From Acidobacteriota bacterium (lineage in GTDB: Bacteria; Acidobacteriota; Terriglobia; Terriglobales; Acidobacteriaceae), in the NCBI GenBank assembly GCA_018268915.1, contig JAFDVQ010000003.1:124001-188000 (forward strand): a stretch of DNA of 64,000 nucleotides, in the 5' to 3' direction. This document shows, in pieces, positions 1-64,000 of this stretch. Each line of letters opens with the position of its first letter. Within the stretch, counting starts at the first letter, position 1. Position numbers and translations under genes: made by a program. The notes beneath the pieces are model-generated. The model saw only the letters and a program-made list of their open reading frames with translations, was not told the origin of the DNA and did not search any database.

Positions 1-316
1 TGTTCGGACAGATTTTCGACCACTCTTCCCGGGCTCTAGCCGTGTAGGCATCCGTACTCTTTCGCCGCTCTTCCAATGGCTGGGGCGGTCCCTGGTCCGG
101 CTCCTGTCTACTCAATGATTTCTGCCCCTCAGGACTGATCGTCTGCGGCACTGGGACCACCCGCGTCACATGCGCAGTTCCGTTCGCTTCGATGTAGCTG
201 GTGTCCCGGTTCGGCGCATCGGCTTCTGTCGTAGGTTTCAAAGTGGGTTGTTGCGCAACAACAAAAGTAGAAGTAGCAATGACGCCGAAAACCACAGAAC
301 GCAGAAAGAGCCGCAT
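1..316 (-). CDS. Exported protein, 5' part only (possible alpha/beta hydrolase)
   Basis: An open frame on the minus strand begins with ATG at 314-316 and runs without a stop off the left edge. A strong GGAGG lies 9 bases before the ATG, which fixes the start. The first 22 or so residues (MRLFLRSVVFGVIATSTFVV, then AQQ) form a signal peptide with a likely cleavage after VVA. The mature part begins with a low-complexity Pro/Thr stretch followed by TSYIEANGTAHVTRVVPVP. From memory this N-terminal region resembles exported esterases of the epsilon-lactone-hydrolase type in acidobacteria, but the catalytic part lies outside the window, so the function is a guess. A 92-codon frame on the opposite strand over the same DNA is taken as a shadow. 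Confidence 0.7.
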   Translation of the reverse strand, partial: MRLFLRSVVFGVIATSTFVVAQQPTLKPTTEADAPNRDTSYIEANGTAHVTRVVPVPQTISPEGQKSLSRQEPDQGPPQPLEERRKSTDAYTARAREEWSKICPN

Positions 317-495
317 AGCCGATTGCCTCCCGAACTGGTTACACATCCGAACCCGTCCACCATAGCAGAGTTGGAAGCTCGTCGAGCGCACTCCGGCAGC
401 CGACAAATCACCGCGAGAGCCGACTGCCTGTCACGGAATGTGACATAGTGATGTGTTGATCGAAATCAAAACTCCGATGCTCCGGAGGACCCACA

Positions 496-822
496 ATGAT
501 CGCAAGAATCTGGCACGGTTACACCAAACCGGAAGACGCTGACGGCTATGAATCCACACTGAAGCCCGAGTTGCTGCCCGGCATCGGCAAAGTTCCCGGC
601 TATCGCGGCGGATACGTTCTACGCCGCTCTATGGATGGAGAAGTCGAATTCATCACCATCATGATCTGGGAATCCATCGACGCGATCAAAGCCGTGGCCG
701 GAGCTAACTACACCGCGTCAATCATTCCCGAGAACCGTCTCAAATACCTTTCGCGCTATGACAGCCACGCTGCCCATTACGAGATCCAATCCATTCAGGG
801 ATTAGTAGGCCTCCCAGCCTGA
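496..822 (+). CDS. Antibiotic-biosynthesis-monooxygenase (ABM)-fold protein
   Basis: This 108-residue protein has the size and pattern of dimeric alpha/beta-barrel ABM-like proteins. An opening beta strand (MIARIWHGYT) is followed by a helix carrying a long-chain contact region, then GYRGGYVLRR and EFITIMIWES strands and a second helix IDAIKAVAG. Members of the family include small monooxygenases, haem-degrading enzymes and proteins of unknown activity. No haem or quinone ligands can be assigned here, so only the fold is supported. GGAGG at 483-487, 8 bases before the ATG, supports the start. It is monocistronic: the gene before it is divergent and the next one is convergent. Confidence 0.75.
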   Translation: MIARIWHGYTKPEDADGYESTLKPELLPGIGKVPGYRGGYVLRRSMDGEVEFITIMIWESIDAIKAVAGANYTASIIPENRLKYLSRYDSHAAHYEIQSIQGLVGLPA

Positions 823-893
823 CCCGCGGCGATATCGCTAAGCACCAGGGGAGCGCTCATCAACGCTCCCCTCTGAAGTCAGCAAACTGCCCG

Positions 894-1406
894 TTAGTCC
901 TTGGGAAGAATCAGAAGCCCTGCCTTCAGCAGCAATTTTGTGAGCCGGTCCAGTGCCAACGGGTACTTATAGGAAATCGCACGCGCGCTGACCCCGAGTA
1001 GATCTGCTGCCTCAGCATGCGTGTATTCCTGAAGCGCGATTCGACCGAGAAGCGCCTGATCTCCCTCCTCCAGCCGTTTGAAACAGCGCTCCATGTCCAG
1101 CACAAAGATCACCGCATCTTCAAACGTCTTCACGCGACGACAGGTTGCCCATCCTCTCGCGATCGGCTCGCTCAGCATCGCCGGGGCTCGGCCCACGAGC
1201 ATCGATGCATACAGATACCTCTGAAGCATCTTTTCAGTGTGCTTGCGATAAAACGCAAGGCTAACCTCAGGCAGACTCTCCAGGTTTGCAGACTCGCCAT
1301 CCTCACGAGGCGCGAATGTCGAGCAATGACGCTTCTCGCGTTGACTCGAACCCTGCAGAGGATTTGCTTCCGCCCAGATAAGCGGCAATTGCAGGGCTGC
1401 GCTCAT
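894..1406 (-). CDS. Sigma-70 region-4-like helix-turn-helix protein
   Basis: This 170-residue protein carries a sigma-region-4-like helix-turn-helix near residues 120-160 (ALLGRIALQEYTHAEAADLL, then GVSARAISYKYPLALDRL), the usual 'sequence-of-events' of a sigma-factor tail that recognises -35 boxes. The N-terminal half has no recognisable region 2, so it is not a complete ECF sigma factor. It starts inside the end of the upstream zinc-ribbon gene (ATGA overlap at 1403-1406), which implies translational coupling and a joint job. A role in transcription control is inferred from the fold. The target is unknown. Confidence 0.7.
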   Translation of the reverse strand: MSAALQLPLIWAEANPLQGSSQREKRHCSTFAPREDGESANLESLPEVSLAFYRKHTEKMLQRYLYASMLVGRAPAMLSEPIARGWATCRRVKTFEDAVIFVLDMERCFKRLEEGDQALLGRIALQEYTHAEAADLLGVSARAISYKYPLALDRLTKLLLKAGLLILPKD

Positions 1407-1609
1407 AGGGCGCCTCCCTCAACAGTTGCCACAGCCCAGATCCTGGTGATCTTCCTGGGTCGTCCCGCCTTTTTGCGAGTTGCTGGATTCGGAAAGGTAT
1501 CGAGTTTACCGCGGCAATCAATGCAATATGCAGACTTGTGGCCCGAAGGGCGGAGCCAGAGACAGCCGCACCCTTCGCATATCTTCGACATTAAAGTTAT
1601 TTCGTTCAT
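1403..1609 (-). CDS. Small zinc-ribbon protein coupled to sigma-like gene
   Basis: This 68-residue protein has a clear zinc-ribbon pattern: C11-x2-C14 (with an extra C16) and C29-x2-C32, followed by a basic tail (RKKAGRPRKITR) reminiscent of an AT-hook. The stop codon overlaps the start of the downstream HTH gene by four bases (ATGA). No good ribosome-binding site is visible before the first ATG. The ATG at residue 7 is an alternative, equally weak start. The pair looks like a small DNA-binding unit. No established function is known to me. Confidence 0.6.
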   Translation of the reverse strand: MNEITLMSKICEGCGCLWLRPSGHKSAYCIDCRGKLDTFPNPATRKKAGRPRKITRIWAVATVEGGAL

Positions 1610-2076
1610 TTAGAGCCCAGAAATGTGCTTTCTCCCGCCACCCCAGTTGCACTTCATCTGCCTGGCGAGTTGAAAGGAGCGCGGCATCTGCATCCGGGGT
1701 TCTGCTGCCCCGGTCTGCAGTTCTTGTCGTTGCTCGAAGAAATGCGTTCATCACGATAAGCGCGCAAATCTGGAAGTGATTCAGCCAGTCTCGGGCCGCT
1801 GCCGTCTGCTGGCTGCGGCTAAGCGCCGATCAGCCTGACTGGGCAGCTACCACCCCTGTTCGATTGCCCGATTCGGGAAAATCCCGGAGAATGTCCCAAA
1901 ACTGCCCGATCTGAGTAAACCCAATCTAGGCTGACGCATCTGGCACGTCAACGCGTTGGAGCCCAATACTTCATTCAGGTACCAGTTATTAGCAAGCGAG
2001 TCCCAGAAATGAAGGCAATACACACCAAATCAGTTTCCTCTCATTCAACAACGGCCAGGGCTGCTGTTGCCTGCCA
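1610..2076. other. Intergenic region without a supported gene
   Basis: The 467 bases between the divergent zinc-ribbon and XRE genes contain only short frames that overlap real genes or lack start signals. Around 1862-1910 the octamer TGCCCGAT occurs twice, once next to a CCCGATTCGGG palindrome. These could be operator sites for the XRE protein that follows, but nothing beyond the repeated sequence supports this. Confidence 0.4.
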
Positions 2077-2790
2077 GTGGACATTCCACAGATGAACTTC
2101 TCACAGACTCACGAGCGACTCCGTTTGGTGTGCCTGGGAAGGATTCAGCGTGGCGAAGTGACCAACGCCGAGCTCTCGAGACTGACCGGCCTGAGCAAGT
2201 CACACGTTTCAAAGTTCCTTCACGGCCAGGGCCAGCTTTCATTCCGTGCGGCCGATTGCATAAGGAAAGCTCTTCACCTCGGAGTGGAGGATCTCGTCAC
2301 GTTCAGCCAGCCTCCTGATTCACGCTCTGTGCACTACGTCAAAATTCCTTTGGTATCGCACAGCGCCGCTCTATTTGAACCCGAGATAGGATCTGCAGCC
2401 GTAGAAATATGGCTCTGGGTCTCTAACAAAGATCTGCCTGCGCCTGGACCTCGCAGGTTTTCCTCGAGGCAATCATGGCGACGATTCATCGCGGTTCGCA
2501 TCGATCACGACGGTGCTTTATCGATGGGCCAGCCGGCCAACGTCGGTGCAATTGCAGTCATCGACCGGCACTACAGCTCTCTCCGTCTGTACGATCCGGA
2601 TCGACCGAATCTGTACGCCATTGCCGATGGCAACCATGTCGCGTTGCGCTATATCGACCGTGTCGGAAATCATCTGGTGATTCGGCCGGCAAACATGGCA
2701 TTTCCTGCAAGCCTCATCGAGATCAATGCTGACACCTCCGCCGGCCAATACATCGCTGGCCGTGTGGTGATCATCCAGCACAGGTCTTGA
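2077..2790 (+). CDS. XRE-family regulator with degenerate S24-like domain
   Basis: This 237-residue protein has an N-terminal Cro/CI-type helix-turn-helix at about residues 12-60 (GEVTNAELSRLTGLSKSHVS) and a C-terminal half patterned like the S24 signal-peptidase fold of LexA/CI (FIAVRIDHDGAL and LYAIADGNHVALRYIDRVGN). In active LexA-like proteins the first segment holds the catalytic Ser in G-S-M and the second holds the Lys. Here the Ser position reads D-G-A-L and the Lys position reads A-L-R, so self-cleavage is unlikely. It is probably a transcription regulator with a dimerisation or ligand domain. The ATG at residue 6 is an alternative start. Confidence 0.75.
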   Translation: MDIPQMNFSQTHERLRLVCLGRIQRGEVTNAELSRLTGLSKSHVSKFLHGQGQLSFRAADCIRKALHLGVEDLVTFSQPPDSRSVHYVKIPLVSHSAALFEPEIGSAAVEIWLWVSNKDLPAPGPRRFSSRQSWRRFIAVRIDHDGALSMGQPANVGAIAVIDRHYSSLRLYDPDRPNLYAIADGNHVALRYIDRVGNHLVIRPANMAFPASLIEINADTSAGQYIAGRVVIIQHRS

Positions 2791-2805
2791 TGGATAGGTT
2801 CACGC

Positions 2806-4194
2806 TCACATTTCCGCGGTCATGTCGGCGTTCTCAAACCGCGTATAGCGCGAGATGAAGTTCAGGTGCACTGTACCCGTCGGGCCGTTGCGCTGTTTGG
2901 CGATAATGATCTCCGACTTCGCGCGGTCCGACTCGCTCATCTCTTCATCGCGGTTGTAATAGGCCTCGCGATGAATGAACATCACAACGTCGGCGTCCTG
3001 TTCGATCGAGCCCGATTCACGCAGATCGCTCAGCATCGGGCGCTTGTCGTCTCCGCGCCGCTCGCTCGCACGAGACAGCTGCGAAAGCGCGACCACAGGA
3101 ACATCTAATTCCTTGGCCAGCGCCTTCAACCCACGCGAAATTGCCGACACTTCCTGCGTGCGGTTCTCATAGCGTTTGCCGCCTGCGGTCGGCAGGGTAG
3201 CACTCATCAACTGGAGGTAGTCGACAACGACGAGGTCCAGTCCGCCCAGCGTCTGCCGCATGCGCCGCGCCTTGGCGCGCATCTCCGCCAGCGAAATGCC
3301 CGCCGTGTCGTCGATGAATAAACGCGACTCAACCAGCTGCTCCAGCCCCCGAACCAGCTTGTCGTGATCCTCGCGACGGATGAAGCCTGTTTGGAGCGCT
3401 CTCTGGTCAACCCACGCCTGCGACGCCAGCATGCGTCGCAACAACGACTCCTTGCTCATCTCCAGGCTGAAGACAGCGACGATCGCATTGTGATTCACCG
3501 CCGCATTCTGCGCAATGTTGATCGCAAATGCCGTCTTTCCCATCGACGGACGGGCCGCGATGATGATCAGTTCGCCCTTCTGGAGTCCGCTCGTATTCTC
3601 GTCCAGCTTGGTGAAGTCGGTTTCGAGCCCAGTGACGGCGCGACTATTGTTGTAAAGATTGTCAATCGACCCGAACGAATCGGCGACGATCCGATCGAGC
3701 GCCACGAGGCCGCCGGAAACGCCCTTCTCGCTCACCTCGAGAAGGGCGGTCTCCGCCGCGCCGATAACCTCCAGTGCTGTCTCGCTCTGGTCTGCCGCCC
3801 GCGCAATTGCCGCGGAGCAGATCAGCATCAGCCGACGCAGCAGGCTCTTGTCCTTGACGATTCGGACATAGTCCTCGATAACCGGCCGCAGCGGCAGACC
3901 CTCTGTCAGCGAAGCCAGATAAGCGACGCCGCCAACGGACTCGACCTCTTTGTATCGCGACAATTCGTGCGAGAGCGTGACGATGTCCACGGCCCGCTGC
4001 TCGTTCATCAGATCGCTCATCCGCTGGAAGATGCGCTTGTGAGAATCCAGCGAGAAGTCGTCAGCCTCCAGTTTCTCGGCTGCTTCCGAGTGGAACGAGT
4101 TGTCGAGCAGGATCGCGCCAAGAATCGTCTTCTCAGCATCGATATTCGCCGGCAATCCGGCATCCAGGGATGTCAGGTCTGGCAGGGTGGCCAT
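2806..4194 (-). CDS. dnaB: Replicative DNA helicase DnaB
   Basis: This 462-residue protein is full length for DnaB. The N-terminal helical domain (NIDAEKTILGAILLD) is followed by the RecA-type ATPase: Walker A ARPSMGKT at 214-221, Walker B LVVVDYLQLM at 321-330, the SQLSR motif at 371-375 and the arginine-finger region LSDLRESGSIEQDADVVMF. It unwinds DNA at the replication fork as a hexameric ring in the cytoplasm. It lies 74 bases downstream of the last gene of the first Tad-like triplet on the same strand with no visible terminator between, so read-through is possible, although a functional link is not implied. Confidence 0.97.
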   Translation of the reverse strand: MATLPDLTSLDAGLPANIDAEKTILGAILLDNSFHSEAAEKLEADDFSLDSHKRIFQRMSDLMNEQRAVDIVTLSHELSRYKEVESVGGVAYLASLTEGLPLRPVIEDYVRIVKDKSLLRRLMLICSAAIARAADQSETALEVIGAAETALLEVSEKGVSGGLVALDRIVADSFGSIDNLYNNSRAVTGLETDFTKLDENTSGLQKGELIIIAARPSMGKTAFAINIAQNAAVNHNAIVAVFSLEMSKESLLRRMLASQAWVDQRALQTGFIRREDHDKLVRGLEQLVESRLFIDDTAGISLAEMRAKARRMRQTLGGLDLVVVDYLQLMSATLPTAGGKRYENRTQEVSAISRGLKALAKELDVPVVALSQLSRASERRGDDKRPMLSDLRESGSIEQDADVVMFIHREAYYNRDEEMSESDRAKSEIIIAKQRNGPTGTVHLNFISRYTRFENADMTAEM

Positions 4195-4268
4195 GATCTT
4201 GAGCTTAGGATGTCAGCTTGCTGGCGTGAAGAGCGGAAAACGCGGAAAACCGATCACAAATCGCGCCC

Positions 4269-4763
4269 TCAGTTCGCAATCACCATCTGCGAAGTGCTCG
4301 AAAGGCTAAGACTTGTGCTCCGCCAAAAGGGAATGGCAAACGGAAATGCATACGTTATCTGTACTTTGACAGCATTATTGGGCGCATTACACTGACTTCC
4401 ACAAGCCGTCCATGTTGCGGGTTGCGTGGAACTGACACTTAACCAGGTCACAGTCGCCGTGAGGTTGCTGGAGTTGATTCCCGGGTAGGCGTTCTGTCGG
4501 ACCCAGGTCTGCAACTGCGCTTGAGTTATTTGGCAATCTGGCATGCCACTACAATTCGCTCCGCGAACCATCGCATATCGACTCGCTGATCGGCTGGCGT
4601 CGGATACGAAATTGTACGAATACAGAGCAAAGCAGCACTGAATCAGTCCGAACATCATCATGATTACGACAATGGACGACAGCGCAAATTCAACCAGCGC
4701 GGAGCCTTCTTCCCCCCGCAATGCTCGCAGATATCTCTTGCCGGCCAGTTCTGGATCTGTCAT
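4269..4763 (-). CDS. TadE-like pseudopilin, triplet 1, third gene
   Basis: This 164-residue protein has a basic N-terminus, the prepilin-like EEGSALVEFALSSIVVIMMM segment (conserved Glu five residues into the hydrophobic helix) and a C-terminal extracytoplasmic domain rich in Thr, Ser and Cys. It matches the third genes of the other triplets: N-x-V-x-D-A-S-R-x-A-S-R-Y-A-M-V-R-G-x-x-C after the helix, a W..C...CNAP element and a carboxy-terminal SLSSTSQMVIAN. TadE proteins are minor pseudopilins of Flp/Tad pili. It overlaps the gene before it by four bases (ATGA), showing tight coupling. Confidence 0.85.
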   Translation of the reverse strand: MTDPELAGKRYLRALRGEEGSALVEFALSSIVVIMMMFGLIQCCFALYSYNFVSDASRSASRYAMVRGANCSGMPDCQITQAQLQTWVRQNAYPGINSSNLTATVTWLSVSSTQPATWTACGSQCNAPNNAVKVQITYAFPFAIPFWRSTSLSLSSTSQMVIAN

Positions 4764-5254
4764 TGAAGCACCTTCTGAACTGCCCTGCCCTGGATGGTGT
4801 AGCTCATGGGCGTTCCAGGCAAGTGAAATCCGGGATTAAAGACTGCCTGTGTCTGAACGGTCAGAATTGTTTCGATATGCGAGGTCGGGCAATCCGTTGA
4901 CAGACAGGAAGAGCTGGAACCATCCGAGCATATGCAAGTGTGGGAGACCGTCGTTGTGCCAAGAGAAATGTTTGGAGCATCAGCCGCGGCGGCATTCTGT
5001 ATCCCTGTAGTATCTCCAGACGTCAACGCGCTCTGTGCGCCATATTGGACCCCAGCCATCGCCGCGTTTGAAACTCCGATTGCCGTATAGGCGGCGGTTC
5101 CGAATTCAGCCGCGCCCAGGAACAGAAGGAGAAAGAACGGCATCATGAGTGCGGTTTCGACGAGCGCTCCGCCTTCTCTTCCCCACACTCTGATTATCTG
5201 GCCCTTTACAACAACGTTCGCTTTGCGAAGAGTTCCTTGAAAGATCATGCTCAT
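4760..5254 (-). CDS. TadE-like pseudopilin, triplet 1, middle gene
   Basis: This 164-residue protein begins with a basic leader and the helix EGGALVETALMMPFFLLLFL, typical of TadE, followed by AEFGTAAYTAIGVSNAAMAG, and then a Cys-rich segment HTCICSDGSSSSCLSTDC. The CxCSDG cluster recurs in the middle genes of the other triplets and marks them as one paralogous series distinct from the third genes. The C-terminus PGFHLPGTPMSYTIQGRAVQ is likewise shared. It overlaps both neighbours by four bases. It is likely a membrane-anchored minor pseudopilin exposed outside the inner membrane. Confidence 0.85.
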   Translation of the reverse strand: MSMIFQGTLRKANVVVKGQIIRVWGREGGALVETALMMPFFLLLFLGAAEFGTAAYTAIGVSNAAMAGVQYGAQSALTSGDTTGIQNAAAADAPNISLGTTTVSHTCICSDGSSSSCLSTDCPTSHIETILTVQTQAVFNPGFHLPGTPMSYTIQGRAVQKVLQ

Positions 5255-6579
5255 TCCACCATCACAAGCTTTGAAAGAACTGAGTTGGGGTTTGTGATCA
5301 CTGCATAATTCGTATCCGTGATGGACCCGCTACCCGTCACCTTGATCGTGTCGACAATGATGTCCAGGGAGACATTCAAACTACCGGAGCCGGTTAGCGT
5401 TAGTGGGGACGTCGGCGCATACAAGATGCCTTGAATCTTGTCGCCACCCGAGCCTGTAATCGACATCGCATGCGTATCCCCGGACGGCTGGTAGATAAGC
5501 ACGCCGCTATACGCTCCAGAAGTAGGCGCCGTCAGATTCAGGTTTCCACTGCCGGTCAGCGTGTTGCTGCCCTGGGTGTAAAAAGTCACGGCGGTTCCCG
5601 TCATGGAGCCTGAGCCCGTCAGCGCCAGGTCTCCACCGATGGTGTAAAGCCCTGAGCCCAGTGTCAGAGAAGAACTTCCCGTGCTCTTGAAGTCTCCAGA
5701 GATCGTGTAGTTTCCTGCACCCAGAATCAGCTTTCCGCTTCCGGTGTTCTTCAAGTCTCCGTTGATGATGTAGTTTCCCGGATTCAGCGTAAGCGTTCCG
5801 CTTCCCGTGTTCGAGATCGAATTGTAGGTGCCCGGGTCGAGTGTCTTGTTGCCGCTGCCGGTGTTCTTTGGGTCACAATCGGAGAGCGAGCAAGTGCCTG
5901 TCGGAATCGACGGCGGACTCAGGTTCAGCGGATCGGCCGCCGGCCCGATTCCTGTCGTAGGAGGATTGGGTAAGATATGTCCCGATCCCGTAACGCTGTA
6001 CCCGCCCACGATTCCAATCGCCTTCGCAGAGATGGAACCGCTTCCCGTCAGCGACATAGCATTGCTTGCGTTGGAATCATCGTAGATGGCGCAGTTCTGC
6101 GCTGTGATAGATCCTGAACCCGTGAGAGAAACATCTGTTCCTGATCTCGACAGTGCCCAGATGCAGGCATCGATCACTCCGCTTCCAGCTACGGCTCGTG
6201 CCTTCACATTCACGGTGTTGATGTGAAACATCTTCATAAAGAACGTCGGTGCTGGATCAGTCACGATTGCTTCAATGAATCCAGTCTTGCCTACGTAAGG
6301 CCCGTAATGAGGCGGCGCATTGATGACGACATTAGCCGACGTCACTCCATTTGACGCTGCTGCCACCTTGGCCGCGGCCTGGGCCGAAATCGTTGAATTG
6401 TTGTATTTGTAGTCGAGAGCTCCAGCGGCAGCCGCCGCGTCAGCCGCCACCTGCATATCTCGTTTCGCCTTGAACAGTAAGCCGACATCAACAGAGAGCG
6501 CCGCGAATCCAAGAAGTACCGTCATGCACAGCGCCACGACAACCAGAGTCTGCCCCAATTCATTCTTCAGGCCCTTCAT
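5251..6579 (-). CDS. TadG-like protein with TGSG repeats, triplet 1, first gene
   Basis: The start is set at ATG 6577-6579, because GAGAGG lies 8 bases upstream and the protein then begins MKGLKNELGQTLVVVALCM like the other triplets. A longer frame to 6603 would add eight residues. The 442-residue protein has the Tad N-terminal helix (GQTLVVVALCMTVLLGFAAL) and the signature KRDMQVAADAAAAAGALDY. From about residue 145 on it contains twelve TGSG-type motifs (one reads TGSS) spaced mostly 15-25 residues, with alternating hydrophobic strands (GNYIINGDL, GNYTISGDF, GLYTIGGDL) suggesting a beta-helix or beta-solenoid. The C-terminal segment GILYAPTSPLTL aligns with the other three TadG-like proteins. 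Role: envelope-associated, probably pilus-related. Confidence 0.85.
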   Translation of the reverse strand: MKGLKNELGQTLVVVALCMTVLLGFAALSVDVGLLFKAKRDMQVAADAAAAAGALDYKYNNSTISAQAAAKVAAASNGVTSANVVINAPPHYGPYVGKTGFIEAIVTDPAPTFFMKMFHINTVNVKARAVAGSGVIDACIWALSRSGTDVSLTGSGSITAQNCAIYDDSNASNAMSLTGSGSISAKAIGIVGGYSVTGSGHILPNPPTTGIGPAADPLNLSPPSIPTGTCSLSDCDPKNTGSGNKTLDPGTYNSISNTGSGTLTLNPGNYIINGDLKNTGSGKLILGAGNYTISGDFKSTGSSSLTLGSGLYTIGGDLALTGSGSMTGTAVTFYTQGSNTLTGSGNLNLTAPTSGAYSGVLIYQPSGDTHAMSITGSGGDKIQGILYAPTSPLTLTGSGSLNVSLDIIVDTIKVTGSGSITDTNYAVITNPNSVLSKLVMVE

Positions 6580-6641
6580 GCAATGACCTCTCAGGCATGC
6601 CAACCCCTGGCTGACGTAGCATTGCCAGGAAACAACGCGTC

Positions 6642-6704
6642 GAAACTTGCGCCAGGGGATTGGCTTTAGCCTCAGCCGGCACGCTATTCACGGCTGAAAG
6701 TTTC
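6642..6704 (-). promoter_or_regulatory. Candidate structured leader element, triplet 1
   Basis: On the minus strand, 63 bases upstream of the first TadG-like gene, a 63-nt segment is bounded by complementary arms GAAACTT (6698-6704 read on minus) and AAGTTTC (6642-6648). Its 3' part reads GGCGCAAGTTTC, similar in place and sequence to the 3' motif of the other three leaders. A second hairpin with an 8-bp stem, CCCCTGGC/GCCAGGGG (6604-6611 with 6651-6658), lies close to the ribosome-binding site and would compete with the first arm. Switching between the two is an inference. Confidence 0.35.
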
Positions 6705-6920
6705 CTCAACTACAAATGCATTTTCGAGGGAGCGGAATCGCACGAAAGTGGCAACGAGCTCGTGTAAATATTCATGCCTGCCGGTGCGTCTAGTAGGGTA
6801 CAGCTCATCAATCTGATCGAAAGCGAACACTCTGGGTGCTGGAGCACTTCAGCTTTCATTTTGTGAACGGAATCAGAGAAGCCATCAAAGTCCGCCGAGA
6901 CCACCTGGCGCAGAAACGAG

Positions 6921-6949
6921 AAGGCCCCAACTCAACGAGAAGGGGCCAA
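6921..6949 (-). terminator. Probable terminator after triplet 2
   Basis: A hairpin with 6-bp GGCCCC/GGGGCC arms (6923-6928 and 6942-6947) and a 13-base loop lies 70 bases past the end of the second triplet. On the minus strand it is followed by the pyrimidine-rich TTCTCGTTTCTG rather than a perfect T-run, so termination efficiency is uncertain. It separates triplet 2 from the leader of triplet 1. Confidence 0.5.
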
Positions 6950-7018
6950 CCTCAGCAGCGTTAGGGATGACGGCGCGGGCACCGAACACTCAGTCTCCCG
7001 CCAGCCGTCTGGCTGAGC

Positions 7019-7567
7019 TTATTGAGCAACAATCATTGTCGATGTGCTCCCAAGATTGATGCTGTAGTTCTTGAAAAATGGCAGATTCAACGTATACGGA
7101 TAGCTCATCGCGACGGTGATCATGCTGCCGGGAGCGTTGCAATTGGTAGCACAGTCAGACCAGGTGGTGGTCGTCTTGTAAGTTGTGGAATCGGTGACTG
7201 TCGATGCGGTCTTGTAGGAGACAGTGATACATGGATTAGCGGTCGTGCACTGCGACCAGTTCAGCGCGCCAACAGACTTCGCATAGTTCTGGATTGTCGC
7301 TTTGCTCGCGTTGCAGTTATCCATGGTAGGCGTGTTGGTGCTGCATTGCGAGCCCCGCACGGCCGCCCAACGCGCCGTATCCCGAGTCACCTCGGCCACT
7401 GTGTTGTAGTGGTAGCACGCCATGCTCACCTGGAACACGCTGATGAACGTGCCGAGGATGATAATCGAGGAGATGGCGAACTCCACGAGCGCGCTCCCGG
7501 ATTCTTCCTGCGTTCCCCGCCTGGTAGCCTTGCCGAGCCTCTTGAGCGTCTTGCTGATATTCATCAC
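7019..7567 (-). CDS. TadE-like pseudopilin, triplet 2, third gene
   Basis: This 182-residue protein has the TadE helix EESGSALVEFAISSIIILGT, then CYHYNTVAEVTRDTARWAAV and RGSQC, and a C-terminal domain with W-S-D-C-A-T-N-C-N-A-P and a closing LGSTSTMIVAQ. It is the counterpart of the third genes in triplets 1, 3 and 4. AAGGAA 5 bases before the first of two adjacent ATGs supports the start at 7567 (7564 is also possible). A 28-base gap separates it from the middle gene, the widest spacing inside any of the four triplets. Confidence 0.85.
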   Translation of the reverse strand: MMNISKTLKRLGKATRRGTQEESGSALVEFAISSIIILGTFISVFQVSMACYHYNTVAEVTRDTARWAAVRGSQCSTNTPTMDNCNASKATIQNYAKSVGALNWSQCTTANPCITVSYKTASTVTDSTTYKTTTTWSDCATNCNAPGSMITVAMSYPYTLNLPFFKNYSINLGSTSTMIVAQ

Positions 7568-7595
7568 AGTTCCTTTGTCCCGTTCGCAGCGAATT

Positions 7596-8063
7596 CTATT
7601 GAAGACAGGTCTGAGACGCCTGACCCGAGATCGTGTACGTTGCTGGCAGCCCCGGCCAGTGAATCAGCGGACCGAGAGTCGCCTGCGTCTGTACCTTCAA
7701 TGTCTGCACAATGTGCGTGTTGGAACAGTCCGTGTTCGCCCCCGATACGACAGTCCCGTCGGAGCACGCATAGGTTGACGAGGAGCTGACTGACAGTCCT
7801 GGAATATTTCCGGCATCCGTCTGCGCAGCCAATGTGATTCCGGCGGTATCGCCCGACGTGCCGCCGGTCTGCGCTCCATAAGCCACCCCTGCCTTGGCCG
7901 CGCTTACCACTTCAAGCGATGTATATGCCACACGCGAGAACTCAACCGCGCCCAGCACCAGCATGAAGAGCAGCGGCAGTGTAAGACATGCCTCGACCAG
8001 CGCTCCGCCCTCATCCTGAGTGCGAGCTTTTGCCAAAAACCTGCGGAGTACTAATACCTTCAT
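7596..8063 (-). CDS. TadE-like pseudopilin, triplet 2, middle gene
   Basis: This 155-residue protein has a basic leader, the TadE helix DEGGALVEACLTLPLLFMLV, and AVEFSRVAYTSLEVVSAAKA followed by GVAYGAQTGGTSGDTAGI, which is nearly identical in pattern to the middle gene of triplet 1 (GVQYGAQ...TSGDTTGI). The Cys cluster reads YACSDG...NTDC, so one Cys of the CxCSDG motif has become Ala. The ending PGLPATYTISGQASQ matches the triplet 1 protein. AAGGAA is correctly placed before the ATG, overlapping the stop region of the TadG-like gene 10 bases upstream. Confidence 0.85.
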   Translation of the reverse strand: MKVLVLRRFLAKARTQDEGGALVEACLTLPLLFMLVLGAVEFSRVAYTSLEVVSAAKAGVAYGAQTGGTSGDTAGITLAAQTDAGNIPGLSVSSSSTYACSDGTVVSGANTDCSNTHIVQTLKVQTQATLGPLIHWPGLPATYTISGQASQTCLQ

Positions 8064-8073
8064 GGCTCTTTCC

Positions 8074-9393
8074 TTACTCGATCAGCGATAGAACACGGTT
8101 CAGGGTAGTCGATGCATTTGCCTTGTCGTAGCTGTATGCAACAGTCAGCGTCGATGCCTTGTCGTAAAGCTGGTTGGCAACAATTCCGGTCGCCGTCACG
8201 CCACCGCCATTGTCTTGCAGATAGACTTCACCGCCTGGTGCATAGATATATCCGTCAAGCACTTCGTTGTTGCTGCCGAACTGCACCTGCAGCGTCTTCG
8301 TGTTCGATGGCGGCTGGAAGATTGCGATGCCATCGAAGCTGCCGGAAGTCGGCCCATAGATGCTCAGCAACGAATTGGAATCCTGCTTCATCGTTCCGTC
8401 GCCGATATCCAGCACAGCTCCGCTGGTATTGGAGAAGGATTTCGTGCTCGATGTATAGGTTCCAGTTCCGAACTTCACATTAGAGCTGGTGTCAAACTCA
8501 ACGCCATGCTGGAAGTAATAAACAATTCCCGAACTCGCCCCTGGGAAATTAATTGTTCCCGAAACCTTGACAGGGTTGTTAATGTTCCCGCCGGTGAAGC
8601 AGACCACTCCGCTCGCGCTTGGGGTTGGGATCTGGCTTGCCGACGTTATGCTCGTTAAGTTCGTACCGTTAGCCCCGCAGTCACTGCTGCTGGGCCCGTT
8701 CAGGTTGCCCCAGGGGCTCTTCCGTACACCGGAATTTAAGGTTGTTGGTGTCGGGCTCGTTTGATGCTGCAAGTTCGCGTTACCGACGACGTCGATGAAC
8801 GGTGCATTCACCGTTCCTGCGTTTCCTGTAACTCCCATCGCATCGGTGGTGTTGGAGTTGACGTAGATTCCGCAACTCGGTGACTCGATGTCATATTTTC
8901 CTTGAACGTCCAGTCCAGGCCCGCTCGGATTCATCACCCAGATACAAGCCAGACCATTCGTCGGCGTTCCCGCAACAGCTCTTGCCATCACCCCGACACG
9001 CTTCCCGATGAAGATTGCCGATGTGGGCTGTTTCGCGATGGCTTCCACGAACATGCCGCTAGCGGTGCCGGTCTGCGGTCCATTTACGGGAGGAGTATTG
9101 ATGCAGATGGTGTTTGCCGTTGCGCTGTTGCAGTCACCCGATGAGCAGGTCCCAGAGAAGCCGTTTGCCGTGGCCGCATTGCACGCGGCGGTTCTCGCAG
9201 AGTCAGTGGAGTGGTTATAGAGATAGTTGAGCGCACCAGCCAGGGCTGCTGCATCGGCCGCGCCTTGAAGATCCCTTTTCGTGTGATACATGACGCCCAT
9301 ATCCAGGGCGAGCGCCATAAACCCGATCAATGCTGACCCGCAAAGTGCTGTCAGAACGAGTGTTTGGCCCTTTTCATCGCGAAGAATTCTCAT
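8074..9393 (-). CDS. TadG-like protein, triplet 2, first gene
   Basis: This 439-residue protein begins MRILRDEKGQTLVLTALCGS and has the Tad signature KRDLQGAADAAALAGALNY. Its extracytoplasmic part includes a conserved C-I-W-V-M-N-P segment (about residue 150), an NCG/CGIYVNS motif and a C-terminal region QFGSNNEVLDGYIYAPGGEV shared with triplets 3 and 4. There are no TGSG repeats. AAGGAAG lies just before the ATG. TadG-like proteins are anchored by one N-terminal helix and face outward. Whether it is a pilus component or a separate surface protein cannot be decided from sequence. Confidence 0.85.
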   Translation of the reverse strand: MRILRDEKGQTLVLTALCGSALIGFMALALDMGVMYHTKRDLQGAADAAALAGALNYLYNHSTDSARTAACNAATANGFSGTCSSGDCNSATANTICINTPPVNGPQTGTASGMFVEAIAKQPTSAIFIGKRVGVMARAVAGTPTNGLACIWVMNPSGPGLDVQGKYDIESPSCGIYVNSNTTDAMGVTGNAGTVNAPFIDVVGNANLQHQTSPTPTTLNSGVRKSPWGNLNGPSSSDCGANGTNLTSITSASQIPTPSASGVVCFTGGNINNPVKVSGTINFPGASSGIVYYFQHGVEFDTSSNVKFGTGTYTSSTKSFSNTSGAVLDIGDGTMKQDSNSLLSIYGPTSGSFDGIAIFQPPSNTKTLQVQFGSNNEVLDGYIYAPGGEVYLQDNGGGVTATGIVANQLYDKASTLTVAYSYDKANASTTLNRVLSLIE

Positions 9394-9548
9394 GCTCTTC
9401 CTTCACACGGGATTTAACAGCTGTCTTCCTCATTCCGCGCGGAATCCGCGCCGCCGTACAGCGCTACTCGCGAATTTCCTATGAAGACTGGAAAAGCGGA
9501 ACGTGTGTGAATTCTAGGAAGTAACGAAAGGCAGAACAAGCAATTTAA

Positions 9549-9607
9549 GGTACTTTCCGATTACCTAAGTGCCGAAGCCCCAGAAGGAATGTAAAGACCC
9601 GCGTACC
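9549..9607 (-). promoter_or_regulatory. Candidate structured leader element, triplet 2
   Basis: This 59-nt segment lies 156 bases upstream of the second TadG-like gene, bounded by 5-base arms GGTAC and GTACC (9549-9553, 9603-9607). It contains a GC-TTCG-GC hairpin core and the 3' motif GGCACTTAGGTAATC (9559-9573 read on minus), which corresponds to GGACCTAAGTAACTC in the triplet 3 leader. The 5' half does not match the other leaders well, so this is the weakest of the four. Confidence 0.3.
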
Positions 9608-9706
9608 GTAACGTAACCTCGGCGTCCAGGCTCTTTTACAGCGGCTTCAGAGTCTCTTCGACTTGCGGCCACTTGGCGCAACTGCGATCTTTACCAGTAC
9701 CGGCCG

Positions 9707-10246
9707 CTACTGAACGATAGTCATGCTCGATGTGCTGCCGATCAGGAGCGTGTTCGCCTTGATGTACGGGATCACCAGTGGGTAGGAATACGTCACCTTC
9801 ACCTGCACCTGGTTGCCGACGATATTGTTACCATTCTTTGTCGTCGAGCAAGTGGTCCACGTAGCCGGGTTGCCCGCAGTACACCATTGAACGGTCGTTA
9901 CCGCACTAGCCGAGTATGGATAGCCAAGCCCCTTGACGTATTGAGCAATGTCATTCGCAGTCGCGCCGCCTGCATCGTTATCGGTCGGGGAACAATATGC
10001 AGCAGACTTCAGGTAAGTGGCGCAGTTCACTCCGCGAACGATGGCAAAGCGCGTTGCCTCGCGGGCCGCATCGGCAGCGTAGTGGTGGCAGTACAGCGCT
10101 ATCGACAGCTGGATGATTCCGAACAACATGGGAATCAGAATCAGGCACGAGATCGCCATCTCAACAAGAGTTCCGCCGTCTTCCTTTAAACCCAACAGAC
10201 TCGTCTTGTCGGTGCGCTCTAGAACTCTCAGAATGGTCGTCTTCAT
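9707..10246 (-). CDS. TadE-like pseudopilin, triplet 3, third gene
   Basis: The open frame extends to 10384, but the true start is taken as the ATG at 10244-10246, whose first base is shared with the stop of the preceding gene (TGATG). The protein then begins MKTTILRVLERTDKTSLLGL and aligns with its paralogues. The extra 46 codons upstream lie inside the middle gene. The 179-residue product carries the helix EDGGTLVEMAISCLILIPML, FGIIQLSIALYCHHYAADAA and REATRFAIVRGVNC, with C-terminal IGSTSSMTIVQ. It is a likely minor pseudopilin co-translated with the middle gene. Confidence 0.85.
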   Translation of the reverse strand: MKTTILRVLERTDKTSLLGLKEDGGTLVEMAISCLILIPMLFGIIQLSIALYCHHYAADAAREATRFAIVRGVNCATYLKSAAYCSPTDNDAGGATANDIAQYVKGLGYPYSASAVTTVQWCTAGNPATWTTCSTTKNGNNIVGNQVQVKVTYSYPLVIPYIKANTLLIGSTSSMTIVQ

Positions 10247-10728
10247 CAGTTCGAGACCACCTGGCTCGATTTCCCCTTCAATGTCAGTGTGGGATTCCAA
10301 CCGGGAAGACTGACCATCGGTGAAAACGTGGACTGAGTCGTTACCGTAACCGTTGTTACCATCGGCAGTCCGTTGCCGGAGCACGTCGTGTTATTCGTGC
10401 ACACCACACTGGTCCCGTCAGAGCACTCGCAGACCGTAGTCGGATCATTCACCGTGATGGCGTTACTTCCAACCAGATTCGGCGAATCGGTTCCACCGGC
10501 TTTCTTGATGCCGGCAGTATCCGCCAGCGCAGTTGGAGTGGAGGACGCATAGACCGCAGCAGCATGCGCCGCATTTGCAACCTCGATGGATGCGTAGGCC
10601 AGCCTTGCAAACTCCGCTGCGCCAAGCAGCATGAGGCACAGGAAAGGGAGAGACAGGGTTAGCTCTACGAGCGCCGAACCCTCTTCCCTCACTCCGCAAC
10701 AACTCATCGCTTTGAAGAACTTCATCAT
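10246..10728 (-). CDS. TadE-like pseudopilin, triplet 3, middle gene
   Basis: This 160-residue protein carries the TadE helix EEGSALVELTLSLPFLCLML and EFARLAYASIEVANAAHAAA, then the complete Cys cluster VCECSDGTSVVCTNNTTC that defines the middle-gene series. AGGAG lies 9 bases before the ATG and overlaps the TAG stop of the TadG-like gene, which ends 12 bases upstream. The domain order and length match the middle genes of the other triplets. Confidence 0.85.
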   Translation of the reverse strand: MMKFFKAMSCCGVREEGSALVELTLSLPFLCLMLLGAAEFARLAYASIEVANAAHAAAVYASSTPTALADTAGIKKAGGTDSPNLVGSNAITVNDPTTVCECSDGTSVVCTNNTTCSGNGLPMVTTVTVTTQSTFSPMVSLPGWNPTLTLKGKSSQVVSN

Positions 10729-10740
10729 TCGAGCCAGCTC

Positions 10741-12105
10741 CTACTGAACAAGCGTTACGTGCTTGAAGGGGGTTGTTGTCGGGTTGTAATCGCTGTAGTT
10801 CGTCAGGTTCACTTTTCCATTCACATACGCTTGCCCGACAACCAGAACAGTGGCGTTCACTGCGCCGCCCTGGTCATGCAGATCTACCGCCGCGCTCTGG
10901 GCCACCACAGCTCCGTCGAAAATAGAGCTCCCGCTGCCAAACTGAAGCCCTAACTGTTGCGTATCTCCCGGCGGCTGGTAGATTGCAATCCCGACATAAG
11001 TGCCGCTTTGTGGCGCATAGTCGTAGAACGTGGTTGCGGTCCCGCTGTCGTAGACTCCTCCATCCATGCTGCCAGGACTGTTGCCGGTTACGATGACCGT
11101 CGCACCCCCGGTGGGCGTGTTGGACCCGATCGTCGTCGCGCCCTTGATCTTTACGCCGGTTTCGAAGACGTAGATCCCGGCACCTAGCGTTGCACTGTCC
11201 ACAGTCACCGGATTACATGAAATCGTCGTCACGCCATGCTTCGTTGTGGAGCTACACGTGCCATTGGCGTAGCACTGGTACTTGCCATACCCAGGGCCTG
11301 TGATCGATCCAGTAAGCGTGGTGGCGTTTGTCACCGTAGAGCAGTTCGTCCTTGGATCAGCAGGTATTCCGGACCACTTGGCAGGAAGGCTCTGTACTCC
11401 GGTATTTAGGTTGACCGTCGGGCCGGGATCGCCCTTGCAACTGCCGCCGCCCTGTCCTCCATGCACATTGACGGATGCAAAATCGGACTTCCCGGCATTT
11501 CCCGTCACACACAGCGCTCCAGGATCATCCGAGTTGACGTAGATCCCACAGCCAGGCGCGTTGACTGAACCTGCACCGTGGATCCAAAAAGAGCTCGAAG
11601 CGTGAGGATCCATCACGTACATGCACGTCTGCGAAGATCCTGGCGCGCCGGCCACCGCCATCGCCGACACGTTGATCGTGTTGAACGAACTGGACTTGAA
11701 CAGCCACTGGCTCATCGTCGACATGAAGATCGTCGGATTGGGCGTATAAACAGTCGCCTGGACGCAGGATGCGCAGGCAACACCGCCAGGGTTCAACGTG
11801 GGAGACGGCGTCACTGAAACATGAATGGTCTTCCCGGCATTCGAGAGGTTGTCCTGCGCCGCCGCTGTCGCCTTCGAAGTAATATTCGGCGAACCGGAGC
11901 CGTTGTAAAACATCTCCGTCGCCCCCGCCATTGCGGCCGCATCGGCTGCGCTCTGCATTTGACGACGCGTATGCAGCAGGACGCCAACATCCACCGCAAG
12001 CCCGAGGGCGCCAAGTAATACCCCCATGCAAAACACGGTCATCACAAGGGTCTGCCCTTGCTCGTTGAACAGCATTTTCAAAAGGAGGACTTTCGACCGC
12101 CTCAT
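10741..12105 (-). CDS. TadG-like protein, triplet 3, first gene
   Basis: This 454-residue protein starts MRRSKVLLLKMLFNEQGQTL, with GGAGG 6 bases before the ATG. An overlapping ATG four bases upstream is out of frame. The Tad signature reads RRQMQSAADAAAMAGATEMF. The outer part shows the shared C-M-Y-V-M-D-P and CGIYVNSDDPGALCVTGNAG segments, which correspond to the CGIYVNS and CIT/CVT-G motifs of triplets 2 and 4. The C-terminus LQFGSGSSIFDGAVVAQSAA then matches the QFGS...LDG...AP region of the paralogues. No TGSG array is present. Confidence 0.85.
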   Translation of the reverse strand: MRRSKVLLLKMLFNEQGQTLVMTVFCMGVLLGALGLAVDVGVLLHTRRQMQSAADAAAMAGATEMFYNGSGSPNITSKATAAAQDNLSNAGKTIHVSVTPSPTLNPGGVACASCVQATVYTPNPTIFMSTMSQWLFKSSSFNTINVSAMAVAGAPGSSQTCMYVMDPHASSSFWIHGAGSVNAPGCGIYVNSDDPGALCVTGNAGKSDFASVNVHGGQGGGSCKGDPGPTVNLNTGVQSLPAKWSGIPADPRTNCSTVTNATTLTGSITGPGYGKYQCYANGTCSSTTKHGVTTISCNPVTVDSATLGAGIYVFETGVKIKGATTIGSNTPTGGATVIVTGNSPGSMDGGVYDSGTATTFYDYAPQSGTYVGIAIYQPPGDTQQLGLQFGSGSSIFDGAVVAQSAAVDLHDQGGAVNATVLVVGQAYVNGKVNLTNYSDYNPTTTPFKHVTLVQ

Positions 12106-12204
12106 CCATCACCTCCAGTGCACCCGTACAGCTCAACTTGACAGCTCTGCGCACTGTGGAGTCCGAGCAGGCAGCTTGCGCCAGTCAGGAGTTCCGCAGC
12201 TTCA

Positions 12205-12260
12205 GTTCTCGGCTGGAGTTACTTAGGTCCAATGGGGCTTTGGCTTACCCTGACGAGAAC
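12205..12260 (-). promoter_or_regulatory. Candidate structured leader element, triplet 3
   Basis: A 56-nt segment 100 bases upstream of the third TadG-like gene has perfect 7-bp arms GTTCTCG/CGAGAAC. Inside, on the minus strand, AGGGTAAGCCA is followed by a short hairpin (CCA...TGG) and then ACCTAAGTAAC. The triplet 4 leader has the same order: AGGGCGAATCCA, a CCAT...ATGG hairpin and CGCTAGAGGTAAC. The arms differ in sequence between the two but stay complementary, which is what a conserved RNA structure would show. Confidence 0.4.
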
Positions 12261-12486
12261 GGTTAGTACTAAGACGAATATGCTCGTTTGGGTGTGGGGA
12301 TCACAATGCCACTAACGCGTTAATTACTCAGCGCGTTACGAAAATTATTGCCCTGTAAAGAAATCAATAAGATAGAAGTTACTCGAGACACGTTACCGGG
12401 CAGAGATGCACCCTTTCCGGTGCACCCCCTGACCGCTTCAGTTATTGAGTTTTGAGAACCCGAGCTTTGGGTGGTCCTCAGCTCCG

Positions 12487-13062
12487 TCACTCGTTGATCA
12501 CCATCTGGGAGGTGCCGGTGAGGTTCAACGTGGCGCTCTTCCAGAAAGGAACGACGAGGGGAAACTGGTACACGACTGACACCTGAACAGCATTCCCCGG
12601 CGTGTTGCATTCCTGATTGTTGTTCGGGTTGGTGGTGGTGCAGGTTGTATCCCAGTCCGTCTTCGCGAAGCCGCCGGTCCCCGAAGTGATATGTTGCGCC
12701 AGGTAGGTCGTGGTCACCGTCAGATTATTCGGGTTAATGCCGGGATATGCGAGCCCCTGCACGAATCCTGTAAGTGCAGAAGGAGCAGTGGTGTTAACTC
12801 CTGTGTGCGGTCCCATATTGCAGTTGGGAAACGTCGCCGAAATAGTGCACGACATAACCCCGCGTACGGCGGCATAACGAGTCGCCTGCCTCGATGCCAT
12901 GTTCACGAAGTTGTACGCGTATAGGGCGAGCGAGAATTGAATGATCCCGAAGATCAGCGGAAGAAATACGAACGCGCTGACCAGGGCCATCTCAACGAGC
13001 GTATTGCCTTCCTCGCCCCGGCTTGGACACAGAAGTCGTTTTGCTGAGCCTGTCATCTTCAA
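12487..13062 (-). CDS. TadE-like pseudopilin, triplet 4, third gene
   Basis: This 191-residue protein has the TadE helix EEGNTLVEMALVSAFVFLPL and IQFSLALYAYNFVNMASRQA followed by TRYAAVRGVMSC, with a C-terminal CNTPGNAVQVSVVYQFPLVV and LTGTSQMVINE. It is the longest third gene and overlaps the middle gene by four bases (ATGA). The pattern YAYNFVNMASR is closest to the triplet 1 protein (YSYNFVSDASR), suggesting triplets 1 and 4 share this gene more recently than triplets 2 and 3 do. This is a by-eye impression. Confidence 0.85.
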   Translation of the reverse strand: MKMTGSAKRLLCPSRGEEGNTLVEMALVSAFVFLPLIFGIIQFSLALYAYNFVNMASRQATRYAAVRGVMSCTISATFPNCNMGPHTGVNTTAPSALTGFVQGLAYPGINPNNLTVTTTYLAQHITSGTGGFAKTDWDTTCTTTNPNNNQECNTPGNAVQVSVVYQFPLVVPFWKSATLNLTGTSQMVINE

Positions 13063-13592
13063 TTGAGCACCTGCTGCTGCGCATATCCCTTCAACGAAAA
13101 TGCGCCACTAAAAAGGTTCGGGACCGAAGTGACCGGCGAACACTGCGCGGATGTATTTACCGTCACGTTGACTACGGGCAGGCCGTTTCCTGAGGCGCAA
13201 GTGTATGGAGTTCCCGCTGCACACGCCGCACCGCCTGAGCACGTGCAGGAGCTCGTAGCATTGACGGTGAAATTTGTGCAGGTAGCGAAGGTTCTCGGGG
13301 CATCCTTCTTTGCTGCGGCGTACATTCCGCTCGTGGGATCGCAATTCCCACCGACAAACACTCCCTTGCAATCGGTGAACCCACCTCCGTTCATCGCTCC
13401 GTACTGCGCTGCTGCTCGCGCCGCGTTGGACATCTCGGACGCCCTGAAAGCGAAGTCGCCCATCTCGACCGCACCCAACAGCATGGCAAATACAACCGGA
13501 ACTGTAAGCGCCGTCTCCACCAGAGCTGAACCGCGATCCCCGCGCCACAGCAGCTTCAACCAGCCAAAACTTCTTAAACGCGCGATCTTCAT
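13059..13592 (-). CDS. TadE-like pseudopilin, triplet 4, middle gene
   Basis: This 177-residue protein has the helix DRGSALVETALTVPVVFAML and AVEMGDFAFRASEMSNAARA. It then carries two Cys-rich blocks, CKGVFVGGNC and CTCSGGAACAAGTPYTC, the second corresponding to the CxCSDG cluster with Asp replaced by Gly. AGGAG precedes the ATG by 5 bases and overlaps the TadG-like stop 8 bases upstream. It is the most Cys-rich member of the series (nine cysteines in the outer domain), so disulphides are likely in the extracytoplasmic region. Confidence 0.85.
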   Translation of the reverse strand: MKIARLRSFGWLKLLWRGDRGSALVETALTVPVVFAMLLGAVEMGDFAFRASEMSNAARAAAQYGAMNGGGFTDCKGVFVGGNCDPTSGMYAAAKKDAPRTFATCTNFTVNATSSCTCSGGAACAAGTPYTCASGNGLPVVNVTVNTSAQCSPVTSVPNLFSGAFSLKGYAQQQVLN

Positions 13593-13600
13593 CTTCTCTC

Positions 13601-15085
13601 CTACTCCACCAATTCCGGAAAGTTCAGAGGTGAATCAGCGTGTTGATAGTTGTAGTTCGCGGTGATGTTCAGCTCGCCGTTGATGAAAGTGGAGTTGACG
13701 ATTAGATTCGTAACCCCGATGCCGGTCCCGCCGCTGTCTTGAATGTACAGGGCTGAATATGGTGCATAGATCATGCCATCGAGCTGTCCCGAGTTGCTGC
13801 CAAACTGAATCTGAATGCAGGAATTTGGATCCCCGTTAGAAGTTACGTTTATTCCGTGATACGAAGAGTCGCATGACGCAACATTGTTCGCCGGATTAAC
13901 GATAAACGCCATGCCATTGTAGGCGTACTGTGTTCCGCCTGCGACACTCGCGGGAGAGTTAATGGTGATGCTTGGCCCACCGCCGGCGCTCGTGAAATTA
14001 CACTTGCCATTCGAAGTGTTGTAAGTACCCTGGCAGAATGCCCCGCCGCTCAGATCGACTGTGCCGTAAATCGTGTTGGTGCCACTGAGCACGAGTCCCT
14101 GTTCGAAGAGGTACAACGTGTTCTTCGATGTGTCGCTATTACTGCCCAGCGTCACTCCAGAAAGGGTGGTGGGAATGCCCCCGGCGGCCTTGAAACAGAC
14201 CACGTTGTAGTTGGTGCTCGCAGTGTTGAAGCCGCCAACATTGACTGACTTTGGATTAAGCGTGGTCGAGTTCGTAACGGTCGCCGCCGTGACCACGTTC
14301 CCGCCGGCAGCTGGGTTGCATATGTTCGTGTTGGTTGGGTCAGGGAATGAAAAAGAATTTCCAAGCGGATCTTGGAACTGGCTCCCTCCGGTCGTAACCC
14401 CTCCGTAGAGCTTGTTGCAATTTCCTGATGTGCTCTGTCCTCCGGGGAGAATGACCGCTGGGACGTTGAATTGTGCGCCAGAATTCTGGCCCGTGATGCA
14501 GAACGCTTGTGGCGAACTGGAATCCACCGTCCAGGAACAGTTGGGAGAAGTTACGTCAGCGTTTCCCTTGATGGTGAGGGCCCCTGGATCGGTCTGGTTA
14601 AGTAGGTATACGCACGAAGCTCCCGCTACGATCCCGCCAACTGCTCTGGCGGCAACGTTCATGGGACTGATACCGGATGCGCCCCCACCGGGGAATAAGC
14701 CGGAGAAGGTGCCCATGAAAATGGTCGGATTTGGCCGGTTCATGATCACTTCGACATAAGACGGTCCGGTATGCCACCCGTTCACAGGCGGCAAATTGAC
14801 CGTGACCTGATTCTTCGCGGTAGTGATGCACGCTGAATCGGACGCTGGGCAAACGTTGCTGGCGGCAGCAGCCTTTGCAACCGAAATCACATTGCCGGAA
14901 CCGTGATAGTAGTACTCAATTGTTCCGGCGATCGCGCCTGCGTCCGCTGCAGTTTGGATCTTGCGCTGAGCGCGAAATAGCACGCCCACATCGATCGACA
15001 GTGCCATGAAGCCCATCAAACAGCACATCAGCAATGCCGTGAAAACCAGCGTCTGCCCATCTTCTTTCCGAAACAGCTTCATCAT
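13601..15085 (-). CDS. TadG-like protein, triplet 4, first gene
   Basis: The start is placed at ATG 15083-15085, with GGAGG 7 bases upstream, giving MMKLFRKEDGQTLVFTALLM like the other TadG paralogues. The frame open to 15187 would add 34 residues without homologous features. The 494-residue product has the Tad signature RKIQTAADAGAIAGTIEYYY, the shared C-V-Y-L-L-N segment and C-I-T-G, and the C-terminal QFGSNSGQLDGMIYAPYSAL region. It is larger than the other three through extra Gly/Asn/Thr-rich sequence in the middle. It heads the fourth operon of the array. Confidence 0.85.
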   Translation of the reverse strand: MMKLFRKEDGQTLVFTALLMCCLMGFMALSIDVGVLFRAQRKIQTAADAGAIAGTIEYYYHGSGNVISVAKAAAASNVCPASDSACITTAKNQVTVNLPPVNGWHTGPSYVEVIMNRPNPTIFMGTFSGLFPGGGASGISPMNVAARAVGGIVAGASCVYLLNQTDPGALTIKGNADVTSPNCSWTVDSSSPQAFCITGQNSGAQFNVPAVILPGGQSTSGNCNKLYGGVTTGGSQFQDPLGNSFSFPDPTNTNICNPAAGGNVVTAATVTNSTTLNPKSVNVGGFNTASTNYNVVCFKAAGGIPTTLSGVTLGSNSDTSKNTLYLFEQGLVLSGTNTIYGTVDLSGGAFCQGTYNTSNGKCNFTSAGGGPSITINSPASVAGGTQYAYNGMAFIVNPANNVASCDSSYHGINVTSNGDPNSCIQIQFGSNSGQLDGMIYAPYSALYIQDSGGTGIGVTNLIVNSTFINGELNITANYNYQHADSPLNFPELVE

Positions 15086-15369
15086 CGGTAGACCTCCCTG
15101 TCGCTTGACAGGCTTCTCTTCGAAACCTTGCTCACTTGCCCCGAGAAATTGCACCGGTCTGCACCACAGATAACCCGCCGGCCACATCTTGCTCCTGGCC
15201 CACCGCGCTACGTTCTCCGCACTGACGGAATGAAGCTCGGATTTCTTTACAACCAGCCTGGAAGAATTCGATTATCTGATTTACTCAGATTCGAAAGCAA
15301 TGAAAATGTGCAGGATAGCCGCTGTTTACGAGGCTCTCGCAGTAACTGCAACGAGGGAGAAAGTCACAC

Positions 15370-15424
15370 GCGCAAAGTTACCTCTAGCGCCATTCTCAGG
15401 CATGGATTCGCCCTACCCTTGCGC
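15370..15424 (-). promoter_or_regulatory. Candidate structured leader element, triplet 4
   Basis: This 55-nt segment lies 285 bases upstream of the fourth TadG-like gene, bounded by complementary GCGCAA/TTGCGC arms (15370-15375 and 15419-15424). Inside, on the minus strand, AGGGCGAATCCA leads into a CCAT...ATGG hairpin and then CGCTAGAGGTAAC. It matches the triplet 3 leader in order and spacing with different arm sequences. The long distance to the start codon is unlike the other leaders. Confidence 0.35.
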
Positions 15425-15458
15425 AGGGTTCAACTTAGCTCTAACCCCTTGGTGACAA

Positions 15459-16976
15459 CTATTTGGCTTCGGGCCGCCAACGCAGAATCGGCTTCCGCGC
15501 CGCCTGCACCTCGTCCAACCGCGAAACCCGGGTCGAGTGCGGCGCCGACTTCACCAGGTCAGGGGTTTCCTCGACCTCTTTGGCAATCGATCGCATCGCG
15601 TCGATGAAAAGATCCAGCTCTTCCAGAGACTCACTCTCAGTCGGCTCAATCATCAGCGCGCCATGCACAATCAGGGGAAAACTGACCGTATATGGATGGA
15701 AACCGTAGTCGATGAGCCGCTTGGCAATGTCGCCAGTCTTTACACCCTTCACAGCCTGCCGCTTGTCGCTGAAAACGACCTCGTGCATGGAAGGCGTCTT
15801 ATAGGGCAGCTCGTACAGGTCTTCAAGATTCTTGCGAATGTAGTTCGCGTTCAGCACGGCATCTTCGGTAGTCTGCCGCAACCCATCCGGCCCATTCGCA
15901 AGAATGTAAGCCAGTGCCCGGATAAACATGCCGGTGTTTCCGTAGAACGCCCGCACTCGCCCCACCGACTGCGGCCGGTCATACTCCCAATGCAACTCGG
16001 AATTTGTTTTCTGATCCCTGTTCCCTGATCCCTGTTCCCTCGTGAGCACCGGCGTCGGCAAAAACGGCTCCAGAAACTTCTTGCAGGCCACCGGCCCCGA
16101 TCCAGGCCCACCGCCCCCGTGTGGCGTCGAGAAGGTCTTGTGCAGGTTCAGGTGCATCACATCCACGCCGAAGTCGCCCGGACGCACCTTGCCCACCAGC
16201 GCGTTCATATTCGCGCCGTCCATATAGAGCAGCGCGCCCTTCGCATGCAGGATGTCAGCGATCTTGTGGATTTCGTTCTCAAAGACGCCCAGCGTCGAAG
16301 GATTCGTCAGCATCAGCGCCGCGGTGTCCTCATCCACTTGCCTTTCAAGGGCTTCCAGGTCGATTCCTCCCTGCGCGTTTGACTTCAGGTTCTCCACCTG
16401 GTAGCCGCAGATCGCTGCCGTCGCCGGATTGGTCCCATGCGCCGAATCCGGAATCAGAATCTTCCGCCGCGCATTTCCGCGCGACTCATGCCAGGCGCGC
16501 ACCAGCAAAATGCCGGTGAACTCGCCGTGCGCGCCCGCTGCCGGTTGCAGCGTGATCGTGTCCATGCCGGTAATCTCAATGAGGCACCGCTGCAGCAGAT
16601 CGATCACTTCAAGGACTCCCTGCGCCAGCGACTCCGGCCGATAAGGATGCGCATCCGCAAGCCCCTCGATCCGCGCCACAAACTCATTCACCCGTGGGTT
16701 GTACTTCATCGTGCACGAGCCCAGCGGGTACATCCCCAGATCGATCGCGTAGTTCCAGGTCGAAAGCCGAGTGAAATGGCGGATGATCTCGATCTCGCTC
16801 AACTCCGGCAGGCCAGCCTTCTCCTCGCGATACGCCGAACCGAGTGCAGCCTTCGCGTCGACTTCCGGCACGTCCAGCGGCGGCAGCTTGTAGCCGCGCT
16901 TACCCGGCGCCGACTTCTCGAATACCAAACCCTCGTTCTGCGTCTGATGCGGCCGAACCTTGCCCAATGAACTCAT
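15459..16976 (-). CDS. gcvPB: Glycine dehydrogenase (decarboxylating) subunit 2
   Basis: This 505-residue protein is the C-terminal half of split-type P protein. It carries the PLP-binding lysine in HLNLHKTFSTPHGGGGPGSG (K280) and the LGSCTMKYNPRVNE motif. With gcvPA it decarboxylates glycine and passes the aminomethyl group to the lipoyl arm of GcvH. ATG at 16974-16976 with AAAGGG 7 bases upstream is the start. An upstream TTG would add seven residues. The start overlaps the stop of the RAYT gene (ATGA). Residues around 320-330 (REQGSGNRDQK) are encoded by imperfect TGATCCC-type repeats at 16011-16040 and look like an insertion into the normal protein. Confidence 0.95.
   Translation of the reverse strand: MSSLGKVRPHQTQNEGLVFEKSAPGKRGYKLPPLDVPEVDAKAALGSAYREEKAGLPELSEIEIIRHFTRLSTWNYAIDLGMYPLGSCTMKYNPRVNEFVARIEGLADAHPYRPESLAQGVLEVIDLLQRCLIEITGMDTITLQPAAGAHGEFTGILLVRAWHESRGNARRKILIPDSAHGTNPATAAICGYQVENLKSNAQGGIDLEALERQVDEDTAALMLTNPSTLGVFENEIHKIADILHAKGALLYMDGANMNALVGKVRPGDFGVDVMHLNLHKTFSTPHGGGGPGSGPVACKKFLEPFLPTPVLTREQGSGNRDQKTNSELHWEYDRPQSVGRVRAFYGNTGMFIRALAYILANGPDGLRQTTEDAVLNANYIRKNLEDLYELPYKTPSMHEVVFSDKRQAVKGVKTGDIAKRLIDYGFHPYTVSFPLIVHGALMIEPTESESLEELDLFIDAMRSIAKEVEETPDLVKSAPHSTRVSRLDEVQAARKPILRWRPEAK
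16011..16040. repeat. TGATCCC-type heptamer repeats inside gcvPB
   Basis: CTGATCCCTGTTCCCTGATC and its continuation form two copies of a 15-base unit (TGATCCC plus TGTTCCC). The repeat is in frame and translated on the minus strand as QGSGNRDQ-like residues. Similar arrays lie at 33087-33141, 37447-37480, 43035-43095 and 60597-60651. Confidence 0.8.
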
Positions 16977-17494
16977 ATGTGGACCCTTTCGGAACAAATA
17001 GGAAGGGTACGGGCTTCAGCCCGTACGTGATGGCTCTCATCAACATCCCTGGGCTTTAGCCCCTGAGGAAAAGCCACATCTGGAAATCCGATATATGAAT
17101 AGGGGGAGAACAGCCCTAGTTTCACTGGATTCCTTCGGATATATTCCAAGTGTCGTTCCCAATCCTCTTCACCACGGATGCGATGGTCGGAGAATCCTGG
17201 CTGCCAAATGTCGGCTTTCCATGCAAACTCGTTTTTGGCTCGGAAAGAGAATCCGCCTTTGATGAGTTGTACGGCCTTCTCCAGAGACTCATTTGGCGTT
17301 ATCAAGAGGTGGAGATGATCGGGCATGACCACATACGCGTGTAGAGAGTAGCCGTTCCCGACGTAATGCAAGATTGTGGCTTCGCATAGTTTTGCCCAGC
17401 GATCATGTCGGAAGAAGGGCTGGCGTCGGGCCGTTTGCGTTGAGACGAAGTACGCCCCTTGCTGCTTCCGAACGTGTTCTCGAGTTGGGCGCAT
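16973..17494 (-). CDS. REP-associated tyrosine transposase (RAYT)
   Basis: This 173-residue IS200-like HUH protein shows YVVMPDHLHLLITPNESLEK (HLH of the HUH pair) and the downstream LEYIRRNPVKLGL with the candidate nucleophile Tyr, the hallmark of RAYT proteins. RAYTs cut single-stranded REP hairpins and are thought to spread them without moving themselves. The last 35 or so residues (FPQGLKPRDV, RAEARTLP) are translated from the REP sequences at 17007-17062. The gene sits between gcvPA and gcvPB and its stop overlaps the gcvPB start, so gcvPB translation may depend on it. Confidence 0.92.
   Translation of the reverse strand: MRPTREHVRKQQGAYFVSTQTARRQPFFRHDRWAKLCEATILHYVGNGYSLHAYVVMPDHLHLLITPNESLEKAVQLIKGGFSFRAKNEFAWKADIWQPGFSDHRIRGEEDWERHLEYIRRNPVKLGLFSPYSYIGFPDVAFPQGLKPRDVDESHHVRAEARTLPICSERVHI
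17007..17062. repeat. REP pair downstream of RAYT
   Basis: A perfect 20-bp palindrome with a 2-4 base loop, GTACGGGCTTCAGCCCGTAC (17007-17026), is followed by the related GGGCTTTAGCCC (17051-17062). Both lie inside the 3' end of the RAYT reading frame. They mirror the pair at 17508-17563 on the other side of the gene, giving an inverted arrangement around it. Confidence 0.9.
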
Positions 17495-17507
17495 TCAGTT
17501 TCCTCAG

Positions 17508-17563
17508 GGGCTGAAGCCCGATACTTTCAACTGCGAGCTGACCGTACGGGCTGAAGCCCGTAC
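17508..17563. repeat. REP pair upstream of RAYT
   Basis: GGGCTGAAGCCC (17508-17519) and GTACGGGCTGAAGCCCGTAC (17544-17563) are in inverse orientation to the pair on the other side of the RAYT gene. Together the two pairs form a BIME-like element between gcvPA and gcvPB. Confidence 0.9.
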
Positions 17564-17568
17564 CCTTC

Positions 17569-18918
17569 TTACGCCTCCACCGGCGCCGCTGCCAGCACCT
17601 TCGCAGCATGATCGATCGTCTCTCGCGCCGTCACTTCCGTAGCGCACCAAAGCGTCGCGTTCTTCAGCTCCGGATACCAGCGGCCAAGGTCGAGCCCGCC
17701 GACAATCTTCTCGTCCAGCAATCGCTGACTCCACTGCGCAGCCGGCTCCTGCGTCTGCAGCACAAATTCATGGAAGCGCGGAGAATCCTTGAACAGCAAC
17801 TTCGCCCCAGGTTGAGCACTCAAAGTCTTGGCCGCATATGCCGCCTTGGCCAGATTGTGTTCCGCCAGCTCTCGAATCCCTTCCTTCCCATACACCGTCA
17901 GGAAGATTGTCGCCATCAACGCAACCAGCGCCTGGTTCGTACAGATATTCGAGGTCGCCTTCTCGCGCCGGATATGCTGCTCGCGCGTTGACAGTGTCAG
18001 CACAAAGCCGCGATTGCCGTTCCCATCCACGGTCTGTCCAGCGAGCCGGCCGGGCATTTGCCTCAAATACTGCTCTTTCGCCGCGATCACCCCACAAAAC
18101 GGACCGCCGTAGCTCAGCGCGACTCCAAACGACTGCGCCTCCATGCTCACGATGTCCGCTTCAACCGGAGGCCGCACCACGCCCAGCGAAACCGCTTCCG
18201 CAATCGACACGATGAGGAGCGCGCCCTTCTTGTGCGCGATCTCCGCTATCGCCGGAATGTCTTCGATCACGCCGAAGAAGTTCGGGCTCTGCACCAGCAC
18301 TGCCGCAGTCTCTTCTGTGACGTCCGCCTCCAGAGCCTTCAAATCCACGCGGCCCGAATCCGGCACATAACCAATTTCCGCCGTCGGCAGGTCGCGATAG
18401 CGCAAGTACGTCTGCAGCACTTCGCGATACTCCGGATGCACTGTCGAAGCGACCACTGCTTTCTGCCGGCTAGTCACGCGCATGGCCATCAACACCGCTT
18501 CTGCCGCGCCCGTCGACCCGTCATACATGCTGGCGTTTGCCACATCCATCCCGGTCAGCTCGGCGATCATCGTCTGGAATTCGAAGATAGCCTGCAGCGT
18601 TCCCTGCGTGATCTCCGCCTGATAGGGCGTATAGCTCGTCAGAAACTCCCCGCGCTGCACCAGCGCATCGATCACCACCGGGCGGTAGTGCCGATAGCAT
18701 CCCGCGCCCAGGAAGCTGGCGTAGTCAGTCGCGTTCTTCTGCCCCGCCGCCTTGAAATACGAAACGATTTCGCTCTCACCCTGCTGCCGAGGCACGTCAA
18801 GATCGCGCGTAAGCCTGTACTCCGCCGGGATAGTCGAAAACAGATCGTCAATAGCCTTCGCGCCGATGGCTTTCAACATCTGCTCGCGCTCAGCTGGACT
18901 CTTAGGTAGATAACGCAT
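17569..18918 (-). CDS. gcvPA: Glycine dehydrogenase (decarboxylating) subunit 1
   Basis: This 449-residue protein is the N-terminal half of split P protein ([19 protein letters not shown], then [36 protein letters not shown] and [19 protein letters not shown]). It forms the alpha2beta2 decarboxylase with gcvPB. It lies 109 bases downstream of gcvH. The gap to gcvPB is now filled by the RAYT/REP element, so the normal gcvPA-gcvPB coupling is broken. GGGAG is 12 bases before the ATG. No gcvT was found in the window. Confidence 0.95.
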
Positions 18919-19027
18919 GTGAGCTTTCGGCTCCCGGCTCTTCGCTATAAGCGGTTAGCTTTTAGCCAGAGCTCAAATTGAATTGAACGTGCATAGCGGC
19001 TAGATCTTTAAGCCGACAGTCCCGACG

Positions 19028-19417
19028 CTACGCGCCGGTCTCTTCCGAAACAAACTTCTCATACGCCGCGGTGTCCAGCAGCTTCTCAAAATCAGCCGCA
19101 TCCGCAAGTTCCACCTTGATAATCCAGGTCTCGTGCGGAGCCTCGTTGATCTTGTCCGGCGAGGTCTTTAATTCCTCGTTCACAGCCGTTACGGTTCCGG
19201 TCACAGGCGAGAACAGATCACTCACTGCCTTTACGCTCTCCACCGATCCGAACGAATTGTTCGCCGTCACTGAGTCGCCCACCTTTGGCACATCCACATA
19301 CACGATGTCGCCCAGCGAGTTCTGCGCGTAATCGGTAATCCCAATCGTTCCAATCTTCCCGTCGAGCGAGATCCACTCGTGTTCCTTCGTGTAGCGATAG
19401 TTCGCTGGATAAGCCAT
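19028..19417 (-). CDS. gcvH: Glycine cleavage system H protein
   Basis: This 129-residue protein is full length, with the start MAYPANYRYTKEHEWISLDG and the lipoylation region FGSVESVKAVSDLFSPVTGT, in which the second Lys-containing stretch ESVKA carries the lipoyl lysine. It shuttles the aminomethyl intermediate between the P, T and L proteins. It is the first gene of the gcv cluster, and AAAGGAG 11 bases upstream supports the start. Confidence 0.96.
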   Translation of the reverse strand: MAYPANYRYTKEHEWISLDGKIGTIGITDYAQNSLGDIVYVDVPKVGDSVTANNSFGSVESVKAVSDLFSPVTGTVTAVNEELKTSPDKINEAPHETWIIKVELADAADFEKLLDTAAYEKFVSEETGA

Positions 19418-19533
19418 AAAGACAAAAGCTCCTTTCGAGCAAAATGCAACGAAGCTACAGTGTACGACCTGCTGAAGCCTCCCGTTGAATGAGGAAAAGA
19501 CAGCGTTTTGTGATCCGGATCAATGCTCTAGCT

Positions 19534-19827
19534 TTATTTTGATGGGCCGAAGCCCGCATAAGGTTCAAGCGGCAAGATCGCACTGAGTTCAAGCATGCCC
19601 GCCTTGTAGATTGGCAGGCTCGCTACAGCATCACGGACCTCCGCCTCACTCGCTGCCTCCCAGATGATCGCTGCGCCCGGCATGTCTCCGCGTTTCCATA
19701 TCTGCCGCAGCACCCCGGTCGCGTACATCTCCTTCACGCGCTGAGCCTCCTGGGCAATCAGTTCAGAGGTAAATGCGTCAGCCGGAAACGCATCTGTCCG
19801 TCGGCGCGATAGCGTTAGAAATTGCAT
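19534..19827 (-). CDS. Muconolactone isomerase-like protein
   Basis: This 97-residue protein has a beta strand MQFLTLSRRR, a helix rich in Glu/Arg (ELIAQEAQRVKEMYATGVLR), GDMPGAAIIWEAASEAEVRD and PLEPYAGFGPSK. This is the ferredoxin-like fold and order of muconolactone delta-isomerase and YCII-type proteins. Whether it isomerises muconolactone is not clear, since no other beta-ketoadipate pathway genes are nearby. It stands alone between gcvH and the CcdC-like gene. Confidence 0.65.
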   Translation of the reverse strand: MQFLTLSRRRTDAFPADAFTSELIAQEAQRVKEMYATGVLRQIWKRGDMPGAAIIWEAASEAEVRDAVASLPIYKAGMLELSAILPLEPYAGFGPSK

Positions 19828-19865
19828 GGTTCAGTTCTCCAGACTTCTGAATAGGCTGATCGTGT

Positions 19866-20387
19866 TCAGGCCGCGCTGGTTTCCAGGCCCGCCGTAAGCC
19901 GCCGGTAGTCCACCAGCATCTTTGCCCGCCAGATCAGAATCATTCCGAACGCAAGAATAAAGAAGATCCCCGCCGTCTGCTGCGCGGTCAAGATCGTGTC
20001 AAAATACCCGCGCGCAAAGAACCGGATCCCGGCCAGCACCAGGATCACCCCCAGGAAGGCGCTCGACCGCTTCATCCTGACCGTCTCGCCCTGCCGCTCC
20101 AGTCTGGTAGTCAACAGCAGAGGCCAGGCAAGAACCACTGCGCCCGTCAGGAACGCCGTCAGCGCCCAAGTCCATGGCACCCGGAAGGCCGAGTCCACAA
20201 ACATGCAGAAACCCGTTGCCATTCCCAGAGGCGGAATCACGATCTTTCTGAGCGAAACCGCACTCCGCGTCTCCCGCAGCCGCCAGATGATCACCGCGAC
20301 AGCGCCAGCACCCGCGACGAGCACCGAGCCCGCCGCCTTCGCAAAAAATGCAGGGATAAGGGAAGCCGCAATCATGGTCACTTCCAT
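19866..20387 (-). CDS. CcdC-like membrane protein
   Basis: This 173-residue protein has about five transmembrane helices and the characteristic LRETRSAVSLRKIVIPPLGM segment followed by ATGFCMFV, matching CcdC/DUF1453. CcdC in Bacillus is associated with cytochrome c maturation, but it is not essential for it and its action is unknown. The start is uncertain, as ATG codons exist at residues 1 and 5. No cytochrome c genes lie next to it. Confidence 0.7.
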   Translation of the reverse strand: MEVTMIAASLIPAFFAKAAGSVLVAGAGAVAVIIWRLRETRSAVSLRKIVIPPLGMATGFCMFVDSAFRVPWTWALTAFLTGAVVLAWPLLLTTRLERQGETVRMKRSSAFLGVILVLAGIRFFARGYFDTILTAQQTAGIFFILAFGMILIWRAKMLVDYRRLTAGLETSAA

Positions 20388-20465
20388 TTTAGTGGCTTCG
20401 AGGTTTCAGTCCGGAAAGCGGCCGAATCTTGACAATCCGCTTTCCATTGGCTCCACTCGAGCTTC

Positions 20466-21836
20466 TTACTTCGTAAAAAACTCTCCCCTGCCCCCATTCG
20501 CCCACGGATCGTATTGTTCGGCGAACTTTGCGCGGTCTCTCACCGATGGATGGCTATCCAGCCAGAACTCCACAAACGCGTTCGGCGCTGGATCCTCCAG
20601 CCATGCCTCTCCCATGTGGTTGAACCCCGACACAGCCGTCTTCTGCGGATCGGCCACCAGCCCGTGAACCGCCTCCTGCCCGTAGACATCCGCCTCGTGC
20701 TCGAAATGCCGGCTCACCGTATTCGCGATCGGCGTTGTCAAAAAATTTCCTACCGAGAACGCGAAGAACAGCACCATGAACCCCGTGCGGCTCGCCATCG
20801 CGCTCACCTTCCAGCGCTCTCCGAACCTCCGCACCATCCACTCCGCGAGGCTAGCGCAAGCCCAGAACAGGAACCCGAGACCGGCAATCATCAGGGTCAG
20901 CCCCTTGGGGATGTGGTTCAGCACGTAGTGCCCGCTCTCGTGCCCGAAGATGAACATGATCTCGTCATCCGGCATCCGGTCCATCGTCGTATCCCACATT
21001 ACAAAGCGTTTGCTCGACCCGATCCCCGATACATACGCATTGATTCCGTTGCTCTTTTCGCTGGCCTTCATCAGAAACATCCGGCTCGGCGGAATCTTCG
21101 TTCCCGTCCTCGCCACCACCTGTTCCAGCTTCGCCACCAGCGCGGGATGTGTCGCCTCCAGTGGAGCGAACTTGTTGAAAATCGGATCCAGCACCAGCGG
21201 TGCCAGGAATACGGAGATCAGCACCAGCGGCAGCGAAATCAGCCACACCCACATCCAGTACCGCCTCGGCGACCTTCGCACCACCCAGTTCAGAAACAAC
21301 GCCACCGGCACCCCGAGGGTCAGCGACACTCCAAGCCCCTTGGCGTTATCCACAAACCAAGGACCCCACCCCTGCACGCTGACGTGGTACTTCAGGCTCG
21401 CCGAGTGCGCGATCAATCCCAGCGGCAGATCCGCTACCGCGAGAACTATCAGCACAATCGCGAAGAATCCAATACCCTGCACCCAGCGCGGTCTGAGCGT
21501 TTCTCTTGTCCACACGTCTAAACGCGTAGCGCAACCTGTTGCCAGCAAAGCCCAAAGCACGATGAGCCCCCATACTGACCCGGCAATCGCCACCCACACC
21601 CGGATGCGATTCAGCGCCTTCGCCTCCGCAACTTTGTCAGGAGGTAACGAATATGCCTGTTCAGAATGCGGCTGTGCGTCAGCCTTCACCGGCTGCGCCC
21701 CGCTCGTCGTTTCAGGAGTCTGCGCTCGCCCACCAGCCACGCTCAACCAAAGCGAAACGGCTAGAGTACCTCCGAACGCGATGCGACGGAACCAACCTTT
21801 CACTTTTCCCTCGAGAGAATCAGGAATTTGAGACAA
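20466..21836 (-). CDS. M48 family (Ste24-type) metalloprotease
   Basis: This 456-residue integral membrane protease has zinc-binding HESGH at 299-303 and the third ligand in EHEADVYG (Glu381), as in CAAX prenyl protease Ste24. A hydrophobic N-terminal segment (about residues 18-36) ends in a possible signal-peptide site before AQTPE. Several membrane helices precede the active site. In bacteria such proteases act in envelope quality control. The gene is divergent from the TldD-like pair, and the two starts are very close, within about 13 bases of each other. Confidence 0.9.
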   Translation of the reverse strand: MSQIPDSLEGKVKGWFRRIAFGGTLAVSLWLSVAGGRAQTPETTSGAQPVKADAQPHSEQAYSLPPDKVAEAKALNRIRVWVAIAGSVWGLIVLWALLATGCATRLDVWTRETLRPRWVQGIGFFAIVLIVLAVADLPLGLIAHSASLKYHVSVQGWGPWFVDNAKGLGVSLTLGVPVALFLNWVVRRSPRRYWMWVWLISLPLVLISVFLAPLVLDPIFNKFAPLEATHPALVAKLEQVVARTGTKIPPSRMFLMKASEKSNGINAYVSGIGSSKRFVMWDTTMDRMPDDEIMFIFGHESGHYVLNHIPKGLTLMIAGLGFLFWACASLAEWMVRRFGERWKVSAMASRTGFMVLFFAFSVGNFLTTPIANTVSRHFEHEADVYGQEAVHGLVADPQKTAVSGFNHMGEAWLEDPAPNAFVEFWLDSHPSVRDRAKFAEQYDPWANGGRGEFFTK

Positions 21837-21848
21837 TCAAGTTTACCG

Positions 21849-23678
21849 ATGTTCCTAGCTGAGAAGTCCTGCTCTTTTTCACGGCGCAGCTGTCTGCCCG
21901 AATCAGCACGCCCGTCTTGTGTGCGCTTCTGTCTGCTCGCCGCAGCTCTGCTCTGCACGGCTACAACCGCGCCAGGGCAACATGGCCGCAAGATTCACGC
22001 CGCCGCCAAAGACGCTGTCCCCTCCACACCCTTGCTCCTCGACGCGATGACCGGCGAGCTCCAGCGGGCCTTCACTTCGCTCGGCAAATCTGGCGCAGGC
22101 CAGAAAGACGCCGACAAGCAGCTTCCGCCCTACTTCATCAGCTACTCCATCAGCGACGCCAATGCTGTCTCCATCCGTGCCCAGTACGGCGCGCTCGCTG
22201 ACAGCAACACCAGCCATGTCCGCATAGCCGACGTCCAGGTCCGCATCGGCGACCCCAAGCTCGACAACACGCACGGCAATCACCGCGCCTCCGCCGTCAA
22301 TAGCCTTCAGATCCCTCTGGGCGACGATCGGGCCGCACTATCGCGCACCCTCTGGCTCGCCACCAACGCCGGCTATGGCAACGCCCTCGACAATTACCTT
22401 CGCGTCAAGACGGAAGCCCAGGTCCGCGCCAAAGAAGAGGACTCCTCTCCCGACTTCAGCAAGGAGCCGGCACAAGTCTCCGTCTCCACACCGGCGCCGG
22501 CTGTCACCGTTGACCGCGCCGCATGGGAAAAGCGCATCAAGGCCCTCAGCCTCGTCTTCCGTGAGTTCCCCGATGTCTACCAGAACATCGCCATGTTCAC
22601 CGTCCAAAGCCAGACCGACTACTACGCCTCTTCTGAAGGCTCGCGCATAGTCGCTCCTCATCAGCAGGCCCGCGTAGTCGTCTTCGCCGTGACCCGCGCA
22701 GAAGACGGCATGGACCTCTTCCGCGCGCAGACCTTCGAAGCCGAAACCGCCGACACCCTGCCCTCACAAGATCAGATGGAAGCCGGCGTTCGCGAACTCG
22801 GCAAGAGCCTCGAAGCCCTTCGCAAAGCTCCCGTCACCGAACCCTTCGACGGCCCCGCCATCCTCTCCGGACGCGCCTCTGCAGTCTTCTTTCACGAGGT
22901 TCTCGGTCACCGTCTCGAGGGCCAGCGCCAGCGCGGCGACGAAGAGGGCCAGACCTTCACAAAGGAACTGAACAAGGAAGTTCTGCCGCCATTCCTCTCC
23001 GTCTCCGACGACCCGACCGTAAGCACCTTCAACAAGAACTGGCTTAGCGGGACATACGCCTTCGATGACGAGGGCCAGAAAGCCCGCCGCGTTGACCTCA
23101 TCCAGAACGGCGTACTCAAGACGTTCCTGATGTCTCGTCTGCCCATCGCCAGCTTTGCCGAATCCAACGGTCACGGCCGCGGCCAGACCGGGCGAATGCC
23201 CACAGGCCGTCAGGGCAATCTCATCGTCACCTCGACGAAGGCCGAACCCGAAGCCGATCTCCGCAAGCAATTGATAGCCGAGGCAAAGAAGCAGGGCAAG
23301 CCATACGGCCTCTACTTCGAGGACATCTCCTCGGGCTTCGCCGTCACCACCCGCAGCGCTCCCCAGGCATTCCAGGTGATTCCACTCGTCGTCTGGCGCG
23401 TCTACGTCGACGGTCGCCCCGATGAACTTGTTCGCGGAGTCAGCATCGTCGGTACTCCTCTCGCTGCCATGAAGCGCATCCTCGCCACGAGTGACAAGAG
23501 CGAAGTCTTCAACGGCGAATGTGGAGCCGAATCCGGCACCGTCCCCGTCAGCGCCGTCGCTCCCGCCATGCTTGTGAGCGAAATCGAAACGCAGCGCCAG
23601 CAGCAGGGCACCCAGCGCCCGCCCATCCTCTCGATTCCCGGCGCGCCATCCACACCGGTGACGAAGGAGGGCCAATGA
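21849..23678 (+). CDS. Exported TldD-like metalloprotease
   Basis: The start chosen is ATG 21849, giving 609 residues. A TTG at 21828 is an alternative. The N-terminus contains a hydrophobic stretch CVRFCLLAAALLCTATTAPG that looks like a signal peptide. The TldD metal site is HEVLGH (His349, Glu350, His354), with a later Cys in NGECGAESGTVP as the usual partner. TldD/TldE of E. coli form a cytoplasmic heterodimer that degrades unfolded peptides. Here both partners appear exported. The gene ends inside the start of the next gene (ATGA). Confidence 0.9.
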   Translation: MFLAEKSCSFSRRSCLPESARPSCVRFCLLAAALLCTATTAPGQHGRKIHAAAKDAVPSTPLLLDAMTGELQRAFTSLGKSGAGQKDADKQLPPYFISYSISDANAVSIRAQYGALADSNTSHVRIADVQVRIGDPKLDNTHGNHRASAVNSLQIPLGDDRAALSRTLWLATNAGYGNALDNYLRVKTEAQVRAKEEDSSPDFSKEPAQVSVSTPAPAVTVDRAAWEKRIKALSLVFREFPDVYQNIAMFTVQSQTDYYASSEGSRIVAPHQQARVVVFAVTRAEDGMDLFRAQTFEAETADTLPSQDQMEAGVRELGKSLEALRKAPVTEPFDGPAILSGRASAVFFHEVLGHRLEGQRQRGDEEGQTFTKELNKEVLPPFLSVSDDPTVSTFNKNWLSGTYAFDDEGQKARRVDLIQNGVLKTFLMSRLPIASFAESNGHGRGQTGRMPTGRQGNLIVTSTKAEPEADLRKQLIAEAKKQGKPYGLYFEDISSGFAVTTRSAPQAFQVIPLVVWRVYVDGRPDELVRGVSIVGTPLAAMKRILATSDKSEVFNGECGAESGTVPVSAVAPAMLVSEIETQRQQQGTQRPPILSIPGAPSTPVTKEGQ

Positions 23679-25342
23679 GCCGCTCTCGCCAAATTCCAGC
23701 ACTGATTGTCGCGGGACTCCTTTCGTTCGCCGGTCTCGCGCCGCATCCTGTCTCCGCGCAGACGACTCGCGCCGATGCTGAGAAAGATTCGGTCCTCAAA
23801 GCCATGCTCGAAGAGCTAGACCGGAGCATGACGCACCTCCAGCTTCCCGGCTTCGAGAAACCCTATTTCATCGAGTACCGCCTCGAAGACGTTCAGGATT
23901 TCGAGACCCGCGCTGTTTTCGGCTCCTCCGAAGGCTCACACCACGGCCACGCCCGAATTGCCCGCATCAGTGTTCGCGTCGGCGACTACAAAACGGACAA
24001 CTCCGGTCCGCGCGGAGACGGCGCAATTCAGCTCGCCTCAATCGACGACGACCCGGTAGCACTTCGATCCGCTCTCTGGGCTGGAACCGACCAGGCATAC
24101 AAGGCAGCACTCGCCGCCTACGCGCAGAAGCAGGCCGAACTCAAGCAGGTGCAGACACCTCCCCAGGCGGACGACTTCAGCAAAGCCAGGCCAATTGTCT
24201 CCCTCGCCGACCCCCTCAAGCTCTCCGTGGATGAGAACGCGTGGTCCGATCGCGTTGCGCGTGACAGCGGCATCTATCGCACCGACAGTTCAATGAGTGC
24301 GAATCAGCAACAGATCCAATACTCCACCGCAGTCTTCCACGCTCGCGTAACCACTACCTGGATCGCCTCCAGCGAAGGCGCCATCGTTCGGAAATCTTCC
24401 GGCAGCTACTCTGAGTCCATCGGTGTCGGCACACAAGCCGACGACGGCATGCACCTCGATCGCTCCTACGGCACCAGCGGCATCTCACTCACCGACCTCG
24501 ATAGCCCTGAGGAGTTTCACAAGCACGCAATCACGCTCATCTCTTCTCTCAGCGAACTGCGCAAAGCTCCCATGGTCGAAGAGGAGTATCACGGCCCCGT
24601 GCTCCTCTCCGCAGACGCCAGTGCCGACACGCTTCACTCACTCCTTGCATCCGGCGTGACCGCAACCCGACCGAAGCTCGGCACGGAGGCTCGCACCAAC
24701 GGTCCCTTCGCCTCCAGTTACAAAGCGCGCATCATGCCCGACTTTCTCTCCGTCGTTGACGATCCCGCGCTCAAGACCTGGGAAGGCAAATACCTCCTCG
24801 GTTCCTACTCCGTCGACGATGAAGCCGTCCCTGCGCAAACAGTGCAGCTGGTCTCTGACGGCCACCTCCAGAACTACCTCATTGGCCGCACCCCCGTGCG
24901 CGACTTTCCCGAATCCAACGGCCACGCTCGCGCCGGCCTCACTGGACCCGCTCATCCGGCCATCGGCGTCCTCAAAATCACTGCGCAACAAGGCCTTTCC
25001 GACGAAGAGCTGAATTCCAAACTCGTCCAGATTGCCAAAGACCGCGGCCTCAAGTCCGTCTACTACGTCGAAACGCTCGGCACGGAAAACACGCCCCGCC
25101 TGCTCTACCGGATTGATCTCGATGGAAAGCGCACTCTGGTACGAGGTGCCGTCCTCGACGACCTAGACCAGCGTGCCCTCCGCTCCGGGGTCGTCGCTGC
25201 CGGCAAGAATCTCTGGGTCGCCAACTATGCCACCGAGGTTCCTGAGACCGTCCTCGCCCCCGCGCTCCTTTTCGACGATGTCACGGTCAAACGTGCCAAC
25301 GAGACCAACGACAAACTTCCCTACTACCCGCCTCCGCAATAG
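23675..25342 (+). CDS. Exported TldE/PmbA-like partner, no metal site
   Basis: The start is ATG 23675, with GGAGG 4 bases upstream, overlapping the stop of the TldD-like gene by four bases. A frame open to 23519 is longer but lies inside that gene. The 555-residue product begins MSRSRQIPALIVAGLLSFAG and has a signal peptide ending near VSAQ. It lacks the HExxxH motif, as TldE does, and has the matching C-terminal VRGAVLDDLDQRALRSGVVA. Together with the upstream gene it should form an exported TldD/TldE-type pair. Confidence 0.9.
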   Translation: MSRSRQIPALIVAGLLSFAGLAPHPVSAQTTRADAEKDSVLKAMLEELDRSMTHLQLPGFEKPYFIEYRLEDVQDFETRAVFGSSEGSHHGHARIARISVRVGDYKTDNSGPRGDGAIQLASIDDDPVALRSALWAGTDQAYKAALAAYAQKQAELKQVQTPPQADDFSKARPIVSLADPLKLSVDENAWSDRVARDSGIYRTDSSMSANQQQIQYSTAVFHARVTTTWIASSEGAIVRKSSGSYSESIGVGTQADDGMHLDRSYGTSGISLTDLDSPEEFHKHAITLISSLSELRKAPMVEEEYHGPVLLSADASADTLHSLLASGVTATRPKLGTEARTNGPFASSYKARIMPDFLSVVDDPALKTWEGKYLLGSYSVDDEAVPAQTVQLVSDGHLQNYLIGRTPVRDFPESNGHARAGLTGPAHPAIGVLKITAQQGLSDEELNSKLVQIAKDRGLKSVYYVETLGTENTPRLLYRIDLDGKRTLVRGAVLDDLDQRALRSGVVAAGKNLWVANYATEVPETVLAPALLFDDVTVKRANETNDKLPYYPPPQ

Positions 25343-25574
25343 CAGGCTGCAGCTACGGCTTACAAAAGGCTACCGGCTCAAGCTACTGGCTGGAGGCGAT
25401 TTGGCGGCCAGTGGGTCAGCTCCTATTCAATTGCGGTATCTCGGCTGCTGTTTCTGCATCTAACTCTCTGTAGGGGCTTCGAAGAAGGTATCCCCTCCCC
25501 CAGCCTGAATCGGGCTCGCTCGCTATTCGACCCCAGTCACTCACGTTTGATAAACAGCCCCGGAGAAGAGGGTT

Positions 25575-25811
25575 ATGCCTGTACTTACAAAGCCGTGTGA
25601 AGGAAAACTAAGCGAAGAAACTCAGCAGTTGCTTCGGGATAGTCGGAGCCGGGCAGGTTGGGGAGTCTATCCCTGCGAAACCTGCGGTCAGACAGTCGGT
25701 GTGGAAGACACCACAGGCAAGTGGGCCCCTGAAAAGCATTGGCCCTCAGTCGTTTACCCGCCCCGAAAGCCTGCAACAAGCCGCTATCAAGCCAAACGTT
25801 ATAGCGAGTAA
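25575..25811 (+). CDS. Small hypothetical protein with CxxC
   Basis: This 78-residue protein has an N-terminal CxG, the pair PCETCG, and a basic tail ending RYQAKRYSE. GAGAAGAGGG lies just before the ATG and supports it. I recognise no family. The CETC pair suggests metal binding or a redox site, but there are not four ligands for a full zinc finger. It lies 232 bases past the PmbA-like gene, with no repeats between. Confidence 0.55.
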   Translation: MPVLTKPCEGKLSEETQQLLRDSRSRAGWGVYPCETCGQTVGVEDTTGKWAPEKHWPSVVYPPRKPATSRYQAKRYSE

Positions 25812-25844
25812 TTGTTGCGACCGCCTGCTAACCGCGGGCCAGTC

Positions 25845-26648
25845 TCAGTCAAGGCGCGTCAGATACGCCACTCCCTCATCAGGGCGTAGTCTGCGCGCCA
25901 GATTCTCCGACTGCTCGCGATCATCGCCGGCCAGCCTGATTCGCACCCAGAAGCTCTTCTCGCCCGAAAACTCAATCACCTTGGACCCCGCATAATCTTC
26001 GAGCAGCTTTTGCTTCAGTTGGATAGCCTTACGCTCGCTCGTAAACGGGCCGATCTGCACGCACCAGCGCCCACCAACGTCCATTGGCTTCGGAGTTTCG
26101 TAAACGTCGATGCGCACCTGCGCCGATCCCGGCCAGATGCCAATCGATTTCGCCGACGCTTTTGTCAGATCCAATATCGCCGTTGTCACGAAAGGCCCCC
26201 GGTCGCTGATCCGCATCGCCGACGCCTGACGGGTCTTCAAATTCGTCACCACAATGAGCGATCCCATCGGCAGAGTCCGATGCGCAGCTGTTAGCGCTTC
26301 GTCACTGAACACCTGTCCGTTCGCCGCCTTTCGCCCCCGGGCCGCCGTATACCAGGTCGCCTTCCCCTGTTCGCTGTAGATCGGCCGGTGCGTAAGGATG
26401 AACTCCTTGTCCTCCGAGCTGATCCCGCCCTCCGGCACCCGCGTGATGGGAATCGAGCCCCTGGCGGGCGGTTCCGACGAAGGCTTCCTCGTGGGAGTTG
26501 GCGGAGGAGGCGTGTACACCGGGGGAGCAGTTGCGGTCGGCGTGACGCGCGACTTCTTGTGGCCGCATCCGGCAGCAACCATCGCTGCCATCAGCAGCCC
26601 GGATAACCAGCAAATTCGCAACGTGCTCGGGGGAGTGAGCACTCGCAT
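25845..26648 (-). CDS. rlpA: RlpA-like lipoprotein with SPOR domain
   Basis: This 267-residue protein has a lipobox AMVAAGC (Cys28), a Pro/Thr-rich linker, the RlpA double-psi beta-barrel (GKATWYTAARGRKAANGQVF, AAHRTLPMGSLIVVTNLKTR, SDRGPFVTTAILDLTKASA) and a C-terminal SPOR domain (GRWCVQIGPFTSERKAIQLK). RlpA is an outer-membrane septal lytic transglycosylase that trims naked glycan strands at division, and SPOR binds denuded peptidoglycan. The start codon overlaps the stop of the upstream small gene by one base, so the two are coupled. Confidence 0.93.
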   Translation of the reverse strand: MRVLTPPSTLRICWLSGLLMAAMVAAGCGHKKSRVTPTATAPPVYTPPPPTPTRKPSSEPPARGSIPITRVPEGGISSEDKEFILTHRPIYSEQGKATWYTAARGRKAANGQVFSDEALTAAHRTLPMGSLIVVTNLKTRQASAMRISDRGPFVTTAILDLTKASAKSIGIWPGSAQVRIDVYETPKPMDVGGRWCVQIGPFTSERKAIQLKQKLLEDYAGSKVIEFSGEKSFWVRIRLAGDDREQSENLARRLRPDEGVAYLTRLD

Positions 26649-26878
26649 CAGCCGCGCTGGCCTTTTTGTTGCTGGTCCATCTTGTCTGCCAGGCTTTTCA
26701 GCTTGTCTGAAAGTTTGCGCATGGCCGAGATCGATTCGCTGCGCACCTGCGGCACAACCGCGTCGTTGACATAGGCGATCGCATGCCGCAATTCCATCTC
26801 GATCAGTTCGATCGCCTCATCGATTCGTCCGCTGACAGTGTGTCCCGGTGGAGGGGGTGGAGGAGGATAAGAACTCAT
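26648..26878 (-). CDS. Small protein coupled to rlpA
   Basis: This 76-residue protein begins MSSYPPPPPPPGHTVSGRID, followed by an amphipathic helical region EAIELIEMELRHAIAYVNDA and a second helix with a basic/acidic mix. It looks soluble and coiled-coil-like with a proline-rich start. No known family is recognised. It is translationally coupled to rlpA and could be a small partner in septal or envelope work, but that is only context. Confidence 0.6.
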   Translation of the reverse strand: MSSYPPPPPPPGHTVSGRIDEAIELIEMELRHAIAYVNDAVVPQVRSESISAMRKLSDKLKSLADKMDQQQKGQRG

Positions 26879-27161
26879 AACCGTAAACCTCGCTTTCTAG
26901 TCTCGACTCGACACCATGACCCGTCAATGCCGCTACGCCTGGTTCCGCAGGTTCCGTGCCCGAGAAAACAACATCTTCCCATTCGCGAATCCCAAAGCAC
27001 TCCTCTGTGCTTTCTCCCGGCGCGAAGTTACCTTCTCTGAATATTTTGCGTCGGAGTTAGTAGAGCTTTCCCCTTCGGGGCCGCGGACTGTGCCGGTCCG
27101 GCGTCTCCTCCCCAATACGAGGCGGCACAGAATAAGTTCCATTGCCAGCGAGGAACCTTTT

Positions 27162-28160
27162 TTGCACGAGGCTGCAAGCCGCCAACCGAGCCATTTGCTT
27201 CCCCGCCGCAGGAGTTCGATCCTTCCGGCTCTATGCGTTCTCTTGGCGGCTTTCATCACTTTTCCGAAACTCGCCCGGACCCAGGCCCCCGCTCCAGCCG
27301 AGCCGATAAACCCCGCAGCTCCTCTTCCATCGGCCCCGCTGCCGATCATCAAGAACCAGAAGCAGGGCCCCTGCCGGGTCATCAATAAAACCGAGTCTTC
27401 CGGAAAAACCCTGACAGCTCTGGGCGCGATCTATATCTCTTCAGCCGCCGGCTTCCCATTCATCGAGCCAACCGCCCAGCCTGCTGGTATTGGAAATCCC
27501 GCTCAGGATGTCCAAAACCTGCCGCCTTGTCTTCCGCCGCCGCTCATCAACTTCTACCAGCGCTTCATCAACGGCCCTGAGGTCAAACCCCTTACTCCGA
27601 GGGAAAAGGCTCGCCTCGCAGCCCGCAACGTTCTGGACCCCTTCAACGCCATCACAATCGCGGGCAATGCTGCCATCGCCATTGGCTCCGACTCGCACTC
27701 AGCATACGGTCCGGGCCTGCCCGGCTTCTGGCGATATACAGGGGTCAGCTATACCGAAGACCTGACCAGCGAGTTCTTCGGCACCTTCCTTGTGCCCTCG
27801 ATCTTCCACCAAGACCCGCACTACCACCGCATGCCTCACGCCCCTATCCCCCGCCGCATTCTCAACACAATAACTCAGGTCGGCTGGACCCGAAGCGACA
27901 GCGGCGAAGGCATTCCCAACTACTCGACCTTTATTGCCGCTCCCATCGATGCAGAGATCGCCAATCTCTACGTCCCCGGCCTCGAAACCGACCTGCCCTC
28001 GACGGCCTCCCGCGTAGTCATCGGCTACGCGCTCGCCCCCACCGACAACTTCGTCACCGAATTTCTTCCAGACGTAGCCCGGCGTATCCATGTCCAGATC
28101 GTCTTCGTCCAGCAGATCATCAATCAGATCTCCACTCCCGGCTCCCCGAGTATCTTCTAG
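27162..28160 (+). CDS. Exported acidobacterial hypothetical protein
   Basis: The frame is open from 26916, but the first 82 codons lack coding character and any ribosome-binding site. A TTG at 27162 has GAGGAA 7 bases upstream and starts a signal peptide (LPALCVLLAAFITFPKLART). The 332-residue protein then has a Pro-rich stretch, GPCRVINKTESSGKTLTALG and NAITIAGNAAIAIGSDSHSA, LPSTASRVVIGYALAPTDN and others. I recall this type as common but uncharacterised in acidobacteria. Alternating hydrophobic segments near the C-terminus could form outer-membrane strands. Function unknown. Confidence 0.6.
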   Translation: MHEAASRQPSHLLPRRRSSILPALCVLLAAFITFPKLARTQAPAPAEPINPAAPLPSAPLPIIKNQKQGPCRVINKTESSGKTLTALGAIYISSAAGFPFIEPTAQPAGIGNPAQDVQNLPPCLPPPLINFYQRFINGPEVKPLTPREKARLAARNVLDPFNAITIAGNAAIAIGSDSHSAYGPGLPGFWRYTGVSYTEDLTSEFFGTFLVPSIFHQDPHYHRMPHAPIPRRILNTITQVGWTRSDSGEGIPNYSTFIAAPIDAEIANLYVPGLETDLPSTASRVVIGYALAPTDNFVTEFLPDVARRIHVQIVFVQQIINQISTPGSPSIF

Positions 28161-28248
28161 AAAAGTCGTCAAGTGTGCCATAGGTAACGTGTGATTTGAG
28201 TTCCCCGCCACTATAATCCCGTTTGTCTTACTCAAAGGAAAACTCTCA

Positions 28249-30255
28249 ATGTTCTCGCTGGGGCGGTCCGCCCGAATTCTGTCTGCATATTTTCTCTTCG
28301 CTGTTTTCTTTTGGCTCCCCTTCGTTGCTCCAGCTCAAACGACCACCGCCAATGAATGGACGTGGGCTGGAGGAAGCAAGACCGGTAGTGTTTACTATCC
28401 ACTGCCTGCAGTTTATGGAACCTTGGGCATTCCCGCTGTTGGGAATATCCCAGGCGGAAGGTGGCGTGCAACCACCTGGACCGATAGCAACAACCATCTT
28501 TGGCTCTTCGGCGGCTGGGGCTACGACAGCAATTCAAATTTCCAATGGTTCAACGACGTGTGGGAGTTCGATCCTTCCGCAGGCACCTGGGCGTGGATGG
28601 GGGGAAGTAACAATCCAATAAGTTCGGGTGCATGCAATCAGTCTGAAGTTCAAGGTACCCTCGGGGTTCCCGCGCCCGGAAATGTTCCTTCAGCCAGGTA
28701 TGGTGCGGCAGGATGGACAGACCAGCGTGGACTTCTCTGGCTCTTCGGTGGTTCAACTTGCAACAACAGAGAAGTGAACGACCTTTGGCAGTTTGATCCT
28801 TCAACCCGCCAGTGGGCGTTGATGGAGGCAAGTACTCCCGCGGGCGTATACGGCGCCCTTGGTACGGCTTCAGCCGGAAACATCCCCGGCGGTAGAGTTG
28901 GCTCCGCCACATGGAATGATCTGAATGGGGGACTTTGGATCTTTGGAGGGTTGGGTTTCGATTCGAAGAAGAACGAAGGTTACCTGAATGACCTCTGGCG
29001 ATATGACACGGCCACCGGTGAATGGACTTGGATTTCAGGCAGTTCGACTCTCCCGACGCCAGGATTGGAAAGCTGGCCCGGCGTATACGGCACACGAGGC
29101 ACCGCCGCACCAGAAAATATTCCAGGAGGCAGATCGGGCGCGATTGGCTGGAGCGCTGTCAATGGCCGCCTATGGCTCTTCGGTGGCAGCAATCACGATC
29201 CCAACGCGGGGCAGGGACTGCTGAACGATCTTTGGATGTTTGACCCATCTATCGGTGAGTGGACATGGATGAATGGAAGCAATTCACTTCCTGTATGCAC
29301 TTCCTCATCTGGCATGTGTGGCCCGACAGGGATATACGGGACGATAGGAACACCGCAGCCGACAAATACTCCGGGAGGAAGAACTTCTTCAACTTACTGG
29401 ACCGAGAAGACCGGCCGTTTCTGGCTGTTTGGTGGAGATGGGTTTAACGCCGATGCGGGCGAAAACGGCTGGCTGAATGATCTGTGGTCGCTTGACCCAA
29501 ACAATGGCGAATGGACTTGGATGGGTGGCAATAGCGCCACATATTGCTCCGGCTTGCCATGCCCGCAGACAGGAACTTATGGCAGCCTCAATGTTCCTTC
29601 AGGTGCGAACTACCCAGGCGGCCGCAGTTCCGCTGCAAGTTGGACAGATAATAACGGCAACTTCTGGCTATACGGCGGTGCTGGCTTCGATTCGACGGCG
29701 AATGACAACTACCTGGATGACCTCTGGGTAATGCAGCCATCGGATACGGTCAATCTGCCAAAACCAGGTTTCGATTTGGTCGCCGCCCCAACGGCGCTCT
29801 CAGTCTCTGCTGGACAGAGCGCTTCGACGACGATCTCGCTTGTTACGACTGGCGGCTTCAACTCGACCGTGTCGTTTGCGTGCTCTGGATTGCCTGCGGG
29901 CGCATCGTGCAACTTTTCTCCTTCGAGTCTCACGCCTTCGGGTGCAGCTTCAACCAAGTTGACCATTTCAACTTCTGCATCTAGCTCGATGCTCCAACTT
30001 AAGAACTCCGCTCTTCCTCTCTCGGCGGTAGCCATGACCCTCTGGTGCTTTGGGTTCAAGAAGCGGAGTCGAATTCGGCCTCTCGCGTTGATAGTTTTCG
30101 GTCTCGCCGTACTCGGGGGTATTTCAAGCTGTGGAGGAGGGGGTGGAAGTTCTCCGTCAGGACAGGGTTCTCACCCTTCCATATCTTCGGTGACTGTCAC
30201 GGGCACTTCCGGAGCTGATCAGCACTCTCTGACGATCTCATTGACGATGAACTGA
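28249..30255 (+). CDS. Exported six-bladed kelch-repeat protein
   Basis: This 668-residue protein has a signal peptide (SARILSAYFLFAVFFWLPFV) and six kelch repeats at about residues 36-495, each with the pattern YGTLG...N.PGGR...W....G.LWLFGG...LNDLW..DP..G.WTWM. They should form one beta propeller. Residues 510-590 form an Ig-like module (FACSGLPAGASCNFSPSSLT), followed by a transmembrane segment, KKRSRIRP and a second hydrophobic segment ending SSCGGGGGS. This tail is typical of acidobacterial surface proteins. The substrate or partner is unknown. AAAGGAA precedes the ATG. Confidence 0.8.
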   Translation: MFSLGRSARILSAYFLFAVFFWLPFVAPAQTTTANEWTWAGGSKTGSVYYPLPAVYGTLGIPAVGNIPGGRWRATTWTDSNNHLWLFGGWGYDSNSNFQWFNDVWEFDPSAGTWAWMGGSNNPISSGACNQSEVQGTLGVPAPGNVPSARYGAAGWTDQRGLLWLFGGSTCNNREVNDLWQFDPSTRQWALMEASTPAGVYGALGTASAGNIPGGRVGSATWNDLNGGLWIFGGLGFDSKKNEGYLNDLWRYDTATGEWTWISGSSTLPTPGLESWPGVYGTRGTAAPENIPGGRSGAIGWSAVNGRLWLFGGSNHDPNAGQGLLNDLWMFDPSIGEWTWMNGSNSLPVCTSSSGMCGPTGIYGTIGTPQPTNTPGGRTSSTYWTEKTGRFWLFGGDGFNADAGENGWLNDLWSLDPNNGEWTWMGGNSATYCSGLPCPQTGTYGSLNVPSGANYPGGRSSAASWTDNNGNFWLYGGAGFDSTANDNYLDDLWVMQPSDTVNLPKPGFDLVAAPTALSVSAGQSASTTISLVTTGGFNSTVSFACSGLPAGASCNFSPSSLTPSGAASTKLTISTSASSSMLQLKNSALPLSAVAMTLWCFGFKKRSRIRPLALIVFGLAVLGGISSCGGGGGSSPSGQGSHPSISSVTVTGTSGADQHSLTISLTMN

Positions 30256-30455
30256 CAGCCATAGGACAAGCCATCCTGACCAGGGCGTTGCCGGGTATCT
30301 AACCCGTAAACCCTTGCAGGATAAGCGCTTTGTCTCTACCCTTAGTTCTGCCATTCACCCCCTGCGAATCCCCGTTCACCCCCCTTTTTCCCCGTTCGCT
30401 GCACCCCGGTTGGATTGACTGGCCCACCTCGTTACTCTTGGACTGAGTTTTTCCG

Positions 30456-30477
30456 CCCTGACAAGATCTTGTCGGGG
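30456..30477. promoter_or_regulatory. 22-bp palindrome before the radical SAM gene
   Basis: CCCTGACAAG/ATCTTGTCGGGG is an inverted repeat with one T-G mismatch in 11 pairs, 45 bases upstream of the radical SAM ATG. It could be a dimeric repressor operator, or an mRNA hairpin just before the AAGGAG. A possible -35 TTGACT lies at 30415-30420. No regulator is named. Confidence 0.4.
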
Positions 30478-30522
30478 CTCCCGCAGCGCGTAGCGCACAC
30501 TTTCTGAAGGAGATCGCACCAG

Positions 30523-32664
<2,142 letters not shown>

Positions 32665-32713
32665 CCGTCCAGGCAACCGCGCTCCGCGCACGTCCAACCT
32701 GGTGCTCTCAACC

Positions 32714-32750
32714 AAGAAGGCCGTCCCACTCGGGACGGCCTTGTTGCGTT
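32714..32750 (+). terminator. Terminator after the radical SAM gene
   Basis: AAGGCCGTCCC and GGGACGGCCTT (32717-32727 and 32732-32742) form an 11-bp stem with a 4-base loop followed by TTGTTGCGTT. It lies about 50 bases after the stop codon. Confidence 0.85.
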
Positions 32751-32796
32751 CGAATCACCGCATTAAGCCGGGATGCTTTTGAACGAATCCAGAGAC

Positions 32797-32833
32797 GGGT
32801 GCCCCAGGTCTCGAATTTGAGACCTGGGATTTA
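32797..32833. repeat. GGGTGCCCCAGGTCT palindrome, copy 1
   Basis: GGGTGCCCCAGGTCT, then a short loop and AGACCTGGGATTTA form an imperfect inverted repeat. Similar copies lie at 34203-34240, 46818-46850, 57670-57705 and, rearranged, 57830-57909. Here it is intergenic, before the DUF4287 gene. Confidence 0.85.
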
Positions 32834-32886
32834 ATACATCCTGCTTTATAGTCTGAGCTGAACGACAGAGATTGAAGGACTAAAGA

Positions 32887-33090
32887 ATGACCTTCCAGGC
32901 CTACATCGACAACATCTACAAGAAGACCGGTAAAACTCCAGACGACTTCCGCAAGCTGGCCGAGAAGAAAGGCATGCTCAAACCCGGCGTTAAAGCGATG
33001 CAGATTGTGGCCTGGCTGAAAGAAGAACATGGACTAGGCCACGGACACGCGATGGCAATCTACGCAACCTTCCAAGGCAGAAAAAACTGA
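32887..33090 (+). CDS. DUF4287 domain protein
   Basis: This 67-residue protein matches the DUF4287 pattern MTFQAYIDNIYKKTGKTPDD...F..LAE..G.L..G.KA.QIV.WLKEE.GLGHGHAMAIY. It is a single all-helical domain of unknown role, sometimes fused to DUF5655 in larger proteins. GAAGGA lies 9 bases upstream of the ATG. Confidence 0.85.
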   Translation: MTFQAYIDNIYKKTGKTPDDFRKLAEKKGMLKPGVKAMQIVAWLKEEHGLGHGHAMAIYATFQGRKN

Positions 33091-33141
33091 TCCCTGCCCC
33101 CTGATCACTGACCCCTGTCTACTGATCCCTGCTCCCTGTCT
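33087..33141. repeat. TGATCCC-type heptamer repeats at SpoIIE gene end
   Basis: Repeated CTGATCCCTGCCCC, CTGATCACTGACCC and CTGATCCCTGCTCC units lie between DUF4287 and the SpoIIE-type gene. The repeats run into the last codons of the phosphatase gene and encode its C-terminal DREQGSVDRGQ. Confidence 0.8.
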
Positions 33142-34115
33142 CGCCCCGCATGCCGAATCGCCAGCAGCGTCACATCATCCATGCCCGGCTGGCTGCCCGC
33201 AAACGCCCGCAAATCCTCAAGGCAAGCCGACACCGCATCTCCCGCACAGCACGGCGTCTTCTCGCATAGCAGATTCACGATGCGATCGACACCGTATTCG
33301 CCGTTCCCGCCTTCAGCCTCCGACACACCATCCGTAAAAAGAAACAGCATGTCGTCATCGCCGAGTTGCACTCGAACCGGAGTGAACGATGCATCGCGAA
33401 ACATTCCCACCGGAAATCCCGTCGACTCCAGCAGCTGCGTCTTCCCTTTCTGAACCGCAATCACTGGCAGATGGCCCGCATTAAACAGCTCCACTTCGCC
33501 TCCCGCCTGCGCGCACCCGCACACCAGCGTCGCGTACTGTCCTGAAAGGCCGCTCTCGCAAAAGAAGCCGTTGATTGTTTCCACGATCTGCGCCAGCGGA
33601 AGTCCCATGCCGATCAGGCTGCGAAACAGTGCATGCAGCTGTGTCATCCGCATCGACGCCGCCACGCCTTTGCCCGCGACATCTCCGAGCATGAAGTAGA
33701 GTTGCTCTTTCGCCGGATAGAGATCGCAATAGTCACCGCTCACAGCGCCAAGCGGAGCGTAGTGGTAGTTCGTCTCCCATGCATCAACTTTCAGGTCCCT
33801 GGGCGGCAGGAGTTTCCGCTGCAGTTCCGACGCCAGGTCGAGATCCCGCTGCAACGCGGCACGCTCATGTTTGCTCAGGTGATCGAGGCAGTAGCGAATC
33901 AGAGGATCGGCGAGCAGCCTGTCTTTCTCGATCGCCTCATGGCACGAGTCGCAAAGGCCATACGTACCAGTTGTAAACCGGTCAAGCGCTGAATCAACCT
34001 CATGCAATAGCGCCTGAAGACTCGCGTCATCCGGTGTGGCGTTAATTACGGATTCAAGTCGCTGCTTCCGCTCCCGCAGTTGACCATGGAGAAAACTCAT
34101 TTCAGCTGCTGCCAT
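33105..34115 (-). CDS. DksA-like zinc finger + PP2C (SpoIIE) phosphatase
   Basis: This 336-residue protein fuses an N-terminal DksA/TraR-type finger (C55-x2-C58-x17-C76-x2-H79, the last ligand being His rather than Cys) to a SpoIIE/PP2C Ser/Thr phosphatase (residues about 90-320). The phosphatase metal motifs SGDYCDLY, MLGDVAGKGVAASM, LFTDGVSEA and GMDDVTLLAI are visible. Such phosphatases dephosphorylate anti-sigma-factor antagonists. No anti-sigma partner is adjacent. GGGG 7 bases before the ATG supports the start. The C-terminal tail comes from the adjoining repeats. Confidence 0.9.
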   Translation of the reverse strand: MAAAEMSFLHGQLRERKQRLESVINATPDDASLQALLHEVDSALDRFTTGTYGLCDSCHEAIEKDRLLADPLIRYCLDHLSKHERAALQRDLDLASELQRKLLPPRDLKVDAWETNYHYAPLGAVSGDYCDLYPAKEQLYFMLGDVAGKGVAASMRMTQLHALFRSLIGMGLPLAQIVETINGFFCESGLSGQYATLVCGCAQAGGEVELFNAGHLPVIAVQKGKTQLLESTGFPVGMFRDASFTPVRVQLGDDDMLFLFTDGVSEAEGGNGEYGVDRIVNLLCEKTPCCAGDAVSACLEDLRAFAGSQPGMDDVTLLAIRHAGRDREQGSVDRGQ

Positions 34116-34202
34116 TTGAATCCCCTGATTGAGCTTGTGCCCTTTGATTCAAAACAGAATATAGCAGCGTCAACAGATTCTCAGCTTCCGTCGGCCTGAT
34201 GC

Positions 34203-34240
34203 GGGTGCCCCCGGTCCCTCGCTCTTGGGGACCGGGGATT
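34203..34240. repeat. GGGTGCCCC-type palindrome, copy 2 (variant)
   Basis: GGGTGCCCCCGGTCCC, a loop and GGGGACCGGGGATT form a variant of the GGGTGCCCCAGGTCT family with GGTCCC/GGGACC arms. It lies just downstream of the haloacid-dehalogenase-type gene. Confidence 0.75.
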
Positions 34241-34251
34241 GATCCAGGACC

Positions 34252-35013
34252 TCATCCTGCAAATTCAACTAGCCCGCCAAAATCCTTCGCCACAACATCC
34301 GCCGTCGTGTCCAATTCCTCTGCTGGAACATTGCCGCGATTCACCCAGACCGTCGGGTACCCAAACCACTTTGCACCAGCCGCATCCCATGCACCGAACG
34401 CCGCGAACGCAATCTCACGTTTGTCTAGATAGAAAGCATCCGGTCCCATCTGATACGCTCGCGGGCTCGGCTTGTAGGCCTGCACTCGGTCCGTCGTCAG
34501 GTGTGGCTCAAAGAACTCGCTCAGGCCCGCCTGTTTCAAATTCGCATCGAGCATCCCAGCGGTGAGATTCGAAAGAAACGCAAGCCTTATACCGCGTCGA
34601 CGAAGCTCGCTCATGCCCTCACGAACATCCGGCCACGGCGGCATCGTTCGGTACGCCTCCATCAGCGCATCGTGCTGTGCTCCTGTCAACGATACCTTCA
34701 TGCTCTTCGCCGTATAGCGCAAGGCATCGTCCGTCACCTTCCAGAAATCCGCGTACTTCCCGCCTGAAGTGCGCAACCAGCAATACTCAAACTGCCGAGT
34801 CCGCCAGAGATTCGTAAACTCCACGCCCCGGCCCGGTAGCTGCTCTTCAACACGCTTCTCAACCGATCGGGGATCGAAGACAACAAACCCATCAAACGCA
34901 ACAGCCTTGATCTGGCCCGTGCGCCGTTGCTCTTGTGCACCCGCTTCTTGTGCCCGAAGCGCCGCCATCCCTAACGCACCCGCAAGTGTTCCAGCGAATC
35001 TTCTTCGATTCAT
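34252..35013 (-). CDS. Tat-exported haloacid dehalogenase-type hydrolase
   Basis: This 253-residue protein begins MNRRRFAGTLAGALGMAALR, a twin-arginine signal (RRRF) with a hydrophobic core. The HAD type II core follows: motif I VAFDGFVVFD, motif II FLSNLTAGML, motif III Lys in YKPSPRAYQM and the acidic motif near FGAWDAAGAKWFGYPTVWVN. Such enzymes remove halogen from 2-haloacids or act as phosphatases. The usual D-x-Y/F-G-T-L has changed to D-G-F-V-V, so substrate use may differ. An exported form is unusual. Confidence 0.85.
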   Translation of the reverse strand: MNRRRFAGTLAGALGMAALRAQEAGAQEQRRTGQIKAVAFDGFVVFDPRSVEKRVEEQLPGRGVEFTNLWRTRQFEYCWLRTSGGKYADFWKVTDDALRYTAKSMKVSLTGAQHDALMEAYRTMPPWPDVREGMSELRRRGIRLAFLSNLTAGMLDANLKQAGLSEFFEPHLTTDRVQAYKPSPRAYQMGPDAFYLDKREIAFAAFGAWDAAGAKWFGYPTVWVNRGNVPAEELDTTADVVAKDFGGLVEFAG

Positions 35014-35112
35014 ACCTCGTTTCGACTCGGAGGAATGCTATTCGGTTACAAAAAGTCATCGACTGAATCGGCTGAATGATCGCTTGTCTCACAAAACTTC
35101 AAATCGAAAGAC

Positions 35113-35136
35113 TGAGGGGCTCCCTTGGGAGCCCCT
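35113..35136 (-). terminator. Terminator after the RcnB-like gene
   Basis: GAGGGGCTCCC and GGGAGCCCCTC (35113-35123, 35126-35136) form an 11-bp stem with a 2-base loop. On the minus strand AGTCTTTCGATTT follows. It lies past the end of the RcnB-like gene and before the HAD gene. Confidence 0.8.
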
Positions 35137-35193
35137 CGTGTTTCAACGCGCCTCATGCGCATTTCGCTCAACCGGCAATTAGACCTTGTCGCT

Positions 35194-35514
35194 TCAATGC
35201 GCGGCATTCGCAGCAATAATGGTCGCGATCACACCCGTAGCGACCGCCGCCAGCACATAGTTCCCGTCAACCTCGCGCCACTCATACCCTCTCGGCGGCC
35301 GGCGCAGATGATAATGCCGGTAGTCGACACGTTCACCTCGATCCCAGTCCTCATGCCGCATGTGGTAGCCCTTCTTCCACTCCCGATGTTCTACATAGTG
35401 ATGGTCATGGTGGTCGCGATCGTGGTCGTCATGATGATCCTGGGCAAAGACCGCGCAACCTGAGAGCATGGCGGCCATGGTCGAATAAGCAATTGCCTTC
35501 TGAATGGTTTTCAT
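35194..35514 (-). CDS. RcnB-like periplasmic His-rich protein
   Basis: This 106-residue protein has a signal peptide (AIAYSTMAAMLSGCAVFAQD), a His/Asp-rich stretch HHDDHDRDHHDHH, and the RcnB-type core RPPRGYEWREVDGNYVLAAV, with a hydrophobic C-terminus. RcnB in E. coli is periplasmic and modulates nickel and cobalt efflux. No RcnA efflux gene is adjacent, so metal binding is inferred only from the His-rich region and the domain. AGGAG precedes the ATG. Confidence 0.8.
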   Translation of the reverse strand: MKTIQKAIAYSTMAAMLSGCAVFAQDHHDDHDRDHHDHHYVEHREWKKGYHMRHEDWDRGERVDYRHYHLRRPPRGYEWREVDGNYVLAAVATGVIATIIAANAAH

Positions 35515-35761
35515 ATGTGACTCCTATCTATATGGGGATCTTTCTGCCGCCTCTGTCCACGGGCGCACTGGCGGCCTGAGATGAAGACGGGAGAATGTCC
35601 CGCAGAGGTTTTGTAAAAATCCACCTTTTGTGCGTTTCAAACGCTAAAGCCCGCTGGATCATCACTCCCAGGCTTGCTCTGCCAGGTTTTCCCTAGCTCC
35701 CGGCCCATATTCACATCGTGTTTGCAGGATCGGAGCTATGATGTTGCCGCGGAGAAACCCC

Positions 35762-35926
35762 ATGTCTCATTACGCCTTTCACTGCGCCGTCTGCAATAAG
35801 GAATTCACCCAGAGCCACCACATCTCCGACATCGACAAAGCCGAGATCAAGTGCCCCGCTTGCGGAAGCAAGAACGTGCATCAACTCGTCTCGGCCTTCT
35901 CTGCCGTCACCTCGAAGAAGAGCTGA
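35762..35926 (+). CDS. FmdB-type zinc-ribbon protein
   Basis: The start taken is ATG 35762, where GGAG lies 7 bases upstream. An ATG at 35738 would add 8 residues. The 54-residue product has C-x2-C ... C-x2-C (HCAVCNKEF and IKCPACGSKNV), the FmdB/CxxC-CxxC-SSSS small regulator pattern. Such proteins are of unknown detail and are often placed near unrelated genes. Confidence 0.75.
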   Translation: MSHYAFHCAVCNKEFTQSHHISDIDKAEIKCPACGSKNVHQLVSAFSAVTSKKS

Positions 35927-36023
35927 GTCTCAGGCTTATCGTTCGGAAGATCCATCTTCAGGCACGGCTTCGGATTGAATCCGGCTTCTGTTTCCAGTGC
36001 GGGCCTGCTATTCTCGCCCACAC

Positions 36024-37376
36024 ATGCTCAGGAAGCTGCTTGTTCTCCCCGCCCTCGTCGCACTGTCGCTCCTTTCCCTTGCCCAGGCTCCAAACCCCCT
36101 CACGAGCTCCGAACGGGCGATGGTCGCCTTTATCGATGCCAATCAGCAGGCCTCGAATGAACTACTGGCAAAACTGATCAGCATCAACAGCGGCACACAC
36201 AACCTTGAAGGTGTCCGCGCTGTCGCCGACATCATGAAGTCAGAGCTGACCGACCTCGGCTTCAAAGCCAGCTTCATACCTATGGATCAAGTACAGCGCG
36301 CTGGAGCCCTCGTCGCCGAACACGCATGTCCTGAGCCCGGCAAGTGCGGGAAACGCATGCTCCTTATCGGCCACATGGATACTGTCTTCGAGAAGACAAG
36401 TCCCTTTCAGAGCTACAGCGTCAAGGACAACATCGGCACAGGTCCCGGCGTGAATGACATGAAGGGCGGACTGGTGATTATGCTCTACGCCCTCAAGGCC
36501 ATGAAAGCCACCGGAGTACTTGATCGCGCTGAAATCACCGTCGTCCTCAGCGGCGATGAAGAAGCGCATGGCGAACCCTCCTCGATCAGCCGGCGTGACA
36601 TGATCGCTGCGGCGCATCACAGCGACGTTGCTCTTGAATTCGAAGGCACCCCGCGCACCAACGGCATCTTCTACGGCAGCGTAAGCCGGCGAAGTTCCAT
36701 CACCTGGAAAATCGATGCAACGGGTGAAACCGGCCACTCCTCCGGCATCTTCTCTGACCACATGGGCTTCGGCGCCAACTATGAGCTGGTTCGCATCCTC
36801 GATACCTTTCGCACTCAATTGCCGGAACCGAACCTCACATTCAACATCGGCATGATCGCCGGCGGAACCGCGGTCCAGGTTGACGAGGCCGGCAACAACG
36901 CAACCATCACTGGCAAAGACAATGTCGTCGCTCCTGTCGCTCACGCCAGTGGCGACATCCGCACCATCTCGAATGAACAAACCGCCCGCGTCGAAAAGAA
37001 GATGCAGGAGATCGTCGCAAATCATCTGCCTAAAACCTCTGCCAAAATCGCCTTCGGCGAAGGCTATCCAGCCATGCCGCCCACTGCGCAGAATCGCGCG
37101 CTGCTTGCGATTCTCAATCAGGCCAACGCAAGCCTGGGCTTCGCCGCCATGCCTGAACTCGACCCCATGAAGCGCGGCGCCGGCGATGTCGCGTTTGTCG
37201 CCGATATCGTTGCCGGCCTTGCCGGCGTAGGCGCCACGGGAGAAGGGGCTCATGCGCCGGGCGAGACAATCGACCTCTCCGCACAACCCATCAACACAAA
37301 ACGCGATGCCCTGCTGATGTACCGCCTCACCCAGATCGACCAGAATGCTGACCTCACTAAGGTCGGCGGCAACTAA
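36024..37376 (+). CDS. Exported M20-type peptidase (glutamate carboxypeptidase-like)
   Basis: The start taken is ATG 36024, with a signal peptide MLRKLLVLPALVALSLLSLA. A GTG at 35997 is an alternative. The 450-residue protein has the M20 metal and catalytic motifs LLIGHMDTVFE, GPGVNDMKGG, LSGDEEAHGEPSS and ALEFEGT, with the dimerisation lid GETGHSSGIFS. It resembles carboxypeptidase G2-type enzymes that remove C-terminal glutamate. Export by a signal peptide is likely. No partner genes are adjacent. Confidence 0.9.
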   Translation: MLRKLLVLPALVALSLLSLAQAPNPLTSSERAMVAFIDANQQASNELLAKLISINSGTHNLEGVRAVADIMKSELTDLGFKASFIPMDQVQRAGALVAEHACPEPGKCGKRMLLIGHMDTVFEKTSPFQSYSVKDNIGTGPGVNDMKGGLVIMLYALKAMKATGVLDRAEITVVLSGDEEAHGEPSSISRRDMIAAAHHSDVALEFEGTPRTNGIFYGSVSRRSSITWKIDATGETGHSSGIFSDHMGFGANYELVRILDTFRTQLPEPNLTFNIGMIAGGTAVQVDEAGNNATITGKDNVVAPVAHASGDIRTISNEQTARVEKKMQEIVANHLPKTSAKIAFGEGYPAMPPTAQNRALLAILNQANASLGFAAMPELDPMKRGAGDVAFVADIVAGLAGVGATGEGAHAPGETIDLSAQPINTKRDALLMYRLTQIDQNADLTKVGGN

Positions 37377-37446
37377 TGGCGACTGAGCAACGGTCCTGAA
37401 CGAAAGAAGATGCGCGGCCTAAGCCGCGCCTCAGCAAATACATCTA

Positions 37447-37480
37447 CTGATCACTGACCATTGTTTCCTGATCCTTGCTT
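37447..37480. repeat. TGATCCC-type repeats at mannosidase end
   Basis: TGATCACTGACCATTG and TGATCCTTGC units form degenerate heptamer repeats. They encode the last residues of the mannosidase (KQGSGNNGQ). Confidence 0.65.
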
Positions 37481-40400
37481 TTGGCTGTAGTCCACCCGCA
37501 ACGTCAGAATCTCGTATGGATGAATCGGCGCCTTCACCACATCGCCCGAGACCGAAAGCGCACTGCCTTCTGGTGTCTCCTGCATGTTTGTGACGGTCGC
37601 ACTGGTAGCACCCGGCGGCACGTGGAACTCCGCCGTCGCTTCCTTCCCTGCCCACTCGTATGCTCGGAAGATCAAGCCATTCGCATCTTCCGCCTTCTTC
37701 ACCGCCGTCAGCACCACATTTTCCGGCGTGACGGATACGAACGAGTGCGTCGCAGGCAACGCGCCCGCATGCGCAGTCGTCGCCTGTGCAGACAGCGGAT
37801 AGTTGTATTCATATCCATACCGCACTGTCATGGCATCCTTCCACGTGCCGGCGTGCGGATACAGCGCGTACTCAAAGTTCTGTTGCCCCATGTCAGCCAC
37901 AGGGTCGGGCCACTTCGCCGAACGCAGCAGCGTCAACCGCAGCAGATTGCCCACAGCATCGTATCCGTACTTCGTGTTGTTGATCACGGAGAGACCGTGC
38001 TTTCCGTCTCCCAGGTCGGCCCAGCGCATTGCCGGAACCTCGAATTGCGCCTTCTCCCAAGAGTTGTTCCGCGTCGTCGGCCGGTCGATCGAGCCGTACG
38101 GAATCTCGTAAGTCGCGAACGGCCCTGAAGCCGCCAGCGGGAACGCCGCCTTCAGCAGAATATGCGACTCTTCCCAATCAAACCGGTTTCGAACGTTGAC
38201 TTCATCGCCCTCCGCCGAGAGTCCGATGATCTGCTCGAACTTCGACTTCCCGTAGTGGCTCGTCACCTTGATCGTCGGCTCTGCTGTCTTCAGCAACTCA
38301 ACCGAATCAGCCTTCTCGATCGTCTCCGGCTTCACGTCGAGCGTGCCTGGATCGATGTTCCACGCATCGTAGTCTTTCGGGTTGTCCTTGAAGAACTGCA
38401 GCTCATTTCCGCACCCGCCAGAGGCCAGCGTCTCGAAGTTGCTCTTCTTGTCGAACAGGCTCGTAATGCATCCACTCTGCTTGCTCACCGACACGCGCAG
38501 CTTTGCATTCTCCAGCGTAATCGTATCTCCGGCATCCTTCGCCGTCACCGCCTTCTCCGCCGGTTCCGCCGCGCCCTTTGCGCCTCCGATCCAGACAACC
38601 TTGTAGCCCATTGCCGGCACATGCAGCACGTGTAGCTTCACGTCCGCAAAGCCCGTGTTCTGTTCCGGCCTAACCTCCACGACCTGCGCGCCGTTGGCAG
38701 TAACGCCGGCCTTTGCCTGCACATGCACGTTGACTTCGCCGGATCGCGCCCACCCCAGCGGATTGAACACCACTACCGGAGTTCCCTGCCCTGCCGTGTT
38801 CACTCGCTCGCTAACCGTAGCAAGAGCGTGATGCGAGATCTCGTTGGTCGAGAACTTCACCACGTCGTAGTCTTTCTGCGCGTCCTTATAGATGATGCCG
38901 ATACCTGAACCAGCCGCGAGATCGTGGAACTGGTTGAAGAGCACCTTCTTCCAATCCTCTGTCAGCTCTTCTCCCGGATATTTGCGTCCGTCCAACCAAG
39001 CAAGAGATGCCAGCTTCTCCGCATCCAGAACCTGGACCTCAGAGTCGCGCATGTTCTTCTTGTGCGTCGCCTGCGTCGTCATCACCCCGCGGTGATACTC
39101 AAAGTACATCTCGCTCTTCCATGTCGGAATCGCAATCTTTCCCTCTACCGCAGCCGGAGGCGTATACCCCTTCGCAATCGATTGGTAATCCCATTCCTTG
39201 CTCTCCGGTGCAACCTCCTTCTCCACCTTCGAGAAATACGGCTGCGCCAGTCCGAACTCGATCTTCGGCATCACCTTTTGCGGCTGGGATGGCGTCGCCC
39301 AGTGGAAGCCCTCATCGAGAATCGCGCGTGTCGGTCCGCCGCCATGATCGCCGATGCCGTACAGGTCCATCATGTCCGTCATGCCGATTGCGCGATCGCG
39401 AGCCTGGACCGTGTCATGCGCCAGCCGCAGCGGACTCAGATTTCCGTTCGCATAATCATGCGGAAAATACGACAGCACCTTCGACCCGTCTGGTGACTCC
39501 CACCAGAACAGCTTGAACGGCAGCTGGTTCGTGTCATTCCACGTCATCTTCTGCGTGACAAAATAATCCACACCGCTCTTCTTGTAGATCTGCGGCAGCT
39601 GCCACGTATATCCAAACGAATCCGGATTCCAGCCGATACGCACATCCACGCCGTAGGCCTGCTTGTACCAGCGCTTGCCAACTAGCAACTGCCGCACCAG
39701 CGACTCGCCATCCGGCATATTCAGATCAGGCTCAACCCACATGCCTCCGACGATCTCCCAGCGCCCTTCCTTGATGCGCTTCTTGATCTCGTCATTCATG
39801 TCGGGATACTTCTCCTGCATCCACTCGTTGTATGCCGCCGCGCTCTGAGTGTAGGTATATTGCGGATACTCGTACATCAACTGCAATGCCGTGCCGAACG
39901 TCCGCTTCACAACATCCACCGTCTCGGTCCATGGCCACAGCCACGCCGCATCGATATGCGAGTTGCCCGTCAGATGCCACGTCATCGTCTGCATCAATGG
40001 CAACAGCGCTTCCAGCTTGCTGTGCGCGGCCTTCAGGCTCTCGTCAAACTTTGCCTGGTCGTGCGAATCCAGCGCCTTCTCATCGACAGCGCGGATCGCA
40101 TCGTTCAGCGTTGCCATGTTCTTGGTATCGCCCGCTGGCGCCAGCGACGGAATCGTCACAGCCGCCGCCAGAAACTCTTCACGGATGTCCTCAGGGTTCG
40201 GCCTGCTCTCGGGGAAATCAATCTTCAGCGACGCGTCCCGAATATTCTTTTTGTCCACGGTATGCAGCAGCTTCACCGCAACCGTGACTTTCTCTCCTGG
40301 CTTCGCGCTGTCAAACAGCACCACCGGCTCCAGGTCGTCTCCCAGCGCAACACGCCTGCCGTTGAAGTAGAGAATCTCCGGCATCGGACCGTTTGCATAA

Positions 40401-40798
40401 GCATGGAACTCAAACCAGATGCGCGCGCCCGTCAGATCGTACCCATGCAGTGTCTCGGGAATCGTATAAGTCTGACGGAACCACACCGCATCATTCGCAG
40501 CCTGCCCCGGAACCTTCTGCTCCTCCCAGCCCGACTCATCGAGGGTCGTCGCCTCACCATGCGCCACATCCCCCGAGTGCGTCTTCCACACGCCGTCCGG
40601 AAGCTCCCGCATCAAGGTCAGTCGCGTGATCACACTCCGCGATTCAGGCGGCAGGTTATGCGCAACTCTGTCGATCTCCGCCGCAACTTTGGCAGCTTCC
40701 ACCGCTGTCTGCGCAGAGGCTTGAACACTCGACAAGGCGGCAGCACTCAGCACAACAAGAAGTGCAGAGGAATAACAAAAAAGGCGTGTCCGTTTCAT
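37451..40798 (-). CDS. Exported GH38 alpha-mannosidase
   Basis: This 1115-residue protein has a signal peptide (SSALLVVLSAAALSSVQASA) and the GH38 catalytic signatures GNSHIDAAWLWPW (His281, Asp283) and WNPDSFGY (nucleophile Asp393), within the range of bacterial GH38 enzymes. It cleaves alpha-mannosides, in class II mannosidase fashion, probably in the periplasm or outside. GGGGAG 9 bases before the ATG supports the start. The downstream end is built from repeats. The GH63-type gene lies upstream on the same strand with REP repeats between. Confidence 0.93.
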   Translation of the reverse strand: MKRTRLFCYSSALLVVLSAAALSSVQASAQTAVEAAKVAAEIDRVAHNLPPESRSVITRLTLMRELPDGVWKTHSGDVAHGEATTLDESGWEEQKVPGQAANDAVWFRQTYTIPETLHGYDLTGARIWFEFHAYANGPMPEILYFNGRRVALGDDLEPVVLFDSAKPGEKVTVAVKLLHTVDKKNIRDASLKIDFPESRPNPEDIREEFLAAAVTIPSLAPAGDTKNMATLNDAIRAVDEKALDSHDQAKFDESLKAAHSKLEALLPLMQTMTWHLTGNSHIDAAWLWPWTETVDVVKRTFGTALQLMYEYPQYTYTQSAAAYNEWMQEKYPDMNDEIKKRIKEGRWEIVGGMWVEPDLNMPDGESLVRQLLVGKRWYKQAYGVDVRIGWNPDSFGYTWQLPQIYKKSGVDYFVTQKMTWNDTNQLPFKLFWWESPDGSKVLSYFPHDYANGNLSPLRLAHDTVQARDRAIGMTDMMDLYGIGDHGGGPTRAILDEGFHWATPSQPQKVMPKIEFGLAQPYFSKVEKEVAPESKEWDYQSIAKGYTPPAAVEGKIAIPTWKSEMYFEYHRGVMTTQATHKKNMRDSEVQVLDAEKLASLAWLDGRKYPGEELTEDWKKVLFNQFHDLAAGSGIGIIYKDAQKDYDVVKFSTNEISHHALATVSERVNTAGQGTPVVVFNPLGWARSGEVNVHVQAKAGVTANGAQVVEVRPEQNTGFADVKLHVLHVPAMGYKVVWIGGAKGAAEPAEKAVTAKDAGDTITLENAKLRVSVSKQSGCITSLFDKKSNFETLASGGCGNELQFFKDNPKDYDAWNIDPGTLDVKPETIEKADSVELLKTAEPTIKVTSHYGKSKFEQIIGLSAEGDEVNVRNRFDWEESHILLKAAFPLAASGPFATYEIPYGSIDRPTTRNNSWEKAQFEVPAMRWADLGDGKHGLSVINNTKYGYDAVGNLLRLTLLRSAKWPDPVADMGQQNFEYALYPHAGTWKDAMTVRYGYEYNYPLSAQATTAHAGALPATHSFVSVTPENVVLTAVKKAEDANGLIFRAYEWAGKEATAEFHVPPGATSATVTNMQETPEGSALSVSGDVVKAPIHPYEILTLRVDYSQKQGSGNNGQ

Positions 40799-40890
40799 TG
40801 CGAATCGCTCCCCGGGAGAATCTTACGGTATTTGACCGCAAAATGGTAACGATTCCACTCCAACTCGCGGAAGAAGAAGTGTCCCCAGGA

Positions 40891-41036
40891 GAAGGGTACG
40901 GGCTTCAGCCCGTACGCAAGAACACCCCTTAAATCGAGCGGGGGCTTAGCCTTCATTCAAAGAGTGAAGGGTACGGGCTTCAGCCCGTACGCAAGAACAC
41001 CCGTTAAATCGAATGGGGCTTTAGCCCCTGAGGGGA
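40891..41036. repeat. Two-unit REP/BIME region
   Basis: Two direct units of about 75 bp, beginning at 40891 and 40966, each carry GTACGGGCTTCAGCCCGTAC followed by CAAGAACACCC and a second palindrome. The second unit ends with GGGGCTTTAGCCCCTGAGG. They match the REP pair next to the RAYT at 17 kb and lie between the mannosidase and the GH63-type gene. The last copy abuts the stop of the GH63 gene. Confidence 0.9.
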
Positions 41037-41040
41037 GATG

Positions 41041-43029
41041 TCACCTGCCCGGCGCATCCTTGCTCTGCTCAAGATACTCAACATACCCAAGCAATGCACC
41101 CCAGTGATAGAACCGGTCACTCGAATCAACGTCATCGCCGGTCCCGGCCATGGCGTTGTAGTTCTCGTGCACATGGCCCTTCTCACGCCACTCCTTCAAA
41201 AAGAGCTCATAGGATTTTCCGGCGAAGGCCTTCCTTGCCTCGGCATCCCCATAGTTCTCCAGCCCGAGATACACCAGGTAGTTCATCGGACCCCAGATTC
41301 GCCCACGCCAGTACTCCTGGTCCTTGAACGCCGGGTCGTTGTGTGCAATCGACGGCAGAATCCAATCGCCCCAGAACTCATCGCGATTGAGCAGGTGCTT
41401 GATCATGCTCTGCGCCTGCTCCGGCGTCGCCACCTTCGCCAGCATGGGATAGAAGTTCGTCGGCGAAAGCCGCGTGTTCACTTTGCCTGTGTGCAGATCC
41501 TTATTCAGGAAAATGCCGGCTTTCTCATCCCACAGCGTCTGAAGCTTCGCCCGGTACCGTTCCGCCCGGTCGCGTAGCTCCTTCGCCTCGGCCGATTTCC
41601 CCAGCGCGTCCGCAATCTCCGCCAGCGCATTGCAATCGGCGATGTACAGGCTCGTCATCCCCACATCTGCGTACTCCAGCAGATGCGTTTGCTTGTTATA
41701 GAAAGTCCCGTCATACATCGGACTGTTATCCAGCCCCGACTCGTACACCGCACCCTGCCACGTTCCCCGCGAGCCGTCATCCGCGTTCACGGGCTCATTC
41801 TGCGGATCGCTTCCCAGCACGATGAAACCCCGCAACTGCCGGTGCTCATTCCACCATCGATTCCAGCTCAACAGTGGCGTATACGCATCCTCGATGAACC
41901 ACCGGTCGTGGAACTTCCTGTAGAGCCCCAGCACCGTGATCGCTCCCACCGGCGGCTCCGATCGATCGGTGCTCTTCCAGTTCCCGGCCCGCGCATAGTT
42001 CGGCACAAATTCCTGCGGCGTCTCCTCGCGCAGCGTCTCCAGCGCGTTGGCATATGCCAGGTCCTTGTCCCCGATCGACGCCATCGTTGCCGCGAAAAAA
42101 GTATCCCAGTCGAAGAGCACATAACCGCCCCATCCCACCGACCACACCCGCGACACCGGCGAAATCACCCGTCCTTTCTCCGGCTCATAGATCGTGTCCC
42201 ACCCCAGCGTTGTCTGAATCGCATCGAGAATTGGACGGTTCTTACCAGCGGACGCGATGGATACTTCATAGGCATCGCGCTGCCGCGTGATCACGTTTTT
42301 AACCTGCTCCAGCGTGCGTGGCTTGACCTCTGTCCCGCGTGCCACATCCACTTTCTGCGTGCTGATGCCCACCGGACCCGCTAGATCTGCTGAGATATAC
42401 GGAGTGTCGACCGGGATATCCACGCCCGGCATCTGCGTGTCCTCGCCGCAAGTGCAATCCACGACGATCGCTCCACTCGCGCCCGTCGTCAGGATTCTCC
42501 CGTTTCCGCCAGCGACCACCTCCCCTTTGGCGAGGTCCCACAACATGCCCACGCTGAACACCACTGTCGGCGGCAACGCAGCCTTGTTTTCCAGCGGCGA
42601 CACCAGCATCACCAGATCCTCGCCATCGTGCGCGCTCTCAACCCGCCACTTGTGCCCCTTCCACTCATAGTCCGCGCTGGTGTACGACCCATCCCACGCA
42701 TGCGGCCCTGGCGTAACCTTCTCCGCGTCCTTATCCAGCCTCCCGATCAGCGCATCCCCCAGCCACGCATCCCCATTGAGCGAAGAGTTGTGCTTCATCC
42801 CCACATGAATCGCCAACCCATCAGGCAGCAGCACCTGCGTCGCCACGCTGTGCACGTCCCACGTGTTCCATCCCCGCGCCAGCCGCTCCTGCACCCGCGC
42901 ATACTCCGCCGACCGCGGCCCTGCATCATCTCTGCCCGGCGCGACATGAGATTCCGCGCTCTGCCCGCCCGCCGCACTCAGCAGCAAACCGAAACAACCC
43001 AACACCGCCGCCCATGCCACTCCCCGCAT
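41041..43029 (-). CDS. Exported GH63-like (MGH/trehalase-type) glycoside hydrolase
   Basis: This 662-residue protein has a signal peptide (MRGVAWAAVLGCFGLLLSAA), an (alpha/alpha)6-barrel pattern and motifs WDTFFAATM, YESGLDNSPMYDGTFYNKQT, DQEYWRGRIWGPMNYLVYLG and GHVHENYNAMAGTGDD, characteristic of GH63/MGH-type enzymes that include mannosylglycerate hydrolase and trehalase relatives. Its exact substrate is unclear. The pairing with the GH38 mannosidase suggests mannosylated glycans or glycosides, but a REP array lies between. Upstream of the ATG are heptamer repeats (43035-43095). Confidence 0.85.
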   Translation of the reverse strand: MRGVAWAAVLGCFGLLLSAAGGQSAESHVAPGRDDAGPRSAEYARVQERLARGWNTWDVHSVATQVLLPDGLAIHVGMKHNSSLNGDAWLGDALIGRLDKDAEKVTPGPHAWDGSYTSADYEWKGHKWRVESAHDGEDLVMLVSPLENKAALPPTVVFSVGMLWDLAKGEVVAGGNGRILTTGASGAIVVDCTCGEDTQMPGVDIPVDTPYISADLAGPVGISTQKVDVARGTEVKPRTLEQVKNVITRQRDAYEVSIASAGKNRPILDAIQTTLGWDTIYEPEKGRVISPVSRVWSVGWGGYVLFDWDTFFAATMASIGDKDLAYANALETLREETPQEFVPNYARAGNWKSTDRSEPPVGAITVLGLYRKFHDRWFIEDAYTPLLSWNRWWNEHRQLRGFIVLGSDPQNEPVNADDGSRGTWQGAVYESGLDNSPMYDGTFYNKQTHLLEYADVGMTSLYIADCNALAEIADALGKSAEAKELRDRAERYRAKLQTLWDEKAGIFLNKDLHTGKVNTRLSPTNFYPMLAKVATPEQAQSMIKHLLNRDEFWGDWILPSIAHNDPAFKDQEYWRGRIWGPMNYLVYLGLENYGDAEARKAFAGKSYELFLKEWREKGHVHENYNAMAGTGDDVDSSDRFYHWGALLGYVEYLEQSKDAPGR

Positions 43030-43034
43030 CGAGT

Positions 43035-43095
43035 GCTCTCCCTGTTCCCTGTTCCCTAATCCCTAATCCCTAATCCCTAGTCCCTGGTCCCTAGT
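43035..43095. repeat. TGTTCCC/TAATCCC heptamer array
   Basis: At least eight TGTTCCC-, TAATCCC- and TAGTCCC-like heptamers run head to tail between the GH63-like gene and the LOG-type gene. The last copies are read into the C-terminus of the LOG-type protein (GTRD). Confidence 0.85.
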
Positions 43096-43625
43096 CGTCC
43101 CACCGCTTCCTCTGCCGTCCCCGCCACTTCCAGCAACTCGCGATTCTCCGCCTTCAAGAACCCCGCCTCCACCGCCCGATCCAGAAACGCCATCAGCCCG
43201 TCCCAGTATCGCGACGTATTAATCAGGATGCACGGCTTTGCATGCATCCGAAGCTGCTTCCACGTCACGATCTCCATCATCTCGTCCAGCGTTCCGTACC
43301 CACCCGGAAGCATCAGGAACGCATCGGCCAGCTTCGCCATCCGCGCCTTGCGCTCGTGCATCGTCGCAACGAATTCAAGTCGCGTCAGACCGCCATGCGC
43401 AATCTCGCTGCCCGACAGAATCTCCGGCAGCACCCCAATCACCTCAGCGCCGCCTGACAGAGCAGCGTCTGCCACAGCTCCCATCAACCCCACACTTGCG
43501 CCGCCATACACAAGACCAAAACCAGCCTCAGCAATCGCGCGACCTAACTGTCTCGCTTCTTCCAGAAACGCCGGATCGCAGCCATTCGCCGACCCGCAAT
43601 ACACGGCCACTCTCTTCACTGTCAT
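43077..43625 (-). CDS. LOG-family (TIGR00730) Rossmann protein
   Basis: The start is taken as ATG 43625 (residues MTVKRVAVYCGSANG). The frame is open to 43670. The 182-residue product has the Rossmann motif and PGGYGTLDEMMEI, the LOG signature PGGxGTxxE. Members are cytokinin-activating phosphoribohydrolases or nucleotide-5'-monophosphate hydrolases in bacteria. The C-terminus is set by the heptamer repeats. It is alone on its strand in this neighbourhood. Confidence 0.9.
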   Translation of the reverse strand: MTVKRVAVYCGSANGCDPAFLEEARQLGRAIAEAGFGLVYGGASVGLMGAVADAALSGGAEVIGVLPEILSGSEIAHGGLTRLEFVATMHERKARMAKLADAFLMLPGGYGTLDEMMEIVTWKQLRMHAKPCILINTSRYWDGLMAFLDRAVEAGFLKAENRELLEVAGTAEEAVGRLGTRD

Positions 43626-43704
43626 CGTGAACCCAGAATACCGCTCATGCTTCGCTGAGAATCTGCCCAATCAAAAAGCTTGATTGTGAAAAGGTTTGTA
43701 ACAA

Positions 43705-43773
43705 GGGCACGGCTTCAGCCGGGCCATGAAGGCTCAAGAATAAATTCGGGCTTCAGCCCCTACATCAACAAGT
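43705..43773. repeat. Degenerate REP pair
   Basis: GGCACGGCTTCAGCCGGGCC and TCGGGCTTCAGCCCCTAC resemble the REP palindromes at 17 kb and 41 kb but have lost perfect symmetry. They lie between the LOG gene and the exported hypothetical protein. Confidence 0.7.
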
Positions 43774-43796
43774 TCTGTGACCCTCGAATAGAACTT

Positions 43797-44777
43797 CTAC
43801 TGCCCCGTGGAAACGGTCCTTTCCGGAACAGCCGGCACATGCCCGAAATTATTTGTCCAGTCGCTCCACGCATCGAACTGCTTTTTCGATAACTGGACCG
43901 CGCCATGCACCGACCCTGACCTCAGTCCAACATCACGCGGCCTGAGCGGACGCGAAAGCTGAGTGCCAGCTGAGAACACTTCCGCGAAAGACATGCTCTT
44001 CTGTTCGAGAAACTCTCTTCCTCGATCCGCATTCGCATGAAGCGCGAAGTGTACGCGAATTTTCGAGCCAAACCTCGCTCCCACCATCAATACATCCGCG
44101 CCCTCGAAGAATCTCGCCCACGGATTCGTTGACTGTTGAGCCGTGTATTCCGTCCTCGCCTTGGGAAGAGAACTGAGAACATTCCAGGAATTCACATCCA
44201 ACGGCAGTTGGCTGAGGCGCTCGCGAATGACCATGTCGACGTCCGCGTGATTGAGATAGCGAAAGAGAGCGCTTTTCACGATCGACGGAGTTCCTAGCAT
44301 TGCCAGCTGCCGATCGATAAGAATCAGCCATCGCGTTCCCATCAACCCCTTCTCGCGCGAGAACGGCTCTACCAGAATTACTCTCTGGCCTTCATACTGC
44401 ATTTCTTGTGCGCCTTGAGCATGGAGTGACCGGAAGATCGCATCTTGATCGAATCGTCCCGCCACCAGCAGCAGATGTTCGTGCAGAAGGCCGCCGACCG
44501 GCGACGATGCAACCTGAATGACCTCTTCGATGACCCGCGCGTGATCAACTCCCGCGATCGCCTGCCAGTCAGCCAGGTCCAGCCGGTTGTTGCGCGTTGT
44601 CAGCAACAGCTGACCGTGGTGATGCTCCTCATGATAGTTCTCAAAACCCGACACGATCTGCGCACCCGGCGGAACCAGCCAGAGCAATTTACTGTTCGTC
44701 GGCGAAGCGAGAGAGGAGAGAGACGCTGACCAGAGAATTACAAGCCCGAAGCAGAAAGAACCAGCACGTAAACCCAT
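43797..44777 (-). CDS. Exported hypothetical protein
   Basis: The start taken is ATG 44777 (MGLRAGSFCFGLVILWSASL), with a GGGGGAG Shine-Dalgarno just upstream. A GTG at 44795 is the alternative. The 326-residue protein has a signal peptide and then repeats of hydrophobic strand and helix: LLWLVPPGAQIVSGF, LLLVAGRFDQDAIFRS and VILVEPFSREKGLMG. No family is recognised. It resembles acidobacterial exported proteins of unknown role. It is divergent from pcrA. Confidence 0.65.
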   Translation of the reverse strand: MGLRAGSFCFGLVILWSASLSSLASPTNSKLLWLVPPGAQIVSGFENYHEEHHHGQLLLTTRNNRLDLADWQAIAGVDHARVIEEVIQVASSPVGGLLHEHLLLVAGRFDQDAIFRSLHAQGAQEMQYEGQRVILVEPFSREKGLMGTRWLILIDRQLAMLGTPSIVKSALFRYLNHADVDMVIRERLSQLPLDVNSWNVLSSLPKARTEYTAQQSTNPWARFFEGADVLMVGARFGSKIRVHFALHANADRGREFLEQKSMSFAEVFSAGTQLSRPLRPRDVGLRSGSVHGAVQLSKKQFDAWSDWTNNFGHVPAVPERTVSTGQ

Positions 44778-45079
44778 GACCCACTCCCCCTGCACCGGGG
44801 TGGTCGCGCATAGGGGTCTGCTGGGCTACATCGGGCGCAAGGTCAAAAATTTCTCGAATACAACACCAGAGAGTAGCGCTTGCACGTATCGCCGACTATG
44901 TCGAGGGTCACAGCGGATTTCCTTCAGCAATCTTGAACCAAAATGGAAGCTCTTCTGTCAGCCCCCAGCGTCTTTGCAACAACTCCGTCATCGCGAAGTC
45001 CTTCAGATCCCGCCCTCAAGCACGAACATCGCCGGAAAGGTAAACTAGGAGAAGGATCCTTCCCTCCGGACGCCACACC
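44778..45079. other. Divergent promoter region upstream of pcrA
   Basis: 302 bases lie between divergent starts. A 90-codon frame on the plus strand overlaps the pcrA promoter and has no supporting signal, so I see no gene. A purine-rich AGGAGAAGGA at 45047-45056 lies about 23 bases before the TTG start of pcrA, further than usual. Confidence 0.4.
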
Positions 45080-47875
45080 TTGTCGCAGTCGCTCATCGCA
45101 AAACTCAATCCAGAACAACGCGCGGCCGTCGAGACCACGGAAGGCCCTCTCCTCATTCTCGCGGGCGCCGGCTCCGGCAAAACGCGCGTCATCACCAGTC
45201 GCATCGCCTGGCTCATACAGGAGAAAGGCGTCGCTCCGGATTCCATTCTCGCCGTCACGTTTACCAACAAAGCCGCCGCCGAAATGGCCGAGCGCGTCGA
45301 AAAACATCTCGGTCACTCCTCGCTGAGCAAGCCGCTCCTCGCCACATTTCACTCCCTTTGCGTCCGCATGCTTCGACGCGATATCGAAGCTCTCCGCGTC
45401 AACAATCAGGGCCTCACCAGATCCTTCGCCATCTTCGACGAGAGCGACCAGCAGAACATCGTCAAGCAGGTCATGCGCCGCATGGGCCTCGACACGAAGC
45501 AGCTAACCCCGCGCACCGTTCTCAGCCGCATCTCCTGGGCGAAGAACCACATGGTCGATCCGCAGGACTACTACCTCGGTTCCAAGGATCCCGACAGCGA
45601 GCGCATCGCCCACATCTACAAGAGCTACAAAGACGAGCTCCGCAAAAATAACGCGATGGACTTCGACGATCTTCTCCTCGAAGCCGTTCGCCTCCTCAAA
45701 GTCTCCGAACCAACCCGCGCCTACTACCAGCGCAAATACCGCTACGTACTTGTCGACGAATACCAGGACACCAACCGCCCTCAGTACGAACTGATGAAGC
45801 TCCTTGCGGGCGAACATAAAAATGTCTGCGCCGTCGGCGACGAAGATCAGAGCATCTACTCCTGGCGAGGCGCCGACATCCGCAACATCCTCGAGTTCGA
45901 GCAGGACTTCCCGAATGCCAAGATCGTTCGCCTCGAACAGAACTACCGCTCTACGCAGGTCATTCTCGAAGCAGCCGGCGCCGTCGTCTCCAACAACCTG
46001 CGCCGCAAAGGCAAAAAGCTCTGGACCGATCGTCAGGGCGGCTCGCTCGTCGGATACTACGAGGCGCCCGATGGCGAAAACGAAGCTCTCTTCATCGCCG
46101 ACCGCATCCAGGCCTTCTTCCGGCAAGGAGACTCGTCTGAAGCACAAGAGCCCGCAAGGGCCGCCGTCCTCTATCGCACCAACTCGCAATCGCGTCTCGT
46201 TGAAGAAGCTCTCCGGCGCTATGGCATCAGCTACTCCATGGTCGGCGGCTTCAGCTTCTACGAGCGCGCCGAAATCAAGGACCTCCTCAGCTATCTCCGC
46301 CTCGTCCGCAACCCGCACGACTCCATGGCGCTCAACCGCGTCATCAATACTCCCGCTCGCGGCATCGGCGCCACCACTCTCGCTACGCTCGAACGGCTCG
46401 CGCTTGAAACCGGCCAGTCCACCTGGGATGCGATGAAGATCGCCATCGAGCAGAACCTCATCTCCAGCCGCGCCGGGATGGCGCTCGGCTCCTTCCGTCA
46501 GCTCATCCTCGACGCGCAAGCCATGATGGACCCCGACTTCGCCGGCAAACTTTCCGCCGACGTCGGTTCCGAAGACGCCGACACCGACTTCAGCTTCGGT
46601 GCGGCCGAGCCGAGCGAAGAAGAGCAGCACGAAGTCGCCGACGCCCTCGACGCTGCCGCCGAGTTCAGCTTCGGCAACAACGAAGCCCAGATCTCTCTAC
46701 TCGACCCCAGCCACTTCTCGCCCTTCGCCGAGAAGCCCGTTCGCCCCTTCCTGAAAATGCCGAAGGAATCGCAGGCCTCAACGCGGGTATCCAAAGTCTC
46801 TCCTCTCTCCCAGAGTCGGGTGCCCCAGGTCTCCCAGGAGAGACCTGGGAAAGAAGTGTCGGACTCAAACGACTTCCTGTCCAACAACAAAGAACCCTTC
46901 CGAAAACCCGGCGACCCCGCCACCCTTCCTGAGCTGATCCGCTTCATCATCGATCGCTCCGGCTACATCAAGGCTCTCGAGTCCGAAGCGTCCCCCGAGT
47001 CCTTCAGCCGCATTGAAAACTTGAAAGAACTCGCCAACGCCGCCCACGACGCCGAAGTCCGCGGCGAAACACTCGCCGACTTCCTCGATCACGCCGCCCT
47101 CGCTTCCGACACCGACCAGTTCGATCCCAACGCGCGCGTCACCCTCATGACCCTCCACGCCGCCAAGGGTCTCGAGTTCCCGCTCGTCTTTCTCGCCGGA
47201 CTCGAAGAAGGTCTCTTCCCCCACTCGCGCACGCTCAACAACCCGGAGGAACTCGAAGAAGAGCGCCGCCTCTGCTACGTCGGCATGACGCGCGCCATGG
47301 ACACGCTCATCCTCACCCGCGCTCATTACCGCCGCCGCTACGGCAACGACGCGCCCGAACTGAGCATCCCTTCGCGCTTTCTTCAGGAAGTCCCCACCCA
47401 ACTCGTCGAGAACCTCGGCGGCCGCTCGCCCGCGTGGTCTGTTCCCTCCTACGGCAATGGCCGGGGCTACAGCGCAAATCGCCGCCAGGGCCAGTACAAC
47501 GAGTTCGAGAGCCGCCACTACAACTACGAAGACGAGAACCAGGACTCCTCGCGTTTCACATACAGCCAGGCATCCAAGACCAAACCCTCGCAAACTTCAG
47601 ATGAAGGATCAATAGATAACATCGCCCGCTTCTTCGGCGGACGCGGCGTAAAGCCAGGCTCCTTCGCTCGCTCCTCCCGCCCGAAGATGGACATCCCCGA
47701 ATCCTCCGGCGCCGCCGGTCTGAAAAAGGGCCAGCGCGTCCGGCACAGCAAATACGGCGAAGGCACCGTGGTCATGCGCGAAGGAGAAGGTGACGAAGCC
47801 AAGCTCACCGTGCTCTTCCCCCATCACGGAATGAAAAAGCTTATGGAAAAGTTCGCCAACCTGCAGAAGGTGTGA
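45080..47875 (+). CDS. pcrA: UvrD/PcrA-type DNA helicase
   Basis: This 931-residue superfamily 1 helicase starts at TTG 45080 (MSQSLIAKLNPEQRAAVETT). The in-frame TAA at 45041 and the absence of another start codon between leave this the only supported choice. Motifs: Walker A AGAGSGKT, motif II VDEYQDTN, QNYRSTQ, TLHAAKGLEF (motif V) and VGMTRAMDTL (motif VI). Between residues about 485 and 615 it has an extra acidic, low-complexity insertion not usual for PcrA, and part of it (VPQVSQERPGK) is encoded by a GGGTGCCCCAGGTCT palindrome. A PcrA-type C-terminal tail GQRVRHSKYGEGTVVMREGE is present. Confidence 0.95.
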   Translation: MSQSLIAKLNPEQRAAVETTEGPLLILAGAGSGKTRVITSRIAWLIQEKGVAPDSILAVTFTNKAAAEMAERVEKHLGHSSLSKPLLATFHSLCVRMLRRDIEALRVNNQGLTRSFAIFDESDQQNIVKQVMRRMGLDTKQLTPRTVLSRISWAKNHMVDPQDYYLGSKDPDSERIAHIYKSYKDELRKNNAMDFDDLLLEAVRLLKVSEPTRAYYQRKYRYVLVDEYQDTNRPQYELMKLLAGEHKNVCAVGDEDQSIYSWRGADIRNILEFEQDFPNAKIVRLEQNYRSTQVILEAAGAVVSNNLRRKGKKLWTDRQGGSLVGYYEAPDGENEALFIADRIQAFFRQGDSSEAQEPARAAVLYRTNSQSRLVEEALRRYGISYSMVGGFSFYERAEIKDLLSYLRLVRNPHDSMALNRVINTPARGIGATTLATLERLALETGQSTWDAMKIAIEQNLISSRAGMALGSFRQLILDAQAMMDPDFAGKLSADVGSEDADTDFSFGAAEPSEEEQHEVADALDAAAEFSFGNNEAQISLLDPSHFSPFAEKPVRPFLKMPKESQASTRVSKVSPLSQSRVPQVSQERPGKEVSDSNDFLSNNKEPFRKPGDPATLPELIRFIIDRSGYIKALESEASPESFSRIENLKELANAAHDAEVRGETLADFLDHAALASDTDQFDPNARVTLMTLHAAKGLEFPLVFLAGLEEGLFPHSRTLNNPEELEEERRLCYVGMTRAMDTLILTRAHYRRRYGNDAPELSIPSRFLQEVPTQLVENLGGRSPAWSVPSYGNGRGYSANRRQGQYNEFESRHYNYEDENQDSSRFTYSQASKTKPSQTSDEGSIDNIARFFGGRGVKPGSFARSSRPKMDIPESSGAAGLKKGQRVRHSKYGEGTVVMREGEGDEAKLTVLFPHHGMKKLMEKFANLQKV
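46818..46850. repeat. GGGTGCCCCAGGTCT palindrome inside pcrA, copy 3
   Basis: GGGTGCCCCAGGTCTCCCAGG and its inverse AGAGACCTGGGA lie in frame inside the pcrA insertion. The same palindrome is intergenic in three other places in the window, so this copy has moved into or arisen in coding DNA. Confidence 0.85.
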
Positions 47876-48000
47876 CCCGTTCACGGGCGAAGAGACCGCC
47901 TCGTCCGCCGCAGGTCCGTTTCACGCCAATCCGCTTTTCATCTTGCCGCTATGACCTCAGCATGAGTGACAGAAGCACTGCTCTTCCCTGAGGTCATTCA

Positions 48001-48468
48001 ATGACAACAAGCGCCCTTCCCCTGCGAGTATCCCGTTCCGCACTCGGACTTCCCATCCTTGTCGGCGGATTCATCGCCGGCCTCCTCGATATGACCTCGG
48101 CTTACATCACCTTCGGCCGCATGATGCCTCTGGGAATCGCCGGCGGTCTCATCGGCGCTGCGGCCCGCCATCCTTCTGCCGCCCACTACATCCTCGGCCT
48201 TGCCATCCACTACCTGATCGCATTCTCCGCCGCGACCGCCTATTGCCTTGCCGGCAAAAAGCTCCCATTCCTCCGCGAACATTTCTTTGTCTGTGGTCTC
48301 GTCTTCGGGATCGTCTTCTTTCTGTTCATGAACCTGGTGATCCTGCCCCTGAGCGCCTACCACGCCATGGGCCCCTACACCTATCGCGGACTCGTTCAGG
48401 GTCTGCTCGCTCACATGTTCCTGATCGGCCTTCCGATTTCGACCAGCCTGCGCATGCTCTCGAAGTAG
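48001..48468 (+). CDS. Four-helix membrane protein
   Basis: This 155-residue protein has four predicted transmembrane helices (ILVGGFIAGLLDMTSAYITF, MMPLGIAGGLIGAAARHP, YILGLAIHYLIAFSAATAYC, GLVFGIVFFLFMNLVILPLS). GAGGTC precedes the ATG. No family is recognised. It resembles small integral proteins of unknown function, possibly scaffolding or transport. It is separate from butyrate kinase, which is convergent. Confidence 0.65.
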   Translation: MTTSALPLRVSRSALGLPILVGGFIAGLLDMTSAYITFGRMMPLGIAGGLIGAAARHPSAAHYILGLAIHYLIAFSAATAYCLAGKKLPFLREHFFVCGLVFGIVFFLFMNLVILPLSAYHAMGPYTYRGLVQGLLAHMFLIGLPISTSLRMLSK

Positions 48469-48486
48469 AGGCGCGGTCCGAACGCA

Positions 48487-49617
48487 CTACTCCAGCCCGA
48501 TCACCAGGGCATCTGGGCCCTTCTCTTCTGCCAGATGCTCTTCGAGCCGCTTCGCCTTCTCCTCACCGCTGAGCACGCGAAACACTCCTTCGGCAATCGA
48601 CTGCAGTTCGTCCTCACCTGCATACACCGTCATCGGCGCGATCCACTCGATGTACTTCCGCAGCCTCACAACAAGGCGCTCCGAATGCGCCATGCCGCCC
48701 GTCAGCAGCACCGCATCCACCCGACCCTCCAGCACCGCCGCCATCGCGCCCGTCTCTTTCGCAACCTGGTAGATCATCGCCTCATAGACTGCCGCTGCCT
48801 TCGCATCGCCGCAATCGATGCGTCTCTCGATCTCTTTCAAATCGCGCGTTCCCAGGTAGGCAAACAGCCCGCCCTCGCCGAACACCATCCGGTCGAGTTG
48901 CCGCTGCGTGTGCTCGCCCGTCATGCAAACTTTGATCAATTCGCGAACCGGTAGCGACCCCGTCCGGTCTGGCCCAAACGGCCCTTCCTCTGGCGTGTTG
49001 TTGTCGACCATCCTGCCATCACGGTGCGCCGAAACCGTGATCCCGCTCCCCATGTGCGCAACAATCAACCGCAGTTCGGCATAGGCCCGCTCCGACTCGC
49101 GCGCAAACCTGCGCGCCACCGCCTTGATATTCAGCGCATGCCCCACGCACCATCGTTCGATCAGCGGAGATCCCGACAGCCGCGCGCAATCTTGCCACTC
49201 GTCCACCGTCACCGGATCGACAATGTACGCATTCACGCCCGCCTGCTGCGCGAACCGCTGCGCCAGCACCGCTCCCAGATTGCTCGCATGCTCCCCGCGC
49301 CGGGCTGCCCGCAGTTCCTCGATAATCGCGTCGTCCACCAGGTACGTACCGCACGCCATTGGGGGCAAAAATCCGCCGCGTCCGCCTACAGCCGCGAACT
49401 GCTTCGCGTCGTATCCCGCCGCTCCCAGGGCCTTCTCGATCACTCCCGCCCGATATCCCGTCCGCGCCAGCATCGACCGGCCCCGAAACTGCTCGATCTC
49501 CTCATCGCCGTGCTGAACCGTCGTCACCCACTCAGGCCCGTCCTTGGTAAAAACGCCAAATTTCGTAGACGTCGATCCGGGATTGATGACAAGGACGCGG
49601 TTACTCTCGTGCGACAC
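48487..49617 (-). CDS. buk: Butyrate kinase
   Basis: The start is taken as GTG 49617 (MSHESNRVLVINPGSTSTKF), 6 bases after GGGGAG. An ATG at 49635 is an alternative. The 376-residue protein has the acetate/butyrate-kinase signature INPGSTSTK, the VDEWQDCARLSGSP segment, AHMGSGITVSAH and LLTGGMAHSERL. It phosphorylates butyrate or branched-chain acids with ATP. The usual partner phosphotransbutyrylase (ptb) is not adjacent, so it may act in branched-chain acid metabolism. Confidence 0.93.
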   Translation of the reverse strand: MSHESNRVLVINPGSTSTKFGVFTKDGPEWVTTVQHGDEEIEQFRGRSMLARTGYRAGVIEKALGAAGYDAKQFAAVGGRGGFLPPMACGTYLVDDAIIEELRAARRGEHASNLGAVLAQRFAQQAGVNAYIVDPVTVDEWQDCARLSGSPLIERWCVGHALNIKAVARRFARESERAYAELRLIVAHMGSGITVSAHRDGRMVDNNTPEEGPFGPDRTGSLPVRELIKVCMTGEHTQRQLDRMVFGEGGLFAYLGTRDLKEIERRIDCGDAKAAAVYEAMIYQVAKETGAMAAVLEGRVDAVLLTGGMAHSERLVVRLRKYIEWIAPMTVYAGEDELQSIAEGVFRVLSGEEKAKRLEEHLAEEKGPDALVIGLE

Positions 49618-49756
49618 GGCTTTCTCCCCACCCATGCTACACTCATGACAATCCCAGAATTCGATTCAGAAGTATTTGCCTGTTCCGAGTTACCGCTCCA
49701 CAGCAACACTTCCAATTGCAATTCGGCGGTAAATCAGAAATAGGAGTTTCCCTCTC

Positions 49757-49957
49757 ATGGAACAGGGCACAGTGAAGTGGTTTAACGACGCAAAAGGTTT
49801 TGGATTCATCACCCGTCAGAACGGCGAGGACGTATTCGTCCACCACACCGCCATTCAGGCGCAGGGCTTCCGCTCGCTGCAGGAAGGCCAGGCCGTTCAG
49901 TTCAACGTGGTCAAGGGACCCAAGGGCTGGCAGGCAGAGAACGTTCAGCCAGTCTAA
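49757..49957 (+). CDS. Cold-shock (CspA-family) protein
   Basis: This 66-residue protein is a full-length [23 protein letters not shown] (RNP1 KGFGFI) and [11 protein letters not shown] (RNP2 VFVHH). It binds single-stranded RNA and DNA and melts RNA structure. AGGAG lies 10 bases before the ATG. A 5' untranslated stretch of at least 100 bases precedes it, as in many csp genes. The start of the buk gene is divergent about 120 bases upstream. Confidence 0.95.
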
Positions 49958-49985
49958 CCTCAAGCTGAATAGTTTCCGGAACACC

Positions 49986-50015
49986 AAAAGGGACGGCCAA
50001 TCAGCCGTCCCTTTT
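49986..50015 (+). terminator. Terminator of the cold-shock gene
   Basis: AAAAGGGACGGC and GCCGTCCCTTTT form a 12-bp stem with a 6-base loop, followed by GCATTT. It lies about 30 bases after the stop codon. Confidence 0.9.
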
Positions 50016-50033
50016 GCATTTGGTGTCAGAGCT

Positions 50034-50714
50034 CTAAAGCCAATGCCACCGCTCCTCAGGTAAAACATCGACACGCTTTTTCAGAATGGCCGCGATCCTC
50101 CGAGAATCCCCGAAACCATACCCTAGATTGACGCTCTTCCCGTCTGCAAAGATGACCTTGCGATTGTTCGGCATGAAGTGGATCGCCGTTACAGAGTCAT
50201 ACGACTCGGAATAACTAATGAATGGTTTCAGCGCCACTACCATCAGCTTGTCGGTAAACAGAACCGAAAAGAACAGGGATTTATAGAGCATGACAAAACC
50301 GAAAAGCGCCATCGCCATGCATACGGACCCCATCAACCAATGTCCGTTAGGCCCGATTTCGACGGCGACGAATAACATGCCGCCGCCCATGATTGCGTAG
50401 AGGATGACATCGCTCACGTCGTGCTTCGCTCGGTAGTCCTCGTTGAGATTGAAGACTGGAGGATGCTCGTGTCCCAGCTTCCCAAGTGCCTCACGTTTAT
50501 TGTGTCGGAGCGCCCAAAAAACAAAGAAGAGACTGCTACTGAAGAAGAAGCCCAAAGTACATATCAGAAGAAATCGGTCTAGCGACTCATGTGGCGGTGT
50601 GTTTATGCAAGCGATGAAGCTGATGATCAGACAGACGAATAGAACTACAGCGGTAAGAGCATACCCGTCGACCCAATTCCTCTTCCCCGCTGCCGTTTTA
50701 GCTTGCCTAGCCAT
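50034..50714 (-). CDS. Membrane protein with C-terminal PH-like region
   Basis: This 226-residue protein has two helices near the N-terminus (VVLFVCLIISFIACI, CTLGFFFSSSLFFVFWALRH) and two around residues 105-150 (LYAIMGGGMLFVAVEIG, MGSVCMAMALFGFVMLYKSL), then a beta-rich C-terminal half FTDKLMVVALKPFISYSESY, SVTAIHFMPNNRKVIFADGK and SVNLGYGFGDSRRI, which resembles a PH-like or YcxB-like domain. No family is named. The gene ends 76 bases from the csp gene on the opposite strand. Confidence 0.65.
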   Translation of the reverse strand: MARQAKTAAGKRNWVDGYALTAVVLFVCLIISFIACINTPPHESLDRFLLICTLGFFFSSSLFFVFWALRHNKREALGKLGHEHPPVFNLNEDYRAKHDVSDVILYAIMGGGMLFVAVEIGPNGHWLMGSVCMAMALFGFVMLYKSLFFSVLFTDKLMVVALKPFISYSESYDSVTAIHFMPNNRKVIFADGKSVNLGYGFGDSRRIAAILKKRVDVLPEERWHWL

Positions 50715-50723
50715 GCGAGAAGC

Positions 50724-51512
50724 CTACAGCGGCTGCCCCAGCCTCTTCTCCAACTGCCCTCGATAGGTCCGGCTCACCCGCGTTCGCGATCCGTTCTTCA
50801 ACACGGCCTCGAACTCCCCGTGCGAAATCGGCTCCAGCTGCACCACGCTCTCAATATTGATGAGCGCCGACCTATGCACCCGCACAAACCGCCGCGGATC
50901 GAGCTTCTCCGCCAGATCATTCAGCGCCGCTCGGTACAGCAGTTCCTTCCCGCCGACATGCAGCGTGACGTATACGCCGGCGGCCTCGATCCAATCGATA
51001 TCGATGACGCGAATGAACCGCGTAGTTCCGCCCGCCTTCACCACCAGCCGGTCCAGCCTCTTCTCCGGCGCCGATGGAGCGGCGCTCACCATCTTCATGA
51101 CGCGCTGGCCGAACTCCCTCATGCTGCGCTCATCCAGCCGCGCCTTCGCCCGCACCATCGTTGCTTCAAAGCGCTCATCGCTGAAAGGCTTCAATAGATA
51201 GTCCAGCGCATTCGACTCAAACGCCCGGATCGCATGCTGATCGTAGGCAGTCACAAACACCGTCAGCGGCATTTCCGCCGCGCCAATCGCATCGATCACG
51301 CCCAGCCCGTCCAGCTCCGGCATCTGCACATCCAGGAACACCAGGTCCGGCTCTTCCCGCTGGATCATCTCGACTGCGGTCTCCCCATCCGCAGCCTCGC
51401 TCACCGAAGCAACCTGCTCATCCCGCCGCAACAAATCGATAAGCCTCTGCCGCGCCGGCAGTTCATCATCTGCCACCAGCACATGAATCGGCTCAAGCGT
51501 ACGCGCGTTCAC
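50724..51512 (-). CDS. LytTR-family response regulator
   Basis: This 262-residue protein has a receiver domain (residues 10-125, VLVADDELPARQRL, phospho-acceptor Asp61 in FLDVQMPELDG, Lys in the KPFSDERFEATM turn) and a LytTR DNA-binding domain (residues about 150-255, LVVKAGGTTRFIRVIDIDWI, RFVRVHRSALINIESVVQLE). It is transcribed with the upstream sensor kinase and overlaps it by 20 bases (51493-51512), so the two form a LytS/LytR-type two-component system. Target promoters are not visible in the window. Confidence 0.93.
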   Translation of the reverse strand: MNARTLEPIHVLVADDELPARQRLIDLLRRDEQVASVSEAADGETAVEMIQREEPDLVFLDVQMPELDGLGVIDAIGAAEMPLTVFVTAYDQHAIRAFESNALDYLLKPFSDERFEATMVRAKARLDERSMREFGQRVMKMVSAAPSAPEKRLDRLVVKAGGTTRFIRVIDIDWIEAAGVYVTLHVGGKELLYRAALNDLAEKLDPRRFVRVHRSALINIESVVQLEPISHGEFEAVLKNGSRTRVSRTYRGQLEKRLGQPL

Positions 51513-52665
51513 TCTTCTCGTCTCCCACCAGCCGTAATGGCAGCGACACCTCTACCTCGGTGCCGCCTTCCATCCGATTCCTCACCGCAAAGCGGCTTGT
51601 CCCATTCGGATGAAGCCCCGCAATGCGCTGCCTTGTTATGGACAATCCCAGGCCTTCTTGTTGCTCCAGCTTCCAGCCCAGCGGCAATCCCACTCCATCG
51701 TCCTGAACGCGGATCTCCAGCCGCTCCCCCAGGGGCTTCGCGCGCACGACGATCGTTCCCCCTGCAGCCCGCCTCGAAATCCCATGCCGGATCGCATTCT
51801 CAACCAGAGGCTGAATGAACATCGACGGCACCGCAGCATACTTCACCTCTGGTGCGACATCCATCACCACGCGCAAAGCGTCGCCAAACCGGATCTTCTG
51901 GATCTCTAGATAATGTTCGAGGAAAGCAATCTCCTCCGTCAGCGGGACCTCCTGCCGGTCCTTCGATTCGAGCGACATCCGCAGCAGGTCGCCAAGGTGC
52001 TCGATCATGCGGCGCGTCAGCTTCGGATCGCGCTCGACATGGGAGGATATGGTATTCAGCGCATTGAACAAGAAATGCGGATCGAGCTGCATGCGCAGCG
52101 CATTCAGCCTCGCCTCGCTGAAACTGTGCTCCAGCCGTTCGAGTCGCAGCTCCGTATTCATATACCGCTCGTAGTAGCGATAGGCCTGGATGGCTCCAGC
52201 CACGATCCAATAGATCAGCCAGAACCACAGCTGCCAGCCGACAGCCATGATGCTGAAAACCTGATTTGGAAACAGCGAGCTCGGCGGATCTGTTCCCAGA
52301 CTTACCCGCAGAGCCTTCATGATGTAGAAGCCGATCAGCGTCAGGATCGGGCTCGCCGCGAGGTGAGCCAGCACTCGCATCCCGAGTTGCTTGCCCGAGA
52401 AAGGCAGTCGCCGATCGAATGCAATGATCAGCGGCGTAACCATACCCCACGCCCAGAATTGGGCGCAGTACATCTTGAATTCCTTGTCGAACCCTCCCGT
52501 CATCAGGTTCGGCAGTGAGAACATAAGGGCCAGTCCTGTCCACCCGATGGCTGCAATCAGCAGCCGCCCCCACCAGCGCATCGTGAGCCTGCCCAGCCAC
52601 GAGGTCTTCACGCGATCTTCTTCGATCGCGGTCCACTCATTCGCTGGTGTTCTTACTGAGATCAC
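51493..52665 (-). CDS. LytS-type sensor histidine kinase
   Basis: This 390-residue protein has four membrane segments and then the HisKA_7TM/His_kinase type region with phospho-acceptor His197 in RMQLDPHFLFNALNTISSHV and a C-terminal ATPase (PLVENAIRHGI, QDDGVGLPLGW, GLGLSITRQRI). It senses an unknown signal and phosphorylates the LytTR regulator. Its N-terminal part lacks a recognisable periplasmic sensor domain, so the signal is probably membrane-derived. Confidence 0.9.
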   Translation of the reverse strand: MISVRTPANEWTAIEEDRVKTSWLGRLTMRWWGRLLIAAIGWTGLALMFSLPNLMTGGFDKEFKMYCAQFWAWGMVTPLIIAFDRRLPFSGKQLGMRVLAHLAASPILTLIGFYIMKALRVSLGTDPPSSLFPNQVFSIMAVGWQLWFWLIYWIVAGAIQAYRYYERYMNTELRLERLEHSFSEARLNALRMQLDPHFLFNALNTISSHVERDPKLTRRMIEHLGDLLRMSLESKDRQEVPLTEEIAFLEHYLEIQKIRFGDALRVVMDVAPEVKYAAVPSMFIQPLVENAIRHGISRRAAGGTIVVRAKPLGERLEIRVQDDGVGLPLGWKLEQQEGLGLSITRQRIAGLHPNGTSRFAVRNRMEGGTEVEVSLPLRLVGDEKSERAYA

Positions 52666-52768
52666 AAGTCCTTCTTCCGCTGTGCTGTTCTTTTTGAATT
52701 GTCAGCCAGCGCCGTCCACATTATCTACCAAGCCTTCAGCCTACTCTCGGCTCAGCGTCATCGTCTGA

Positions 52769-52803
52769 AAAAGCGGGAGTGGCCATTGCGCCACTCCCGG
52801 TTG
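52769..52803 (-). terminator. Terminator of the PQQ-propeller gene
   Basis: CGGGAGTGG and CCACTCCCG (52774-52782, 52791-52799) form a 9-bp stem. On the minus strand the hairpin is followed by CTTTTTC, a typical intrinsic terminator 60 bases after the propeller gene ends. Confidence 0.88.
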
Positions 52804-52857
52804 AGGCCGACGTAACTCGCCGGAAAAATGAACTCCACCCAGAACCCTGTCGTCGCC

Positions 52858-54198
52858 CTAGTCCAGCGCGTACAAGATTCCGTCAGTTCCGCCAAAATAG
52901 ACAACCTTGTCCACCACCACCGGCGACGAGAGTATCGGACCAACCGCCATCATCCGGTAATGGCCGACAATCATGTCGTCGTAAAAGTCCCCATCGAATG
53001 CTGCCTCATAATTTGGCGACCCATCCGCTTTCGTATAGGCAGGTCCGTTCTTCTTCGCTGCGTCCGTCTCGAAGCTCCAGGCCACCTTGCGATTTGCCAG
53101 ATCCACCGCATTCAAACGTCCCGAGCTCGATCCCTCATACAGAACATCACCCGCAATTGCCGGAGACGAAAACGAAGGCCACCGCTGCAGATTCAGCGAG
53201 AAAATCACATCGCCATTCTTCGCATCCAGCGCGAACACCATCCCTGAATCCGACGTCGCGAAATAGACTTTCCCATTACGCACCGCCGGCGATGCAATCA
53301 CCCACGAGCCCTTCGTCCCATAGGCCCATTTCTTCTCCCCGGTCTTCGCATCCAGCGCGTACAGATGAGAATCGCGGCATCCGAAATAAACAACTCCATC
53401 CACCACTGCTGCCGAAGACTGGATCCCAACCTGGTTGTGAATGTCCGGGTCCTCACCCGTCTTGAACCGCCATACTTCCTTGCCCGTTACTGCATCGAGC
53501 GCATAGAAGTTGCTGTCCCAGCTTCCGATGTACACCTTGCCGTCGGCAATCGCAGGCGAAGCATGCACCACATCCCCGGCTTTAAATTTCCATTTCAGCG
53601 CGCCGCTCGTCGCATCCAGTGCATAGATATTTCCATCGCCGCTGCCGAAGTACACCGCGCCACTCCAAACCACCGGCGACGACAGGTAGCAATCAAACAC
53701 ATCCGGCATCACTTCCTTCACTGGCTGTGAGCCGTGCAGATGTGTCGCTGCATACCGGTGTTCGCCCTCAGTCGCAAACTTCCACTTCAATAATCCAGAC
53801 GCTGCATCGACTGCATAGAAGTTGCCATCGTAGGCACCGAAGTACACCATCCCGTTCGCCACCGCAGCGGTCGATGCCACCCGCGCCTTCGCAGCAAACT
53901 TCCACTTGGCGCCTCCTGTTTCCCGATCAACCGCGTAGAAGACACCCGCCGTACTTCCGATGTACACCGTCGATCCATCCACCGTCGGTGACGCAATCAG
54001 CCGACCGGCCACCTTGAACGTCCACTTCACGCCATTCAGCGCAGGAACACCGGCTGCATCATAGATCCCCGAGTGTTCCGGATTCCCCCGGAATGTCGGC
54101 ACATTTTCACTGACCGCCGGAATCGCAACAGCGCAGAGAGCCATTCCCAGCGTCGAACGGAGCAAAAGCTGCAATTGGGATTTCATTTGTTTTCGCAT
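52858..54198 (-). CDS. Exported PQQ-type beta-propeller protein
   Basis: This 446-residue protein has a signal peptide (LLLRSTLGMALCAVAIPAVS) and several repeats of the BamB/PQQ-propeller kind, such as FYAVDRETGGAKWKFAAKA, NIYALDATSGALKWKFKAGD and LYALDAKTGEKKWAYGTKGS, with the Ala-x-Asp-x-x-T/S-Gly-x-x-x-W motif in each. An eight-bladed propeller is likely. A PQQ ligand is not certain, since the Trp-docking motifs are common to non-cofactor members such as BamB. A quinoprotein dehydrogenase or an assembly factor are both possible. Confidence 0.8.
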   Translation of the reverse strand: MRKQMKSQLQLLLRSTLGMALCAVAIPAVSENVPTFRGNPEHSGIYDAAGVPALNGVKWTFKVAGRLIASPTVDGSTVYIGSTAGVFYAVDRETGGAKWKFAAKARVASTAAVANGMVYFGAYDGNFYAVDAASGLLKWKFATEGEHRYAATHLHGSQPVKEVMPDVFDCYLSSPVVWSGAVYFGSGDGNIYALDATSGALKWKFKAGDVVHASPAIADGKVYIGSWDSNFYALDAVTGKEVWRFKTGEDPDIHNQVGIQSSAAVVDGVVYFGCRDSHLYALDAKTGEKKWAYGTKGSWVIASPAVRNGKVYFATSDSGMVFALDAKNGDVIFSLNLQRWPSFSSPAIAGDVLYEGSSSGRLNAVDLANRKVAWSFETDAAKKNGPAYTKADGSPNYEAAFDGDFYDDMIVGHYRMMAVGPILSSPVVVDKVVYFGGTDGILYALD

Positions 54199-54534
54199 GA
54201 GCCGCAGCCTAGCCTTACATCCATCGACAGTCTATGCATCTGTGACCAGTGAGCGACTTCGCTTGACGGTCCGCATTACCACGAGAAGCTCGTTGTCGCT
54301 CCACCTTCCAGCTATTGCATATCCTGAACCTACTGCGCCAATGCGGCCGAATCCACATCAATGTCGCAACTTGGCCTCGCCGCATCCCCACCCGGTTCAT
54401 CCCTTAGCCAAACGGCCGGCAAGGGTTTCGGCTTTCAACCCTCACCGAACCTCGCTTTCCTTCGCCCCACGATTCCGTTACCATTGAAGACGCGCGACTT
54501 CTCGCAAACAGATTGATGGAAAGAGGTTTTTGAA
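54199..54534. other. Intergenic region with divergent promoters
   Basis: 336 bases between the propeller gene and a small lysine-rich gene. The only frames are short and unsupported. No repeats were noticed here. Confidence 0.4.
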
Positions 54535-54690
54535 TTGGCAAACACCAAGAAGATTGAAGACAAGGCAGAACGCAAGAAAGTAAAGCGGGCCTCCCGCAAG
54601 AAGGCTGCCCCCAAAGCCAAGCGCACCGCCCCGCGCGGCTCGAACAAAAAGAAGGTCAAGAAACTGGTACGCGGCCAGTCGAAGCGCTAA
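54535..54690 (+). CDS. Lysine-rich small basic protein (51 aa)
   Basis: This 51-residue frame starts at TTG 54535, 8 bases after AGAGG, and reads MANTKKIEDKAERKKVKRAS, then RKKAAPKAKRTAPRG, ending VKKLVRGQSKR with a TAA stop at 54688-54690. About half the residues are Lys or Arg, with Ala/Pro-rich repeats, as in small histone H1-like proteins. It may bind DNA or RNA. Its existence rests on the start context and the coherent basic composition rather than homology. It precedes the permease gene. Confidence 0.6.
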   Translation: MANTKKIEDKAERKKVKRASRKKAAPKAKRTAPRGSNKKKVKKLVRGQSKR

Positions 54691-54866
54691 GCCGCAGGCG
54701 TCATCGCCAGAATTCCGGGTCGCACACCAGTCGGTGGCGGCCCGGTTTCGTTTCCGGGCTCCGGATACCCCTCATCCTGTGTTCCACGCCTTTGTCCACC
54801 ATGTAAACTTCCCCAAAAGGCTTCCACCCAACCGCCGGGACCTTCAGCGATCACAGGAGAACCAAC

Positions 54867-56417
54867 CTGCCCAATCAACTGTTTGCCTGCAAATCCATCG
54901 ATAAGCTGATCAGCGAGTCGGAAGATCCCGAACATGCGCTGAAAAAGTCTCTCGGTCCCTGGTCGCTCACCGCTCTCGGCATCGGCGCCGTCATCGGATC
55001 CGGCATCTTCACGGTCATCGGCACCGCCATGGCCGGGCAGAAATTCGACACGCCGGCCATCAGCAGCACGCCTCTGGTTCACTACCTGCTCACCCACACC
55101 GCCATGGCTGGACGTCCCGGCGCTGGCCCCGCACTAGCCCTCTCGCTCGTCCTCGTCGCAATCGTCTGCGTCTTCACCGGGCTCTGCTATGCCGAGCTCG
55201 CCTCAATGATCCCCATCGCCGGCTCGGCATACACCTACACTTATGCGACCCTCGGCGAGCTGGTCGCCTGGATCATCGGCTGGGACCTCATCCTTGAATA
55301 CGCCTTCTCCAACATGAGCGTCAGCGTCGGCTTCGCAGCGCACATCGAAGCGCTCCTTGAGTGGTTCGGCATCCACCCGCCCTTGCGATGGATCTCGCCC
55401 GCCTATCTGCCCACCGGCCTCCAGGACTTCAATGGACACGACCTCTACCAGCCCGGCTGGCACTTCGGCTTCAACATCCCGGCCTTCCTCGTCGTGATGG
55501 TACTCACCGTCATCCTCGTCCGTGGCATCCGCGAGTCGGCCCGTACCAACAACATCCTCGTTCTCATCAAGATCGTCGCCATCCTCGCCTTCATCTTTGC
55601 CGCAGCCAGCTTCATCAAGCCGGTCTACTGGCACCCCTTCATGCCCAATGGCTGGACGGGCATGCTCTCCGGCGGCTCCATCATCTTCTTCACCTATATC
55701 GGATTCGATTCCGTCTCCACCGCCGCCGAAGAATGCAAAACGCCCCAGCGAGATCTGCCCATCGGCATCCTCGCCACCCTCGTCGCCTGCACTCTTCTCT
55801 ATGGCGGAGTCGCCATCGCTCTCAGCGGCATCGTTCCATGGAACTCCATCATGGGCGACGCCGCTCCTGTCGTGAACGCTCTCAAGCACCTCTCCACCCA
55901 GCCCGGTGGAGCGCCGCTTCGCTGGGTCGAGCTCATCGTGCTCATTGGCGCCATGCTCGGCATGATCTCGTCCATCCTCGTCTTCCAGCTCGGACAGGCG
56001 CGCGTCTGGTTCGCCATGTCCCGCGATGGACTGCTGCCCAAAGTCTTCGGCAAGATTCACGCCCAGTTCCGCACGCCCGCCGTCGCCACATGGGTCGCCG
56101 GATTCGTCGTCGGCGTCCCTGCCGGCCTCCTCGACATCGGAACCGTCTCCAATCTCTCCAACATCGGCACGCTCTTCGCCTTCGTGCTCGTCTCCATCGC
56201 TGTGATGATCCTGCGCTACCGCGAGCCCGCGCGACCGCGCGCCTTCCGCGCTCCCTTCGGACCAGTATTCCCGGTCCTCAGCATCATCTTCTGCATCGTC
56301 CTCATGATGGGCCTCGAAGTCCTCACCTGGACTGCCTTCTTCATCTGGCTCTTCACCGGCCTGCTCATCTACTTCTTCTACAGCCGCCACCGCAGCGAAT
56401 TCGCCGGCATGCGATAA
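54867..56417 (+). CDS. APC-family amino acid permease
   Basis: The start is placed at CTG 54867, preceded by AGGAG with 7-base spacing. There is no ATG, GTG or TTG in the frame between the stop at 54804 and ATG 55029. The upstream residues KSLGPWSLTALGIGAVIGSG contain the first transmembrane helix and the APC signature. From 55029 on, that helix would be missing. The 516-residue protein has about 12 helices, including FTYIGFDSVSTAAEECKTPQ and PIGILATLVACTLLYGGVAI. It transports an amino acid, which cannot be told from sequence. Confidence 0.85.
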   Translation: MPNQLFACKSIDKLISESEDPEHALKKSLGPWSLTALGIGAVIGSGIFTVIGTAMAGQKFDTPAISSTPLVHYLLTHTAMAGRPGAGPALALSLVLVAIVCVFTGLCYAELASMIPIAGSAYTYTYATLGELVAWIIGWDLILEYAFSNMSVSVGFAAHIEALLEWFGIHPPLRWISPAYLPTGLQDFNGHDLYQPGWHFGFNIPAFLVVMVLTVILVRGIRESARTNNILVLIKIVAILAFIFAAASFIKPVYWHPFMPNGWTGMLSGGSIIFFTYIGFDSVSTAAEECKTPQRDLPIGILATLVACTLLYGGVAIALSGIVPWNSIMGDAAPVVNALKHLSTQPGGAPLRWVELIVLIGAMLGMISSILVFQLGQARVWFAMSRDGLLPKVFGKIHAQFRTPAVATWVAGFVVGVPAGLLDIGTVSNLSNIGTLFAFVLVSIAVMILRYREPARPRAFRAPFGPVFPVLSIIFCIVLMMGLEVLTWTAFFIWLFTGLLIYFFYSRHRSEFAGMR

Positions 56418-56421
56418 CTGC

Positions 56422-56805
56422 CTAGACGTTCACCCCCGCCGCCGGCACATCCTGCAAGCTGAAGTACACCGGCAATCCCCGCTCCCGAGCGATCCGCACA
56501 TCCTCATCCGCGCCCTTCGAAGCGCCTTCGATCCGAAGCACCGCATCGCACCTCGCCAGCAGCCTTCCCGCCACCGGATAGAGATACTGCTCCGAGATCG
56601 CATCCCCCACCTCGCTCGACCCTGCCTGTGCAGCCAGCGGCAATGCGACCCATTCGCCAATCAGCGGGATATGCCCTGCGTGATACACGCCAAATGCACT
56701 TCGTTCCAGACGCTGAAGATTCCGGCGAATCTTCGCGGGATCACCGTCCGTTCCCGACCGATACGGCCCGGCCACCAGCACAATGAGGGGTTTCTTCTCG
56801 TTCAT
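56422..56805 (-). CDS. DUF4406-type deoxyribosyltransferase-like protein
   Basis: This 127-residue protein has LIVLVAGPYRSGTDGDPAKI, the beta strand with GPYRSG, VYHAGHIPLIGEWVALPL and the C-terminal VLRIEGASKGADEDVRIARE, as in DUF4406/nucleoside 2-deoxyribosyltransferase-like folds. No activity can be assigned. It is divergent from the DeoR-family regulator and could be under the same operator region. Confidence 0.75.
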   Translation of the reverse strand: MNEKKPLIVLVAGPYRSGTDGDPAKIRRNLQRLERSAFGVYHAGHIPLIGEWVALPLAAQAGSSEVGDAISEQYLYPVAGRLLARCDAVLRIEGASKGADEDVRIARERGLPVYFSLQDVPAAGVNV

Positions 56806-56833
56806 ACGGCCTCCGAATTACCACAATATCTCA

Positions 56834-56873
56834 TTCGTGCACAAACATGCAAATTCGTGCATTTTCGTGCATA
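56834..56873. promoter_or_regulatory. Four 10-bp-phased TTCGTGCA repeats
   Basis: TTCGTGCA occurs at 56834-56841, 56854-56861 and 56864-56871, with a weaker copy (AACATGCA) at 56844-56851. The unit therefore repeats exactly every 10 bases, on one face of the helix. It lies in the divergent promoter between the DUF4406 gene and the DeoR-family gene and is the natural candidate for the autoregulatory operator. Confidence 0.55.
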
Positions 56874-56902
56874 CCCGTTGGAAACTATGCGATAGTACAC
56901 CT

Positions 56903-57667
56903 GTGCTCACCAGCCACCGCCGCAAACACATCCTCGATACACTCCGCAAAACCGGCGCCATCATCGCCAAGGATCTGAGCGCCGAACTCAACATCTCTGA
57001 AGACACCATCCGCCGCGACCTGCGCGAGCTCGCCGCCGAAGGCCTCCTTCAGCGCGTACACGGCGGCGCAATGCCTTCCTCACCCGCGATGGGGAACTTC
57101 GCCGCCCGACTCAATGTCGCAACCGACGAGAAGAAAATCATTGGCCGAGCCGCCGCAGCGATGATCCGTCGAGGCCAGGTCGTCATCCTCGATGGCGGCA
57201 CAACCGCCGTTCAGATCGCGCGCCATCTTCCATCCGAACTCCGCGCTACCGTCGTCACCCACAGCCCCACCATCGCCGTCGAACTCGTCGAACACCCTAC
57301 CGTCGAAGTCATCCTCATCGGCGGCAAGCTCTTCAAGCACTCCGTCGTCGCCGTCGGTGCGCCCGCAATCGAGAACATCAGCAAAATTCGCGCTGACACC
57401 TACTTCATGGGCGTCACCGGAATCCAAGCCGAAGCCGGTCTCACCACCGGCGACTTCGAAGAAGCCCACGTCAAGCGCGCCCTCTCCGCAAGCGCCGCCG
57501 AAACCATCGTCCTCGCGTCTTCAGAAAAATTGAACGCCGTCTCCCCTTACGTCATCGCGCCTCTTTCCGCCGTCACCGGCATGATCGTCTCCGACCAGGT
57601 GAAATCGAAAACCCTCGCGCCCTTCTCCCGCCTCGGCATCACCATCACCAGAGCGCAGCGCAAGTAA
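56903..57667 (+). CDS. DeoR/GlpR-family transcription regulator
   Basis: The start is taken as GTG 56903 (MLTSHRRKHILDTLRKTGAI), because residues before it show no coding sense. A longer frame starts at 56783. The 254-residue protein has the N-terminal DeoR winged helix (DLSAELNISEDTIRRDLREL) and the DeoRC sugar-phosphate sensor domain (GQVVILDGGTTAVQIARHLP, TVEVILIGGKLFKHSVVAV, DTYFMGVTGIQAEAGLTTGD). It senses a phosphorylated sugar. Four phased repeats lie upstream. Controlled genes are likely the regulator itself, the divergent gene, or a distant sugar pathway. Confidence 0.92.
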   Translation: MLTSHRRKHILDTLRKTGAIIAKDLSAELNISEDTIRRDLRELAAEGLLQRVHGGAMPSSPAMGNFAARLNVATDEKKIIGRAAAAMIRRGQVVILDGGTTAVQIARHLPSELRATVVTHSPTIAVELVEHPTVEVILIGGKLFKHSVVAVGAPAIENISKIRADTYFMGVTGIQAEAGLTTGDFEEAHVKRALSASAAETIVLASSEKLNAVSPYVIAPLSAVTGMIVSDQVKSKTLAPFSRLGITITRAQRK

Positions 57668-57669
57668 GC

Positions 57670-57705
57670 GGGTGCCCCAGGTCTGGATTCTCAGACCTGG
57701 GATTC
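57670..57705. repeat. GGGTGCCCCAGGTCT palindrome, copy 4
   Basis: GGGTGCCCCAGGTCTGGATT and its inverse AGACCTGGGATTCA lie between the DeoR and adenosine deaminase genes. This copy is similar in length and arms to copy 1. Confidence 0.85.
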
Positions 57706-57829
57706 ATCGCCGGCTCCCCACTGCCTGCCCTGAGCAAAGCCGAAGAGTCTCGCATCTGGGATGTGGGATGACCGCGCAATCTGCTGTGCCCCGTTCATCG
57801 CGGCAGTTTCGCGATGAGCGGATATAAGT

Positions 57830-57909
57830 GGGTGCCCCAGAGCCGGGTGCCCCAGAGCCTGCACTGAGCAAAGTCGAAGTGTCCCTTGCATTTGGGGACC
57901 GGGGATTTC
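57830..57909. repeat. Rearranged GGGTGCCCCAG repeat cluster
   Basis: Two tandem copies of GGGTGCCCCAGAGCC are followed by TGAGCAAAGTCGAAGTGTCC and then GGGGACCGGGGATTT. It looks like a fused or partial version of copies 2 and 4. A related segment (CTGAGCAAAGCCGAAGAGTC) is at about 57731-57750. Confidence 0.7.
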
Positions 57910-57937
57910 GACAAGTTTCACCAACTAAACTCTAAGA

Positions 57938-58954
57938 GTGTCCGACATCCACTCCTTCATTCGCCGTCTCCCCAAGGCGGAACTCCATCTTCACCTCGAA
58001 GGCACAGTCACACCCGCCACGCTCGTCGAGTTGAGCCAGCGTCACGACGCCACACCCATCACGCTGCCGGAAGCCGAGGCCCTCTATCACTTCACCGACT
58101 TCACAGGCTTCCTCCTCGCCTTCAAGGCAGTCTCCGAGCGGCTCATCACTCCCGGGGACTATGAACTCGCCGCGTGGCGCATGTCGCAGCATCTCGCCGA
58201 GCAGGGCGTCGTACACGCCGAGGTCTACATCTCCGTCGGAGTCATCTATCACTGGCGCAATCCCGACCCCGACTGCTTCGACCCCATCTTCGCCGGACTC
58301 GAGCGCGCCCGACTACGAGCCGAAAACGAACTCGGCCTCACCCTCTATTGGATCCTCGACGCAGTCCGCCACTTCCCTCTCGATGAAGCCGAGAAGGTCT
58401 TCCGCAAAGCCGCCGAACTTCACGCTTCGCATCCGTCCGTAATCGGCATCGGCCTCGGCGGCGACGAACGTCGCTGCGGATCGGAACCGTTTCGCGATAT
58501 GTACGCTCGCGCCCGCGAAGCCGGTCTTCGTCTCACCAACCATGCTGGCGAAACCACCGGACCAGAAGCCATATGGGAAGCGCTCTCCATCGGCTCTGAA
58601 CGTCTTGGCCACGCCCTGTCGACCATCAGAGATCCAAAGTTGATTGAACATCTCAAGGCGCAAAACATTTGTCTCGAGCTCAATCCCACCTCAAACGTCC
58701 GCACCGGCGTATGCCCATCGTTTCGCGAACACCCCCTCCGGCAATACTTCGACGCTGGTCTGCTCGTCACAATTAACTCTGACGACCCCGCATTTTTCGG
58801 CTCCGACCTCGCCGGCGAATATGCGCTTGCTCACTCCGAACAGGGATTTTCGCGCGCCGAACTGCGACAACTTGCAGCGAACTCGATCCGCGCAAGTTTT
58901 CTGCCGGATGTAACCAAACGTTCATGGCTGTCTCAAATCACTGAGGCACACTGA
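57938..58954 (+). CDS. add: Adenosine deaminase-type enzyme
   Basis: This 338-residue protein starts at GTG 57938 and has the ADA metal motifs KAELHLHLEG (His17, His19), LTNHAGETTG, and INSDDPAFFG with the catalytic residues. It hydrolyses adenosine or a related aminopurine to the ketone. The length fits ADA and adenine deaminase type 2. It could also be a relative acting on other purines. No purine genes are adjacent. Confidence 0.9.
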   Translation: MSDIHSFIRRLPKAELHLHLEGTVTPATLVELSQRHDATPITLPEAEALYHFTDFTGFLLAFKAVSERLITPGDYELAAWRMSQHLAEQGVVHAEVYISVGVIYHWRNPDPDCFDPIFAGLERARLRAENELGLTLYWILDAVRHFPLDEAEKVFRKAAELHASHPSVIGIGLGGDERRCGSEPFRDMYARAREAGLRLTNHAGETTGPEAIWEALSIGSERLGHALSTIRDPKLIEHLKAQNICLELNPTSNVRTGVCPSFREHPLRQYFDAGLLVTINSDDPAFFGSDLAGEYALAHSEQGFSRAELRQLAANSIRASFLPDVTKRSWLSQITEAH

Positions 58955-59091
58955 CATCTGTGTTCCAATTCAGGCATAGTTATCAAAACAGGACGCATCT
59001 CACAGAAGTTGTAGTCTCACCTGACGGGCGTGGGATACGTCGAAATACAGTTGGGCTATCATCGATCAAGGATTAAGGAGACCAAGCAACC

Positions 59092-59313
59092 ATGTCCGCC
59101 AACACCGCCCCCATCACGCTTCTCGACGAGCAGGACGAGAGCAGAACACTGAAAGTAATCGGCTGGTTTTCTGTCGGCATGGCTGTCGCTGCAATTGGTC
59201 TCTTCGTCGGCCGCGAACTTCGTCAGCGCTACAAGTTCAATCGCCGCACGCCCTACGATTTCTATTCGAGCGCCGGCAACCAGCAGTCCACTGAATTTGG
59301 CGTCGGCATCTAG
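59092..59313 (+). CDS. Small single-helix membrane protein
   Basis: This 73-residue protein has one transmembrane helix (VIGWFSVGMAVAAIGLFVGR) and a Ser/Asn-rich tail. AAGGAG precedes the ATG by about 11 bases. No family is recognised. It is followed by a strong terminator. Confidence 0.6.
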   Translation: MSANTAPITLLDEQDESRTLKVIGWFSVGMAVAAIGLFVGRELRQRYKFNRRTPYDFYSSAGNQQSTEFGVGI

Positions 59314-59331
59314 TGCGCCCTCATCGCACAC

Positions 59332-59360
59332 AAAAAACGCCGCCTCGCGCGGCGTTTTCA
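59332..59360 (+). terminator. Terminator after the small membrane protein
   Basis: AAAACGCCGC and GCGGCGTTTT (59334-59343, 59349-59358) form a 10-bp stem with a 5-base loop and a trailing T-run. Confidence 0.9.
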
Positions 59361-59481
59361 TTTTCTGGCCGCGATCATCTTCTCGTATCATCGCAGCCAC
59401 ATTCCCGCCGGACCGGCCCTAGGCGGTTTCGCCTACTTCGCCATTGCAAAGTTCATCGGTCACACCGCGTTTTGTAGATGG

Positions 59482-59886
59482 GTGATTGAACCTCGCGCGA
59501 TTGCTTCGGCCTCTGTATCAGACTATTCATCCGTCCACTTTGCAGACTCAACTGCATTCGCTGATCCTCCGTCAGCGTTTCAAGCCGGAGCCGCTCGCAC
59601 AGTCATCGGCGTTCTGGTGGGATCGGTCGCAGGCCTGTCTATCTTCTCCGGCCTGCTCGATCGCCTCCCCAGCAACCAAACAACGACGCTGATCTTTTTA
59701 GCACTACTCGTTCCCATCCGCATCCTTGAATGGCGATTCCTACTCTGGTGGATGTATCGCGAATTTCCTTTCTCCTCTGGGACGCGAAGGAAGATCATCA
59801 CACTCGGCATCCTTGTCTCCTTCGCTCTGGATGTGATCGGGATTTTTGCAGCGCTCGTGATCCCTGGTGGCATTTGGATCTGCTGA
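59482..59886 (+). CDS. Hypothetical membrane protein
   Basis: This 134-residue protein starts at GTG 59482 and has about three membrane helices (ARTVIGVLVGSVAGLSIFSG, TTLIFLALLVPIRILEWRFL, ILVSFALDVIGIFAALVIP). There is no good ribosome-binding site. I recognise no family. Confidence 0.5.
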   Translation: MIEPRAIASASVSDYSSVHFADSTAFADPPSAFQAGAARTVIGVLVGSVAGLSIFSGLLDRLPSNQTTTLIFLALLVPIRILEWRFLLWWMYREFPFSSGTRRKIITLGILVSFALDVIGIFAALVIPGGIWIC

Positions 59887-60144
59887 GATTCTCAATCGCA
59901 CGAAGATGATCTCGGAAAGAAACTCAGGTGGGCACGCCGATGCATTCCTCACATGTATGGATTCATGCACTGCCTTTGCGCCGAAGATTACACGGATGCG
60001 GTAATCAACTCACATCTACGCGCGTACCCATCAAGCATGGTTACCAGAATATCTTCGTTCAAACATCGCTACGTCGAGTCCAATCATGTACATCCCGAGA
60101 TGGGCAGTCCACATCTCAAGGGAGTGTAAGGGAGCTTATAAAAA

Positions 60145-60534
60145 ATGCACTATCTATTGACCCACTGGCTCTTCTCCCTGGCTGGAACATTATTTCTAGG
60201 CCTGACCGCAATGGTGCTTCACGAATTCGGTCATCTCGTCACCTCACTCATGCTTGGCATCAAGGTCAAGACCGTCGGCCTTTGCATGAAGGGCATGTAC
60301 ATCGTTCGCGAAGCTGGTTCGCCTTCGAAGAACCTGCTCATCTCGTTGGCTGGCCCACTCACGAACGTTGCATTAATCCTGCTCTTCTGGGGACACTCGC
60401 CGAAGTTTGTTCTTGCGAATGTCTGTCTCGCGTTTTTCAACTTGGTGCCCCTCAAAGGTTCCGATGGCGATCGCGCTCTTGTCTGCCTCCAGCAGATGCA
60501 GAAGGAATCCAACACGGCGCCGCAATCAAACTGA
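60145..60534 (+). CDS. Mini M50-type site-2 protease-like protein
   Basis: This 129-residue protein has zinc-binding HEFGH in AMVLHEFGHLVTSLMLGIKV and the second M50 motif NLVPLKGSDGDRAL (N-x-x-P-x5-DG). Only about three membrane segments are present, half the length of common site-2 proteases, so it may be a reduced or accessory form. Its substrate is unknown. It lies upstream of mutL, with heptamer repeats between. Confidence 0.75.
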   Translation: MHYLLTHWLFSLAGTLFLGLTAMVLHEFGHLVTSLMLGIKVKTVGLCMKGMYIVREAGSPSKNLLISLAGPLTNVALILLFWGHSPKFVLANVCLAFFNLVPLKGSDGDRALVCLQQMQKESNTAPQSN

Positions 60535-60596
60535 CCGATCCGAATCGGTGAGCAAACCATCGTTCACCCATTACTCGACTGCAAATCGCCCGCGAT

Positions 60597-60651
60597 ATCC
60601 ACTACCTGTCCCTCGCCGACCTCTGACCCCTGATCCCTGCCCCCTGTTAGG
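60597..60651. repeat. TGATCCC-type heptamer repeats before mutL
   Basis: CTGACCCCTGATCCCTGCCCC and adjoining copies form degenerate heptamers. They end 8 bases before the mutL start codon, near its ribosome-binding site. Confidence 0.75.
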
Positions 60652-60659
60652 CTTTCCCC

Positions 60660-62696
60660 ATGGGGCGAATCCGTGTACTTTCTGACCAGGTAGCCAATCA
60701 AATCGCTGCCGGTGAGGTTGTCGATCGCCCCGCATCCGTCGTAAAAGAACTCCTCGAAAACTCCCTCGACGCTGGCGCAAATCGCATTCGCATTGAAGTC
60801 GAAGCGGGTGGCCGCAAACTCATTCGCATCTCCGACGATGGCCACGGTATGAATCGCGACGACGCGCTTCTCGCCTTCGAGCGGCATGCAACGTCCAAGC
60901 TCCGCACAGCCGACGAACTACTCTCCATCGCGACTTTAGGATTCCGCGGAGAAGCGCTACCCTCCATCGCCTCCGTCGCCCGCGTCTCGCTCGACACCGC
61001 AACCGGCGACGAACCCTCCGGCACGCATCTCGAAATCGCTGGCGGCAAAATTCATCACGTCGATGACGCCGCTCTTCCCCGCGGCACAACCATCTCCGTC
61101 TCCGACCTCTTCTTCAACACCCCCGCACGCCGCAAATTTCTTCGCGCTGAATCGACCGAGCTTTCGCACGTCACCGCTCTTGTCACGCACTACGCGCTCG
61201 CTCATCCTGAGAAGCACTTCGAACTGCTCTCCGCCTCGCATTCTCTCGTCAGCGCTCCCCCTGTAAGCCGGCCGGCCGAGCGTATCTACCAGATCTTCGG
61301 CAAAGACACTCTCGCTCAACTTCTTCCCGTCGCCGCCGAGACCCAACTCGATCGCTCCGGACTCCCCGAGCCTCCACCCTGGAAGCGGGATCCTGACGAA
61401 CCTCCCCGCATTCCCGGTTCGTTCCGGCTTTCCGGTTTCTACTCCAAGCCTGAACTCCAGAAGCTCAATCGCAACTCGATCTACATCTTCGTCAACAAAC
61501 GCCTCATCCGCGATCGCCTTCTCCTTCACGCCATCAGCGAGGCCTACCGCAACATCATCCCGCCAACCAGCTACCCGGTCGTGCTCCTCTTCCTCGAAAT
61601 GCCGCCCGAGGAAGTCGACGTCAACGTTCATCCCGCAAAGACCGAGGTTCGTTTCCGCCAGCAATCCCTCATTCACGACTTCGTTCGCGACAGCCTCCGC
61701 AACGCGCTCATCGCCGCCCGTCCCGTTGCCGGATTCAAAGCCGCGCTTGAATCCTCTCCCGCCGCTACTCCCTCCCTCATCCCCGTTCCCGGATCGCGTC
61801 TCCCTGGCTCGCCCGATCAGTCCTCCGCAGAAGACACTCCCGACCAGCCGCCCAGCGCCGCCGCTGAACCCTTCCGGCTCACCTCAAAGCCGCTCACCCC
61901 CGTCCCCGGAAAACTCCCGTTCGGCGAGCGCGACGTCGCCGTTCATTTCGAACAGGAATCGCTCCGCCAGGCGGCCGCAGCCCTCATGGAGCCGCCCCTC
62001 CCGGCCCACCTGAGCTGCTCGTCTGACGCACTCGACACCCTGCCTCCACCCTCCGAGGCTGCCGCCCAGATCGAAGCCGAGCAGGCCGCCACCACCCTCA
62101 ACCGTCTCGGCTCACTCCGCCCCATGGGTCAGCTCCGCGACTCCTTCATCCTGGCTGCCGGCGAAGATGGCCTTTGGATCATCGACCAGCACGTCGCACA
62201 TGAGCGGGTGCTTTTCGAGAAGATCCTGCGCGACCGGCGCGTCGAGCACGTGCAGCGCCAGCGCCTTCTCATGCCGCTCCTGGTCGAGCTCAAGCCATGG
62301 CAGATGGTGATCTTTGCTCAGATTGCCGATGAACTTGAGCGCAATGGCTTTGAAGTCGAGCCCTTCGGCCCTCAGACCCTTGCCGTCAAGGCTGCCCCCG
62401 TCGGCCTCGAAGGTGCCTCCCTGGAGCGCATGCTGCACGAGGTCATCGAGCAGTCAACTGAAGCCTCTAACGAACCCTCGCTAAATGAAGACCTTACCGC
62501 TCTCCGCACCCGGATTGCCGCCTCCCTCGCCTGCCATTCGGCCATCAAGATCAATACCCCACTTGACCCAAAACGAATGGAATGGCTATTGTTGGAACTT
62601 GCAAAGACCGAGCATCCAACGAGTTGCCCCCACGGTCGGCCGATAGCTCTGCTGTACTCCTGGAAGGACATCCAGCGGGCCTTCCATCGAATTTAA
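60660..62696 (+). CDS. mutL: DNA mismatch repair protein MutL
   Basis: This 678-residue protein has the GHKL ATPase motifs VVKELLENSLDAGANRI, DDGHGMNRDDA, TLGFRGEALPSI and the middle domain FVNKRLIRDR. The C-terminus contains IDQHVAHERVLFE (the endonuclease-type D-Q-H-A-x2-E-x4-E with Ala changed to Val), ACHSAIK and CPHGRP, so it is probably an active nicking MutL, unlike the E. coli type. A Pro-rich linker joins the halves. MutS is not in the window. Confidence 0.97.
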   Translation: MGRIRVLSDQVANQIAAGEVVDRPASVVKELLENSLDAGANRIRIEVEAGGRKLIRISDDGHGMNRDDALLAFERHATSKLRTADELLSIATLGFRGEALPSIASVARVSLDTATGDEPSGTHLEIAGGKIHHVDDAALPRGTTISVSDLFFNTPARRKFLRAESTELSHVTALVTHYALAHPEKHFELLSASHSLVSAPPVSRPAERIYQIFGKDTLAQLLPVAAETQLDRSGLPEPPPWKRDPDEPPRIPGSFRLSGFYSKPELQKLNRNSIYIFVNKRLIRDRLLLHAISEAYRNIIPPTSYPVVLLFLEMPPEEVDVNVHPAKTEVRFRQQSLIHDFVRDSLRNALIAARPVAGFKAALESSPAATPSLIPVPGSRLPGSPDQSSAEDTPDQPPSAAAEPFRLTSKPLTPVPGKLPFGERDVAVHFEQESLRQAAAALMEPPLPAHLSCSSDALDTLPPPSEAAAQIEAEQAATTLNRLGSLRPMGQLRDSFILAAGEDGLWIIDQHVAHERVLFEKILRDRRVEHVQRQRLLMPLLVELKPWQMVIFAQIADELERNGFEVEPFGPQTLAVKAAPVGLEGASLERMLHEVIEQSTEASNEPSLNEDLTALRTRIAASLACHSAIKINTPLDPKRMEWLLLELAKTEHPTSCPHGRPIALLYSWKDIQRAFHRI

Positions 62697-62808
62697 ATCG
62701 CATTTAAGATAAAAACTTGGGGGTAGCTTTCTGCCAAGGCATGAGAGCTGCCGGGCGTAAAAGCTCACTAACGTTGCGGTTGCGCCAACCCGGAAGTGAG
62801 GTTTTTCT

Positions 62809-64000
62809 TTGACATCCGAGCAATTAGCACAAGCGCGCGCCGAAAGAATGCGCCAAAACGGCCTTGGAACTCTTACTCTGGAAGACGCCCGCACCTGGAT
62901 CGAAGAGACCGGGCTATGTCTTTTTCTTCCCAGAAGGCAATTCTCCACTTCTGTGGCCCCGTCCTTTGTTGAAGCAATCGCTGGGCGTCTCGAAGCCACC
63001 CCTGATCCGAAGACCATCGCACATGCAGAAGAGCTGCTCATTCGGCTTGAAAATGAAGGAGTTGCCGTCCGCCTCAACCTTCAGGGCCAGCCCGGCGAGC
63101 AACCCGATTTCGTCGTCGCAGCCTGGGTTCTTCCTTATGTCTACGCCCTTCGCGGAGACCGTGACTGGCGTCGCAGCCCCCAGCTGACCGGGTCGCGTCA
63201 GGTTTCTCAGCTTGCTGTTCATGTCTACAAGCTGCTTGAGGCCAACGAGCTCAACGTATCTCAGCTCAAGCAGGCTCTCGGCCGCGAAGTTTCAGAAGCC
63301 GCGGTCATTCGCGCCATTACCGAACTCTGGCAGCAGCTTCGCATCATCCCCGTCATCGCAGCGAAAGGCACGCCCGCTAAATGGCAGTTGCTCCGCACTC
63401 GTTTCCAGCGGGCAATCGCTGAAGGTGCTTCAACCTCGCAGGTCACTGCAATTTCGGTACTTGCCTCCATCTACCTGCAGGCCGTAATCGCCGCAACGAT
63501 GGAAGACGTCGAGCTCTTCCTGGCCGCCCTCACCGCCCGCAGCAAGATCCGCGAGGTCATTCGCGGCCTGGTCGCAACTCGCCAGGTGCATACCCTCTCG
63601 CTCGGACACGCCCCTCACTTCTACGTGGCCGGCACATTGCCCGAGTTCGAGCCCGTCTCCAGCTTGTTCGCGAACTCCACGCTCTCGGCTTCGTCCTACT
63701 TCACCCGCTCGTTCGACCGCGACGACGAAGCTCCAAGCCCGGCTGTCTCGGTTGTTCCGTTTGCGCATCAGCCGGCGGTTTTTCAGCCGCGGCCTCCAGC
63801 GCCCGCAACTCAGCCCGTTGCGGCCCCGCCCGCCCCGGTCCAGCAGCAACCTGAGCCTGCGAACCATCATGTACCGAGGACTCCGGTTCGCCGCCCCGTC
63901 ACGAACAGCAAGCACGAGATCGCGCGTCCGCACCACAATCGTCCTTCCTCGCACAAACCGGCGCCTCACAAGTCGGCATCGCCGAGCCGCACCGCTTCCA
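62809..64000 (+). CDS. Winged-helix-like hypothetical protein, 3' truncated
   Basis: The frame starts at TTG 62809, 7 bases after GTGAGG, and runs without a stop to the right edge (397 codons seen). It has helical segments with a winged-helix flavour (ELNVSQLKQALGREVSEAAV, IRAITELWQQLRIIPVIAAK) and a long Pro/His-rich low-complexity C-terminal part (QPRPPAPATQPVAAPPAPVQ). A DNA-binding role is inferred only from the fold. The N-terminal segment LEDARTWIEETGLCLFLPRR could be a separate helix bundle. No known family is named. Confidence 0.6.
   Translation, partial: MTSEQLAQARAERMRQNGLGTLTLEDARTWIEETGLCLFLPRRQFSTSVAPSFVEAIAGRLEATPDPKTIAHAEELLIRLENEGVAVRLNLQGQPGEQPDFVVAAWVLPYVYALRGDRDWRRSPQLTGSRQVSQLAVHVYKLLEANELNVSQLKQALGREVSEAAVIRAITELWQQLRIIPVIAAKGTPAKWQLLRTRFQRAIAEGASTSQVTAISVLASIYLQAVIAATMEDVELFLAALTARSKIREVIRGLVATRQVHTLSLGHAPHFYVAGTLPEFEPVSSLFANSTLSASSYFTRSFDRDDEAPSPAVSVVPFAHQPAVFQPRPPAPATQPVAAPPAPVQQQPEPANHHVPRTPVRRPVTNSKHEIARPHHNRPSSHKPAPHKSASPSRTAS

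Follow-up and report, generated by a model that had tools for sequence, protein, structure and literature searches.

Twelve consecutive genes on the minus strand of an Acidobacteriota genome form four triplets, each coding for one TadG-like and two TadE-like proteins, and these triplets are very probably alternative, interchangeable tip complexes for the genome's single Tad pilus. This reading brings together several direct observations: the gene content of the array, the single machine in the genome, the linkage of triplets to tad operons in relatives, the clades formed by gene position, the slot-wise conservation of leaders, and one mosaic triplet in a sister species.

Layout and proteins of the array

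The array occupies 4269-15085 of the window, the whole stretch of 64,000 nucleotides that was analysed. Triplets are named from T1, which adjoins the dnaB side, to T4, which adjoins the gcvPB side, and within a triplet G denotes the TadG-like protein, M the middle TadE-like protein and C the third, also TadE-like. T5 is a fifth triplet of the same genome, located outside the window on contig C16. G000 is the source genome of the window, G008 its sister species, and other G-numbers are genomes of relatives. All twelve open reading frames were found where they had originally been predicted:

15459..16997, minus strand: gcvPB, upstream border of the slot (slot comparison)
13601..15085, minus strand: T4 TadG-like tip protein, 494 aa, nearest gcvPB; PF13400, E 6.5e-9; lacks Glu5
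13059..13592, minus strand: T4 middle TadE-like minor pilin, Cys-rich; PF07811, E 4.7e-10; GSALVE motif
12487..13062, minus strand: T4 third TadE-like minor pilin, TTG start; PF07811, E 6.3e-10
10741..12105, minus strand: T3 TadG-like tip protein, 454 aa; PF13400, E 2.2e-10
10246..10728, minus strand: T3 middle TadE-like minor pilin; PF07811, E 1e-9
9707..10246, minus strand: T3 third TadE-like minor pilin; PF07811; ATG at 10246, overlapping the M stop by 1 base
8074..9393, minus strand: T2 TadG-like tip protein, 439 aa; PF13400, E 1.3e-9; AlphaFold2 pLDDT 71
7596..8063, minus strand: T2 middle TadE-like minor pilin; PF07811, E 3.3e-9
7019..7567, minus strand: T2 third TadE-like minor pilin; PF07811, E 3.6e-7
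5251..6579, minus strand: T1 TadG-like tip protein, 442 aa, with TGSG beta-solenoid-like repeats; PF13400, E 8.8e-9; DUF7305, E 5.4e-7
4760..5254, minus strand: T1 middle TadE-like minor pilin; PF07811, E 7.7e-8
4269..4763, minus strand: T1 third TadE-like minor pilin; PF07811, E 1.9e-11
2806..4194, minus strand: dnaB, downstream border of the slot (slot comparison)

Starts were corrected for the third gene of T3 (10246, not 10384) and for the T1 TadG gene (ATG at 6579). Inside triplets, neighbouring genes share 1-4 bases or have gaps of about 8-33 bases between them, in agreement with the close stops and starts described before, and 313-440 bases separate one triplet from the next. No gene besides the triplets was seen between dnaB and gcvPB. 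The array is unlikely to be an assembly artefact, because G001, a single-contig genome, has a three-triplet array in the same slot. Within dnaB, ARAGORN reports a 98-base tRNA-Gly (3655-3752, minus strand), which is probably a false call.

All of the twelve proteins pass the Pfam cut-offs at an N-terminal TadE (PF07811) or Tad (PF13400) domain, which bears out the predicted TadG-TadE-TadE assignment. E values range from 9e-9 to 2e-10 for PF13400 in the G proteins, among which T1 additionally passes DUF7305, and from 4e-7 to 2e-11 for PF07811 in the eight TadE-like proteins. The Cys cluster predicted in the middle protein is real and is centred on C-x-C-S-[DG]-G, with the first Cys missing in T2. 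The prepilin cleavage motif G|xxxxE is present in every M and C protein of the window (8/8). Glu5 is replaced by a non-acidic residue in all TadG-like proteins of the triplets, and is likewise missing in the vWA-type TadGs encoded elsewhere in G000. Absence of Glu5 is also known from tip-most pseudopilins such as GspK.

The TadG-like paralogues share 55% identity in the N-terminal helix versus 22-31% in the distal parts. Among orthologues of T1, T2 and T5, the TadG-like protein is at least as well conserved as M and C; therefore the variability lies chiefly between lineages, and distal domains are not always the faster-evolving parts. In AlphaFold2 models of the T1 and T2 G proteins, of modest confidence (pLDDT 67 and 71), a helix of about 50 residues leads into a small part resembling a pilin and then a distal domain rich in beta structure. 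The T1 model has its N-terminal helix at residues 9-60 and short regular strands in a solenoid-like arrangement at 245-350, and the distal domain of this protein is probably a beta-solenoid. A 63-base direct repeat (75% identical) is found at 5675-5800 of the T1 TadG gene; it encodes a 21-residue TGSG unit, which is likely to correspond to a solenoid rung. A PDB sequence search gave no match, and fold searches with the models gave no significant PDB match (best E 0.1).

A single Tad machine and its tip genes

The triplets had originally been described as lacking Tad machinery. This holds for the window, from which a complete tad locus is absent, and fails for the genome: a search of the latter located a single complete tad locus with Flp on contig C19, so that the array is not an orphan. 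The C19 locus contains genes for a secretin, RcpC/CpaB, a TadZ-like ATPase, TadA (the only true Tad ATPase of G000, C19:26676-27953), two T2SSF proteins, an A24 peptidase and Flp; the candidate prepilin peptidase is a PF01478 protein. The window triplets are unlinked to it. The locus includes no TadE, TadF or TadG, the place that holds tip genes in the operons of relatives being empty in G000. The remaining tip genes are dispersed. Besides the five triplets, for which the genome has one TadA, three pairs of TadE and vWA-TadG are found on contigs C15, C13 and C2, the vWA reading being made from sequence and from likeness to the classical type. TadG-like proteins number 8 in G000, 9 in G001 and 9 in G008, per one TadA in each case. 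Further Flp-like genes, besides that on C19, lie on C3 and C16. The Flp genes at three sites are placed at L034:7179-7373, near 6891-6998 of L036 and near 6761-6892 of L037; the mature parts of the C19 and C3 Flps are almost identical though the genes are unlinked.

The association between triplets and the Tad machine is seen in relatives. In G017, a triplet stands in the tad operon itself, in the order TadZ-TadA-TadB-TadC-(unassigned gene)-G-M-C-(TonB-like, opposite strand)-CpaB, and it groups with T1 (support 100/100). In G006, the same operon place is occupied by TadE and vWA-type TadGs. In G013 (L047, G013:C130:10000-28000), three TadE and vWA-TadG pairs and one G-M-C triplet follow in series on a contig that ends in a partial tadA, both tip types thus occurring together. 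Both a true TadA and TadG-like proteins are lacking in G004 and G020. Several tad operons carry an additional gene 3′ of tadC (L079:4719-5576, L035:1-323), whose product starts like M..RK.CVYNQT.E.FLSLGV.

Taken together with the single machine, the T1-type triplet in the G017 operon favours the first of two readings originally proposed, alternative minor-pilin tips working with a Tad apparatus encoded far away. The prepilin peptidase on C19 would trim the triplet proteins, and the two TadE-like pilins and the pilin portion of G would pack together into a three-helix base atop the Flp filament. The contact surface, which might bind ligands, would then be the large, exposed distal domain (probably a beta-solenoid in T1). 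One machine (RcpA, CpaB, TadZ, TadA, TadB and TadC) would be shared by all tips, and the separate leaders of the triplets might let the cell select the tip to make.

What the tips do is a further question. In a narrower form of the tip reading, they would be weapons for contact-dependent bacterial killing, as in Myxococcus, and not adhesins. The genetic architecture is the same as that of the KilLMN tips, but Tip1-3 of Myxococcus require T3SS* (PMC12075869). No companion needleless T3SS* as in Kil was found in G000: its sole FHIPEP protein is judged from its neighbours, an FlhB-like protein and a sigma factor, to be a flagellar-type FlhA. The lack of any FHIPEP hit outside the flagellar type makes a killing role less likely, and predation is not on record either; we regard this form as unlikely.

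A different machine might also be served. Contig C7 encodes a type IV pilus or type II secretion machine, with a T2SSE protein (430 bits) adjoining a T2SSF protein, and the triplets could belong to it rather than to the Tad machine. However, the triplet proteins match Tad families, a triplet lies within the G017 tad operon, the G013 triplet stands alongside tad-type pairs, and relatives without tad have no TadG-like protein at all, which makes an assignment to C7 improbable.

The second reading originally proposed, a surface or envelope structure independent of the Tad pilus, could appeal to the triplets' own leaders and to their distance from the tad locus. Beta-solenoid domains, moreover, are found in non-pilus adhesins too. 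This reading is nevertheless very improbable, because triplets are linked to tad in G017 and G013 and are absent together with tad from G004 and G020; that each of the eight TadE-like proteins carries a prepilin cleavage motif speaks against it as well. The original proposal thus survives in its pilus-tip form.

History of the slot and exchange of triplet bodies

When M, C and pair-type TadE proteins of G000 and relatives are placed in one tree, they separate by position and not by triplet: all 13 M proteins fall into one clade (100/99) and all 13 C proteins into a second (100/98); the pair-type TadEs make up a third side of the tree (98/94). Such position clades never arise with shuffled labels. 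The correspondence of positions across triplets, as predicted, is therefore genuine, and the triplet is an old unit. Trees built for G, for M and for C agree on the partners of T2, T3 and T5. The T1 C protein pairs, with weak support, with another partner than T1 G and M, perhaps through recombination inside the triplet unit.

In the concatenated tree, T1 groups with triplets that are dispersed or linked to tad (G001x3, G014c, G013b, G017), T2 with G001arr_3, T3 with G008arr_3 and G001arr_2, T4 with G023_1, and T5 with G001x1 and G008x2. Because T1-T4 have their partners in other genomes, the array is best read as a gathering of old, divergent lineages, with no recent quadruplication. The predicted duplication of the module as a unit thus stands in part: inheritance as a unit agrees with the position clades and the congruent partners of T2, T3 and T5, but duplication of the block in place does not, since closer kin are found elsewhere. 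A simple recent tandem quadruplication without functional meaning, for which the identical gene order of the four copies could be cited, is scarcely tenable and is ruled out by the concatenated tree, in which T1-T4 are not one clade (T2, T3 and T4 are closer to triplets of other genomes and T1 has its kin outside the array), and within-genome identities are just about 30-52%.

Across the genus, the gcvPB-dnaB slot holds 0, 1, 3 or 4 triplets. The space measures 98-155 bases in G004, G010, G020 and G023, about 0.8 kb in G006 (too small for a triplet), 2.7 kb in G007 with one triplet, 8.4 kb in G008 and 8.9 kb in G001 with three each, and 11.3 kb in G000 with four. Of 247 genomes sampled from the phylum, 16 encode M-type proteins, and nearly all of these belong to the same family; G000 has the highest count with five, and the other carriers have one or two each.

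Between G000 and G008, TadA is 100%, DnaB 99.6% and TadZ 97% identical. Among tips outside the array, identities are 79-84% for the pair type and 68-90% for T5. Array bodies are mostly at 31-65%: the best matches of T3 reach 42, 64 and 65%, and those of T1, T2 and T4 about 31-50%. The 300-base leaders, on the other hand, pair by slot, T4 with a1, T3 with a2 and T2 with a3 of G008. The leaders and one 3′ flank are as follows:

15086..15458, minus strand: T4 leader, slot-conserved; best match G008_a1 (E 2.7e-22), also G001_a1 (E 8.7e-16)
12106..12486, minus strand: T3 leader, slot-conserved; sole match G008_a2 (E 1.7e-18)
9394..9706, minus strand: T2 leader, slot-conserved; sole match G008_a3 (75% over 200 bases, E 8e-29)
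6580..7018, minus strand: T1 leader region; no match among the array leaders tested
6912..7025, minus strand: T2 3′ flank with G+C hairpin GGCCCC...GGGGCC; 94.7% over 114 bases with the G008_a3 flank (E 4e-44)

The G001_a2 leader is not trusted in this comparison, no start codon having been found for it. Within G000, the leaders of paralogous triplets are not alike, and therefore no common regulator site is claimed. Rfam gave no match over the array, so the leaders are not explained by a known RNA family, and promoter and terminator scans showed no excess over shuffles. The counterpart of the T2 3′ flank lies after a3 in G008 (L046:13902-14012). The flank is more similar between the two genomes than dnaB DNA (94.7 versus 85%) and may be a constrained RNA or a terminator, the z value of its hairpin being only -1.9.

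The G008_a3 triplet is a mosaic, with the T2 leader, leader peptide and 3′ flank placed around a T3-like body. It is T2-like through the leader peptide (MRILREEKGQ versus MRILRDEKGQ), turns T3-like thereafter, and is T2-like again at the last C codons. Of the sites that separate T2 from T3, 121 agree with T2 and 22 with T3 in the flanks, and 527 agree with T3 and 356 with T2 in the body, where the middle of G is undecided. The contrast between flanks and body has a p value of 1.6e-22, which is indicative, adjacent sites not being fully independent; the mosaic pattern, as read from the sequences, does not depend on it. This pattern indicates that at least one cassette body has been swapped between slots.

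On the interpretation that we favour, interchangeable tips of one pilus, the gcvPB-dnaB slot would gain and lose triplets, and bodies would be swapped between slots while the leader, leader peptide and 3′ flank of each slot remain. It is quite possible, though slightly less likely than not, that the slot as a whole is a tip-cassette array, in which leader, leader-peptide codons and 3′ flank are fixed and whole three-gene coding bodies replace one another through recombination at or close to two points, the codon of prepilin cleavage and the final stop codon. If this is true, regulation and tip specificity would evolve independently.

Comparison with known systems

Segments of a shufflon are inverted by its own recombinase with repeats. 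The slot contains no shufflon-type recombinase and one weak inverted repeat of 19 bases. In the PilV shufflon of conjugative type IVb pili (e.g., TP114, PMC9045228), alternative tip adhesin parts are likewise placed behind a constant N-terminal part; here, however, whole triplets are exchanged and not just C-termini, as seen so far only between species. The top fold match of the T1 model is ComZ, a competence pilin of Thermus thermophilus with a large beta-solenoid domain (PDB 6qvi), though the match is non-significant (E 0.1, TM 0.15) and ComZ is not a Tad protein.

Within Tad pili, TadEFG or CpaJ-CpaK-CpaL resembles the triplets in that models place a large TadG-like pilin, accompanied by two small ones, at the tip (Caulobacter CpaL, PMC12607857). 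CpaL has a vWA domain, whereas the triplet TadG-like proteins show none and that of T1 is DUF7305 and solenoid-like. The three other TadG-like proteins of G000 resemble the vWA type of CpaL.

The closest precedent is the Kil (Tad) pilus of Myxococcus xanthus, in which four KilLMN sets, Tip1-Tip4, are interchangeable tips, any one of them being enough for piliation (Herrou et al., 2025; PMC12075869). In both systems, several paralogous three-gene sets, each of two smaller pilins and a large pilin with a variable distal part, accompany one Tad pilus and mostly lie away from the machine genes, the comparison resting on architecture and shared Tad families. Unlike the KilLMN sets, the four sets described here are in tandem in one slot, vWA pairs are present elsewhere and bodies appear to have been exchanged between slots. 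The text of that paper makes no mention of Acidobacteriota, and a literature search on Tad pili in Acidobacteria returned nothing relevant. Interchangeable Tad tips are thus already known from a predator, and our analysis suggests an Acidobacteriota version of them, in a compact array whose turnover is much faster than that of the machine. It offers a ready subject for work on the ligands of Tad tips, on the choice of one tip among several, and on the evolution of pilus specificity with an unchanged machine.
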